DNA of 64,000 nt from Mastigias papua. Its lineage: Eukaryota; Cnidaria; Scyphozoa; Rhizostomeae; Mastigiidae. Below the pieces are notes generated by a model. It was not told the origin of the DNA. It saw only the letters and a program-made list of their open reading frames with translations, and did no database searches. Where the stretch lies: the NCBI GenBank assembly GCA_964019165.1, contig OZ025271.1:12751759-12815758 (forward strand), written 5' to 3'. This document shows, piece by piece, positions 1 to 64,000 of this stretch. How positions within the stretch are numbered: the first letter of the stretch is position 1; every line of letters begins with the position of its first letter. The position numbers and the translations under genes were made by a program.

Positions 1-170
1 GTATCCAATTCGTCATCGTTAACACCTCCGTCACTTTCAGGGAGAATCACTTTGTGAAGTTTCTGCAGTCTCATAAATCCTAAAAACTTCACTTCCCATA
101 ATTCGTAAGCTCTCTCATCACCATCAAATAGCAGGCGCGATCTGGGCCCATAACCTGTTGCGGCGCTCAT
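1..170 (-). CDS. Copia-like retrotransposon gag, N-terminal part, cut by window edge
   Basis: Reading the minus strand from an ATG at 170, the frame stays open to base 1 (56 codons). The product contains RLLFDGDERAYELWEVKF followed by LGFMRLQKL, the Gag start typical of Copia-type elements in invertebrates, where a short leader precedes a 'LFDG-YE-WE-KFLG-MR' block. Gag would package the element RNA in the cytoplasm. No stop is present in the visible part. The rest of Gag-Pol lies outside the window to the left, so whether the element is intact is unknown. Family recognition rests on this motif alone. Confidence 0.6.
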   Translation of the reverse strand, partial: MSAATGYGPRSRLLFDGDERAYELWEVKFLGFMRLQKLHKVILPESDGGVNDDELD

Positions 171-197
171 GATAGCGGATTCGACATAGGGCAGGAG

Positions 198-306
198 TGT
201 AACACAGAAATACAGTAATCTCTATTAGGCCGAATTAAAAGTAAGAGCACGAGGCAATATAACAAGTTAACACAGGGTTACAAGCTGTTAAGTTTATTGC
301 TTAACA
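198..306 (-). repeat. Candidate 5' LTR of the Copia-like element
   Basis: On the minus strand this stretch starts TGTTAAGC and ends GTGTTACA, so it has the TG...CA ends of an LTR. It lies 27 bases upstream of the gag ATG. The 109-bp length is short but possible for an animal Copia LTR. The second LTR is outside the window and no duplicated target site can be tested, so the borders are a guess. Confidence 0.25.
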
Positions 307-3300
307 CTCTGTTATGATCTATTCTCAATTAAGTTTCCAAACTGTTCAAACAACCAGCTTCTAAATATTGACAAACTCTAGACTTCCCAGAAGCCTACTT
401 TGCAAAATGTTGCTATCTTCTTGAGGCAGGATCATATTGTACAATCTTAGTAAATGAACTAAAATACAATATATTGATCGCATTGCATCAAAATTTTCTG
501 ATTTGATAGCATAAATTTGACGTAATATGTTTTTCAGCCTATCAATATTAACCTGAAACTATCCACCCCACACACCTTCAATGGTGTAAAATTGATTGAC
601 TTGATGCATTCACCTTTACATTGTCTACATATATTGGATCTATTTGATAAACAATACGTATATCTTAATAATAAGTTGTATCACAAAATAAAACACATTG
701 TCGATGAAAGAAGTGGGACATTCATAGGAGAAAATTACCAGCTAAGGATATGATAATTCAAATACCCTATAGAAACAGTCATTGGTATGCAGCCTCCATT
801 TACAGATACTTTCAATCTCGTAAACGAGGTAGAAGTATTGCAAGATGGCGTCTGATAATGTTGTCACATTGTAATGTTGTCATGTGCAATAAAAACAATC
901 TCCTCAGCATTGTAATTATTAGTGCAAACAGCGAAGTCATTGAGGTAGATAGGTAATTGAGGACATAAGTGTATATATGCTCGTGATTGCTCATCGGATC
1001 TTGCAATATGTAAACACTGCTGTCATACTATACTGAAGCCGGTCTTTGGGTCCAGTTTGCAAGTGAATGACAAAGTCATACCTTGTATTGAAACAGGTGA
1101 GTCAATTCAGCATATATATACCGAACTACACCAACACATGTTACCCCTTCCTTGTAAGTACAGGTCTATTTCTGTGCATGTGGCGAGACGAAATAACATG
1201 TTTGATTATAAGTTACACTATTGTTTACATTTGCACTTGAAATTTTTGTTAGTTACTTATAGTTGACTGCACGCTTGATTAACCCTAGATAACCTTATGT
1301 ATAGAAAAACAATCAGTTCGTGATCGTTATTAGGAAATGTGGAGCCACTTGGAAAGTTTTGTTTTTGAGTTCGAAGTTGTATAGATTTTTCTTACGCCGC
1401 CTGATGTACACGGTCCTTTTCTCACAAGAATTGACAAGTTGTCACCTATTAACAAAATCATATTAGGAGAATTTGATGAGTAATAGGTGTTTACAAGATC
1501 CTGTTGTACCTCCGTTGCTCCCTAAATAAGTAGAGAAGTACGGACGAATGATGTTTTCATATACACAATATTATACCATTTCTCTTGTTCTTTTCGTTCG
1601 TTCTATAATGTGAAAGCCAGCACAAAGTCTATATGTTTGCACTATAGTTTTGGTATTTAAAGTTAACTGAAACATGCAAGGTGATTAGGCCTGGAACATC
1701 TAGATAGAGGCATGGCAATGGAAGCAGATTGCCCTGGCCCCAAATCCTGAGAATGGACCCAGAGTTATGAAACAATTCTTTGGTGATTGAATCAACTATG
1801 AGATTTCACATTGACCTCATAAGTTGCCACATGGTTTCATTTGCCCTGTTATTCAACACAACTTGTGGGGTTTGTTAATGGCTTTCTGTACATTACCTAA
1901 GTTCTTCAAACTACCCTTTTCAAATAAGCCCCCCACTAGAACTTCAAATCATTAACAGTCTTCCTCCTCATAAAGGCCCCAATTACAGAAGATGGTGAAT
2001 ACCCTAATATCAACCTATACCCACTTGTAGGCCACTCTGTTTTTATTATTGAGCAAATTCTCTACTTCTTTGATCTCAGTGGTAATATTTGTTCAACCTT
2101 ACACTGCATAAGCAAGAGAGTTCCTGTCTGTTTGGGTAAAGCTTTTTGATGCTTTTGACTTGGTTCTATGATACTATGCATTTATTATGTAATGTGAGAC
2201 AGCCAGAACAAGAGATTTCTTGTGACCTGTGAAAAGCACAATGAGGAGGGTCCCTTTTGGAATAGGAATAGAACTGTTGATAGTTACATGTTAATTTGTA
2301 GTGTTCATTGTCCATGTTGGCTGCAGGAGAGATGTGCTAGATCACACCTCCTGTGGTTTTGTCATGTAAATCATATTGTACAGTGGTGTGGTTGTGAGCC
2401 ACTAATTTTCTATAGAATGTTTACTCGTTCTACGCCACTGTAATATAAGTTTGTAGTTGTAATTCAGTCTTTGAATTATAAAAAAAACACAATAGAAACA
2501 ACCTATCTGATTTTGCCAGAGTTTTGAACATGTCCATCTTTTAAAAAAGGGATAAGTGAGAACATTATGACATGAAATGTGTGAAAGATAATTTTGTTGT
2601 CTAGTGTTTTTTGACATCCACTATGTGAAAATGGAGCTAAAACAGGGCCGCATATTTTGGACTTTAGGGATATATACATTGGAGTTTAAAGATAGGTTAC
2701 TTTTACCAAAGTCTTAATTAACACATAGTAATTAATTGACTTGTCAGTTGAATGATTTATTTTAAACCTTTGTAGGAACCCTAGCTAGCATATAGCCATC
2801 TCAGGAGATAAGCATTTTAAAACGAAAAGAGATATGTAAAACGTCAACCCAAGAAAATGCAATCTTCATTATTTAGACAACCAATAGTCAAACTGTCCCC
2901 CCTTGGCACCAACCATGGTTGTTCTTCTGGGCCTGGGGACAACATCAAGCAAGTGAAAGCAGCTAACATAACTAAATTTTGGAGGTCTTCTGGCTCTAGC
3001 TCTCAGAAATACTTTATAAGCAACTATACTTGCACAGTTCAGCATTTTTCTTGAAGCATTCTTCAAACTGTTATTTTCAAGGGCTTGTTTCACTGTTCAA
3101 CCTCTCCACTTATACAATGCTGTATGGTCCTTGCCTTTGGTATCTGTACAATGCAGGTCAACAGGTCATGTAGAATGTAGACTGCAGGTCACACTGACAG
3201 CTACTTGTATTTTGATGAGAAGGCCATTCAGTTTAATCTATGTCATATTGAAGCTATGCTAAAAGCCATAAATGAATCTGAATACATTTTGGGATGATAA

Positions 3301-6300
3301 ATCAATAACTTAGGCAAGCAGCAATGATGCATGTCCATATCAATATGGAATGATCAAACTGCCATGTGCTTACTTTGTAACTAGCTTAGCATGTTAGGTT
3401 TTGAAAGAATTTTCTAGGAAGCATCTCAGGTAATATTTAATAATTGGCATTTTAATATTGACTGAATTTTGCAGTGTGTTGGAGATGTATTGTGTTGTAT
3501 AAGCATATTTTATTGGAATTAAAATCAGGTATGTGGAGCTCTCATCCTTGTATGTAAAGCACATTTTAAAATTGACTGCATTTTGCAATGTTTTCAGGAC
3601 ACATTGTGTTGTATGGGCATTTCACTTCTCTCTAGACTTGAAACATTTGCCAGAATGTATGAGGATTAATTGCCAAGGTAAAGAGAATAGCTTATTTAAT
3701 AGCAGCATCCAAATCTACCAACTCCCTCACACTCCATAACCCCCAATGGCCAATGTTTATAAGTGTATGTGTGCCTATCCATTTCTCCATTCCATTAGTT
3801 CTTCTTTTCATTTGGTCAAATCCTGATTTGCACTATTTCCCCTACTTCCTATTCCCTCTCTTGACAATCAGTTAGTACTTGGAAGTTGCATGGAATTGGA
3901 AAGCAAAAAGATACAGTGGGTTTCCCACTGCCTTGGCCACCCAGAAACTTCCAAGTAACTTTCTGTTCTGTGCCTTGATCTGCATTTTACTTTACCTGGT
4001 CACCTGCATTTTGCAGTTGCCAACTTTCCCTAAGTTATTCTTGAGGCATAAAAATTGCTAAGTTATCAAATAACTATGCATACTTTCTTTTTGGATTATG
4101 CAATGTGCCTTTCATCCAAAGCATTAGATTGAGTCCATATGATTTCAGATGATGTAGAATTTTGGAGGGAAGTAGATCACAATATGGATGTTCAAAAGAC
4201 AATTTTTTCTTAACATGTCTTTCATGATCTTTTTGAGATATGTGCTCATTTTATATACTCTTAGATGCATCAACTCTGCACTTCCAAATTCTTACTTTTT
4301 AACTCTCATTTTAGAGTTTGTTGTCCTCCTTTTGAGAAGTACATATCAATAACAATGAGTGATTTTATGTGTTTTTGCAAACCCAAGACAAACTTTAATC
4401 TTATTACTCACCTGCCCACAAAAAGAAATTTTTGTTCCTTTCTCAATTTGGCTATCTGGTTAATCAATATCAATCAGCTTTATCTATCTGGTTAATCAAT
4501 ATCAATCAGCTTTGGACACAACTGTATTACGTTATGAGCATCAGCCTGGCTCACCAATGATTTGCAACAGAACATAGATCAATGAAATTACACTAGACTA
4601 ATTTTAATTGGCTTGAAGAAAGGTTTCAATGCAGTTGATCTGGAAATCCCACTCATAACTGCAAATTTATCGATTAAGTTATGTGGAACTTGGCATAATT
4701 GGATAGCAGTAGGCAATTGTGCAAGGTAAATGGCACTCCCTCTGATCCAAAAGAAAATTTTTGTTGAATTACTGTAAGCTATTGTCTTGGCCAACATTCA
4801 TTCTTTATGTACCACAATGAGTAGCCTCTTTCTTTGAATGTTATGAGGGTACACTCACATTTTATAGTCTCTGCTCCAAATATCTGTAAGAATGAAAGAC
4901 ACCATGAAAGCCAGCTGTTAGCTCACCTAAGTGAAATGTCATATTTACCAGCTTTTTAGAAAATATTGAAGTAAGATTTTACATGTCTAATGATCACAAC
5001 ACTGAAATGCTTCCATTATAAGTTACCTCTCATTGGTACATCCAAAGTAAATACACTGTAGGAGAAAATTAACTTGCATAAGAAATTGGAACCTTTGTTG
5101 TACTCTTTCTAAATCAGGCTGTGCCTGGACAGGATCTTCATTAAGCACGAGTGCCTAAGGTATGGATTTTTTAGAGCTTGATTTATTGAGCACCTGGAAT
5201 CTTGAAGTTGTATCTTAGGACACTCCTGTCTCTTTATCACAAGCAAAAGATTTCCCTAAATTTCAACTCATATCATCATTAAACTAATTCTTTAAGAACA
5301 TGTGTAGGTCTGGGTAATCCAGAATCATCCTTTCTCACACTACTGAGTGGATATTGATACCCTACAAGTGAATTACAGCTACTTGTAGTACAGCTATTTT
5401 TTATGTTTTTAGCATACCATACATTCCAAGACTGAAGTCCCCATTTTGTTTTGGTTTTCTTCAGCCTTTTCTCTGTAGTTTGAAAGTATTCTTAACAGGG
5501 GTGCAAAACAGAGCTCCTAACCTGTTCAAGGAGCTCAATTTTTAGGGCACTGTTGTTTTGCCCAGCGCAAGACCAGATAAATATAGGATTTCTTGGTTTC
5601 CTCTATTAAAGTGTATTTCAAAGATGCTTCCATTTTTTACAACTTCTGTCAATGCCCATTCTTTATCCATCTGGAATGTCTTGTTTTTTCTCAGTAACCT
5701 TTGAGAAGAATACTCTCACTGCAAGCATTTGATTGTATCCATTACTATTGGCACAATTTTTACCAAATCAAAAATTAAGTTGAGGTCCAGAATGCAGGAT
5801 GGTGGATGGTTAACTTGGGCAATAGAATACCAATTAGTTCCCTTAATAGTCAGAAAATCATAATCATGGCTGGTCAGCTATTAGTGACCTTGTAGAAAGA
5901 AGACAGCTACAATGATATGCCAGATTTTTAATTCAAATACCCAGCCTCTTTTACAGGATTACTCTTACAATACCCTGATGCTATAGAAAAAATGCTATAC
6001 TCATCAGAGGCTGATCATTAAATACTATACATCATCATCCAGCTCATTAGAAGAGAGTTGGAAACTATGCAAACATACTGATACTGTGAAAACCATGCCA
6101 AGTTGAGTCCTTGCTCTTATTAGGTATTTCAAGAAATATCCACCACCTGATATACTCAATGAAATACACAGAGGAATTGTTGAGCCAATTTGTAGTTACA
6201 ATTGTTCCATATGTAGGTGCTGAGTGAATCAAACATTGATATCTTGCAAAAATCCGTAAAAATACTGCTAGAATTGTAACCAACAACCAATACGTTGCTT

Positions 6301-6479
6301 GTGCTTCTACAGTAATCCAGCATCTTTGCTATTCAGTGAGCAGTGATCTTGTAGGAACAGACACAATCACATTTACATACAACTCTTTGAATTCAATAGC
6401 CCAGGCATACATGAGAGAATTACATAGTCTTCACTTGTTTTCAATACATGAGAACCATTGATATGCTCATGATCAGAAA
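307..6479. other. Gene-poor AT-rich DNA
   Basis: No coding exon or RNA gene was recognised. Open frames are short and show no family motif. Two local direct repeats are visible: a diverged pair near 3449-3515 and 3562-3628 (about 113 bp apart, both containing ATTGACTG-ATTTTGCA), and a nearly perfect 32-bp tandem duplication at 4452-4515 (TTAATCAATATCAATCAGCT twice). Confidence 0.5.
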
Positions 6480-6640
6480 CTGATCTTACAACACCACTCC
6501 TAAGAAAAACCAATGACCAGAATGGTTTTTATAATCACAGTGCAAAACTGTGGAACAGTCTAGAAACACAAACAAAACTGCCACCTACCCTCAAAAGCCT
6601 GCAATGACCTCCTTATTATAGATACAGATTTACATTCTTT
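6480..6640 (+). pseudogene. Decayed LINE reverse-transcriptase C-terminus
   Basis: The plus-strand translation contains GFYNHSAKLWNSL followed by LPPTLKSL and a stop. This matches the end of CR1/L2/jockey-like reverse transcriptases, where an 'aromatic-x-x-A-x-x-WNSLP' block precedes a short helix near the C-terminus. The reading is open for about 45 codons; upstream frames are broken. It is a short, old fragment with no visible 3' repeat tail. Confidence 0.4.
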
Positions 6641-6699
6641 CTTTATTCTATTATTATTGCAAAATATAGGTTGAAATAGGCATGTAAGTATCTTTTTTT

Positions 6700-9290
6700 C
6701 TTAGTCCTGCATTTATTTCATTTTTATTTATATTTTATTTTTAAGGCAAATCAGAACCAACAGTCATTTGTTACAAGCTATGGCTTTTGACTATACACTA
6801 TAGAAGCTCTTCACTATACACTATAGCAGTTTTGTAGACTGTCCTTGACGTTTTTAGCCCCATGCCCCCACTGACTAATTTATATCAGTAGAAGTCAATC
6901 AGAGATCATGGTATCTTTATTGTGCAAAGGAGACATTCAATTGTTAGATAGTCCATCTTGAATGCACCTTTTACTTGCTACTTCCAATATATGGCCTGTC
7001 ATCCTTTCAAATTTGGGTGAAGTTTAGATTGCTCAATTTTCAGAACAAGAGGAGGTGTTGAGCTAAAATGTCCAAATCTTGTTTATCTCTTGGTTTTCTA
7101 CCTTTCATTTAAAAATCCACTAGCACTAAGATGGTTGGTAACATTTTCCCAGATTTTGTCCCCCTTGAATATGGAATACACGTTATCCACTGTTTCTTTG
7201 AAAAACCACTGAATGCAGTATACAGTGCCACCTTGGCAACCTGGAATCTAGCACCTCCTCGTCAATAAAATATTCTAGCGTCAGCACTGGCCCCATTAAT
7301 TAGCATGTGTCATGATTCAGTACTCAATCATAGATCTTCAAATGCATGTATTATGCATCGAAATTGATAAAGTAGCAACAGCTAGTACTGATACACTTAT
7401 ACACTGTGCCTTCAAAGACCAAATGCACAGTGTAATTTCTCCGGAAGAAAATGTTCTAATTCCAGAAGCGAGCTTATTGATTGATCTGCTTCATTCATCA
7501 GTAATCAATCAAAGATCCTCACATGCTATCGTTATTATGCATAGAACACATTCAATTTTTAAAGGTATGCTCTATGATTTTATGAAATTTTGATATTATA
7601 AGTTAGTCCTTGTTATTTCTGACATAGTTGATTGAAGGCTAGTCTATTTGACTTTCAGATTTATATCAATAGAAATGTTTTCAAATCAAAGAGCTTAAGT
7701 ATTTGTTCATCTTAGTTCTATAACTTATGGAATTGTAGTAAACATGTATTGATAAGTTATTGAGAAATTCCTTTGACATCATTTTTCAAATGTTTTTTGT
7801 AGTGGTATTGAAATCACATTTGTAAATGTGTCAACTGAATTGAATAATAATTAGAAGGACATTTTAGTTTTTACATGCAATGGTAGTTGGTAAAGTCTTA
7901 TAAAGTCTGCATTTTAGCAATGACCAATTGAATTGTCTGTTTGTTGTTTTCTCAGATCTCTTTTTTCAAGTACTCTAAAGCTGTTATGAATATTGTTTCA
8001 TCAACTCAATAGAACCTTTGGTCTTATAAAAAAGTCACTTCATACTTGACCATAACAAAAATTTCAAAATTGACAACATCAATGTTCATTGTCAAAAACT
8101 GAGAACATTAATTTCCACATGTGTCTATCCTATAATAGTACTGATTGTGAACCAGAAGTATATTTTGGTATTTGGTGCTGTATTGTTAGGAAATTTTGAT
8201 AATATGTGGTAAACCTGTTCAAAGATTTCTCCATTAAGTTTTTGCATTTTTATTTTTATGTATGGTGCAAAGAGAGAGAGAGTACCCTTCTGCACAAAGT
8301 GATTCAAAACTAATGGTGACATATAAAAATGACATATGAAATTTATCATCAAACTTGAAAGAGAAGTGAGAAAAATTCTTTTAAGTATTTTTCTGTGTTA
8401 AATTCTAAAGATTATTATTCAAGTCTTGATTGTTTTTAAATAATTGTACCTTTTCACCTTCATTGAGAAATAGACACCAAATCACGCATCATGGCAACTT
8501 TATAGGACGATCCAACAACTCACTAACGCCTTCAACAAATATTTCTGACATGTGAATCCTCCACAAACCTTATTTTGCTACGCTCCTGTTTATCGTTGTA
8601 TCTTTATTCCATGTCCTCCAATTTTAGAATGCACATATACACAGTTCTAAAATATTTGTACCTCGATGACACCTGATAATGGACTTGGCTTTCCTGGATT
8701 TCACGGCATTTTAGCATATTAGAAACCCAATCCCGGGTTTTCCTAAATTGTTTTGATCGTCTCTACATTTATGTGATTTGTAAAGTTGTAGTATACTCCT
8801 TTTACACAGTTGTAAAATCTCATGGTGGATTTTGGCTTTCCTTCAGTTCATGACATTTAACATTCTTACTGATCTCAATTCAAGAGGGAATTTAATTTGA
8901 TTGGTCATATATTTATGATAAGATTAAATACAGTAATCGTTTTAAATTCTGACCGTTTTCCACTATTATCAATAGTTTTTTGACTTGATTTTGCTTCTCA
9001 TCGGGTGTTTTGATAGGCCATCGCTCATTTGGATTCTATTTTTTCAATTGGATTTTGACCATGAGATCCAAATACATACTTCAACCTCCTATATACAGCT
9101 TCATACAATATTCTCTCTCTGCTATTTCGATAAAATAATTCAGATTTTGGGACAAAACACAGTCTTTTCAAGCCAAAATATTAGCTTCTTCATGCACAAG
9201 ATTTCTCTTACTTTCTTTGAAACAGCCACGGGGCTAAGGAAAATGCGGCAAAAAGCCGCCAGAATTTTCAGAACAATAGTGTCTATTGTT
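6700..9290. other. Non-coding stretch
   Basis: Mostly AT-rich with no family motif. A direct repeat of CTATACACTATAG occurs near 6790-6830. The one open frame with an exon-like end (7312-7564) is listed separately. The (GA)n run at about 8270-8281 is short. Confidence 0.45.
7312..7564 (+). other. Possible exon with an internal repeat
   Basis: An open frame of about 84 codons ends at AAAG|GTATGC, an acceptable splice donor at 7565. No family is recognised. The DNA contains a diverged internal duplication: the segment around 7315-7362 (reading DSVLNHRSSNACIMHR in another frame) resembles 7497-7548 (reading SSVINQRSSHAIVIMHR). This could be a relic of a repetitive element rather than a host exon. 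Confidence 0.2.
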
Positions 9291-9295
9291 ATTGA

Positions 9296-9761
9296 CCAAT
9301 CAGATTGCTCCATTTTAGCCCTTTTGGCGGCTGATGCTAGAGCCGTCATCTACTGATTTAGAGCAAAATTAGCAGCCCTTGGCCGCGAGATTGGCCGCAA
9401 CTTGACTTTTTGGGACTCTTTTGTTTTTTCAACCAATCAGATTCCAATATTCTGCTGTTGATTGTATATTTACCCAGTGAAATAGCTTTATTTTACAATA
9501 GCCAATTATTCCAACAACCAATCAACATGTTGTATTTGAATATTCTCGTTTGTCCTCTAACCAATGACATTTGATCAATTCTTTGACTTATTAGCCAATC
9601 ACAGACCGTAATTTGAATTAACATTGAAATATCGTCCAATCAGGTAGTTCTATTTTCAAATTTTCTATTGTATTTTCCTTTGTTTTCTAGCCAATCAAGG
9701 AAGTTCAAATATCGTCGTTATCAGCCTCATTTCCGGCCTCCAGTTCAGCAGAAAGACGGGG
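9296..9761 (+). promoter_or_regulatory. CCAAT-box array promoter with possible first exon
   Basis: Eight CCAAT boxes, all on the plus strand, lie at 9296, 9433, 9502, 9518, 9561, 9595, 9636 and 9691; several read CCAATCAG or CCAATCA, the preferred NF-Y site. They are followed by TTTCCGGCCTCC near 9730 and then by AAAGACGGG|GTAAGAAA, a good splice donor at 9762. This is the layout expected of a TATA-less promoter with a short untranslated first exon reading rightward. NF-Y binding is known to favour such arrays; use as a promoter is inferred. No coding exon of a matching gene was found downstream in the window. Confidence 0.5.
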
Positions 9762-11543
9762 GTAAGAAATCGGTTTTATTAATATTTCTTGATTGATCTA
9801 TAGTTCGTTTACTTACAAGTTAAGACTAAGTTATACTCTACTTGGCCTAATCGATGTAAGAGTTGTAAAGATAAGTATGTAGAACTTATATTTACAACTC
9901 TTACATCTATTAGACCATTACAAATATTGCCTGAAAGACTAAGTTAATGAAGTGATGGGTGTCTTAGTTCATCACTGAGTTTAATCAAAGGTCAACAAAA
10001 CAGCCCTATTGATTTTCGCAAAAATTCCTCTGAAAATAGACACCCAAACACAACATTAAATTAGTCTCAAGGACAATCGAAGTGTAAATAGTAGGAAACG
10101 AGACAATAAAGACTCCAGATGAACATAGCCAAAAACAAGGTTAGCGAATGTATATTAGGATATAGTTGAAATATATATGGAGTGCTCTACGCAATGGGGT
10201 TCTTCAAAAGTGCCTTATGGAATCGCTGAGAGAAAGTAAAATGGTGAGCTCAAACATCCTACTTTCTCTCAAGACTTAATAGACTGAATAATGTAAAAGA
10301 TAAGTTTATGGGGTTGTAATGCTGATTGGGTTCGCTAGCACTTGTTAATGGCTATGTTTAAACATCTTAAAATAGTTATTTACACACAAATAAATCATAT
10401 AACTGCTAAACTGTTCATTAAATGCTAAAAAGTATTTGAATTTGAGTGAAAGGTAGTCCCTCTTCTGTTCTTTATTGTCATCTTCTTCTTCCTCTTTTTC
10501 TTTCTATTCTTCTTCTTCTTCTTCGTCTACGGTCCTTTAACTTTCTATTCAGCGTATATCGTGGATTGCTAGTGGAAAAAGAATGAAAAAGGCAGCAAAG
10601 CAATCGATGGTTTGGAAGATAATCATTTTATTTCTTCAATATATAAGAGAGATGTAAATTATTTAATCCAGTTTAATCATTGTTATGTATTGTAGTATGA
10701 TATATTTTAACGACAATTATGTAATGCCAATTGAAATTATCCCCCTAAGTCTGCAAAATTTCTGCAATCAGCCCACAAGTGCTTTATTTTTGTTCAGTAT
10801 TCAGCTCCAACCAAAACGGTAACTTCAATAAACATTTCTTCGAAATTTGTAAGGGAAATTCTGCTTACTCAGACATATTATTAAGGATACAGAACTAGTT
10901 AATCTCTCTATAAGCAATACATTTTGCACAATATGATTTCAGTCGTTTCTTGTTTTGTGATATGGAAATATATCCGTGTTATTTCTCACAAGATAACAAT
11001 TTGACTTGGTTGAGATGAAGGTAGAAGAAGAAATGATGACATAATATGATACACATCTTCAATGTACAGAACTTATGAATTTGATTAAAAGCAATAAGTT
11101 TTTAGCTCAATGATATGTGCCTTTGTTTTATTTTTGAGAAGTGCAAAATTACTCGGCTTGTTCTGCACTAGTTATGAGTCTCTTTGAAATGAAATTAAAA
11201 TAAAAAGAAATATGATACATCAGAAAAACTATAAAAGTAACATTATTAGCTATACTATGTTTGGAGTATGAGAGGAAGCATGGGGTTAAATAAATTAGAA
11301 GGCAAATGATCATTTCTTCTCTTCATCATATAATTTATCTGGCTCGAACTTAAAAGACCCCTTTTTGCTTTATTGTTTTGTGGTTCATGATATCAAAAGT
11401 TTTGATTCATGTAAAAGAAATGAAAGTAAATAAACTTCAAACAATTAATTAATCTTTGTTATCTGGTTCCTTTGTGTAAATGTTGAACTTAAAAGAGGAA
11501 GTTGTTTCTATGTTTCCAAGGGCATTCATAAAATGCATTGGTG
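9762..11543. other. Intron-like or intergenic DNA
   Basis: No gene seen. A pyrimidine-rich (TCT)n-type microsatellite lies around 10471-10531. If the promoter at 9.3-9.76 kb is real, this would be its first intron. Confidence 0.4.
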
Positions 11544-11699
11544 ATTAACATTAGATGAATTATTTTCTACCTCCAACCTTCAAAACCCTTAACTACATCA
11601 TCCATCCACCATCACCCTAACCACCAATCATCAAAACTAACCAGAGCCTAACCAACATTACTATTCTCAACACACTGCTTAAATTCATCTAATGTTAAT
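11544..11699. mobile_element. Short palindromic MITE
   Basis: About 156 bp bounded by the inverted pair ATTAACATTAGATGAATT (11544) and AAATTCATCTAATGTTAAT (11681), matching over about 18 bases. The interior is C/A-rich and non-coding. The ends carry TTA/TAA, which would fit a Harbinger-type target, but the family cannot be fixed from the ends alone. Confidence 0.5.
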
Positions 11700-12479
11700 A
11701 AAATGTTGTTAGATTGTTTTTCATTTTATCTCTTTGTTCTTTTGTATGATAGTTATAGTGGCCCTCTTTCTTTCAACTATCATCATTAATCAACGAGAAC
11801 CAGACAACAAAATTAACGTGTTTTCCAATATTTAATTACTGCTGTTTTGCAGTCATTGGTCAAGTTTTGCCCACGTTGTACTAACTCAATGCTTATCTTG
11901 ACATGAAACTCTATTGATCTTATCGATATTCTTATCGATTCTAAACTCTATATTTCTCCACAAGCGATTTCCAGGGATATGATTGATTATCAATTTGTGC
12001 TATTCTTGTGTATAACATTGCAATCTAATGTGAAATTGGTAACATCATTTGGGACATGTCCAACCCCGTACAATGCATTCTTCTTTGACCATAGTAATAG
12101 ACTATAGTTATTCAAATTGTAACTTACGATTAAAGCTTTCGAGATAGTCTTCTCTTTGATCAAACCATTGCATCGTTCGTTGACTACTTGAATTCCTCAA
12201 ATAATGAAATAGTATATTATTACATGAAGTATTGTCAACCGACTCCTTGATTAGTGAATTTGTCAAATAATTTTGACAAAGGTCCTTCAACATAGCAACA
12301 CTATTTATTCAATATAAAGTAATTTTCTGTAGGCCGATTCTCGTGCCTGCGTGGGAAATATTCATTAATTATATGAAATGTTCGCTTATACAGCAAGTGA
12401 ACTAGGATTGAAAATGAATTTTTAATTAATGTATGTATGATTTACCGTTTTTAATGAATGGTATTTTGTTTCCATTGTA

Positions 12480-13668
12480 TGTTCGATACCTAAGTACTTT
12501 ACATATAAAAATGTATCCAACTCATACCTTCTCCATTCCTGCTTTTTTAAATTTATTCTTTTCTCAACGACTTTCTTCTCTTGTCCATCTTGTTTTGCTA
12601 ATATAGATGCTTCATATTATATATAGCTAATGTCAGAATACAAAACATATAAATACTATGAATATTATAAATATACAAATATGTATGTTATGCATTTTCC
12701 ATTCAAGTCATTTTGAGTTGAGTATTTGTTCACTTATTTTCTTCTTTCTCTGAGCTTGCTTTTTACCATTGTGGAGGCGACACAGAACCAATAATATGTA
12801 ACTAATTCAAACATTAAAACATACATAACTCATACTTGTTATTTTCTATTGACTAGTTGTACGATAGCTTCCTGTTCAATGATTTTCCTCTTCTTCCCTT
12901 CTTTCTATCCCATTGTATTTGCTCCGTAATTGCAGAAATATATAAATAATGTGAAGATGAAAAATATACATAAATCATACCTGTGTCTTCCTTGTCAATT
13001 TTTATTGTGTATTTGTTCGTTGATTTTCCTCTTCTTCCCGTCTTTCTGTACCATTGTATTTGCTCCATAATTGCAGTTATTTATGAATAATGTAAAGGTG
13101 ACAGATATACATAAATCATACCTATTTCTTCCTTATCAATTTGTATTGTGTATTTGTTCGATGTTTTTCCTCTTCTTCTCGTCTTTCTGTACCATTTTAT
13201 TTGCTCCATAAATGCAGTTATATATAAATAATGTAAAGATGAAAAATATACATAAATCATACTTGTTTCTTCCTTGTCAATTTGTATTCTGTATTTGTTC
13301 GATGTTTTTCCTCTTCTTCTCGTCTTTCTGTACCATTGTATTTGCTTCATGATTGCAGTTATATATAAATAATTTAATGATGAAAAATATACATAAATCA
13401 TACCAGTCCCACGCGTGTCATTCATGTATCACGTGTCATTCTGATTTGAGTAGTTACTCGTAAGCTGTGTTTTTCTGCACAGTTCACTGCAATTGCTGAT
13501 GCTTCATATCCACATGCTCGATAATAACAGTTATAAATATATATAGAAATAATTAAAAGATTGAAATATATACAAGTCATACATGTTCCATGCATGTCAT
13601 GATGATTTGAGTATTTGTTTCGTGATTTCTGTTTTCGATCTTCTCTCTTTTCATCTGTTTTTGCCTAC
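12480..13668 (-). repeat. Tandem array of about 141-bp exon-like units
   Basis: The landmark CATAAATCATAC recurs at 12969, 13110, 13251 and 13392, exactly 141 bp apart. Diverged units flank this core (landmarks near 12518, 12824 and 13572). Read on the minus strand, each unit has an AT-rich stretch of about 59 bp, then AG|CAAA, a Lys/Arg-rich segment (for example EQIQWYRKTGRRGK), then |GTATGA. This is the order acceptor-exon-donor. The exon-like part is 82 nt in both units I measured (12981-13062 and 13583-13664), so splicing copies together would shift the frame. The unspliced frame stays open for 114 codons because 141 is a multiple of three. It may be a satellite grown from an exon. Confidence 0.7.
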
Positions 13669-15297
13669 AGAGATGGAGTAATTGTTTCCAGTGAATGGTA
13701 TATCAATAAATCTACCCAATGGCAAAGATTAATGGTAAAAATCATATTTAAATAACTTGAACATCAGATAATATATAATTGTTAGGTAAAAGTGATTTGC
13801 TTATAGACATTTGTCCAAAATTGCACTATCAATGGAAAGCTATGCTTTAGTTGGAAGGAATGTTGAAGCATCTCACGAATGTTTTAGATAGATTTGTTTA
13901 CACGTAATCTTATTTCGCCCGGTCAGTCTTTTGGGTTGTTTTTGTGTATGTATAGGTTACATTTAGGAAGACAGAGGGGAATGGGTTGAAGCAAATGATG
14001 CAGTAATTCAATGGGTTGCTCATTTCATTTCATTTAAAACCACAACTACAGTGATAAAGTAACATAGAACAACAACATTTAAAGATTTAAAGTACAGATA
14101 ATAAACTGTTGTTCCAGCAAATAATGACGGTTTACTACAGGGAAGAGCGGTGTGTTGAAAATAGCCTTAAAAATTTACTACAGTACTTTTTTAGTCTTCA
14201 TATTTAATTTTGATTATACCCTGTATTGTTGTTATGGCAATATTTTGCGTCATCAGATCTTTACAGTTCATTGTCAATACATCTCTATGTTTGAATTACT
14301 GATTTTCGCATATTTGCTTTGGTAGTTTTTCATTGTTGTCTGATATTTTCTTATTTTAGTGGCTATAAATCTGAAACTTTATTAAAACTCTTGATATTCC
14401 CCCCTTTTGATGACACACTCTTTTACAATTTTGTTAGATTTGCCCTTAATACAAAACTCCTGACACTGACCACCATTCACACACCTCCAGCCTCAAGATC
14501 CTCAACCACCAGACTTCCAGAATCTAGCAATACCACAATAAACTGCAACCTTTGCAAAACCTACAAAAGTGTAAAAGTGCGTGTTCTTATTCCAAAGGAG
14601 GCGATACTGATTTGAGTCATCTTATCGCCAGATTCCCTTGTTAAATGTGTAAAATATTGAGAGATGCTCACAAGTTGTTTGAGTTCTAATTTAAAACGTA
14701 TTAAATCAATTATTATCAATTATTACTGTAAACACATTTTTGAGGCATCTTTAGTTAGGAGGAAAATTCATGGCATACTAGAGCAGAAGATAAATCTCAT
14801 GTTTTTCAAATTTGTTTCCCTGTATCTTTTCATTTTCACATTAGACGCCTGTAGAAAACTTTAAAGAATGCTCTCTACCCTGTTATAATATGCAGTGTTT
14901 CGAATCCTATTGAATTCTATTCATTCAATTTGCGCCATACACATGCTTTTGCAACTAATGCTTCGTGCATTCCCAAGGGTATTGTTTCGTTACCTGCCGT
15001 TCTTCCTGTAGAAGCATGGTCTGTCGAATGACAAACATCTCCAGTTATCCAAGAGATTTACGAAGGCCTTCTTCAGCATTTTAGCCAATTTTCAACTGCC
15101 TATTATTATTTCCAGCTGCTTATGGCAGATTATTAATCGTTCATCGAAAGGAGATTGTGGTTGTTGAAGCTTATACGATGCTTCTTGTGTCTGAGACGGA
15201 TATGCCTAATGGATATGACATTAAATGCGTAGATTTGCAAACAACAAGAATGAAGTATAGGAAGTTTACTTATCTGTGTTTTTCATGTCGTCTGTAG

Positions 15298-15410
15298 GCA
15301 TAATTCCATCGCGTCAGCACTGAAGTGTTTCATCATTGCATTGCCAAGTGTTACAACTTCGCGTGCATGTTAGAAGGTTGGAAATCTGACCTGAAATGCA
15401 GGAAAATACT
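15298..15410 (+). other. Exon-like block, possibly untranslated
   Basis: A pyrimidine-rich acceptor (TCGTCTGTAG|) precedes 113 bases that are more GC-rich than their surroundings and end at a strong donor (ATACT|GTAAGTATC). One frame is open for about 36 codons and includes ACMLEGWKSDLKCRK, which matches nothing I recognise. It could be a non-coding exon of the transcript starting near 9.7 kb. This is inference from splice signals only. Confidence 0.25.
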
Positions 15411-17786
15411 GTAAGTATCACATCGAATTTTAACAGATTCATGTGTCAATTTTGCATTTTAATAGGTGACAGTTATTTTTGTGCAATTTTCCAACCATTG
15501 CTTAAGTTGACGGTTTAGTTTGCCGCCAAGCCTTGGCTACCCCTCGTGCTTGAAATTGAAAGCAAAGCTATTGCTGAAATAACAGACATTGCAAAAATAA
15601 GTCCTTTTATAGAATTAAGGCTACAATTAGCTATAGTAAATTGTGAAAGAATTGTAATTAGAAGATACAACGTGAATACTTGCCTTCGATTAATTTGATC
15701 TCACAGAGTAATAACATGGGGTGCTTGCATGACCGATGTCCAAGATGCAAAGGTCGAAAGTGATGTATGCAAAGCTATTTATACCCTTGCTCGCATTGAC
15801 CTCTGGGTCTATTGTTTGCAATTGGATTGAACTGTATCTACGTATCTATTAGAAATATTTTGAGATGATTTCTATATTTTATTCAAGTATTCTTAGGGCA
15901 TAAATTGTTTAATGTTTACTTGCAAGTATTGCATGAATTTAAAGATCTATTTTATTAATATTTGTTCATATTTCCCGCCTGCTTAATTGCAATTCACGAG
16001 CTTCTATCCACTTCTCTCTGTCAGTTTTCCCATCGTTAGTTTTATTTCTGTTGAAAATCTGTTTTGCCAGTAGCAGGAATTTCTCTGGCCATGCGTGTTA
16101 TTACATCAATTTTCTCCCATTTCAGGCGATGTTTCATGCAATGAAGATGTGATGTCATTTGCACACACAGACAGAGCACAGATTTTTAACAGACTTTATG
16201 TATAACATTTTATCAACCAGTCCCATCTTGCGATAACAGATGTCTCTTGTAAAATCAGCTGTTTTTCTGTTGGTTTCTTCTTACTTCCCTGGTGCTCCTC
16301 AGGGGGTATATTATTCCATATACATACACACCTTTATAGTCGATCGCACGTATCAGGAGATTTTTACCAATGCTACGCCCTTGAGATTCAACATGCTTCT
16401 TTATGATAATATCCAGAGAGAATAGAGCCCTCAAATGTCATATTGCTACTATAATGGTTGGTGTCTTGTGCTATTGAACTAACAAAGCTAGCATACTTTG
16501 TTTGTCGCGTTCCCTGTTGAATTCTTACAACTAAATCGATTTTGACGACAATTACACCCAGAACTATAAAACAAAAGCTGTTCTGTTTTGCATTTCCAAA
16601 TCCTATAATGTCATCGTGTCAATTTTCTTTTTGTCAGAGGACGCAATGTATATATAATTCGTCCATTTTCATAATATACAGCCTAAAACCATCACAACTC
16701 AAATCGCCCTTATATTGGTTGGTTGTTTTACGACATTGGACTAAACAATAACTAAGTAGTTCCTGTTCTCTATTCAATTGATACAAGTTGAACTTGAAAG
16801 CATTGTGGCCTAGAGCCATAACTACTGACTATTTTCTTTTGGATTTCCAAATCCCTTAGTTGTAAACTGGTTAAGCTCGTCTCTCTACTACAGAGGCCAC
16901 ACCTTAGATATAATTTATCTATTTTCATAATTTTACTGCTTTGAGATTGAACAAGAGAAAGTCAATGAAATGAACTCGCAAGGTTATATGGATCAAATAA
17001 TAGACTTCATAAATAGTTCTTAGGATTATAAATAATGCTCAAAGTTGAACGAAATGGAACTATTAAATAGATATCTTAAAATTTAAAACAGCTACAAACA
17101 TGAAAGAAAACGATATAAAAAGCCTAGTGATTTGCGCATCGAATGATATAAAATTATTTATTACGACAAATAAATTAAACATTTGAAAATATATTATCTA
17201 TGCTAATTATATCTCATAATAGTTACCTATACCCATTACAAAGAGATATAGTCTATAAAAGGAGGTAAAATCAAAATATATGTAGGATTAGCTATATTTG
17301 GTAGATAGTTCCAAGTGAAAAATTGAAAAATTTCTCTACTACATATTCTACATAGTTCACAGTTTGATAAATAGAAATTCTATCATAGGGTACAAGGGAC
17401 ATTTCAAATGGGTAGGAAGTGACTTGTAGAAGGTGTTGGCTACAACTTTCAATGGATATGTCGCTAGTTTAAATCTAACATCAATTATGTCAATAGTTGA
17501 ACAGTATATGTTGTTAATTTCAAGCATCTCCAATGACGAAGACATTTCTCTGTCTTTTGTCGCAATTCTGCTTAAAACGATCAGGGATCATTTCTAAAAT
17601 GCTTAGCAAAGGGGCTCTTTAGATGCGTCGTCTCAAAAAGTTATGGCTTTGTTAGGATCACGCCCATCCTTTCAACGAGGCAAATATGATAGTTTAGCTT
17701 AATCAAACTGAAAAGTGTAATCAACAATTTTAAAGTCTTGATGGACACACTAACGGTCATCTACATTTCCTTAGTGGCGCTTACGG

Positions 17787-17960
17787 ATTCAATTCAATTC
17801 AATCATAAAGGGTAATAGAAAACAGGATTCATCACAAGCAATAGCCGACAACATGAGAAAGTCCTGGGATTAAGAAAACATAACAAATAATGAAATATAT
17901 AAACAACATAAAACATGAAAACATGGCAAATTGTGAAATTGCGGAAAAATATAAACATGA
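17787..17960 (-). repeat. Possible LINE 3' tail with pentamer repeat
   Basis: ATTCAATTCAATTCAATC begins at 17787 and leads into A-rich sequence on its right. The same arrangement, a pentamer run bordering the 3' untranslated end of a minus-strand LINE, is seen at 19731 (TTTCA)n and 32856 (GTTCA)n. No coding part remains. Confidence 0.25.
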
Positions 17961-18702
17961 AGATTGTTTAGAATATATTTAAAATTATGCATATCCTTTT
18001 GATTATGATTCTGATTACGATTAAACAAATCTATATATTACTACATATATGTGTGACGCTTGCTGAAACTTTAAGGCTTTTGAATAGCTGAAACATTCCA
18101 CTTACAACAACGTCTGACATTCCTGAAAGGCAAAAATAAGCCACATTAGTGCCATGAGCATATACAGTTATTTCAACAATTTTGCTCAAAGATAGATATG
18201 AAGAGAGACTTATAATTTCCACTAAACTTTATTCTCTAATTCATTGAAAAGTTACAGTACTTTTCTCCAAAGTAGATAAACCTTATACTTAACCTATTTC
18301 ATGAAAATGTCAAACCAATTCTAAGTTCATAAGATGTATGTGCATATTGCACATAAATTTATGTAAATTTCTACCTCATCCTCTTTTATTTCGAGATCAA
18401 AAACATCTATATTACTCTCAAAATGCGTGTCTTTCTTAAAATTGGTACATGATTATTTAGTCCTCTGCAGTGTTGTCTTCTATCAAATCACAGAGTACTA
18501 CATACTCAGAGAAACATTATGCTAGGGAGGAGCATAATGGGTCAATGTCATTAGTTACCTTATTTGGCATTTAAAAGTAAATTCAATTCATGTAAAGATG
18601 TCAGTCTCGATAACGCTTTAAAAACTCGGATTGAATTTAATGTCGAGATTGAACAATATGGTGTGGTTGCTTAACTTCCTGTTGCTTGTGTTTAGAGTCA
18701 TA

Positions 18703-19176
18703 CAGTACATCCTCGAATAAGCCCCTACGAATAAGCCCCCCATCGAATAATCTCCCACCTACAAAATTACTTTTGCGAATAAGCACCCACCTCGAATAAG
18801 CCCCCATGGGGGCTTATTCAAGGGAAGCATAATGGTCAAATAATATCATATTTCAAGAAGCCCTCACAGTGCAATAGCTGTACAGTATTACTTCCTTTGA
18901 ATGGAGGCATAAAAGCAAAGAGAAACGCGATTTTCGTGATAATAGAAACATTATAATGTTTGCTAAGTTTTCACACATCTCTTTGTAACTCTTTTAACGA
19001 TTTCAGCTTCTGTAACTAGAAGCTCAAAATTTAGTTGATTGAGAAAATTATTGTGGTTATTATGTCAACCTTTGAGGAAAATGCCAGACTTTGAAATAAG
19101 CCCCCCATGGAATAAGCCCCCACCCAAAATTCATTTGTGCAAATAAGCCCCCGTGGGCTTATTCAAGGATTTACGG
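18703..19176. mobile_element. TA-flanked MITE, copy 1
   Basis: 474 bp flanked by TA (18701-18702 and 19177-19178). The ends are CAGTACATCCTCGAATAAGC and its inverted partner GCTTATTCAAGGATTTACGG. The body is closely related to the copy at 49073-49550. Near the left end there is a nearly perfect palindrome around 18794-18826 in which GAATAAGCCCCC is followed at once by its complement GGGGGCTTATTC. TA target sites and these ends fit a Tc1/mariner-type non-autonomous element. No coding capacity. Confidence 0.75.
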
Positions 19177-19730
19177 TAATATGTTTTCTTGAAAATTGTG
19201 ATAGGGTAGCGTGGTTTACAAACTCCATACAAAGAGCTTTTCCCGAGTTTGAGGGTGAATCTTGACAACATATTAAACAATCATACAAATACTTTATCAG
19301 AACTGTCAAAATACTGAAAACACGAACTTTTAACCTTCTAAACATTATTTTATGAATGCCAAATATACAGCAAAGGTGCATCATTAAGAGACAATTGACC
19401 AGCTGAGTGTAAAAGAGATTGAAGATATGAAAGCAAGGAGGATGGAGAAGACAGCGTGCCTTGTTGCTAAGTTACTGGCCAACCTGAATGACGGGGTCCT
19501 TGTTTAAATTTAAAAAATAGAAGCATATCTGTATAAAAATCAACAAGGGCAGTTCTCCTTCAATAAAGAATATTTACTGCTGTATCATTCAACCTCGTCT
19601 TTTTCTTTCCTTTGGTGGGGTAAAGATAATTCGACTTAAGCAGAAGATGGTGCGAAATTTTTTTGAGGGAATATAATGCTTTCTCTTCTGTCCCAACCCC
19701 TGCCATAATCACACACTTAATCACTTAGTC

Positions 19731-20991
19731 ATATTTCATTTCATTTCATTTCATTTTTACATCTTGTAGGAGGGTTGCCCTTCAGCAAAGCTGGTTTTCA
19801 AGGGGCCCTCCTTTAAAAAGAAAAAAATATGTATACAGCTAAAATACAATAATAAAATATGGCAAAAAAATACAGAAAAAGTTTTACAAAACTAATACTT
19901 AAACTTAAAAGAAAAATAAATGGTGCTATGCGAGCATGGCTTTTAGCTTCACTTTAAAAGTTGCAAAGGTATGAGCTGTTCTACAGTCATTAGGCAGTGA
20001 GTTCCAAATTGTAGCCCCCCTGTACGCAAAGCTGTTTTGCCCAAATTTCGTTTTCATTCTTGGGGGCCTTAAATTTAAATTGGAATTTCGAAGCATTCTG
20101 TTCGTCACTACAGATATTCTATTGAAAAGACTGGACAAGTAGACAGGCGCTTGGCCATTTATTGCTTTATAAACCATGCCCGCAGACTCTTGACGAATCA
20201 TTTCAGCTATACTAGGCAATCTTAATTGTCTCAGGATCGGTTTAGCAGGTGCATCATACGGACTATCCGTTATAATTCTTATGGCTCTGTTTTGTAACTT
20301 TTCTAGAGTACAGCGGGTAGTGACTCCACATGCTCCCCAAACAGAGCAGCAGAACCTAAAGTGAGGTTCCACAAGCCCCTGATATAGCATCTTTAGCGTA
20401 TGCTTAGGGAGTAATTTTTTGGAATGTCTAATCATTGCTATAGCCCGAGTCACTTTCGATGCAACTGCTTTTATATGGTCTTTCCATTTAAGCTTATTAT
20501 CGATGTGAACTCCTAGATACTTGACAGAAGGCTTTTGCTCAATATGTTCCCCAGATATCACAAAATTTGCTCTTAAAGGTTCTGCAGTAATTTTATCATT
20601 TATAGAGTGTCTAGTGCCTATGAGCATTGATGTTGTTTTGGCTACATTTAAGATAACTTATTACCGTGTAGCCATACCTTAAGATTTTCCAATTCAGCGT
20701 TCATGTTACTGGTTATGTCTTTGACATCCTTTGCTGAATATGCAAGACTAGTATTGTCTGCATACATTGTAACCTTAGAGCAATTCAATGCGCATGGCAA
20801 GTCATTAATATAAGAAGGAATAGGAGAGGACCAAGGCATGATCCTTGAGGGACTCCACAGGTTATATTTTCAAAATTAGATGTTATTCCATTGACTCTAC
20901 AGCACTGCCGCCTATTCTCTAAATTGGATGAGAACCATTTGTGTTTAGTATTCTTAATTCCATAGTGGCTGAGTTTTTCGAATAGGATATG
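19731..20991 (-). pseudogene. LINE A, 3' part: reverse transcriptase C-terminal half
   Basis: The minus strand reads from about 20991 (HILFEKLSHYGIK), through CGVPQGSCLGPLLF, the YADN form of the YADD box at about 20755, to PSVKYLGVHIDNKLKWKDHI and the C-terminal FAYRGATIWNSLP (stop at 19926). This is RT domains 4-7 plus thumb and tail of a CR1/jockey-like LINE. The second catalytic Asp is Asn. A one-base frameshift near 20815 and a frame change near 20640 break it. The 3' UTR ends in a (TTTCA)n run at 19731-19755, the pentamer tail expected of such elements. Confidence 0.75.
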
Positions 20992-21926
20992 TAGTGGACG
21001 TAAACATTGTAGTATAGGCCATTCTCACTCAATGCCTATTTTTCTTCGTTTCATTCATTCGCATTCTCTAATCGCACACCTTGGACATCACCATACGTCA
21101 CTCCTGTCATCAAACACCTGGTCATTCCTATTCTGTTGTTCTCCACGCAAACATCTCTACACGAATCTATTCAACAATCTCCTAACAACAACCTAACCCT
21201 TCCTTTACGTAAATCATGTTTCTTTCGGTTGTTCAATGTTTATGTATATATTCATGTTATCTGTAAAGTAAAGTTTAGTCAGAGTAGAGTCAGAGTACCG
21301 TCAACAACATCGTCTCCTCTCTCTGCCTCCGTGTTCTCTGCACGTTAAATAATGATACGCAACAACATGGATCAACGAAGGATGTCACTGAACGAGCATT
21401 GCAGCCTATAGGACCCACGAACCTTGCGTTTGCCTATAGGACCCACGAACGAAATGGTTACAAACTAATTCTTCAGTTATTTCTTCGAAGTGAAAGATTT
21501 TATTATTAGGATTGGCATTATAATTACCTGCTATGAGAGAATTCTGTTGGTGAGGTACGTGTTAACCTTCTCGCCTGACTTGTGCAGGAAAGGCTAAGAA
21601 TAGTGAGTTCTTCCACAACACGATAATTAACAAACGATCAATCAAATGTACATGAATGGGATAATTTCAATACACTTACTAACATTCGAATTATGGAGGC
21701 GGCCAACTTTAGTGCTGCTGTAAACGTCGGGTAAACGTCTTCTAAATTGTATCGCTGCTAAACTTTCGGCTGTTCTCTTCAATGCCCCCAGACGTTTCTC
21801 TCTACCCTAAACTTGGCACGCCGCTAGCTAATACGTTAATACCACTAATTAATAATTGTCCAATCAAAGTTCCTAGCACAACATGAATTAGAAATAACCA
21901 ATAAAAGAACAGAACAAATCCAAAAG
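20992..21926. other. Foreign segment replacing the RT N-terminus in LINE A
   Basis: Between the endonuclease half and the reverse-transcriptase half of LINE A lie about 930 bases with no LINE reading. About 150 codons of RT (domains 0-3) are missing, so this is not a clean insertion. The segment starts TGTAGTGGACG, which resembles an LTR end, and contains CCTATAGGACCCACGAAC twice (near 21407 and 21434). I could not place matching ends or a convincing target duplication. Confidence 0.35.
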
Positions 21927-23160
21927 TCAACAAAACATAACAAAACAGCATAGCGACAGTTCATAGTTCGTAGAAAACGCCCCCATTGCGCCACATACGT
22001 TTGCCTTAAGGGTCTCCCCTATGCTACAGAAATAGCTATTCATTAGGTTAGGAATCTTGCTATTATCGGAGATAACTTCGTTTTCAATTTTTATGGATTC
22101 CAATTTGGTAGTTTTAGATGCCTTATTGACAATTTCATTTACAATTTTCCAAGTTTGCTTCGTATTGCCAAGGTTCTCATTTATTTGTTTTTTATAGTAT
22201 TCGTTTTTTAGTTTTCTATTTAGCGCGTTCACCTTATTTCTTACATGCTTATATGATAAAAATAAGTAGGTCGGTTTAGATTTAACAGCGAATTTTTTCA
22301 GTTTATCTCTTGTTTTCCTCAATTTATGATACTCAGATGTCAACCAGGGGCAGTACTTTTGCGAGACTCTTCGATGTTGGAGAGGAGCATGTTTCTCAAT
22401 CAACAGCACTAGAGTTTCCGTGAATCTATCAACGGTTTCGTCTAATGTTTCGAGTGATCTCACTATACTATCCCATGGCAAGCTCGAAACAACTCTCAAG
22501 AAAGCCGCTTTATCAAAATTTTTCATTTTTCTACTTATTATACACTTGTGCTCCTTAATGAAAGCCCCTCGAAATTTTCTTTTACAGTATATTAGATAAT
22601 GATCACTAAAGGTAGTTTTAATCACACCAGATTCGAGAATGTTATGTTTGTTAGATACAGCAATGTGATCTATAAGGGTTGATGTTGTTAGTGTAACCCT
22701 AGTTGCTTCCCTTATTATTTGTGAGAAACCGAATTGCTGATAAATGTTTTCGAGCGCTTGTACGTGACTATGAGATGTTACTGTTTCATTGTTCATAAGG
22801 TTACAATTGGTATCCCCTATAAGAATAATTTCCTTACTTTTGCTATCAACATAACTTAATACTCTCTCTAAATGTCTGAAACCCTCAATAAGATCATTAG
22901 GTGGTCTGTCTGTACCATGAAATTATATTAAAAGGTTCGCTGTGGAATGGCAGGATCATTATACAAGTAAGTTCTAAGTTATGATTTGGCAAATCATCCC
23001 GAATAGTATAGTTAATGTCCTCCTTTATATATATGGCTACTCCACCCCCGTGCCTGTTGCGATCCTTCCTATGTAGCTTATATTTGTCAACAGAAATAAT
23101 ATTATCTCCTATAGTTTGATCTAGTTTTGTTTCATTGATTGCCAAGATATGATGATGTTA
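21927..23160 (-). pseudogene. LINE A, 5' part: APE endonuclease and linker
   Basis: The minus strand from about 23150 reads LAINETKLDQ, RHGGGVAIYIKEDI, then after a frameshift near 22915 ILIGDTNCNL, and further on TTFSDHYLIYCKR. These are the E-T, GGVAI, GD-N and SDH motifs of the AP-like endonuclease of non-LTR retrotransposons, which nicks target DNA. The following 190 residues form the Lys-rich linker (WLTSEYHKLRKTRDKLKKF) and end with YFCSIGETL just before the RT should start. The start of the endonuclease is missing (5' truncation). It belongs with 19731-20991. Confidence 0.75.
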
Positions 23161-23681
23161 CTAAGCCGGTATAAAATTTATTCCAAATATTTTCCAATAT
23201 TTTAAACCTACACTTTCGTTCATTAGCTTAAAGAAACCTTTCCCAGAAAATTCATTTGCTGCAGCTTTTCTTAAATTTCCATTTCAGGGTATTATCTGTT
23301 TACGCTTACGCAAGTAAGCAATACAACATACAATAACAAACTTTTACAAACAAAAATACGATGCCATTAGGAGTATGATAGGCATAACTACCCAATGGCC
23401 ACTTAGCAAAAAGTACTGTAATACAGATAATACAGATAATACAAATGCCAAGGACTACACCAAAATCCTAGTAGCCCTTCGTTAAAGAGGAGTAGCTTAA
23501 AAGTAATATTCAGAAAATCTTAGAAGATAGAAAATCTAGGACGAATCAAAAGGAATAGAGTACATTTTGGTATAATCCTAGGCAAAATAGATACATGAAC
23601 AATACATAGAGGAATAATAACATTTGCAACTAATAAAGTGATAGGGTGAAGTATGAGATAGATAATTTATTATTTATGGTC
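23161..23681. other. Spacer between LINE A and LINE B
   Basis: Mostly A-rich. A minus-strand frame of about 39 codons (near 23290-23165) reads AAANEFSGKGFFKLMNESVG and then stops; I do not recognise it. A short dinucleotide-like run ACAGATAATACAGATAATAC lies near 23425. Confidence 0.3.
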
Positions 23682-24651
23682 CTATGAGAAACGCTCTGAT
23701 TTGCGAATGAACCGAACCGTTGCTTCTACGATTTGTCGATTCTGGTTATATGTAAATATTTCTTGACCGTACAACGTGATTCGCACAAGAGCTTGATTTG
23801 GTAAATTTGAGATGTTATGAAATTGAAGTAATACGTTAATCGCACCAAGGAGATCACGTCTTTGTTCACTATAAGCATGACATTGCAGCAAGAAATGCTC
23901 AATGTCTTCAAACCCGTCGTTTATTAGACACATTGGGTCAACTGTGTCACGAACGTTGTGATTAAATTTATGTGACTTTAGTTTACTGATGCCTACTCTT
24001 AACTGGGTGAGAATGGAAAGACCTTTAGGATCATACATTCCATAGGTGGGTTTCTGGGGTGGCCAGATGAGAGAGAAGCGTTTGCTTTTGAATGAGGCTA
24101 TTTTAGGGGATTCCCAAATCGCAGGGGAGGGGGGAGATCGTTCCATTCTTTTAAATAATTTGGGAAGAAACTTGACTTAAAATGCTCAGTTCTAGCATTC
24201 ATTCGTCCAATGACAGCTTGGTTTCTAAGAGTAAAATTTGAACAACCACTTGATAGGATTTGATATCTTGTGTACTCATGTGTCAGTTTATTGATGAACT
24301 TAAATAAGACAACTAGGCATCTGTGTCATCTTCTATCATTCAAAGATTCCCCACCAAGCTCCTTGTAAATTTTGTTCCTTGAGGTTCCTTTCCGCGCCCC
24401 CGTTATTGCCAAGCCAGCAGAATACTGAACTGATTCGAGTCGCTCCATAAGGCTATGTAGCGTGACCCCATGGCTACAATCATTCACTTTCTGTGCGATA
24501 TGGTAAATGACGTCACCATAGTCAAGATGTGGACGTGCAGACGTACATAGAGTTTATAAAGTTCGTTTAGGGCTTGCCTTAATAAGTAGTTGGAGAAAAA
24601 CTTAACCAAGCCAATTCCAAGTCTCGCTTTGTTTATCACAGATTGGATATG
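23682..24651 (-). pseudogene. LINE B, 3' half: RT thumb and C-terminal tail
   Basis: The minus strand from 24650 reads HIQSVINKARLGIGLVKF, then a frameshift, RPHLDYGDVIYH, LMERLESVQYSAGLAITGA, a stop where Trp is usual (near 24335), EHFKSSFFPNYLKEWNDLPP, another frameshift, KIASFKSKRF, GLSILTQLRVGISKLKSHKF, and DGFEDIEHFLLQCHAYSEQR. The last part is the Cys/His C-terminal tail of an L2/CR1-like group of LINEs. Several frameshifts show it is dead. Its upstream half continues at 27772 on the other side of the inserted transposon. Confidence 0.75.
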
Positions 24652-24654
24652 TAT

Positions 24655-24862
24655 GGTGGCTCATCGTTGTCATTCACTTTTTTGCATGATACATTGAAAA
24701 GTTATTGTTTAAAAATAATGTTTGTTTTATTTTGTAATAATTTTATTTATTTTGTTTATTTTTTGTTTTACGTTTAGTCTCAGCAAAACTTGAAATATTT
24801 TTTTATTCATTGGTAACTATAACCGTGGCTCATCGTTGTCATTTTCAAACTGCAAACGAGGT
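24655..24862 (+). repeat. Left terminal inverted repeat, two motif copies
   Basis: The tip GGTGGCTCATCGTTGTCATT (24655) continues to TTTTTTGCATGATACATTG. A second copy of GTGGCTCATCGTTGTCATT starts at 24825 and runs into TTCAAACTGCAAACGAGG. The whole 208 bp pairs with 27548-27768. The two motif copies in the same orientation are likely transposase-binding sites (inference). Confidence 0.85.
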
Positions 24863-24911
24863 CATATACTAGTGCATGAGCCAGCAGTGAATCATCGAAG
24901 TTCCATTCATT

Positions 24912-26124
24912 ATGTCCAATAAGAGAAAGATATGGGATATGTACGAAAAGAAATGCTCAGAGAAAAGAAAAGGGGAACCATTAAAGAAGAAATCATGTTC
25001 TCCACTTTGTATAATGTTGCAGCGTATGGGTGCAGAGGCCAACCGATTAAAAAAATTCGAACCACTGGACACGCGGGATTTCAATCGAGAACATAACATC
25101 TGCTTGCGAGAAATTTTATGAGATGCCAAAGGGCTCTTGCGATGTTCTTCTAAGTGACAGGGGCCCGTCATGCTACCTCACAGAGCAGACTATTGGGGGA
25201 AAGGTTTATTTCATTCGATTCCTGGATCAAAAGGCAAAAATCTGCAACAGGGAAGAACGTGAGAGGATAGAAAATGCTGCATCTAGCACCTCACAACCCT
25301 CACTTGGAAAGCTGTCAGAAAGCAAATCAATTGCAGTTCTCCCCAGTGTGCCCTACACAGCATTTCCAAAGTCTGTTTCAGATGCAGATTTATTGCAGAC
25401 CCGGAAACTCATTGAGCCTCCAGATGTTCCATTAGTAACAATGACACTTGAAAGTTACAGTGTTTCTGATAAGAAATGGGACAAATTTGCCACTCTCGAT
25501 TTTCTCAAAGAAAATAGGCTATTCTCTGAAGGTGGATTCTGAGTTGCATACATTGCCACAACACAGCATGCAAACTACCGAAAGAAGTGAGTAATCAAGA
25601 AAGCTAAAGTAGATAAACTTGCTGATCTAGAAGCTGCTGTTAACCTTAACAATACACAGCACACAAGAAAACAGGGTCAAATGCACTCTGCTGTAAGAAG
25701 CATCTGCCAGAAATTTGCAAGAAAAGTCCCCCATGCATTTGGAAAATGCTTCAACTATAAGAAAGTATATTTGTCAACAATAAATGGTATACCAGTCACT
25801 GTAGAAGAGTTTATACCAGGTAACTTTGAAAAATATTCTAGCAATACAGTATTAATGGAACAAGCCAGATCTGATGAGCACCTGGTGATTATTCAACAAG
25901 CAGAATGTTTCATGCATTTCTCATATGAAATGACCAATAAAGAACTTCTGGTAGTTGATCTGCAAGGTGTAGTTTATGAATTGTGTGATCCAGAAATTGC
26001 AAGCACAGTTTTATTAGAAGATGGTGAACTGAATTTCTGTGCTGGAAATTTGTCACAAAATGCAATAGAAAACTTTCTTGATAATCACACATGCAACAAA
26101 TTTTGCGAAATGCTTGGACTTTAA
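24912..26124 (+). pseudogene. Transposon-borne alpha-kinase (two stops, one frameshift)
   Basis: The C-terminal half carries alpha-kinase hallmarks: VTVEEFIPGNFEKYS (about 25798), CFMHFSYEMTNKELLVVDLQG (near 25905-25970, in the place of the family's 'FSHFTYE...LLVVDLQGV'), a CAGNLSQNAI glycine-loop equivalent of GxGNxG, and HTCNKFCEMLGL, the H-x-C-x3-C zinc-binding end. The N-lobe VIKKAK lies at about 25594. Alpha-kinases (eEF2K, MHCK, TRPM7) phosphorylate Ser/Thr. The N-terminal part (MSNKRKIWDMYEKKCSEKRK) is Lys-rich and unrecognised. In-frame TGA stops occur at 25540 and 25591, and the frame changes near 25100 (or a small intron lies there). No stop interrupts the last 147 codons. It reads toward the transposase, with about 170 bp between the two genes. 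Confidence 0.75.
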
Positions 26125-26297
26125 AAAAGAATGGACAACTTTAGAAAAAGCTACAAGATTTATTGATTTAATATTACAGTTATCATTTTGAAAATTGAAA
26201 CAGCCTGCAATAATTTCTATATTAATTGTTCTGTTATTTTTTATGTATTTTACAGCATCCCCAAGTATTGCATATTGTCATGATTGTAATGCAGTCT

Positions 26298-27473
26298 TCA
26301 GTGAGGCATAAAACTTTTTAGCATCTTTGCTCCTAATTTTGTGGGATCAAGAATATATTGTTTGAACATCTGAAATGAATCACTGTCTGTAAATGCATCT
26401 TGATCAGTTAGAATACCAGATATTTCTGCAACCTCCTCTAATTGTTCAAATTGTAGAGGAATTCCCATTTTCTCTGCCCCATATCTCTCAGGAAATGAGA
26501 GTAGATGATTTGGTACTCCAGTTGGCAATTCCAAATCTTTCTGACTTCTTATTCTGTGATTATTCCAGTTGTTAACAAATATGTCACATTTCCTTTGAAG
26601 TACTGGCACATATACATAAGCAAGCATTTGCCTGTGTAAATCATTATGTGGGTCATACTGCTGCTCATAAAGCAAATCTTTCAATTGAGATTAGAAATAT
26701 TTTTCTAGCCGTTCGTGAAGATCTCTCCACCATCGCTCTATCTTGTTAGTGGTAGATGGCCCATAACACACAGAATCAGTGGGATCTTCAAAAAAGTCAT
26801 ACTGTGACATGAGATAGCTGTGAATTGTTGCCATCTTGCCGGCTTCTGTACCTTTGTCCATTCTCAGAAATCTGGGAGGCAAATTGAAGCTTCCAAGCAT
26901 AGAAATGTATAATTTGCCTACAACAAGTGGATCTGAGTTTGACGTTACGACAGAAAGGGAAAGGAGTCTTCAAAAGAAGGTGTCTATAAAGCCATATATT
27001 CCCAAGGGAAAAGTCCAGTTCTGGTATCCGCACAGTTTATCGTGACCATCGACAGAAACAACCCATAAAGGCCCCTTCGATGTGAAGTTTCCTTTCTCGC
27101 GAATCTTTCTTTTCTGCAACTTTCTTGAGGAGACGCCATCGGGATCAAGGTCTGCAAGAATGTTACGAACTAAATGCATTGGGACTTTTAAGTGGTACTG
27201 CATTCTTAACTTTTGAGTCATTGCTCTATAGCCTAACAGTTTCCCTGGACCATCAAGTTCAGCTCTGACAGCATCTTTCACCGCATCAAGGGTGGTTGTT
27301 TCATCTATATATTTGATGCCAAAGTAACGCATCCTCCTGTCTAACGAAGTGAGGCTCCATCGATAGTAGCTGTAATCACGTTGAATAAAATCCAAAATCT
27401 CTGATCTTTTAAGATTTTGGCAAACATACATTCTTATCTCCTCTGCCAGCTTACCGTCATTTGTCCAATTCAT
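26298..27473 (-). pseudogene. Integrase-like DDE transposase (two in-frame stops)
   Basis: One reading frame of about 392 codons from ATG at 27473 to the stop at 26298, broken only by a TGA near 26967 (after GFIDTFF) and a TAA near 26688. The N-terminus has a helix-turn-helix-like segment (residues 15-60, RRMRYFGIKY) and GYRAMTQKLRMQYHLKVP (81-98). The catalytic core shows D142 in WVVSVDGHDKL, a second Asp in PPRFLRMDKGTE and Glu in STTNKIERWW, the D-D-E of the retroviral-integrase-like family found in fish and invertebrate genomes as 'integrase core domain' proteins. It would cut and join the element ends in the nucleus. The C-terminal 130 residues are unrecognised. Confidence 0.8.
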
Positions 27474-27547
27474 GGCTTAACTTAAGTGCAAATATAACTA
27501 ACAAGCACAGGGAAGAACACGATTTCATAACATTGTCCGGAAAGATA

Positions 27548-27768
27548 GCCTCGTTTACAGTTTGAAAATGACAACGATGAGCCACGCGTACAGTTCTCAA
27601 CAAATAAAACAATTTTTTGAAAGCTTTTTGGAGAAACTAAAAGCAAACAAATAAAATAAAATAAAAGCGAATGCACTAAATTAATACAAAATGAAAAGTA
27701 AAATTATTTTGATACATAATAATTTCCAATGTATCATGCAAAAAATGCAATGACAACGATGAGCCACC
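27548..27768 (-). repeat. Right terminal inverted repeat, two motif copies
   Basis: The mirror of 24655-24862. The inner copy ends AATGACAACGATGAGCCAC at 27585 and the outer copy ends AATGACAACGATGAGCCACC at 27768. The outer 43 bp differ from the left tip at about two positions and the inner 38 bp at about two. The AT-rich part between them aligns only loosely with the left side. Confidence 0.85.
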
Positions 27769-27771
27769 ATA

Positions 27772-28760
27772 GGTATGACTGGAAGACTTCAATCGACTAT
27801 CAATCACGATACCTAAGTGGTTATGTCTATCAACTTTTTTTAACGGGTATATCATTCAAGAGAATACGTAGGTGGTCAATAGGGATCTTTTTTCAGAAAA
27901 TAACACTTCCACTGCGTGGTTTGGGTGGGCCATGATTAAAAGACATTCTCCAATCATATGCCCAGCGTATATGGGTTATGAGCAACTGAAAAAATAACGT
28001 ATCGTCAGCAAACAATTTAACATTGCATTTGAGCTCTGTTGTCAAATCGTTTATATAAGCAAGGAAAAAGAGAGGACCTAAAATAGACCCCTGGGTAACT
28101 CCTGCAGAGATTTTGACCCATTCAGATGTTTTGTCATATAATACTGTACATTGCATACGATCTGCCAAAAAAGCTTTGGATTTGTAACAGAAGCTCCCCA
28201 GATACGTCATTCTGCCGTAGTTTATAGATTAGTCCATCATGCCACACTCTATACAATGCTTTTGACATATCTAAATATACAGATCTTACATCCAACAGTG
28301 GGTTACAGTCGAATACAGCAAAAATAGAGTGAACAATTGAAGTCATCTGATTGATTTTGGAATCTCCAGTACGAATGCCAGATTGACTTGTTCTTAGCAT
28401 TTCATGAAAAGTGACGTGTTCATACGAAGACTTGAATATCAGTTTTTCCATTACTTTGCTCAGAATTGGAAGGTAGGAGATTAGACGATAATTCTGCTTA
28501 TGGCTTTTACTGTTCTTTTAGTGACCAGGAAGAACATTGGCTCTTTTCAGTTTTAGGATATGATGTCCGTCATCCATGTTCTCTGATCAAATGGTTGCAT
28601 TATTTATGCTCTTGTGATTCAATAATCTTAGATTCCCACCACATCCTACGTAAGTACTTGTGTTATATAAGGTTTTCATTACTTTTGAAATATTATCAAT
28701 TTTTAATATCAGTGGCTCCTATGGATACTTATCAAAAGATTCATGAAGATGAGTAGGATG
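27772..28760 (-). pseudogene. LINE B, 5' half: reverse transcriptase core
   Basis: Minus strand, upstream to downstream: LKLKRANVLPGH (28550), NYRLISYLPILSKVMEKLIF (28490), RTSQSGIRTGDSKINQ, VYLDMSKALYRVWHDGLIYK (the first catalytic block, with the usual Phe-Asp changed to Leu-Tyr), VTQGSILGPLFFLAYINDL, and the intact FADD box near 28008, then HLGIVIDSRLKSSSHTY at about 27790 where the transposon begins. Frames change near 28180 and 27980. Weaker similarity runs to about 28760. This is the palm of a CR1/L2-like RT whose thumb and tail lie at 23682-24651. Confidence 0.75.
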
Positions 28761-28829
28761 TTCAATATCGATTTGTAAGATATGACCAGTTTTAAACTCA
28801 TCCGAGCTAAATTCTCGTTAACATCTTAT

Positions 28830-29347
28830 GAAACCAGCAGTAGCAGTTTTTAGGTTACTCGTGCAAAACTACCACTTGAATGCAAATTATGAGTAGGCCA
28901 TAAAGATAGAATAGGTAAGATTTAAAATTTAACAAAGGATATTGCAGTAAATTGAAGTATAGCAGATTGGGATGAAGACGATATTGCAGATAAAGAGTGA
29001 CACTTGGTAAAAAGCATATTACTAAAAAATTTAATGATGAAATAGCACAAGGTTCATTCTCAAGAAGTAGAAAGAATTGAAACACAAGGGCGATAGACTT
29101 GATGAACTGATTAAAATGACAATGATAGGGCAGTTTTACTTACGTAAAAGTTTTGCTGAAGATCTTTTTAGATGGTACCAATTCAATCTTCAACTTATGC
29201 GGGCTGATTTAAAATTTTACAATGAACATGGGCTATTGTTTGACTACCATCAGGTTGAATAACACATTTATCGTCAATACTTGATATAGCTGCTTGACAA
29301 CTCAGCTCAAAAACACTGATATCAAATTACGCATTTCCTAAAAATAG
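28830..29347. other. Unassigned spacer
   Basis: No recognised gene. A plus-strand frame at 29077-29262 (61 codons; contains AEDLFRWYQFNLQLMRADL) looks somewhat protein-like, but it lacks splice borders and relatives I know. Confidence 0.3.
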
Positions 29348-29351
29348 TTAA

Positions 29352-30599
29352 GGGACTTGTCATTGCTAATGTCAGGGATTGGGGCGGAAGGAATATCAAC
29401 ATTTCCCTAGAACAATTCATACCCCTACTCGTATTTACATTGAAAAATTTAGACCCGATCAAAAAATCTATACAAAATCTCATACCCCATAGAAACCTTT
29501 ATGGGTGACAATATACAAGCTGTATTTTATACCTCACAACCTCACATGAAAGTGTAAATTGTCACCTATATTTTGATTTGTATAGAGGATAGAACTGAAA
29601 CGAATCGACATTTTAACTCACACAAATTTACAGTTTTGATGACCTCAAGTTATGGCAAACCACATATGACAACAGGAGAAATTTAGATGAATGTTTATAT
29701 AATCAGCATTGAAATAAAAAAAAAAGTAACAGCAAAAAACAGATAATATCTTTGGAGGTTCACTTCAAAATGGCTCGAAACCTCGTGCAGCATAAGACAA
29801 AATGCAAAATTTTTATTAGTCAATTTTGGAAAAGAACTATTTAGTGTTTATTGGTTGATTAAAAAACATAATAATATGTTTCTTGATATTTTGTTTTCGA
29901 AATTTAGAAACAAATCTGAAGGGAAAAATAGTTTGCAATAAAATGGCAAAAGAACCATTGAAAAGAACCTTGTGAAAAGCTGGTATGCTCAGAAAGTGTG
30001 TTAGGTAGTAAGTATTAACCTGCTTAGGTAAGAAAAGATATACCATGTTCCTGCAGTTCTGCCACAGCTTGTTCTGATGAATAAGTTTTCCATTTCACAA
30101 TTTTCATCATTATGACAATCATCATCAAATATTCTAGCTATAACTTCATCTAAATCAGAATCCAAGTCATCTTCACTTATATAGCCCTTTGGAGAACCAT
30201 TATGATCATCACTGAGTGACAAATAATCTTCGCCATCCCTACTCACTTTTGGTTCTCTATTGCTATCATATAACCCTCTTTCTAATGACTGTGCAAGAAA
30301 TGCAAGAGCCAGAAAGGAAAGGCTTTTTGAAGCGAAAAAATGTCATAAATCACAACTGAAAACTGACTCCTTGTGTCAAAAGGAAGTGTAATCTGAAGTG
30401 TTATGAAAGCTGTTCTTGAGATTGCCGCAAATATTTGTTTCTTCCCCACTATTATATTTTTCTAAGCAGGTAGAGAATTTGAAACCCGAATAATTAATGG
30501 TAATTTCAGGTTAGTTACCCAACATACTAACCATAAATATTTCCATACCCTATCTCAATTCTTTCCGCCCCGGTCCCTGGCATTAAAATGACTAGTCCC
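29352..30599. mobile_element. TTAA-flanked DNA transposon with 43-bp inverted repeats
   Basis: Left end GGGACTTGTCATTGCTAATG (29352) and right end CATTAAAATGACTAGTCCC (30599) are inverted partners that continue through GTCAGGGATTGGGGCGGAAG on the left and its counterpart on the right, about 43 bp in all. Flanks are TTAA (29348-29351) and TTAC (30600-30603). A TTAA target is characteristic of piggyBac and Kolobok elements. At 1.25 kb with only one short ORF it is probably a deletion derivative. A 15-base match to the right tip recurs at 63289. Confidence 0.65.
30001..30246 (-). CDS. Acidic ORF inside the TTAA element
   Basis: 81 codons starting with ATG, product MSRDGEDYLSLSDDHNGSPK followed by YISEDDLDSDLDEVIARIFD. 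An acidic, unstructured N-terminus of this sort is usual in piggyBac transposases, which fits the TTAA target, but no catalytic part is present, so the link is inference. The reading may leave the exon before its stop at TAGTW|GTATATC near 30045, a weak splice donor. It is probably the remnant first exon of the element's transposase. Confidence 0.35.
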   Translation of the reverse strand: MSRDGEDYLSLSDDHNGSPKGYISEDDLDSDLDEVIARIFDDDCHNDENCEMENLFIRTSCGRTAGTWYIFSYLSRLILTT

Positions 30600-30603
30600 T
30601 TAC

Positions 30604-32855
30604 CTGTAATAATCTGTAAGGACATCTGCAACATTCGAGGCAAATGAGCCCGATCAGTTGCCATAGCAACGATGCCATAAATTTACTTTCGGAAAGAAGT
30701 GAAGCCAGGTGTGACGTCATCTTTATTCGATACAGGAGATACGTTTCTGAAAAATGAAAATATTAAGTTAGTTATTTACAACAGGGTTTTGTATCGAAAT
30801 GTGAGAAAAGACATTTATAGGGTCAAAAGTCATGCCTAGTTAAAGTATTCGTATCAAATGCGCTTGTAGAAATTGAGAGATTTATGGAACATAGCATACT
30901 ATTTTATGGAATTCAGAATTTCAGAATGTCGTCTATCTATCATTAGATATTTCTTTAGTTGATAAATGCAACACAAACGTAACTAAAAGAATATAGACGA
31001 AATATTGACAAGAGCTTTTCATTTCAAACGACAAACATCAAATCAGCATAATGATACAAAATGACTGACAAGCTGTGAATTCATCACGTGACTCTATCTA
31101 TATTCAGCAACCATTTTTGAATACTTATGTTTAAACTAATAAACACCCATTTGACCCCTTTAGATACAATTTGTCCTATTTCTGTAATAAGATAAATTTT
31201 GCCGTTTCATCACGGTAGTGTAATTTTTCTCTATGATGATATTTTAGAAAAATTGCTGTCCTTTTTCAGCCTCTTACTTTGTGTATTTAGTTTACACATT
31301 GTACTTGTCATCGGTTTCCTCGCATGCAACACAATCCCATTGATCTGAGCTCCTTGTAGTCTATAGCACCTCTTTCTTTCTAGCTTGTTGAAAATATAGT
31401 TGGAAATGTGTCTCGAAGTGAAGTGTCGACTCTCCCAATTACTCGTTATTTTGCACGTTCTCGTTCTCGTACATATGTTCACTCCTGCATAGCGTCACCA
31501 TTTTCATCATAGCTCAAGCCTATGGTTTGAAAATCAACCAGTTCATATAAACTAATAGCCCACATACACCAGGGGTTTGGAAACAGAGAAGAAAACAGCT
31601 TCAGTTATATGAGTAATGACGAATCAAAACGAAATCGGAGTAATGAAAACGTCGTCAAACAATAGGTCCAGTTGCATACTTATCTGCTTTGGCTGGGAGA
31701 GCAGTATTCTGCCTCTCTCCTATTTAACCTGTCACTGCTTATAGTCCTGCAATATATTAGACATGAAGTGAACTTTTCGACAGAAAAACATCATCTAATC
31801 GTGAATCCTAAATGGCAACCATGCGTCAAAAACTCCTGTTACTTGACTCTAAGAACTGAATTTAATTGTATATGGTAATGAGCCATTATTGAACTTCGAG
31901 TTCCTTGAGAATTGCTAAAATTTCATTTAGATATAATAGAAGTCTTGCAAAACTCTTTTGATGAGAGAAGGCTAATGGAGCCAGGACTTTTCAAATATTT
32001 GGTGAAAAAGCAGATATTCATTATGATGCACATCATAAACTGTTTTGCAGTAAAAATTAATGGTTTAAGGTAAACTTTTAATTATACACATGGGAAGGAT
32101 ATATTTCAAGGAGTGTATCAAGTTTCATTCTTGGAGTCTCTGTTGCTCAAAAAGTAACTGATAGCCCTTGGAATCAAGACCTATCTCACACACTGAATAT
32201 TGCAATAAGAACATTTCTTTGATGTAACAACACATCCTGGAGGACAGGGGTGGCTATAGCCTTCTTATTTGGTCTATTAAGTAGCACATAGCTCTAAGAA
32301 ATTACTTAAGTTTCCAAAATGAAATGTAATGTGGCAGAAAGAAAGATGAAGTACTTAATGAGTCATGAACTATGATTTGAATTTAACCAAATATTTAAAT
32401 ATTGAAAAACCTTATTAATCAAAACTAAATGTAGAATATATTAGTTATGTAGTAAACTGTTTCCTGCATGAATATGACATTTGTTCTAAACTCTTATACT
32501 ACTTATCTTCTTCTTTTCATTAATTTACTTACCAAGTACTGTAGATGACGTCATGAAAATTAATTGAAAGCAACAGAGCATGAAACTAATTTAACTTGTT
32601 TTGATTACTGAATATTATCAATCAATACTATCTGAACATTTAATGATGAACATGTGAACATTATCATTAAAGTAATTAAGTTTTTGATACATAATATCCA
32701 TAATTTCAGCAATCATTGTTTCTAGGAGGGTTTTGAAAATTTGACTGGAAGTAGGTGTCAATTTTTCACGTTATAGCCAGATATTCCTGAGCCCCTAGAG
32801 ACCTACCCTGAGCATACAACTGGGGATTAAACCATGTTTTTCTGACGTGAGTTCG
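30604..32855. other. Gene-poor DNA after the TTAA element
   Basis: Only one exon-like block was seen (30604-30746, minus): acceptor CATTTTTCAG|, a 48-codon open frame, and a donor formed with the end of the transposon (ATTACAG|GTAAGGG). It contains GTTGCTATGGCAAC, a palindrome common in repeats. No family was recognised in the rest, including the ORF at 31231-31482. Confidence 0.4.
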
Positions 32856-33543
32856 GTTCAGTTCAGTTCAGTTCATTTTATTTTAAAATTCCACTACATA
32901 CAAAAGCCTCTAAAATTACATATACCATACAACATAAAGCACAGAATACAATAAGAAATATAAAATAATATTATACAATTGCTTACAGCATACAACAAGC
33001 ACTAAATACACTAAGAATTACAAACAATTTTTGAGAAGAATTTGTATGCAGGGAATTTCTTATAAGGAGGAGCTCTCTCAATAGATAAACTAATCAAGGA
33101 GAGAGCATCCCCTAGGTTACAGACAAAATTTTGGAGTTAGATTGACGATTATATAAAATGTTGGTAGCTCACTGTTCTATATTTCAAATGTGAGTCGTGG
33201 CTGATTAATTGAATTTCTACAACTAGTCTTTGGTAGTAAGGAAATGGAGCGTAAGGTGATATCTGAAACTCGTTACTGTTGAAGCTAGCTTTATAACATG
33301 CGGAATGCTGTTCTAAGAATTTGCACCTGCATATTTTATGGATTTCAATCCATATTGTAAAGTATTTTTGCATGTCCAACGAATGTCACCTTCACATGCT
33401 TGCCTGGTATCATGTTGATGAACTTGTGAAAGTACATCAAAATAATCATGAAAACAAGATAGGGAATACTTATTTACAGATTCAAAAACAAAAGTTAGTA
33501 GTTTCATTTCAAAAAGATCCTTCAGCTTAAGGATTTGTGCCAC
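32856..33543 (-). pseudogene. LINE C, 3' end: RT C-terminus with (GTTCA)n tail
   Basis: The minus strand from 33543 reads AQILKLKDLFEMKLLTFVFE, HQHDTRQACEGDI, LQYGLKSIKYAGANS, a stop where Trp is expected, NSIPHVIKLASTVTSFRYHL and then the terminal stop near 33205. This is the well-known tail of L2/CR1-like reverse transcriptases ('H-HNTR...Y-G---WN-IP--I'). About 330 bp of 3' UTR follow and end with the (GTTCA)n run at 32856-32875. Everything upstream of the tail is missing, the usual 5' truncation. Confidence 0.7.
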
Positions 33544-34429
33544 AGCCCTCCACCTTTAACAGCCCTTCACTTACTATCAATGATTAAACAAATCAGAACT
33601 TCTATGGATTTGAACTTGAGATAATCTATTACAGGTACAATGGTTTCACAAAATTTAACAGTCATAAGTTAATCATATCTGTGCATCTCTTGATGATCGA
33701 CGATCAGTGTTTTATGACGTCAAAACTTGTTAACTATTACCTTCACAGAATATTACTGCTGCTTCAAACAACTTTAGCATCACATGACTAAAGTAAGAAC
33801 CTAAAATTATGAGCAAATGATTTCATATGATGTTGACTTAAAATTGCATTGCTCACAGCCGGCCATTGACCATGGTAAATCACTGAATAAAATTGATACG
33901 TACGGCTACCAATCACAATGCGTTGATTTCATCTCTCCAAATGGATTTAACACTATGTTCCAGCTGTTTAATTTGCAGTTTTATATAGATTCGTTCATGA
34001 GGAGCATAACTATACAAGGAATCTGTTTTCCCGACTAGTCTCATTTATTAAGACCACGCCGGTAGACAATGTAGGCCTAATGTTTTGAACTTTCACCTCG
34101 TTTTCGGTCTGAGACCAATACATTATAGTAGTGTCGATAATTTCAAGGTAACTTTACTACATTTTGCTTGGCACTTTATTCTCATTTAACACCGGCCCTA
34201 ATTCAACACTGGTCCCTTATAACGCCAGTGGACAGGCTTGGTCTACTGCAACAGTGGCCTACTACCAATGTGGGCCACATGTTATGTCTTCTAGAAAAGT
34301 ACCAAATTAAGAAAATGATAAAAAATAACGCACTTACTTCAACCGTGTGCGAACCCTATTGCATTTACAGCACAGCAGCAACAATAATAAAATCACAATT
34401 GAATCGCGAAGGAAGCACACGAAACTAAA
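33544..34429. other. Spacer without recognised gene
   Basis: No motif found on either strand. The frame at 34168-34428 (plus) is the shadow of the Myb/SANT reading on the other strand. Confidence 0.35.
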
Positions 34430-34588
34430 AAATTCTGAGTGATCGACAACTTTTGGGTGTGGAATTGGGCTGACAAATTTTTCTTTTAAAAACTGTTGAT
34501 CAAGCTTCTCGTCTACCCAAATGCTTAACAGGAGTAACACTTCCTCGTCAACCCAAGCTGAACCTCTGTCAACAGCTTTCATACTCAT
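34430..34588 (-). pseudogene. Myb/SANT-like DNA-binding domain fragment
   Basis: From ATG at 34588 the product reads MSMKAVDRGSAWVDEEVLLL then LSIWVDEKLDQQFLKE. This matches helix 1 and the following loop of the Myb/SANT-like (trihelix-type) domain, whose pattern is 'W-DEEV--LL-IW-DE--Q--L'. Helices 2 and 3 are missing; the later residues are unrelated and end in a hydrophobic run. Such domains occur in Harbinger-type accessory proteins and in host zinc-finger families. Directly downstream on the plus strand (about 34700-34940) lies a CCGGGTT/AACCCGGG-rich repeat. Confidence 0.45.
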
Positions 34589-34949
34589 TATAGCAAAATG
34601 TTTTTCGATTTCCAATACTCTTGTTAGTCTGCAATCAGTGAAAATTTGTTGAATGAAAGTGGCGCACTTTGCTGCAATTAATAAACAAGCATATGTGGAT
34701 ATTAAAACTGCCCCGGGTTCAACCCTGATTTCAACCCGTATTCAGACTACGCTGACAGCAAGTAGCCCAAAGCAAACTCAGGGGCGAACTCAGCTCTGCT
34801 ACAGGGTCAGTTTACAATGGTTCGAACCTGGGGCAAACCCAGGTTAATTGTGCTTACATTACAAAAGTCTAACTCGGGTTAAACTAGCTCGGGTCAGCAG
34901 GGGGCTAGTTTGTGCAATATAAGCAGGGTTTCAATTTCATCTGATTTTT

Positions 34950-37683
34950 CGTTGCTCCGTTTCCCTCTTCTATCCCATCCAAGTTTCTATTCTCCAAAGT
35001 TCTAATACACATTGATACACATTGAATAACTTTACCCAAATAATCATTTATCGGAAGATATGAAATAAGCGACAGTAACTTTACCTATTTTAATGCATTA
35101 AAAGAAAACATATTTTATCCCATATTTGCACAAGAATGTTAGTTATTTCTGAAATGATTACGTGCTCTTCACTTGCTGGTACTAGCTGCTGGGAAAAAAC
35201 TGTGGACTACAATATTTAACGCAGCTTTCAGTCGAAAGTTGTAAAAGTTGGGTCCTTATACGCCAACCCATTTATCACCAATTCAAGAAAATTAACGCCA
35301 TAAACCGATGGAGTAAGAAAGGCCGATAAGGTCCGCGACACTCAAAGTTTTGACCAGTAACTACACTTTCCTTAGCTCAAAGTACTTGACTGAACTCGCG
35401 GTACTGGACTGTGCAAAATTTTACTGTATATCTAAGCCATTCTTTCATAACAATGCACGTAATCATTTGAATGTCATGTGACATTTCCAACGAAGAAGAC
35501 AAGTAAAAGAAACGTTATACAATATTGGGTTGGCGCAATCTAATAAACATATAAAAGTATAATTGATAATGTATAATACAATTAAGAATTAATACTTATA
35601 CCTCTAAACATATTCTCTAAACGTGATTACAAATTGGCTTGAGTCAACCAATTATTTTCATGGTTAATATGGACCTAAAATCCATTCGTATAAAGGAGAC
35701 TCAATGCACTTTTGTGATTCTTCTTCTTCTTAACTAAACATCAGTAAAATCTAATGGGGAATCCTCGCATTGGCAACTGCAAGATTCCTGTATGAGGCTG
35801 GGAGCACATGTAAAACACGCCCCATTACGATCAATATCACTAAAAACTCCCAAACATTTACATTCTCTAAAAGGTCCTCGTTTGATAATCCAACACTACC
35901 TTCTCATCCCAAGAGCCTTTCTCTTCGAAGTTGAATGAATTGGGTGTGTCAACTAAGGTGACAATGGATGGGTACATGCCATGTCAGCTGTACCGCTTCC
36001 TTTCTGAAACAGAGGCCAGTATGCGAGCAGAACTAAACTCCACCTCACGTTTAATCAAATAGTTTGTTGACTTTGATTTAAAATACATTACGACAATGCA
36101 ATAAATAAGGCAGACAAAAGGTCCGGGACCTAATTCTAGGAGAACTTCAACATATCATCATATAAAATGTTTCCTCTTCATATCCGAGCGCATTCTAAAC
36201 ACTTTGTTCACAAGTTTCCTGTAACACTGATTGTCTGCACTAAATCACATTTTGTTTCAGCAAATGAAGGAAACTATGATGTCAAGGTCTGGATGAACTT
36301 ACAACTACAAGCACGGCCTATAAAAATTTGGGATTATTTCTATCCCCAGACCTCTCTGTTGTGTCATGTGACAGTGTGTAGCAAATGAAGTTACAGATTA
36401 ATTTGTATTCACAGGATGAGTTTGGCTGTCTAAGAGGAGGTAAACCCATAACATGTTGTCCAAGTAAGGGTACTATGAGGATCTGAAGGGCTTGTACAAA
36501 GAGAGTAGTCTTGAGGGCAGTTGCCAATAATCCCTCTAGGTTCTAATTGGGTCCTATATTACTCCATAGCACGGTGTATCTAGATGACCTTTATAAATAC
36601 CATTTAAACTTTCGTGCAATTCCTTATTCCACTGGATCTCTTGCTAACAACGATGACATCAATAACTGACTTTCAATTACTATTGCCATCTCGTATCATA
36701 AGGATGTAAATTAATAAGGAGACATTGCCCTCAAATTACAAATCAAAAGGCAGTTCTCTAATTGAGAATCATACACAGGTACAGGGCGCTTCATATTTAA
36801 AATGAGTGATGGTAAATTAGGTAAGATAGCCACGTGATCAAATGGTAATCCCATGCTATGGTGATAGTGGTTTTGTTCCGAAATATAGCTAAAAGGGGAC
36901 TTCAGCAACTTTCAAGCAAATCAGGGGCAATGAAGACAAATTCATTGCTCCTAGACAATAAACCTGCTACTAGGTTTATAATACCTACCGTTCACCAAAA
37001 GTAGATCGACTATTTAGTAATCAAAACCAGCTAATATTTACAAAGTACTATATCAAAATAAATAAACACGACATGACAAACAAAAAATACTAGAAAATGC
37101 ACCAGTTCGCATGGTAAATTACAACCGTCAGATGAAGCCTCCTACGATAACAAAAGGGTATTACAAATGATATGTCTAGTGCATGTGATTGGCTATTAGA
37201 ACAATGAAAACACACAAGGCTTTGCATACTATGGTGAGAAATTGCAGGACAAGGAGACAAGCAAGGTAAATAGGCAGAAAAGCGGTTGCCAGGGTGACAA
37301 AGCCAAGAGGGTTAAATAGTGGTATGGAGAGTGAAGGAGAGGAGAGAGTATTGCACAGAAGTGTAAATCTAGAAATAAGATATATAACAAATTATAACTA
37401 AAAGGTAATCCTATTCAGATTGTATAGAAGTAAAAAGGGGAGACCTCCAACATTCAAAAGTGGCTTCCTTGCTCCCTATCAATTTCGACACTGATGACAA
37501 AGTAAAGCACTCCAGCTCCTTCGCTGTTCCATTGCTGTCCTTACTTCTTGCCTATTAGACGATCGATGCTACTAGATGTACCCACTGTTACAGCAATTGT
37601 TCAAAAGTTGCAAAGGGCGATAGCACAAAGCAACACATAACCGTGTAGAAACGTACAGATATCGCATTGAATAAATATTATTG
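34950..37683. other. Gene-poor DNA
   Basis: No coding exon recognised. The stretch near 37060-37210 is a diverged copy of 40140-40290 (shared order: GACA-ACAAA, GCACCAG, then ATTAGAACAAT and ACACACAA), so part of this spacer arose by duplication of the neighbouring locus. Confidence 0.4.
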
Positions 37684-40600
37684 TCAAGTTTGCAACTCTA
37701 CTGTCATCTTCAATTGCAAGGCAAATCTTTTAGCCACAGATGAAAACCGCTTATCAAAGCAAATAGCCTCGAAATGAATTCCATTTGAAATGACCTCACT
37801 AGAATCACATGACCTCTCAATAGAGATATAATCATCCAAAAACACTGGGCAAAATACCAAATGGAAAAATGAGATCAAAACTTACCATTGAAGAAGGCGA
37901 CTTCTGTTTCTGAATGTAACATTCTATAAGGAAGAAATAAAGGAAACTATTTGAAAACAAAATACATCATTCTTTAAAGCACTAATTGTATAACAATTCT
38001 ATTAACCAACAAAATATATTTAAAGGAAAGTTAATGATGCTAATACTGGTTCTGGCACATTGTCGTCAATGGAATTCAAATTAACAGAAATTAGAGCGAC
38101 ATTCCATTCTGATAACATGAGGACACAGCTCATTGTAAATAAAGTAAATTTAAACAAGCTAACTCCAAATATCAAATTGCTTTCAGGACGTCATCAAACA
38201 ATAAGCATATCTCAAAAAATCTCCAGCACACTTACTGTTGACACTTGGAAAGTAATCTTTACTGCGGATGGAGGAGAACTAGAAGTTGGAGGAGTCTGAA
38301 AGAGAAATGAGTAAACATATTAGCAAAACAACACACAGCAACTATCTGTTATTTATTAGGCCTAGGTAATGCCGATGAAAGGCCGTGGAACCGATGACAA
38401 AGTACCAACAAATGATAAAAGGTTAAGTAGATAGAGAGATAAGATCAAGTTTGTTGATGTTAGATTTGAAAAAACCTGTCGCACAAGGAATGCCAATAAT
38501 GTCCACAAATGATCACGTGATATGATTTAGAATATGACGTCATATCAACTTACTGGATATTGGGAAGGTGTTCTGACGCCATGGGATGGAGTTCCAGATG
38601 ATGGTGAATGATGCGGCTATAAGAGAAAATAACAAAGTATTGCATAACGCAAATACGTCACAATGAGCACTAATGAGTATTCATCAAATTCATTTACACT
38701 TTCATATACTTGAGATGTACTAACTCTCATCTTATAAATGGGCCATATTATGCACAGTCTCAGTTAAAAAAGTAGACATCTTATGTGGCAATAACAGCCA
38801 AGTAAAACCGTCTCAACTAACTGCTGAAGAGGGTGTAATACGTCATCGCAGAGGGTGCCGTTCAACTGACATTCTTCCAGTATGCAACAACAGCAACAAT
38901 AAGAATAACATTTGAATAGCCAATCAACTGAATGATGACGTAACATACCATTGAATGATCGACAGTACTATAAACATCTGCGTTGGGGGATGTCATGCGA
39001 GAGGTGGACATCTGTAATGACACATCAGAAATTACAATAAAGATCAATAAGGGATATCAGCTGACATCATTCCAAAATGAAAATGCATGGAATCAAATGT
39101 CACTTACAGTATCTAAGTATTTTACAATCAACAACAAAAATAAATGAAGCAAAGGTTTGTACATCAAAAATCCGAGCTCAGGGCTAAGATATTGAACAAT
39201 AGAAATTATGTAAGATAACTCTATATATTGGCAGTTCCTTCTAATCAGCACCCAAATTGAAACAGCATGTGAGTCTTGTTAATGTTCACTAGGCCAAAGC
39301 ACCTTCGTGGACCAGATTTAGCGGAAAATTCCGTGAAGCATATAGTTTGACAAACACTATAGATAGCTGCTACGATAAAGCAATATAAAATTTTATGTAA
39401 AACAAAACTTTCATTCCATCAAATGTTTGCATTCCATTGAACTGCCCAGTCAGTCTAAAGTCACATACAACTTTGTTAGTAAATATTTAAGCATCATAAC
39501 GTACTGTTGAGGGTATTGTGGGAGACCAATAATGCAAGGAAATGTTGACAATGAAAAAGAAAAATCTATTGAAGAGAAAGGAGAAATATAGCACAAAACA
39601 ACATGATAAAGCAACAACAAAACAAGGCTACTAAAATAACATTTGATAAAAAGTTGAGGATAAAACAGGGCTCTTCCTATAATGTCCCCGTTCCATCAAA
39701 GTTTAACAGTATGTCGGCAGCACTAGTACGATTAACACCTGCCTGTCAATACAGTTCCTAACTAACTAAATTCTTATAAGAAACTTTGCAAACCCCCTTC
39801 GCATTAGGATACACACTTAATGGGCTTAATTTTGCATCAAAATGGCTCCTATCTAGTTTAATAACATGATGACCTGACTCTATCTAATGTACTAACTGCA
39901 CTTCAATCTCTGTATAGGCCTTAATGCACCATAAGTTGAGTTAACTTGCAAAGAAAGCGAAAGTCTATCAGATGAACTCATAATTATCCCTGAAAATATT
40001 GGAATAGACCCATATACAAATATATCTCTCAAACAAAACCAAACATACTGTAAGCTGAAAATATATTAGAATAGACTTAGTTTCTTATAACTAAAATATA
40101 CTAACAACGGGATGTAGCGAAATAATTGCATAAAAATAAGGATAAAAATGACATACAAATAGAAAATACGATAAATGCGCCAGATTTGTAACAAAAAGTC
40201 AGAGTAGAATACAGCGGCGAGATGAACGTTCCTGGGGATACAATAAAATGTTTCAAATGACATGATTAGTAAATGTGACTATCATTAGAACAATAGACAC
40301 ACAATCTAAAATGTGTGACTTTGATTGTAAACACTGAGTTTCTTATAAGAAATTTCACACAAAAGCACAACTTGTTCGTGCACAACAGGGTACCTTAGTG
40401 GTTCACTGTAAAGTTACGCAGTGCCGGCCAATTAACTCCTCTGTATGATTCAACAAGAGACTGCAGCATGTATTGTTCGTGAATACTCAATAGAACTAAG
40501 CAATATCTTACGACAGATTTGGTCAAAAATCCCATGAAATATATACGTAGTTTGATAAACATCATCAAGCGTTGATAGGTTAATGTAATGCAAAATTTAA

Positions 40601-40814
40601 CTAAAACAAAAATTTCATTCCATCAGATATGTGCATTCCATAAAATCCTTCAATCAGTTTACGGTGACAAATGGCCAACACATAGCATGCCAGTTATAAT
40701 GTCACAACTTACTGTTGATGATGGATGATCAATTGCTCGAGGAGGTGGATGATCAATTGCTCGAGGAGGTGGATGTTCAATTGCACGAAGTAGTATTGAA
40801 AATAAGGGTGGGTT
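37684..40814 (-). CDS. Gene of very small Ser/Pro/Thr-rich exons
   Basis: Minus-strand exons with clean splice signals: 40814-40713 (102 nt; includes AIEHPPPRAIDHPPPRAID), 39011-38949 (63 nt; MSTSRMTSPNADVYSTVDHS), 38616-38554 (63 nt; PHHSPSSGTPSHGVRTPSQY), 38295-38236 (60 nt; TPPTSSSPPSAVKITFQVST), 37923-37886 (38 nt) and a last exon from 37844 with a stop at 37684. The first four are multiples of three in phase 0, each preceded by a pyrimidine-AG and followed by GTAAGT or GTATGT. The 38-nt exon allows two frames: one stops soon after, the other gives a protein-like end (VFLDDYISIERSCDSSEV, then HFEAICFDKRFSSVAKRFAL). I do not recognise the family; the linker looks disordered. Further 5' exons probably lie to the right. 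Confidence 0.45.
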
Positions 40815-40930
40815 CTATTAATGAGAAAGGAGAATATTCGGATAAAACAAGACGGAAGTCATCAAGATGACACAAAATAAGAAAAGGCAACATGTAGATC
40901 AACCAAAATGAGAAGTTTTTCCAATCAAAT
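39290..40930. repeat. Diverged tandem duplication around the micro-exons
   Basis: About 39390-39560 resembles 40590-40740: both carry TTTCATTCCATCA, then GCATTCCAT, CAGTCAGT/AATCAGTT, and a splice donor preceded by CAACA on the minus strand. The copy at 39.5 kb keeps the acceptor CAATAG and the donor GTACGT, but its 61-nt exon is out of phase, so it looks like a dying exon copy. A third trace may lie near 41010. Identity is low (roughly 60-70% by eye). Confidence 0.45.
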
Positions 40931-41749
40931 ATGTTCATTTAGTCAAAGTTTACAATCTGTATACAGCGGTAGTATGACTAAAACCTGCCAGTTAATACAA
41001 GCCAGTAAACAGTGGGGGTGGGGGCTGGGGTAGTGTGGACAGTGCTCCAAATAATTCGCTAAGATTCTTGTATTTCGAGATATCCCAAATAGTTATTTGA
41101 ACGTATAACACGATGCACAAAATGCAGCCTAATCTGACATAAATACTCTAGACAGGCATATCCTTATGGTTTTATAGCTATTCCAATACAGTTTCTTACT
41201 TGGAAATCGTTTGCAGTGCTTGTTTAAAAGGTTGAGTGCATGATCTAACAATTTATACAATTATGATCAATTAAGTTATATACTTCAGAACGAATGACTA
41301 CTAAGCTGACTCCAGTCAAACGCACTGTTAATTCCAATCTAAAGATGTATCTCTCCTGGAGCAACTTTCTATTTCACATCCATGCAGTACCGGAGCTCCA
41401 GGGGAGGTTGGGTACTAAATAGCTTCAACTCGTTGAATATGTGGCATGTCAGAGTCGTCCAAAACTGTACAGCCTTCATGGTTTCCATAAAGTTGTTACC
41501 TGTCACTACTTGTCGCTTGCATTTCAACAGAAATATACCTAAATATTTTGCAGCAACACATGACGACACGTAGAAACAGCTGACGACTGGTTTGCTGAGT
41601 TAGAGACAGCAGGAGATAAACCTTTTCCAGTATGCGCTTGGCACTTCTTCAAAGGAGGTTATTGAAAAATTGCAGCGCGACAAGGAAAACAATGAATATG
41701 GAGGATATTATAACAAGAGTTGAATTTGGAGGCCCCAAGGAATCAACCA

Positions 41750-42821
41750 GGATAGTTTCCTAGCTGAAGTACAGAAATATGAATGCCTGTACAAGTGTGA
41801 AGTACAAGAACAAATGCCTATAAATAAATGCTTGGAGCAAAGAAGGTAGTTAAGTTGGTATATCGATGAAAGATGCGGAACTGAAGTTTAAAAACCTGAG
41901 ATCCATGTATACAAGGCATTTACATACAATGGGAAGTTTAGCTTCCGATTCAGAGAAGAGAATCTTTAGCTGCATCAAAGGAAATTGCTGCCTTTGAGTG
42001 GCAACAGCCAGACATACGTCACAGAAGACCGCTGACACATTTTCATGCCAAGTTAATTGGCTTTTGTCAGATATTTAATTTGGGTGTTGTGCAATCACCC
42101 AGCTTAATTTCACTAGAATCACCAGGAACATCATCCAGCACAAGTGATAACAACGGTGCTAGTATAAATGATTTTGATAGTACATACGGTCAGCCTGACA
42201 GTGACCCTGATTTTGAGAACCCGAGTCACTCAATGAACACCAGATCCCCCCAAGGAAATAAATGAATAGAAGGAGATAGATGGTGCTGTTCAAAATAAAG
42301 AACACATGACTAGTAGCATATCCGATGAAGAGGGACAAATATCAGTTTATGGGATCAAAGTACCTGATGAATCATCATATTCAAGGACAATTGGAAGTTT
42401 CAGTGGCAGCGTTAAATCAAACAACAGACCATGGACAAAAGTTGAGAAGCCAGCATCAACAGCCAACATGGATAACCTACTTGTGACAACAGCCAAGTCA
42501 ATTGCTACTCATCTGAGAGAAGCCAGAGAGCAGGCAGTTTGAAGGACAAGGAAGATGGTGAAGAAAGCCTTTTTTTGCAGAAGTCTCATTCCAAGACTAA
42601 AGAGACTACCTAACAGAACAAGGGCTGCAATTAGGTGTCAAATTGAGCAAGAGTTTTTTCAGGCTGAATATGGTAGCCCTTATCATGCTCCACAGCCCAA
42701 TGAATTTGAGCAGTTCAGACCAAACATAAATTCATTTTCTGACTCAACGAACTATGTTCCCTTTTCACAGTTAAAGAATTCTGATGAAAAATTCAACTAC
42801 ACTGTTTTATACAAATCTTGA
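41750..42821 (+). pseudogene. Harbinger MADF/BESS DNA-binding protein, broken
   Basis: FLAEVQKYECLYK (about 41758) and MKDAELKFKNLRSMYTRHL (about 41869) are the start and middle of a MADF domain, a Myb-related DNA-binding fold. A Ser/Asp-rich linker follows (STSDNNGASINDFDSTYGQP, about 42140). The end, FFCRSLIPRLKRLPNRTRAA and IRCQIEQEFFQAEYGSPY (42570-42690), is BESS-like, a protein-interaction segment. Frame changes and stops separate the pieces (near 41845, 42264 and 42541). In active Harbinger elements this protein brings the transposase to the nucleus and to the element ends. It faces the transposase gene tail to tail. Confidence 0.65.
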
Positions 42822-42915
42822 ATCAATCGCACACAAAATTGTCCTATTTTACAGTTATCGTCTTTGGTTTGTTCTCTATTAGGTACGTTATATGAAAACA
42901 GAAGCTTTCTTCAAC

Positions 42916-45600
42916 TCAAAGGGATAAAAGACATACAATAACAGTACAGTGAAGCTTTTGCATTAGATATTCAGTATTTCTATATGATGCTTTAGATGTT
43001 GTGCTCTGTATGTTTCCTTGATCGTGAACTGAAGCACAAAATCTAACATGTTTATACTGCCAATTCACTTCACCATCGCGGCCAATGAAAAAATTCTTCA
43101 AACTTTCTTTGATTTGATCTGCTTCAAACCTGTACCTGTTGCCATGCAGTCTAAAAAGATTATGGAGACATTTATCTTCTGTCATAGCTCTTCTCAAATC
43201 ACCAGGAATGATTTTTCCTGTTGAACCCCCACTGCCTACAAATCCATTTGGAAGATAGTTGGCATTATCCGTTAATCTAATGAAATTGTACAAATATACT
43301 GCAGCCCTGGTAAGCCCGTCAATTTGCTCTATTCCAGCTTTAATAGGACGACAAAAAATTATCCATTTCGCTGCCAGTATACCAAATTTGTTTTCTATTG
43401 TTCCCCTTGCCCTGGATAGCCGGTAATTGAAAATATGGTGTTTTCAGGAATTGCTTTTCCTGTATAAGGTTTTACAAGGTATGGTTTTAATGGGAAAATA
43501 TCATCAGCAACTAAAACATATGGGAGGATTCTAACACCTTGTTAAGTTGGCTTTGCGATTCCAAAACTGCTGGGGTGGTGCTCCGCAAACGTCAGGTTGA
43601 CAAAACACTTACATAATTATCTCCACCAAAGGCTCTTATGTCTACCATAATAAAGCAATGCTTTGTATCACACAATGCTAAAAGCACAAAGCTGTGGAAC
43701 TTTCTTTCTTTCTGTCTTTCCAAAGTGCCTGTCATGTTACGTTAGCGATCATGAATCTGCACTTCTGTCTATCCTTTGCTAAATGCACGAACTCCGCTAC
43801 TTTGTACCGTCCATTGAAACTTTCTATTAAACAATCCATGAATTTCTTCCGTTGTCGTCCTTTAGCCCTCATACCAATTATAATTGTGAGCAAAAGTCAC
43901 TCTCCAATCCTTGTGCTCTTAGCATGTGACCAAGAAATTGCAGCTGTCTCTTCTCAATACTTCTCATAAATCCCCTTTCCAATCCCGCTCTTCTCAATAC
44001 CTCTTCAGTTGTAACTTTGTCCGTCCATTGTATCCTTAACATTCCTCTTACAAACCACATTTCAACCGTCCATGCCTCAGATCCGTATAACAACTTTGAC
44101 CTCGTGTTTCACAGTGTCAAATGCTTTCTCAGAGTCCACAAAACAGAGAAAAACAGTCTTTCGCATTTCAACAGACTGTTCAATTATCATTCTTAAAGGA
44201 AATATTGCATTGGTGGTACCTTTCACTTTCATAAATCCATACTGTTCCTCCAAGATTCTCTCATTGATCTTTCCTCTCAATCTATTCATTACTACTCTCA
44301 ACAATACTTTACCAAGTTGATTCATAATGCTTATAGCTCTGTGTTTAGAGCATTCTAAAGCACCTGGTGTTTTGGGATTGCAACGTATACTGATTCTTTC
44401 ATAGCATTTGGTATATACCCACTATCATAAATTCTGGTTGCTAAATCAGCTATTTTCCTTATTCGAAATTCATCTATAGCTTCTATCATTTCTATTACAA
44501 TTCCATCTTCTCCTGCTGCCTTTCCTTTTATCATAGCCTTTATTGCTGCTCTTATTTCATCTTGCATAATTGGAGAGCCTGATAAAGTACCATCAAATTT
44601 TAGTATCTCTCTTCTATTATCAATATAAAGCATATTGACATATTCTTCCCATCTATTCTTTATTTCATCTACTTCTACCAAGATGTTACGATCTTTATCT
44701 TTTATAATGTTGTTCCCTAGAGATCCCTTTCTTGCTTCCTAATTCTTTGATCTTATCATATACTCTTGGTGAATTAGTCTTTTCCAAGTCCTCAATTTCA
44801 TCACACTTTTGCAAAATCCACTCCTCTCTCCCTTCTCTACACTTTTTCTTAATTTCTTTATCTAGCTCTCTATACTTTACAGTGCTTAACTTCCATTTTC
44901 TTCTCTCATCTTCAAACTGAGTATGTCTTGTGTCATCCATGGTTGCCGTGTTGTTCTTGCCTTCTAAGGTAAAACGTTTTCAGCTGTCTCTACTAGTGCC
45001 TTCTGTAAATTCTTCCATTCACGCTCCACCCCTTCCTCTTTATCCTCTGAAACACCCTCACCTAGAACCTCATACCTATGCTTCACATCAATTAAGTATT
45101 TCCTTCTCAATTTCTCTCCATTGAGATCTTTCCATTACTTCCTAACTTTATATGTCTTCCTCTTCCTTACCTTCTTTAACTTTACTTTCATTACTGCCAC
45201 TACTGGGACATGATCACAATCTAAACTACAGTCTGCACCAGGATATGTCTTTGCTTGTGGAACTTTATGTAAATGAAATCAGTTGAATAAGCTCTTTGGG
45301 ACGTTCAGTTGAAATATGCTGTCCATCCAGGGCTTCAATGCAACTGGGATATTGCTACTCCTTTTTAAATTCTCTTACAATTTTGAGCGATTCTTGTGCA
45401 TTTGAAGGCATTCATAAGTATGTTTCACTCAAAGTTGCCCATAATGCAGCACAGGTTTCTTTAATGATATTTGATATTGTTGCACGGCCAATTCCCAACC
45501 CAATTGCCTCTTGGCTATCTTAGGCCCTAACAAAAAGAGTAAATGCTCTAATTCTTCTGGTGCTAATTGAAGAAATCTAGAATATAAATAATAAAAGTAA
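42916..45600 (-). pseudogene. Harbinger DDE transposase, split by a LINE
   Basis: All three catalytic blocks survive: EALDGQHIST (first Asp, about 45325), MVDIRAFGGDN (second Asp, about 43630) and RGTIENKFGILAAKW (Glu, about 43395). Other DDE_Tnp_4 landmarks are LAPEELEHLLFLLGPKIAK (45570), LPYVLVADDIFPLKPYL (43520), LYNFIRLTDNANYLPNGFVG and the C-terminal NWQYKHVRF. The reading is cut between KVPQ on both sides by the LINE at 43704-45255. Several frameshifts and stops (for example near 43570 and 43440) also kill it. The enzyme would excise and integrate the element at a 3-bp target. Confidence 0.75.
43693..45266 (-). mobile_element. RTE-type LINE with 11-bp target duplication
   Basis: TGTGGAACTTT occurs at 43693-43703 and again at 45256-45266, a perfect 11-bp target duplication. 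Minus-strand coding in order: the endonuclease end CSLDCDHVPVVAVMKVKLKK, the linker (GVEREWKNLQKALVETAEN, MDDTRHTQFEDERRKWK), RT start (IKGKAAGEDGIVIEMI), LGKVLLRVVMNRLRGKIN, EQYGFMKVKGTTNAIF and CFVDSEKAFDTVKHE, then directly LLYGSEAWTVEMW and the tail LQFLGHMLRAQG, GMRAKGRQRKKFMDC. The 3' end is a short (GAAA)n. It is 5'-truncated within the endonuclease and lacks about 200 RT residues including the YADD box. This is the RTE/BovB-like group. Confidence 0.85.
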
Positions 45601-46269
45601 GGAAGTTATAGTACTATCTGGTTTTATGGAGGAAAGATTTGGATGTTATGCCATATAGAGAAATCCAATCATAAACTAACTCAGTAAATTCAAAGAAAAC
45701 TTCCAAGTGTCTAGCCTTAGACGAGCATATGGCAACAATCAAGGGCAGGGGTCTAATCCAAAAAAGGCCTACTAGAAGCTTGTAGAGGATACGGCTTAGA
45801 ATACTAACTTGTAAATTAAGAAACAGAAGATATATTACAAGAATTTTCCTGATTTCCTTACTTCCTTGGCTAATGGCAATTAAGAGCATATATCATAAGA
45901 CGAAAAGGGGCTTTTTATCCTTTAAGAAAGAGGACAGGGTCTAGACCCTCAGGAGCCCTCCATAATTGGGTGCCTGAGCTGTCCTGTCACAAGAACCTTG
46001 TTTCTGAGTTCTAATGCAGAAATAGTGTTAACATTTGTTACCTGCAAAAATAATCTCTATCATGCAATCTCAGCTCCCTCATCAAGGTGTTGCAAAAACC
46101 AAGCTTTGCTCTGAGTAGAAATATCTTTCTTACCCAACATCTGTGTTGTCTTCTGCGTGTAATGTCTGTTTACCGCAAGTAAACCATAGAGGCTGGATTC
46201 TCACAAGACAGCTTCCCAAGAATAGGCCATTTTAACAGTAGCATCAAATTTTGCAATTGTATCAAAAGC

Positions 46270-46436
46270 AAGTCCATTTTATTAGCGACAGGAAGCGAAA
46301 GGCAGTGACAGGTAGCGAAAGCCAGCAATCTTAAAATCTAATGACCAGACGCGACAGGTAGCGGCAGTTGGCGACCTTAAAATCTAATGGGCAGTAGCGA
46401 CAGGTAGCAACAGGTGGCGACCCTATGGAAACCAGG
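46270..46436 (-). repeat. Right end of the Harbinger element with direct repeats
   Basis: GCGACAGGTAGCG-type words recur about every 45-55 bp (near 46270, 46350 and 46397), separated by TTAAAATCTAATG twice (46332 and 46377). The left end shows only one clear copy. Subterminal direct repeats of this type are candidate binding sites for the MADF/Myb-like protein. Confidence 0.55.
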
Positions 46437-46957
46437 CTGAAAAGAAGCTAATGACAATTCTCAAACGCATATAATTGATTTCATCTGATGCTTCTACAGA
46501 TCTGCCATGATGGAGCATATGTTTACAGAGTGCTTTTCCCTAATACCTAACTAGCCTGGGCCTAACATTTTGCCCAGATGTGTTAGTCTCATGCCTTCAC
46601 TCCTCCCCCCTCACTACCACTGGCACCATCAGTTTCATCACTGCCCAACTGTCAGATTCAGCTTCCTACTAGCCAAAGCTTAGAACACAATCAATTTTCT
46701 TAACAAGAACCAATTTACCAACCCCCTCTACCCTGTGCATAGGTTTTCTTGAATGATAGCCTGATTTACATGGTAAAGGAAGCGAGAAGACCAATCACAG
46801 GAATTTATGATACTCTTCAAAATACCGGGAACAGAACCGACAATCATTTATCCGAGTGAGTTGTACAAAATTTGTTTACAGCCCTAAAGTTTCTTACAAT
46901 GAGTTCCTTATAGACAACAATTTGTGTAATTTGAAAAATGATGATATAGACAGACTA

Positions 46958-47016
<59 letters not shown>

Positions 47017-47218
47017 TAATCAATCAATCAATCAATCCATTGACCAATCAATCACTCAATAAATCTATTCAATGATCAATCAATCATGAATCAATCAATC
47101 AATCAATCACTCAATTCATCGATCAATCAATCATGAATCAATCAATCAATTAATCAATCAATCAATCCATTGATCAATCAATCACTCAATAAATTTATTC
47201 AATGATCAATCAATCATG

Positions 47219-47258
<40 letters not shown>
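46958..47258. repeat. (CAAT)n microsatellite with a higher-order unit
   Basis: About 300 bp of CAATCAATCAAT with interruptions. A 56-bp interrupted block beginning CCATTGA-CAATCAATCACT at 47037 recurs at 47167, so a 130-bp segment was duplicated as a unit. The reading Asn-Gln-Ser-Ile repeated is a by-product and not a protein. Confidence 0.9.
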
Positions 47259-47259
<1 letters not shown>

Positions 47260-47262
47260 ATT

Positions 47263-49072
47263 TTCAGTAATTCAACTAACTAATCACTCAAAAACTTAAG
47301 CACCATCAGCACCATCACTATTGTCATGAAAGTGTCATACTGCTGATGGATGCTGAAATGGGTACGAAATGTCTACATCACAAATATGTTACCGGATAGT
47401 CTTTATTAAATCATCACTGCTCTTTTTCCATCATTTGTTTCCTAAAAGGTTGTCATACAACTGTGTTTCCCGGTCAAGTTGTCCTAATCACGGTCATCAT
47501 CGTTATCAGTCTTTAAACAGTCGCATCAAACAACAACTTCAATCAACTCACCACTGTTCGTCCATCAATCTCGAGTTCCACGCCACATTGCAATATCTAT
47601 AAGAATAAATAAACTGGTAACTTCTTTGACATTCACAAACAATACATCAGCGCCATTATGATGGCAATTAGAGCCAAGGCTACTTTTCAGTTCAATTTCA
47701 TTTTCACGCCATGAAGAGATACATTTGCTTGGCCCCCACATAAAAAATTGATGTTGCTCTTTCTGTTGGAACTACATCAACATCCACCATAAAACTGCTT
47801 TCCCAAAATAAAATAGTTCACACACTGCCAGTACTGAATGGAATAAGCGTAACATATTGTTAAAACGCAACATATTGTTGTCTGATATATTTTAAACGAT
47901 ACTCAAGCGCCAGATGTTTGTTATGTTACATAACTTGGACTTGTTATTGGACTTGTTGATTTCAATTTACATAACTTTCTTTTGTTCTATGTTTCGAATG
48001 ATTGAATATGGTTAGGTTTCATTTGTATATCGTCAGATTGCTTGAGTTAAATTTCCATTCGAATATTCTGTTTCATGAAAGATAGCCATGTGTTTTATTT
48101 CTCGTAAGCTGCTTCTACTAAATTACGAAGGGAAAGAAGAGTGCTAAAAATCAAAAAAGCATTTCTTGAAGTTCAGTACAGAACGAAAAAACCTCACCAT
48201 GTTTAAGGCATACTGAAAAGCTGTTCTCGTTCGACACTCGTTCAGTCTTTAATCTCTTGCAGTTCTAGCTCAACTTCTAAAATCCAACTATATCTGGCTT
48301 TGCTTAGAAAGCGACATTTAAAGCGGAGATATAAAATCTAACTCCCATTTCCATAATGAACAACAGTGACTCATGAAAGTGGTTGGAATTGTGCTGCATT
48401 TTGTAGTATTGTCAAATTTTGGTGCAAAATCCGCAGCATTTAATATTTTTAATTTATTTGCGAGTCGTCTATTGGAATCATAGAGGAAAAAGGAAGATGT
48501 GACCGATTTTTCTATTAGGCAAACATTTCTAGAGTAGCAAAGTACTGCTTTAGTATCAGCGTGGCTGCTTCTTTCGGTTTACTAATGCTTAAATGTTTCA
48601 TTTGCTTAAACAAGAAAAAAGATTAACAAGCATTTTTCAAAATGGAAATTTCAAGAGGTCGCTTTTTGAGTGGTGAATTTGCGGTTTTAGACTCTTGTTC
48701 CTTTTCCTTCACGTTCGCATTCGTTTTCACAAAAATGTGATAAGGTTAGGCTTCATAGATTGGGCATGATTTAATTCTTTGCGAACTTTGAAAATAGCGA
48801 GATAAACAATTGATTCAAATATTTAGAAACAGGATTGATGACTTCAGAGTAAGCACGCTAAGGAGGGAGTACATCCAAAAACATAATAAATCATACAAGG
48901 GAGGGAGTTTAAAATTGAGTAATATTGACCGTACATTTAGTTGAATGGTCCCTGAGAATTTTACACATGCAATCAACTAACCAAAGTCACAAGCAAATTC
49001 TGACAACGTTGTTAAAAACAACCAGCAATCCTTGCTTCACTTGTAGATCAGCCGAATGCCATACAAACTGTA
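47263..49072. other. Gene-poor DNA
   Basis: No exon recognised. GCGCCATTATGATGGCAATT near 47650, followed by AGAGCCAAGGCTACTTTT, recurs diverged at about 53450, so a dispersed or duplicated repeat starts here. Confidence 0.4.
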
Positions 49073-49550
49073 CCGTAAATCCTTGACTAAGCCCCTACCT
49101 CCAAATAAGCCCCCCTCGAATAAGCCCCCATCTAAAAAGTCATCTCTGCAAATAAGCGCCCCCCTCGAATAAGTCCCCATGGGGGCTTATTCGAGGGAAG
49201 CATACTTATAGAATAATATCATATTTCAAGAAGTCCTCACAAGACAATAGCTGTACATTATTAATTCCTTTGAATGGAGGCATAAAAGCAAAGAGACACG
49301 CGACTTTCGTGATAATAGAAATATTACAATGTTTGTTAAATCTTCACACAACACTCTGTAACTCTTTTAACGATATCAGCGTCTCTAAGTAGAAGCTCAA
49401 AATTTAGTTCATTGAAAAATTATATCGTCTTTTATGTCAACCCTTGAGGAAAATGCTAGGCTGTGAAAAAGCCCCTCCCCTTGAAAAAGCCTGCACTCAA
49501 AAACTCATTTTTGGAATTAAGCCCCAGGGGGTTTATTCGAGGATTTACAG
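49073..49550. mobile_element. TA-flanked MITE, copy 2
   Basis: 478 bp between TA (49071-49072) and TA (49551-49552), ends CCGTAAATCCTTGACTAAGC and GGTTTATTCGAGGATTTACAG. It aligns along its whole length with 18703-19176 (shared ATCATATTTCAAGAAG, GGAGGCATAAAAGCAAAGAG, AGAAGCTCAAAATTTAGTT). It also keeps the internal palindrome AAGTCCCCATGGGGGCTTAT. A possible fragment of the same family, CTCGAATAAGCC, lies at about 63559. Confidence 0.75.
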
Positions 49551-49552
49551 TA

Positions 49553-52500
49553 TGAAAATAAAATCCGGTGCTGGTAGGCAGTGTCTTAAATTTTCAGGCC
49601 ATTTTACTGCCAAAAGTTTCTTACATCTTTCTTAAATTTCTTAGGTAATGAACTTTCTTTGTGAAGCCCAAGGAGAGCAGAGATTTCCGCCTCCTCTCCA
49701 TCACGCTTTTGGCAAAAGAACATACATGTACTTCATGAAGAGGGCATTGCTTGCACATTCAAATTCGAGGTTAACAGGAATAGACAGCCTATTGAACTTT
49801 CCTGTCTTGTCAACTGTAATCGATTTTCAATTTCAAAATAGAGCCCTAACACAGCGATCAAGGAATTTTGTTTTCCTAGAATGACCAACTCCATTGAGAT
49901 CTGTAAACAGTTAAGCTCATTGAACTTAAATGCCAAGTTGAAGTCAAAACAAATTATCAAATGGAAAAGTCTTGTGTGTGAAATTTACTGAGAATGAAAG
50001 CAAACGGCGTATTGAGGGCCTGATTATACGGAGAGAAAGTGCCTTGCTTTGCCGGGAAGAGATAAATTTTCACCTACTATGGGGAAAGTGTCTATTGAGA
50101 ATACATGAGGAAAATCATCCCGGCAAAGAGGGACAAATGTGGATGTATTTGGCGACAAAACTTTTGTTTAACTTAAAGTTAAAGTGTGTTGTCAAATTTA
50201 TGCATTCTTTATGTCGCGTGATTAATATACGTGTGTTCTCTCTCAGACTTTGACCCAGCTTGCAGGGATGTTTCAATTACGCGTATATGGACAAAAAACG
50301 ACTCGCCTTGCTGGGATCCCGGTTAAACAAAGGTGAGATCCTGCCTCTAAAAATTGTCCCCCCATGGCCTAGACGAAATAGAGACCTCAAATAATTGCAA
50401 ACTGTTTTCAACAAGAGCTTCACCAGAACAAGTGGATCCCGGGTAAAACGTTCCGTCGTGGCAAAATGGGATAATGTTCTCCATATAATCAGGCCTTTAG
50501 CACAGTATTGCAATATACAATGGTGTTCAATTTCAAGACTGTTTTTGACAGTCAACTTGGAAAATTCATACTGCAAATTATAAAAGTTTTTTAGCTCTTT
50601 TCAGTTTGGGTGGGTAGGGTTGTTTCTTAACTTTCCAAAATTTGAGCCTACCGTATCTTATCACCTGTTTCTTATAAAACAAAATGGCCTGTACTCCATT
50701 TAGTTTCTCAAATAAATGCAAAAAATATACTTTTCCGATAAGAACAATTGCAAAAACAGTTGAACCTAAACTTATCGAAGAACTTAGAAAATTAAATTAT
50801 CTTATTGCTATGAAACAAGACTATAACTTTACAATGCAGATGGGATCAAAACGTCCACGGGTCTGAATGAGCCATTGAATATGAGTTGAAAAGAATTGTA
50901 TGATTTCAAACACAAAAGTGAATTACTTCCCAGTGCAACTTCTACTCAAATTGGCCAAGAGAAATGTCACCCACTAAGAGCGTCACCAAATACAATTGTG
51001 ATGACAATGGCTTTATATACGCAATCTCACAATTTCTACTGTTTTCGTCGATCGCAAATGTTCATTGCACCAAGGATAATCAAAAAAGCGCTTACAAGAA
51101 TATCCCCTTAATGGATTCAAAAAGCTTGTAAATGTAATGAACACCTTTAAAACTTCACAGTTAAGCTACTATCCTCTCATATGAATGTTTTATAGCCGCA
51201 AACATGATCAAAAAGGATAAACAAACTACATGAAATGGCTCTTAGGTTTACATATAAATATAGGGTGTCAACTTCCTAACAACTGCTGATTAAAAATAAA
51301 TCCGTAAAATGATGTAATCTGTAATCCGTAATCATTAAAAACACCCATGATATTCAAAAATTTACGAAGGAAATAAACTCATAGAGATTAAACTCCTGGG
51401 ACCGCAGATTTCACAAGATTTTTATTGATAACTTAGTATTTTTGTGGCTTCTGTAGGTAGTTGGTTTTAATTAGTTTTTGCAAAGAGACCTTCAATTGTT
51501 GCGAAGAGGAATTTATAAACCTCGCCACTTTGTGACTAAACTTTATGCGAGCTGTAAAAGGGACAGATAAACAACAACTAAGTGGAAACTCTCTGATTAA
51601 TGCAGGCAGTGACTTAGTCAGGAAGGGGGGTGGAATCAAGAATTCTGCATGTCCACCATATGTCCCTGGAGATCTGTCTAGGATGTTGTAGAACTAATGA
51701 GGGAGAAGGGCTTAAACATATTTCTTTGGTCAGTGATGCAGTATGGCTGACATAGACAATGCCCAACACATAAACATCTCATTAATAACTCAATGTTTAT
51801 GAAGATTATGAAATGGAAGAGAGAAGATGGAATGAGCTTTGTTGCTCATATTTGCTCTTGTTGTTGAAGAAAGTAATCTAGAAAGCCCCTATCTCAACCT
51901 TCATACAAATATCTGGGTCGATGCAACTCTTCCTGCGACAATAGAATCTTGCGAAAGGTGTCGAAAGAAAATTGTAAGTGGTAATAGTTAGTTACGAGCT
52001 AAAACAAATTAAGAGCAGCAATATGAATGACAATCTTAATGTAATCAGCAGTAACGAAGACATTTCCTTCTCCATCGAGTTGCGAATTTTGAAACACCAG
52101 CTTGCAATTGACCAAAAATATTGTTTATATGTTATTTATTTAATATCTAATGACGAATATAAAAGTGGTTTCTCTTTTTTCTTTGGTGCGATTTAACATT
52201 ATAGAGTGCTAGTGTGAAAACAAGTATGAAATTCTGTTCCATTTACGAAAAAAGGAATGTAATTGTTTTTCCAAGAGCCTGAGAGAGGTCGTTCACAACA
52301 ATTCTCCGGCCTATACCCAAAGAACCCTTAAGTCAACAGGAACTGCCACTGAATGCAAGAATGAAACTAAGAAACACAACTTCTCAACACCTCGTTGTTT
52401 GAAACATAGCCATAAAGGTACACAAGAAGCCCATGTACGATGGTATGGACTTTGGCTATCTATTCAACATTGGCCTAGCAATTAACTCTTTTTATTAAAG

Positions 52501-53846
52501 ACACGCCTGATCTTTCCCCATCTTATTCAAAAGTGCAAATGATAATTGATCAAAGTGTGTCTTTAACCGCCGTTTTGTCCTTTCCTTATTCACCGCCTGA
52601 CAGGAATGTGAGAGGTCAGAATAGGTGCGATAAAGACAGACTCAAAACCTATGTGATTTACTGCATACGTAATTTATGGATGACCATGAAACAAATTTTC
52701 ATAAATGTCTTAATCAGCATCAGTATTTCTTGCTTTTTTGACAAATGCAGCCAAGCCAAACGTCTTAAAAGTTGTATACTGTATGTAGTTTCTCAAATAC
52801 GTACAAAAAATTACTCATGAAATAAAAGGAATTCTAAGAACATTTGAGCCTGAAATTATTAAAAAATCAAGAACCTCGAGCCGCAGCAAAAATCACCTGG
52901 CTATTATAAAGTAGGGTTATAGGTTTACAATGCAGCTGTGTCCAACAAACCCATGGATCTGAATGGGTTGAAAAGAATATTATGATTACATATACAGAAC
53001 AAAACTATGTCTCATTAGAGGTTCCACTCAAATGGGCCAAAAGAAATGTAACAAAGTACAAGCGTCTCCAAATGCCATTGTGAATGCCAATGACCTTACA
53101 TACACACTCTCACTTTTTCTACAGCTTTCATTGATTTTAGATATTCTTGGAAAGACAAAGATCCAAATGAAGATGAACATATATCCTTCTGTTCAAGTCT
53201 ACAAATGCGCAACCCAGTGTCTCCTAAAACTCAATGTGTTTCTTTGACAACAGTACTGCCCATGCAAATCTACACAGGCTACATGAATTAACGGCTGTAA
53301 ATACCGAATTTCGGGAAATAACAATGGATTAAAGTAGCACTTCTTGAAAAATCCGCGTTCAGTTCTTCCATGGTTATTTTTTGAAACTACAGTTAATAGC
53401 ACAAACTCCAATAAGCTTTCTCATTCACCAAAGTAAAACACATTAGCGCCATTATGATAGGAATTAGAGCCTAGGCTACTTTTTCCCGCCCTTTTCTCAC
53501 ACCAAATCACGCAATCAAGGCAAATCTTTAACAGTTGCGAGTCTGCTTTTGAGATGTGCAGTTGTCGTGAAAGCGCGCGTTGGAAATACTTACATAAAAA
53601 TGACTATTTACTATGAACTTCGGATGAAAATTAACTGCAATAAACTTGCAGGTGGTATATGGCACAAATTGGCGACATTTGTGATTTCATTCGCGTACAG
53701 AACGTGCATTTGCGGACGTTAACTCCAAATAGACATGGCGCGGGGAAGTGAACAAATGGAGCTTATCAATAAGTAATAGCAGTAAAATGTCCAATGGAAA
53801 ATTGAATGAAACGAAACAATTTTGTCATGTAGTTATTGACTTTTAG
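49553..53846. other. Gene-poor DNA with a diverged internal duplication
   Basis: Apart from the MITE at 50017-50496, no gene was recognised. The part at about 50880-51110 resembles 52965-53180: both contain GTTGAAAAGAAT-TATGAT, CAAAT-GGCCAA-AGAAATGT, GCGTCNCCAAAT and AATG-C. This suggests that several kilobases were duplicated in tandem and then drifted. Confidence 0.35.
50017..50496. mobile_element. MITE with GGCCTGATTATA ends
   Basis: GGCCTGATTATACGGAG at 50017 and CTCCATATAATCAGGCC at 50479-50495 are inverted partners (16 of 17). The 480-bp interior holds further inverted words (TTTGCCGGGAAG; GATCCCGG twice). It has no coding capacity, and the target duplication is not clear. Confidence 0.55.
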
Positions 53847-54180
53847 CAGAGGACTTAGAAAAAGTGATATTTACATTTGAGGATAATGGAATTACTAGCT
53901 TAGATGGAAGGACTTTGCTACAAGGAATTCTAAGTAATGGAGCGTTATGCATGGACAATTTTGCGTTTGTTGTATTACGGACTTTCTATAGCTTAAAAAC
54001 ATTTACACATATTGCAAATGAGGACAATTTTATTGCAGACACGAATATTGTATTGTTTTTCGCATATTTGGAAAAAATCGATATTGCCAAAAAGTTGTTT
54101 GCATTGTATTCAATATGGATTTATTATTGCTGTTTAATCACATTGGATATATTCAAATATACAAAGCATATCAAGGAGAT
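53847..54180 (+). CDS. Internal coding exon of an unknown gene
   Basis: Acceptor TTGACTTTTAG| at 53846, 334 nt open in one frame (110 codons), donor GGAGAT|GTAAGTTTT at 54181. The reading EDLEKVIFTFEDNGITSLDG, RTLLQGILSNGALCMDNFAF, VVLRTFYSLKTFTH ends with ITLDIFKYTKHIKE. It alternates helices with hydrophobic faces and could be a small helical-bundle domain, but I cannot assign it. Phase in is 1, phase out is 2. The partner exons were not found. It points toward the NLR gene, which is on the opposite strand, so it is a separate gene or a relic. Confidence 0.4.
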
Positions 54181-54223
54181 GTAAGTTTTGAAGTGATGTT
54201 GTTTTCTTACATAACATGTAGAC

Positions 54224-54377
54224 CAGGGATGTAGGAACCAGGGGGCCAGAGGGACCATGGCCCCTACTTTTTAGCAAACTATGCAAAAGTGCTACTTTGA
54301 AGCCCAAAATGGGTTTGGTAATGTCCCCCTTTTAGCACTTGCCCCCTCCCACTCCCTAGATGCTTCCTACGCCCCTG
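54224..54377. mobile_element. hAT-like MITE, 154 bp
   Basis: Ends CAGGGATGTAGGAACCAGGG and GATGCTTCCTACGCCCCTG are inverted partners starting with CAGGG, as in hAT elements. The flanks ATGTAGAC (54216-54223) and CTGTAGAC (54378-54385) match at 7 of 8 positions, the hAT target size. Non-coding. Confidence 0.7.
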
Positions 54378-54395
54378 CTGTAGACTTAGACTGTA

Positions 54396-54668
54396 GAGTA
54401 GCAAAGTGATGACGTCACACACATCTGTTTTAAGAATTTCCATATTCTGACCATATTGAGTAATTGGCTTGGTTCATAGCATTAAGAACAAGGCTGGAAA
54501 TAGGAATAGATCATGTAAACTAACCTGGCAATGAACTGCCAAAATCTCCATTGAAATGTATCAAATACAAGTCATTTCAGACTACTTTACAATGCTTCAT
54601 TTGAAAAGGGGGTCAAAATGACCTAGTATCCAAATATGGTCATCTGTGACGTCACAGCTTACTATTCT
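54396..54668. mobile_element. MITE with TGACGTCAC ends
   Basis: GAGTAGCAAAGTGATGACGT at 54396 and ACGTCACAGCTTACTATTC ending at 54668 are inverted partners with about 80% match. Both contain TGACGTCA, which is itself a palindrome (a CRE-type site). About 273 bp, non-coding; it lies only 18 bp from the hAT-like MITE. Confidence 0.5.
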
Positions 54669-54679
54669 AATTGCCAATA

Positions 54680-55515
54680 GTTGAAAAGTGGGTACTTCCC
54701 CCTGAGTACCCCCACCACTAGAGCCATGTCTACATCCTTACTATACATCTTCCTATTGTCTCTTTTCACCCTTAACAACCACCACATTCCAAACACAAAC
54801 TCTCTTCATACATTACATCAAAAGTCAAACTTAAATCTAATGGGTTTAAAGCTATAAAACACTTCCTAACTACTAAATAACTGTTGTCATTTGAAAACTA
54901 GGAAATCTCAAAGCAACTCTTTCTAAATCCATAATCTCCCCTTTTGAGATCTAATTTGATACAGGCAAAATCCCTAGATTCATATGTATATTTCAGAAAA
55001 ACAACCTGTTGCATGTAAAATGTTGGTTGTTTGATGTAAAAATATTTTAATCTATTCAAAACAGCAGGTATTATATTGGAAAATTGATAAATATAGTCAT
55101 TAAGACTATTGTCTAACTTATATACATTGATAAAATAGCCCTTCAGATTTTGTTGAAAGATCAATTGATTGTTGGATATAAATATTGCTCAAAGTCAAAA
55201 ACCAAAATCACCTTATAATTCTTGTCCTGTTATAAGTTCCACTTTGTCAATAATCCACTTACTTAAAATTAAACAACACATGAAATCCAAACAATTGAAT
55301 GCAAAAGTTGTTATTTTCCAATGAACCATTTAAATGTTTCACAAACATAATATCAAACTGTATTTCTCTTCTCTGAAATATTTGAATTGTAATGTTAATA
55401 AAATTATCAAATTACTAATTACCACATATATAATATACCATTTGCATTTAAATTCTTGAAAATGGTAATTTATGAATTAGTAAATAACAAATAATTAATT
55501 AGTAAATCATCTTAC
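54680..55515. other. Downstream intron of the NLR gene, probably
   Basis: AT-rich. If the donor at 55515 is used, this is intron sequence. A minus-strand frame (55164-54898, 88 codons, with AVLNRLKYFYIKQPTF) is open, but it has no good acceptor at a matching phase, so I do not claim it as an exon. Confidence 0.4.
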
Positions 55516-57879
55516 CCTCCTTTCTATGTCATCATCCAGTCTAGTAGTGCAACTGAGTATGTTCAATACCTTCATCATTAAATCTCCCTTCCGTCGCCTT
55601 TCTTCCATCATCTCCACCATCCTCTTCCACCATTCAATCTTAATGTCCAGTCCTATTAACTCAAACCTTTCGCATGACATCCCCCAATCGCATGCATTCT
55701 CAAAACTCTCATTTGTCTTCATTTGACATTCCCTTATGCGCAACAGTTCCAATTGCCGATCATTAGAACACGGTCCATTCAATTCATCATCCATGAACAC
55801 GCATTCCTCTATGAATACCCATCCACAATACCCACTCTGCTCTCCTCCTTTGAACTTCACTCGAATGGCATTCACAGTTGTTGTCATTCCGCGTAAACTG
55901 ATGCCAAAACGACCAATGCGAAAACGCTCCTTCACAGTCACTACGTCCAATTGTTCAATCTCATACACATAGATCCGCTCAAACTGAACATTTGCGAATG
56001 CCATTCGAATATCGTCCTCCTTCCATCCGCAACTTTCCAAGTGGCTACAAATCAGACACAGATTGTGTGTTGTTACTTCATCTGACCAAAACCCATCACT
56101 ATGGCATTTTCTAATAATTGACTTAATAAACTCCTTATCATTAAAATTCTTATTTAAAAAAAAAGTAATAATTTCAAATGATCTACTTAATTTAGTATCA
56201 TTATCCAACCCACACACATTTAACAATTCAATTACATCATCTAATAATTGTTTCTCATTTACTTCTTGTTTTAATCGTACAACATTCTTCAACATTTCTT
56301 TAATTATTCCTTCATATGAAAATCCTGACAATAAACGACATGCAAATGAGACAACTTCAATAAACCCTTTTTCCAAATTGTCCTTTATAATTTCCAATAA
56401 ATTCTTCATGCCTTTTTTACATATGTAAAGGGCTGAGAGAAATTCCATCAGTGATAAATGTTTAAATTGATACTTCTCTGTATAATTGTCTTTGACATCA
56501 ACAAACAAACTTTTAATAAATGTCTTCTCTTCATCAGTTCCCCCAAGAGTTGATTCAATGTTTCCTTCAAAAATAATCTTGTTTTCTTTAAGTAAATTAT
56601 AACAAAGTTCACTCAGGTAGGCCAATGTATTTGAATATTCTGTAAAAACTTGTGAGATTGTACTTATGTCTTGCCCTTTCTGTTTGTCAGCATGTTGTTT
56701 CAGCAATAGAAAAACAGTCCAACAATATAATTCAGTGTTGTTGAAAACCGCTTGCCCTTTCATCAAAATGGCCACACAGCAAAGTGTATTCAGAAACTGT
56801 GGCACATTCATGATGGGAAGATAACCCTTTGATGATGTTCTTGCCTTGTTTATATCAACTTTGTGATCTTCACGGGATGAGAATTTGTCAACATATTCAT
56901 CAATTTGATCCTCACTTAGTCCATTAATTTCCACTTTAAACAAACCACCCATGTTATTATAACCAGTTAGCTTGTGTTCGACGTGGGGTCTCCCAGTTAT
57001 TATAACTTTAGCCATACAATAGTTCCCATTAATATTAAGGAGGTCAAAAATGATTGAATCTTTTTCAGTTATGTCATAGAGCTCATCAAGGCCATCTACT
57101 ATAACCAAGACCCCTTCTCCATCTCCAAAATCATAATTAACTTTACTTTTAATAAATTCACCAAGGATTTCATGCTTCTTCAGTTCGGCCACTTTGTGGT
57201 CCTTGAAGTAATTCAAGTCTCTACATTCAAACATGACACACATTTTAAAGTTTTGATAAATGTCACCATTTGCCCATCCATAAGTCAACTGTTTGGCAAG
57301 AACAGATTTTCCCATTCCCGCAATGCCACGAATAAAAGTTACACGATTATCGTCATCAATTACTCGAGATATTTTAATATCATCACCTCTCATACCTTGA
57401 ACATGTGCAAAATGTTGTCTCGCTTCATCTCTGAAGTTATCCATCGTTGGTAATTCACGGTTTATCTTCAACTTAACGGCAAATTTATTGATATCTACTT
57501 CTTTCAGCTCTATTCTGTTATTGTTATCTACGCAATGAATTTCATGCATCTTGTACTGTTGTCTGTATTTCTTCTTTATTTCATCTGAAAGATAAATACA
57601 ATTTAGAAACCATTAAATGAGCAACAGACCTATATTTAAGAATTCATACAGATTAAGCCAGAACAAAGGGTCGCATTTGAGGGGCAGAGCAATATGAAAC
57701 GTTCAATGAGTCATTTTATAACTTCGCAAAAATGAATATTTTGAGAGTAAGGAATTAAGTTAAAGCCGGAAAACTCACTGGAAGATACTTAGTTTATCAA
57801 CAAGACAACCAAGGGTGCCAAGGCCAATTAGAGCAAGGGGGATAGAAATCAAGAAAGGACATCGTGAGTGTCTGGGCAT
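55516..57879 (-). CDS. NACHT-domain NLR immune receptor, two exons seen
   Basis: Exon 2 (57584-55516) starts after TTTATCTTTCAG| and encodes EIKKKYRQQYKMHEIHCVD, then a NACHT ATPase: Walker A GIAGMGKS and Walker B VLVIVDGLDEL, with sensor KVIITGRPHVE and the helical region MNVPQFLNTLCCVAILMKG. The C-terminal 300 residues include YQFKHLSLMEFLSALYICKK, typical of NLRs, but no clear leucine-rich repeats. The exon ends at AGG|GTAAGA, so LRR exons probably follow to the left; the stop just past it is intronic. A candidate exon 1 (57879-57789) gives MPRHSRCPFLISIPLALIGL then GTLGCLVDKL, a membrane-spanning segment, and joins in phase through the donor CTAA|GTATCT. NLRs oligomerise on sensing danger. 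No stop breaks exon 2. Confidence 0.8.
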
Positions 57880-60800
57880 CTAATCCCTTCAGAAAGAGGG
57901 GCATGCTACCTGCCATGACTAAAACAGTTATGCAAAAGTAGGAGGCGATGTTTGTGAAATCCATTACGTTTCATTAAGTCCTCCAAAATTACGCTTCATT
58001 AATCTCAAGCTTATCGATATAAAAAATTTCTAAGCAAATCAGCTGCTCTTGGGTGGCTAATTTCTAGTGGGGTGGGAATAAAAGGGGGAAGTGGTTTAAA
58101 TTAATGGGGGGGTTTGAATTTTCTGGAAAATTCAGTGAGCACAGAGGGGGTCAAATTTGTGGAGTAACATATTTAAATGAATTAAACAGTTGTCCTAAGC
58201 TGGTCTTTAGCAAGTATTGCTTCGATATTTGATATTTTGATGCAACAAGTAGCAAATAAGAAAAAACAGCTATTGCCAACATGAATTAGTACATGTTCAG
58301 TACTTTACAAATAATTCTTCCAGGATTAATTTCATGCACGGGGGTCTAAATAACAGCAGCAAATTGGTTGTATAATTATAAAAACATAATTTGCGGGTTG
58401 ATGGTAATTAGGCACCAAAGCATAATATCTACTCAGTGCATTTTACTGTTTTGGTTATTTGCAAGCATTGTATGGGGTTTATATATTGTGTTTTTGTCAT
58501 AGTTAAATAAAACTGCATCTAGTCATCATGTAACATTGTCTTCTTAAGGGCACGTTTGTCTCCTTTGGTCTAAACGACGATGAGAACGGAGGCACTGTCA
58601 ATTATGTCACAAAGTCAGGCACATCAAAATATAAAAATGTCCTGAAAGACATGACAATTTAATGCACAAAGACGAATCCTTGTTAAGTATTGATTGGATG
58701 GGAACTTTGCCCAAAAAAGCAAGGCTTGTTGGCCAACAAAGATCTTATATCAATAAGATATTTAACATCATATATAATATTTTCTGGCCCACTTGGATGG
58801 TCTGATAACAACGAAAAATAAGTAACATAAAATTGATCTTTATCGCCATTTTCCATCCACTTCTCAAAACAATATCTATTCCTGCTCTATTGGCATAAAA
58901 GGTTTGCTATAATACAGAAGATTGCAAGAATATCAGAAGTAACCTTGATTTGGTCGAGAAGTATCACTGTGCAAGCAAGGCCCATCTCGGCCAGTGTAAA
59001 GACATGGCGAATGGTGTGTTGTCCTGAAATTTCTATATACTATATGTGTAATGCCAATTACTGGGTCGCTGCACATTACAGATTAATAAATATTTATAAA
59101 CAAGACATAACGATGTTGGTATTATCAATTGCTTTGGATTTAACTACAAAACTAGTCAATGATGATGGAGATGGGATTAATGGCCTATCAAATGATAGCC
59201 AAAACATTCTCAATTGAAATGGTAAAATCCTCAAGTATGTATGAGTTCTTAAGTTTTGCGCACTTATTACATCTCAAATTACATATTACATCTTACTTAA
59301 AATTAGACGTCTTGAATCTGTAGATATCTGACACCCATTTACACTGCTTCATTTTTCTACAAAAACGGAGATAAAAGTATTCGTTCTTGTGTGTTCACAT
59401 TGCTTACAAACACGAAAGAAACACTATCTGTTTTTATGGCTTTAATCTGTTCACACTGTTGCGCTTTTGTGAGATCACACTGAAGTGGTGCCATTGAGTA
59501 TGTATTCTGTGTTGTTGCTATAGCAGCGTTTTTTTTATAAATTTTTGCACGTTCACACTGAACCATAGCGTTTTCAAAAGCCTCCGTTTGTGTAAATATC
59601 CAATTTGAAGAGCGTTTTCGACCGCCTCTGTTTTTGTGACTTTTTTCTGCTGAGTAATGTAAACGGTATCACACAAATAGAAATTCGTTCTCTCCATTCT
59701 CGTACAAAGATGGAGCAGTATGAAAGGGGTACTTGTAAAATGTCATATATTCTAATGATATAGGAAGCAAACAAATGCGTACTAATCATTATGAATCATG
59801 TCTGTGTTAAAACGTGTATTAGTACATTTCATGACGGACAGAGAAACTAGGATAGGAGATTATGCCTAAGTGGTAAAGCATGTTTGATAAAACCAGAGAG
59901 GCAATTAAAACTATTCTTGACCTTAAATTACACAATGTAAACAGAAATGCATGGTAATAAGAAAATAACAGATCAGTGAAAAAGTAAAGTCGTTTGAGCT
60001 TTATGCTCAGGTTCCAATTAATTTTTGAAGCAACGGAGAGGCAAAATGATGCGTCTTCCATACTTTCAATCCATCACATTATAAAATCTTTGATAAAATA
60101 TTGATATGCTTTTCCAAACTATATGACAGCATTCAGTGGAAAACATTAATTGAAATTAGTATATTTCAAGATCCTATATGGCACTTAAGGAGGTTCTTTG
60201 AGGAATACGGAATATGGAGCAATGATCAGGCAGTAATGGACACAAAAACGGGGCTTGAATTTCAAGCACAACTTAAGCAAAGTTCATCAGATTTCTCTTG
60301 TATTCAATTACAGTCATCCCGCACTATAAACTTATGTATGTTTTATGGTCGGGCTGTTTCGTTGGCGTGTTTAGATGTTTCGTTTTATAACTTCACAGAT
60401 ATCCCTTTATAGTACTCTACTCACTTCAGGGAGGTAAGTTTTGAGTATGATAGTTTAAACACAAGAGAAATGTGAACAATGATCTACGACTGTCTACGAA
60501 AGTGTAAAGTGTGGTGTAAGGCTTTAAATCCGTAAAAATATGCATGTTTACTTTCACGAGAAATTCGTCTACCAGAAAGTGCTTGACTACTCAAAAAGCT
60601 AGGATTGGTGGATACTGGATTTCTGGGACTAAAAGAGCCAATAAAGTCAAATAAATTCAATATTCCAATGTTTTTGCAAGCCTACCATCTCCTTTAACTT
60701 TCAATTAATTTGCATAGAGTTCTTATGCTAATCCAAATTTTCAAATGTTACTCACATGTAGTACCTGTCTGTCTATAGAACACTGTAGCAATACAAAAAC

Positions 60801-62385
60801 CTCAAACAGTCTTAAGGCAAAAGTCCTAAGAAATTGATAGTAACGAAATCATAACAAACGTATTGAACCACAAAATTCTCGTATTAAAAAATGTCTCTAA
60901 TATTTAAACAAAACATATGGCTTACACCTCTGTGCATATGTTCTATTCTGGGTCATTTTAATGCAGAGCCCACGGCGATAAATGACAGACTACAATTAAC
61001 CTACTTAAAATATACTTAGAATAGCTGTCTAATAATTATACATTGATCTATAAGGTGCCTAGCTTAAGAACTAGTTTAAAACTAGGACAATTATAGGACA
61101 TAATACATAAACAGATTACACATTTCTGGGACAATTATGAGAAAGAACAAATTGTATAAAATGACGTTTAAATCAATGATTCACTTTGAACCAATGATGC
61201 GCAGGTGACCATCCCCTTATTGCACATACAACTGTAAACTGTAAACTTAACGAGAAAGAGCACGCAAAATGTGTCATATACTTTCTTGCCAACTCACTTC
61301 AAAATAATGAAACAGAACAAATTGTATCAAAAGAGATAGATTCACTGTGAGGCAGTGATGCGCAGCTAACCATGACCTGATTGCACATACAATTTTAAAC
61401 TGCGAACTTAAAGAGAAAGCGCACCCCACTTGGGTCATTCAATTTCTTGCAAATGTTGCTTTTAACACAAATGTCAGCTTTGTAAAGTTGAAACATTGAG
61501 GAGTGATGGCTTTGGATTTAATATAAAGGCATTTAAAGCACAAATTATACGTTTGTCCAAACTCAAACTAATATTGCTAGTTGAGTAAGTAAAAGTGAGA
61601 GATATGATCACTTAAAAAACACTCTAGATCAATTATCACATGTAGATATTCTGAAAGATGTATCTAAAAGGAATTAGGATTGCAAGAGGACATGAAAGCG
61701 AATAACAAGCGACAGCAGCAACATGGAAAATCAGTAGGTGTTAGTAGGATTTTTGAATAGACCTATGGTGAAGAGTATTTATTAAAAGTGTGATCTCAAA
61801 ACGCCAATGAATAGAAATGAAATTCATTTGACATGTGGCTGTGGTGGAACGTGCCTAAAATGAGCTGGCTGTCAAAAATTGAAGAGATGTCCATTGGTTT
61901 ACAGATGAATGTGGTGTCAGAGAGTATAGCTGAAGGGAGATAGAAAAGACAATTGACAAAATGCTGCTGACCACCGACATGATGAACAACTCTAGGAGGC
62001 TGCTTGGTCTAATGAAGTCCAAAATTGGAAAAACGAATAAATTACAACAGGGAGTGAAATTTTATTGATAGAAGAAAGTGATCTGAGACAGCCATGGCCT
62101 TCTCCTTGCTAAGAGACTTTAGTGCAAATTGTCACTGTAGAAATGGAAGATTAAAATGAAGATGAACATTAGACAAGGTCATTATCATTAAACAGTGACA
62201 GAGCAACTGTCGCCAATAGTGAAGGCAATAATGAATGGTAAAGCAATGTCTTATCTACAGATTCCAACACTATCTTTTTTTTTCAGGGGGGGGATAAAAT
62301 AACTTAGACAACTCGTTTAGTAGGAGTGCTAATTGTGTCAATATCATGCCATTTAATCTCAGAGATGTGTGGTGCTTCAAGTAAT
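57880..62385. other. Gene-poor DNA upstream of the NLR
   Basis: The promoter of the NLR, if exon 1 is right, must lie just right of 57879, but I see no clear core elements. The frame at 60101-60412 (103 codons, plus) and the shorter ones nearby have no motif and no splice borders. A diverged pair near 61190-61270 and 61350-61430 shares GATGCGCAG-T-ACCAT and TTGCACATACAA, a local duplication of about 160 bp. Confidence 0.4.
59352..59645. mobile_element. Possible MITE with CAAAAACGGAG ends
   Basis: ACAAAAACGGAGATAAAAG near 59359 and CCTCTGTTTTTGTGAC near 59625 are imperfect inverted partners. The interior repeats TTCACACTG (59450, 59552) and GTTCACA, words common in short Harbinger/hAT-type MITEs. 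No target duplication was found. Confidence 0.35.
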
Positions 62386-63055
62386 CTTTGCAACGACTGT
62401 AGCTTCAATGGCACACTAATCTGCCACCACAATTTTGTAAAGAGTCAAGACCAGTCAGAGATTGCTCAAGAATGAAACATTATCATAGAAAACTTCTCGT
62501 CTGTTGAAGATCATACAAACATTGACATACCCGTAATCATGCAAAATAATCACACGGGATAATCAATAGGAGAATGCACTCCCATATAAGGATGTTTCGC
62601 TACCAAATTAGGAATAGTGTGTAACTATGGTCATACTGAACCAGCACTGATAATAACGGACATTAACAGTGAGAATATCTGCAAATAGTCCTGTGTCAGC
62701 TAATGCTAAGATCTAATACCAAACTTTAGATAAGCGATTCATCTCTAAACCTAATATTACTTGTATTCTTAATAAGACTGCTTATGTACTGCTGGCCCTT
62801 TTGGGATAGTATACTCTCAAACTAAGAAGTCAGTAGAGCCAAATTGACAAGCAGCATTGGTCACCATTTCGAAATAAGATTTTGTCCTACAGATGTCATA
62901 TACCATCAATAACTGTTTCTCTTCTAAAAATATTTTTTCAAGCCACTTTTGTTCTTTTAATAACTTATCATTACAAGAATGCTAGCTGCAATGGCAAAAT
63001 ATTTTGCCACCATCATTTTGTAAAGTGCGAAGACCACCTAGAGAATGGTAAACAA
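62386..63055 (+). repeat. Duplicated Cys/His-rich segment
   Basis: The stretch at about 62397-62455 (reading CSFNGTLICHHNFVKSQDQ) and the one at 62979-63040 (reading CNGKIFCHHHFVKCEDH) are about 70% alike in DNA and share the pattern C-N-G-x2-x-C-H-H-x-F-V-K. They are about 585 bp apart, on the plus strand. Both sit in broken frames (stop after SEIAQE in the first). It could be a decayed tandem exon pair or two copies of a repeat whose sense is the other strand. Confidence 0.35.
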
Positions 63056-63288
63056 AAAAACATTGCTACAGAAACCCTTTGGCTGTTAAAGTTCCTACTT
63101 AGACTTCTGCTTGTCAATAGACTTTTGTATATCATTGAGCTGATTTTCTTCAGAATTTTTCTTTAGGGGATTTCATATCAATCCAAAATTCTCCACAGAG
63201 TTTCATTCTCTACCCCTCCCCCAAGTTCCATTGGAAAAGTTTTCATACTTTGTCTAAGTCTAAACCGTCGTGTTATCTAGAATTATAA

Positions 63289-63303
63289 ATGACTAGTCCC
63301 TTA
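63289..63303. repeat. Solitary end resembling the TTAA element
   Basis: ATGACTAGTCCCTTA is identical to the right tip plus flank of the transposon at 29352-30599 (30588-30602). No matching left end was seen to its left in the window. It may be a fragment of a second copy. Confidence 0.3.
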
Positions 63304-63589
63304 GCACAAATTGCAATGCTTAGTTTTTCAATTTTCATTCAAATATTCTGCACCCGCTAGCTAAAATCAGTGAGAATTGGAAACAGCAGAGTTTTTGGAG
63401 ATGGCAGAAACCCACCGAAAATGTCCTCATCAAAAAAGTTCTCGTCAAATACTTCATAAGGTATATATATGTCCATATATGTATTTAATACTTATATGTA
63501 TTTATTTTATATATATGTTTATTCAAATGCTAGAAATTCAACTGTTAAATGCACCTCCCCTCGAATAAGCCTCGATCCCAGATGATGAT

Positions 63590-64000
63590 CGTCGTCGTCG
63601 ATGTGTGCCGTGTCAGATTCTGATATTGGTTGTCACGTTATGGTATTTGTCTTTGATGGCAGTGAGATGGATCAGCTAAACAGGTCTCAATTTCACCCTG
63701 TTTGCCAGTAACCTGGTGTAAAGTAGCCGTTGACGTCCCCTTGCTTTTGTGCCTTCAATTCTGCCAGTGATTGTCTGATGTTCTAATGTTTTCTTCCTCA
63801 TTACTTTGTCCAAAGAAACCAAATTGTCTCTCATGGATCGTTTTTATCAAGTTCAAACTCGTCTGTGCTTTCCGTAGGATCTCCTCATTGCTAATTCTTT
63901 TTATCTATGATAACCTTAGAATGCGTCTCAGGAACCACGTCTCTATGGCAACTAATCTCTTTGCCAATGCTTTGCTGATTGTCCAGGTTTCACACCCATA
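63590..64000 (-). pseudogene. LINE RT C-terminus, open at the window edge
   Basis: The minus strand from 64000 reads YGCETWTISKALAKRLVAIE, TWFLRRILRLS, a stop, IKRISNEEILRKAQTSLN and IHERQFGFFG, then, after a frameshift near 63815, TITGRIEGTKARGRQRLLYT. This is the 'YG-E-W' tail, 'R--L-I-W----NEE-L-R' helix and 'G---GRGRQR' end shared by RTE-like LINEs, related to but different from the LINE at 43.7-45.3 kb. The rest lies beyond the right edge. Confidence 0.65.

What the first reader, a model, noticed from the sequence alone, without database searches (positions are those of the whole stretch)
24652..27771. A DNA transposon that carries an alpha-kinase next to an integrase-like transposase
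Seen: matching inverted ends, two convergent ORFs, clear DDE motifs (VDGHDK, RMDKGTE, NKIERWW) and alpha-kinase motifs (LLVVDLQG, HTCNKFC), all inside one insertion that splits a LINE. Known: alpha-kinases are rare host enzymes (eEF2K, TRPM6/7, MHCK), and integrase-like DDE proteins of this type are abundant but poorly named in invertebrates and fish. Inferred: the kinase is cargo that travels with the element and might act on host factors or on the transposase. I recall no named eukaryotic superfamily with this pair.
Basis: partly seen in the sequence, partly recalled or inferred. Interest (0 to 1): 0.92.

Follow-up and report, generated by a model that had tools for sequence, protein, structure and literature searches.

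The report
IS3EU-type jumping gene carrying an alpha-kinase
This is a worn-out copy of a known kind of jumping gene (IS3EU) that carries its own protein kinase beside its transposase; in the same genome some distant relatives carry a ubiquitin-ligase-like gene in the same place, which suggests that such elements may come with a protein-modifying enzyme of their own.

Summary
24652-27771 is a 3,120-bp DNA transposon with about 210-bp inverted ends (TATGG..CCATA) and convergent alpha-kinase and integrase-like transposase genes, inside a LINE. This copy is dead: two in-frame stops per gene plus a kinase frameshift. Two more places on the contig share its flanks, so the three are one duplicated insertion; other copies have perfect 6-bp target duplications.

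The pairing is regular: all 30 best-matching transposase loci examined (of 113 matches) have a convergent alpha-kinase match, two only as fragments. Ten near-identical copies of a sister family have different flanks, so the lineage moved recently.

[quoted passage not shown] PMC10045372).

Not found in print by my searches: the pairing as a rule in an animal-type genome, and a sister transposase clade (about 30% identical) with the same 12-bp tip and 6-bp duplications, where 5 of 7 loci examined have a HECT or HECT-like E3 ligase ORF in the convergent slot and none has a kinase. This suggests a slot for a protein-modifying enzyme. What the enzymes act on is untested.

The parts
24646..24651 (.). 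left target-site duplication GATATG
   Evidence: 5/6 match to 27772-27777; separate copies L017 and L019 have perfect 6-bp duplications
24652..24861 (+). left terminal inverted repeat, begins TATGGTGGCTCATCG
   Evidence: 78% identity to right end over 224 columns
24656..24674 (+). terminal copy of 19-bp motif GTGGCTCATCGTTGTCATT (proposed transposase site)
   Evidence: binding is inferred
24825..24843 (+). inner copy of the 19-bp motif, starting at base 174 from the tip
   Evidence: at similar depth on both sides in L015, L016, L017 and L019 (up to 3 mismatches), on one side in L020
24912..26124 (+). alpha-kinase gene, broken: N-terminal piece 24912-25121 in another frame, then 25123-26124 with in-frame TGA at 25540-25542 and 25588-25590
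   Evidence: relatives
25528..26106 (+). alpha-kinase domain (PF02816), with the ATP-type lysine (codon from 25597), DLQG motif (Asp codon from 25957) and the H-x-C-x3-C zinc-type motif
   Evidence: coordinates mapped by me from P0122; residue roles recalled
26298..27473 (-). integrase-like DDE transposase gene, broken by in-frame stops at 26970-26972 and 26691-26693
26736..27050 (-). catalytic triad: Asp 27048-27050 (VDGHDK), Asp 26856-26858 (RMDKGTE), Glu 26736-26738 (NKIERWW); D-63-D-39-E
   Evidence: coordinates mapped by me from P0001
27549..27771 (-). right terminal inverted repeat, ends CGATGAGCCACCATA; 19-bp motif at 27749-27767 and 27567-27585
27772..27777 (.). right target-site duplication GGTATG
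23682..28451 (-). LINE remnant split by the insertion (flanks 23682-24651 and 27778-28451)
   Evidence: RVT_1 piece just under cut-off, right flank only; joined flanks read through in one frame, by eye

Best explanation
A decayed member of the IS3EU (IS3EU/GingerRoot) superfamily of DNA transposons. Shown: 6-bp target duplication, TATGG..CCATA ends, convergent integrase-like DD39E transposase and alpha-kinase. Inferred: the transposase binds the 19-bp motifs (two per end), cuts out the element and joins it to a 6-bp staggered target; the kinase is a standard partner that raises transposition by phosphorylating protein, most likely a host chromatin or silencing factor (about 0.45), less likely the transposase itself (about 0.3). 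Part of a sister clade fills the same convergent slot with a HECT-like ubiquitin ligase, which fits an enzyme that removes or re-tunes a host protein. Identity as IS3EU-type: about 0.95; kinase as a functional partner rather than a passenger: about 0.75.
For: Ends and duplication. Perfect 6-bp duplications in copies L017 (AAAGTA) and L019 (GAGCTC). Kinase and transposase matches in 6 of 6 copies with both tips, 3.1-4.3 kb long. 30 of 30 transposase loci held (the best 30 of 113 matches) have a convergent alpha-kinase match within the 1.5 kb held on that side (L035 and L053 fragments only, L052 partial). Ten loci of one family: nine are 99.93-100% identical to the tenth over at least 2,957 bp, with different flanks. 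Among 42 kinases that I chose for length from 54 hits, K262, E331, N344 are in 42 of 42, D382, Q384, G385 in 41 (one gap), H368 in 39, zinc-type H425/C427/C431 in 36 (six gaps); among 58 transposases chosen from the 120 listed of 308 hits, D177 and D241 are in 58 of 58, E281 in 57. Folds: kinase model best matches TRPM7 and MHCK-A kinases, E=4e-17; transposase model matches TnsB, MuA, HIV integrase and IstA, E 3e-5 to 2e-4. Published IS3EU features.
Against: No kinase substrate, expression or transposition was tested. No IS3EU reference sequence (Repbase) could be compared, so membership rests on ends, duplication, gene pair and domain type, not on a shared tree. Copies within the genome show kinase dN/dS of 0.67-1.50 over 15 pairs, as expected of decaying copies, so selection on the kinase is argued only from conservation among divergent relatives. 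A distance comparison of 8 putative kinase/transposase pairs, 6 of them joined only by equal contig length, gave no correlation (r=-0.07, p=0.60). The 30 loci are not independent, and the transposase matches ranked between them and the distant clade were not examined for a kinase. Whether kinases occur without a transposase in this genome did not complete (genome search with P0122 was busy every time).
Confidence: 0.72

Rival explanations
1. The kinase acts on its own transposase: it phosphorylates the transposase or the end-bound complex to set timing (cell cycle) or copy number, like an internal regulator.
For: Regular linkage in convergent orientation, 30 of 30 loci examined.
Against: 7 of 7 sister loci examined show no kinase although their transposase is of the same type; 5 have a HECT or HECT-like ORF in the slot, 2 nothing recognised, so phosphorylation is not needed by the transposase type as such. 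An 8-pair distance test saw no co-divergence (weak).
Confidence: 0.28
2. The kinase is a passenger that merely rides along, or gives the host cell an advantage, without a part in transposition.
For: Transposons can carry passenger genes (recalled); copies within the genome decay with dN/dS near 1; no co-divergence seen.
Against: 30 of 30 loci examined, over several divergent families, keep at least a part of it, and active-site residues are kept at 33-83% overall identity; the pair is also in fungal IS3EU (PMC12730594).
Confidence: 0.12
3. A new eukaryotic transposon superfamily.
For: None beyond the absence of a Repbase comparison here.
Against: Ends, duplication length, gene pair and orientation match published IS3EU.
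Confidence: 0.03
4. Host alpha-kinase gene that happens to lie next to an unrelated transposon.
For: None.
Against: Both genes lie between the tips in copies with their own target duplications and are paired in 30 of 30 loci examined.
Confidence: 0.01

Closest known systems
IS3EU DNA transposons, TET+ families of rust fungi and Tuber (PMC12730594; passages read)
   Same: Alpha-kinase gene in opposite orientation to the transposase; for the rust families 6-bp target duplication and TIRs over 30 bp ending TAYGG..CCRTA
   Different: No TET/JBP gene was seen here (only the two genes match Pfam in this element); animal-type genome; the pairing was counted over 30 loci of one genome
IS3EU/GingerRoot as described in PMC10045372 (passages read)
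   Same: TA..TA termini, usually 6-bp duplication, no HHCC motif before the catalytic core, first catalytic Asp 100-300 residues from the N-terminus
   Different: That paper's main text does not contain the word kinase
Alpha-kinases TRPM7, MHCK-A, eEF2K
   Same: Fold, ATP-type lysine, D-x-Q-G motif, zinc-type motif
   Different: 21-26% identity to TRPM7 and MHCK-A chains, 17-18% to eEF2K; carries a conserved N-terminal stretch of about 90 residues with no Pfam match above cut-off in the two pieces tested
Sister elements with a HECT-like gene in this genome (L060/L064, L065/L061; one end seen in L057, L058, L063)
   Same: Tip TACGGTGGCCCA and perfect 6-bp duplication in the two with both ends seen, rva_4 transposase, convergent partner gene
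   Different: Partner is a HECT or HECT-like ORF, transposase about 30% identical to ours; no paper held contains both 'HECT' and 'IS3EU'

Membership tests
IS3EU/GingerRoot | TA..TA termini (TAYGG..CCRTA in rust TET+ families) | tested here: met
   TATGG..CCATA
IS3EU/GingerRoot | 6-bp target-site duplication | tested here: met
   L017 and L019 6/6; L020 5/6; window with L015 and L016 (one insertion) 5/6
IS3EU/GingerRoot | integrase-like DDE transposase, no HHCC upstream, first Asp 100-300 residues from N-terminus | tested here: met
   first Asp at residue 142 of the window protein (my mapping); H and C residues of P0001's N-terminus listed, no HHCC pattern by eye; rva_4
IS3EU/GingerRoot | alpha-kinase gene in opposite orientation to the transposase (fungal TET+ families) | tested here: met
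IS3EU/GingerRoot | transposase groups with reference IS3EU proteins in a tree | not testable with these tools
   no Repbase sequences at hand
IS3EU/GingerRoot | IS3-type HTH_21 before the core (recalled as an IS3 trait) | tested here: inconclusive
   P0001 E=0.094, under cut-off; sister transposase L057 E=9.2e-7, above cut-off; four more sister proteins under cut-off and one (L062) without a match
Alpha-kinase family | PF02816 with ATP lysine, D-x-Q-G and zinc ligands | tested here: met
   this copy itself is broken
HECT E3 ligase (sister elements' partner gene) | PF00632 match and catalytic-type Cys near the C-terminus | tested here: inconclusive
   L057 1.3e-9 and L063 5.2e-7 above cut-off, L058 4.6e-5 just under; L060 and L061 have no PF00632 match at E<=0.1 and rest on similarity to L057 (blastp 1.4e-15 and 2.7e-19); a profile of L057, L060 and L061 meets UBE3A's HECT domain at 2.9e-5; Cys motif read by eye

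The most novel reading that the evidence does not exclude
IS3EU-type elements have a slot, convergent with the transposase, that is filled by a protein-modifying enzyme: alpha-kinase in one transposase clade and HECT-like ubiquitin ligase in part of another, with the same tip and target duplication. The enzymes would be alternative answers to the same host control (for example a silencing or chromatin protein), as TET genes are proposed to be for DNA methylation in fungal relatives.
Probability: 0.5. Interest if true: 0.78.

Novelty: new member of a known kind. Interest (0 to 1): 0.57.

Why it matters
It indicates that in one animal-type genome the alpha-kinase is a regular part of this transposon clade, and that a sister clade often has a ubiquitin-ligase-like enzyme in the same position. 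That makes 'how do DNA transposons modify host proteins?' testable with two enzyme types in one genome, one of them in a family that moved very recently. It also warns that genes named TRPM6-like, eEF2K or myosin heavy chain kinase in coral, gorgonian and tunicate annotations (names seen among the relatives) may be transposon genes; I did not check those loci.

Tried and rejected
New superfamily: rejected once the IS3EU passages were read. Mosaic origin of L017 (kinase half close, transposase half far): withdrawn, because nucleotide identity to the window copy is even along the element (93-98%); the apparent divergence came from aligning across a frameshift, so the transposase dN/dS values with L017 are invalid. 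Eight-base target duplication: considered, not tested in a script; the 6-bp reading restores a LINE-like frame and fits L017 and L019. Relatives in viral contigs and in prokaryote genome contigs: none. Homology of the kinase's N-terminal stretch to the HECT-like proteins' N-terminus: not supported (hhalign probability 0.3, E=0.18). Co-divergence of kinase and transposase over 8 pairs: no correlation. Styx of Zymoseptoria (PMC10853768, passages) is said to descend from an IS3EU element with two proteins, but the passages seen do not name the second.

Full report
The thing itself. Window 24652-27771 is a 3,120-bp element with inverted ends. The ends begin TATGGTGGCTCATCG and are 78% alike over 224 columns. 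A 19-bp motif, GTGGCTCATCGTTGTCATT, starts at base 5 from each tip and again at base 174 (left) and 187 (right). The window has 4 matches to the 20-mer at up to 3 mismatches and 100 shuffles have none. The flanks GATATG and GGTATG agree in 5 of 6 bases. Joining the flanks with a single 6-bp copy gives a frame that reads straight through the site and looks LINE-like by eye; the LINE itself has stops and frameshifts elsewhere. An RVT_1 piece lies to the right (just under Pfam's cut-off).

The genes. The + strand gene is an alpha-kinase (PF02816, 2e-27); the - strand gene is an integrase-core (rva_4) transposase (2e-8). The two converge. Both are broken in this copy: two in-frame stops in each main frame, and the kinase N-terminus in another frame. 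Longer unbroken relatives are P0122 (kinase, 81% to the window) and P0001 (transposase, 85%). In 42 kinases that I chose for length from the 54 hits, the ATP-type lysine, Glu331 and Asn344 are invariant, the D-x-Q-G residues are kept in 41 (one gap), H368 in 39, and the zinc-type H, C, C in 36 (six gaps). In 58 transposases chosen from the 120 listed of 308 hits, both Asp are invariant and Glu is kept in 57; spacing is D-63-D-39-E in 47. The kinase model (mean pLDDT 80.8) matches TRPM7 and MHCK-A kinases. The transposase model (85.4) matches TnsB, MuA, retroviral integrases and IstA; by sequence alone it matched no solved structure at E<=1. The kinase protein also has a conserved N-terminal stretch of about 90 residues; two pieces tested have no Pfam match above cut-off.

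Copies in the genome. Named relatives are mostly cnidarian (Clytia, Exaiptasia, Dendronephthya, Actinostola, Stylophora, Paramuricea), with tunicates (Ciona, Phallusia) and Patella; a cnidarian host is my inference. The left-end sequence has 14 matches (the tool calls such counts lower bounds), which form 8 places. Six have both tips and match both proteins (L015, L016, L017, L019, L020, L022 = window; L020 over parts only). L021 is internally deleted (transposase, and a kinase N-terminal remnant seen as L053). L018 shows one end and no protein match. L015, L016 and the window match each other in pieces, with gaps, over the 10 kb of flank fetched on each side, and share the duplication GATATG/GGTATG, so they are one insertion. 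L017 has AAAGTA/AAAGTA, L019 GAGCTC/GAGCTC, L020 CATATA/CACATA. All six transposase frames carry stops (2 to 7 in the aligned stretch, the higher counts partly from frameshifts); the kinase frame is open over 357 codons in L015 and 417 in L017, stop to stop.

Is the kinase a rule? A whole-genome search with P0001 gave 113 matches (293 candidates, 97 scored; some matches are pieces of one copy). The best 30 were held as loci with 1.5 kb on each side. In 30 of 30 a kinase match (E<=1e-4, 13 kinase queries) lies convergent to the transposase; L035 and L053 show fragments only, L052 a part. The 30 are not independent: L027, L028 and L030 are the duplicated insertion, and by identity pattern I count roughly nine families, a grouping made by eye. 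The matches ranked between these 30 and the distant clade were not examined. One family has ten loci (L036-L044, L046), nine of them compared with L036: 99.93-100% alike over at least 2,957 bp, all starting at TATGGTGGCCCATCGTTATC with different flanks (only this end lies in the held loci). That is very recent movement. Elsewhere, six kinase/transposase hit pairs share a contig length and one pair has consecutive gene numbers (rows compared by eye); this is only suggestive, and an 8-pair distance test found no co-divergence. A search for kinases apart from transposases did not complete.

The sister clade. Of 12 listed matches with 29-33% identity to P0001, I fetched 7. A kinase match is absent in 7 of 7 at E<=0.01. 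In L057, L058 and L063 an ORF facing the transposase matches HECT (1.3e-9; 4.6e-5, just under cut-off; 5.2e-7). In L060 and L061 the facing ORF has no Pfam HECT hit but is similar to L057's (1.4e-15, 2.7e-19). So 5 of 7 have a HECT or HECT-like ORF. The other two do not: L059 has only short ORFs there, and L062's neighbour is a Copia-like pol, not a partner. A profile of the L057, L060 and L061 proteins meets UBE3A's HECT domain at 2.9e-5. Both ends were found for four: L059 (GTTCAG), L062 (GAATGA), L065/L061 (TAGAGA, 5,062 bp) and L060/L064 (CAAGAC), each with tip TACGGTGGCCCA and a perfect 6-bp duplication. In two of these four (L060/L064, L065/L061) the HECT-like ORF lies inside the ends. 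For the three loci with a direct HECT match, only the transposase-side tip was found (L058 with a mismatch). In an unrooted tree of 19 transposases the 8 kinase rows and the 6 sister rows (L063, in pieces, left out) are separated by fully supported branches. So the ends are shared while the partner enzyme differs.

Comparison with what is known. PMC12730594 (passages) says that all TET+ IS3EU families of fungi have a TET gene between transposase and alpha-kinase genes in opposite orientations, and gives 6-bp duplications and TAYGG..CCRTA ends for those of rusts. PMC10045372 (passages) gives TA..TA ends and usually 6-bp duplications for IS3EU and joins it with GingerRoot. PMC4469406 (one passage) notes an alpha-kinase family highly expanded in rusts, which fits. 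The pair is therefore published, and the element is a member of a known kind. Searches for 'alpha-kinase' with transposon terms (one search listed 20 of 115 papers) and for 'HECT' with 'IS3EU' (0 papers) showed no statement of the pairing in animals or of a HECT partner. The library lacks most subscription papers and Repbase was not available, so this absence is weak. A search for GingerRoot listed four papers, none of them its first description.

How it probably works. Transposase action is inferred from the family: end binding at the 19-bp motifs, cleavage, and 6-bp staggered joining. The kinase's active-site residues are kept in divergent relatives, so it most likely matters for the element. 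Because part of the sister clade has a ubiquitin-ligase-like enzyme in place of a kinase while keeping the transposase type and the ends, I favour a host target over the transposase, but not strongly. No substrate is known.

Noticed in passing
L057 418-1956 +, L058 2-1765 +, L063 1235-1891 +, L060 5085-7001 -, L061 39-1697 +: HECT or HECT-like ORF convergent with a distant rva_4 transposase, in the slot where the close clade has the alpha-kinase.
   Followed up: partly
L036-L044, L046: Ten near-identical copies of a sister kinase-bearing family at different sites, each with one in-frame TAG in the transposase stretch; recent spread with a shared stop could mean an intron, readthrough or supply in trans.
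   Followed up: no
window about 11500-37800 and L023-L026: Segmental duplication of this region at three places on contig C6; main matching pieces 81-97% alike, with gaps.
   Followed up: partly
window 55507-57549 -: NACHT-domain gene, 680-aa open frame.
   Followed up: no
L062 2798-6314: Element with tip TACGGTGGCCCACA and duplication GAATGA whose right part looks like an inverted copy of its transposase start.
   Followed up: no
L059 496-4791: Element with long inverted arms (366 nt, 90% complementary) in several shifted registers, as if built of short repeats; duplication GTTCAG.
   Followed up: no
kinase N-terminus, P0122 residues about 54-142: Conserved stretch without a Pfam name (QR..S, CD.L...GPSC, RF); a likeness to parts of fish HECT proteins is recalled only, and a comparison with the HECT-like proteins' N-terminus here was negative.
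   Followed up: partly
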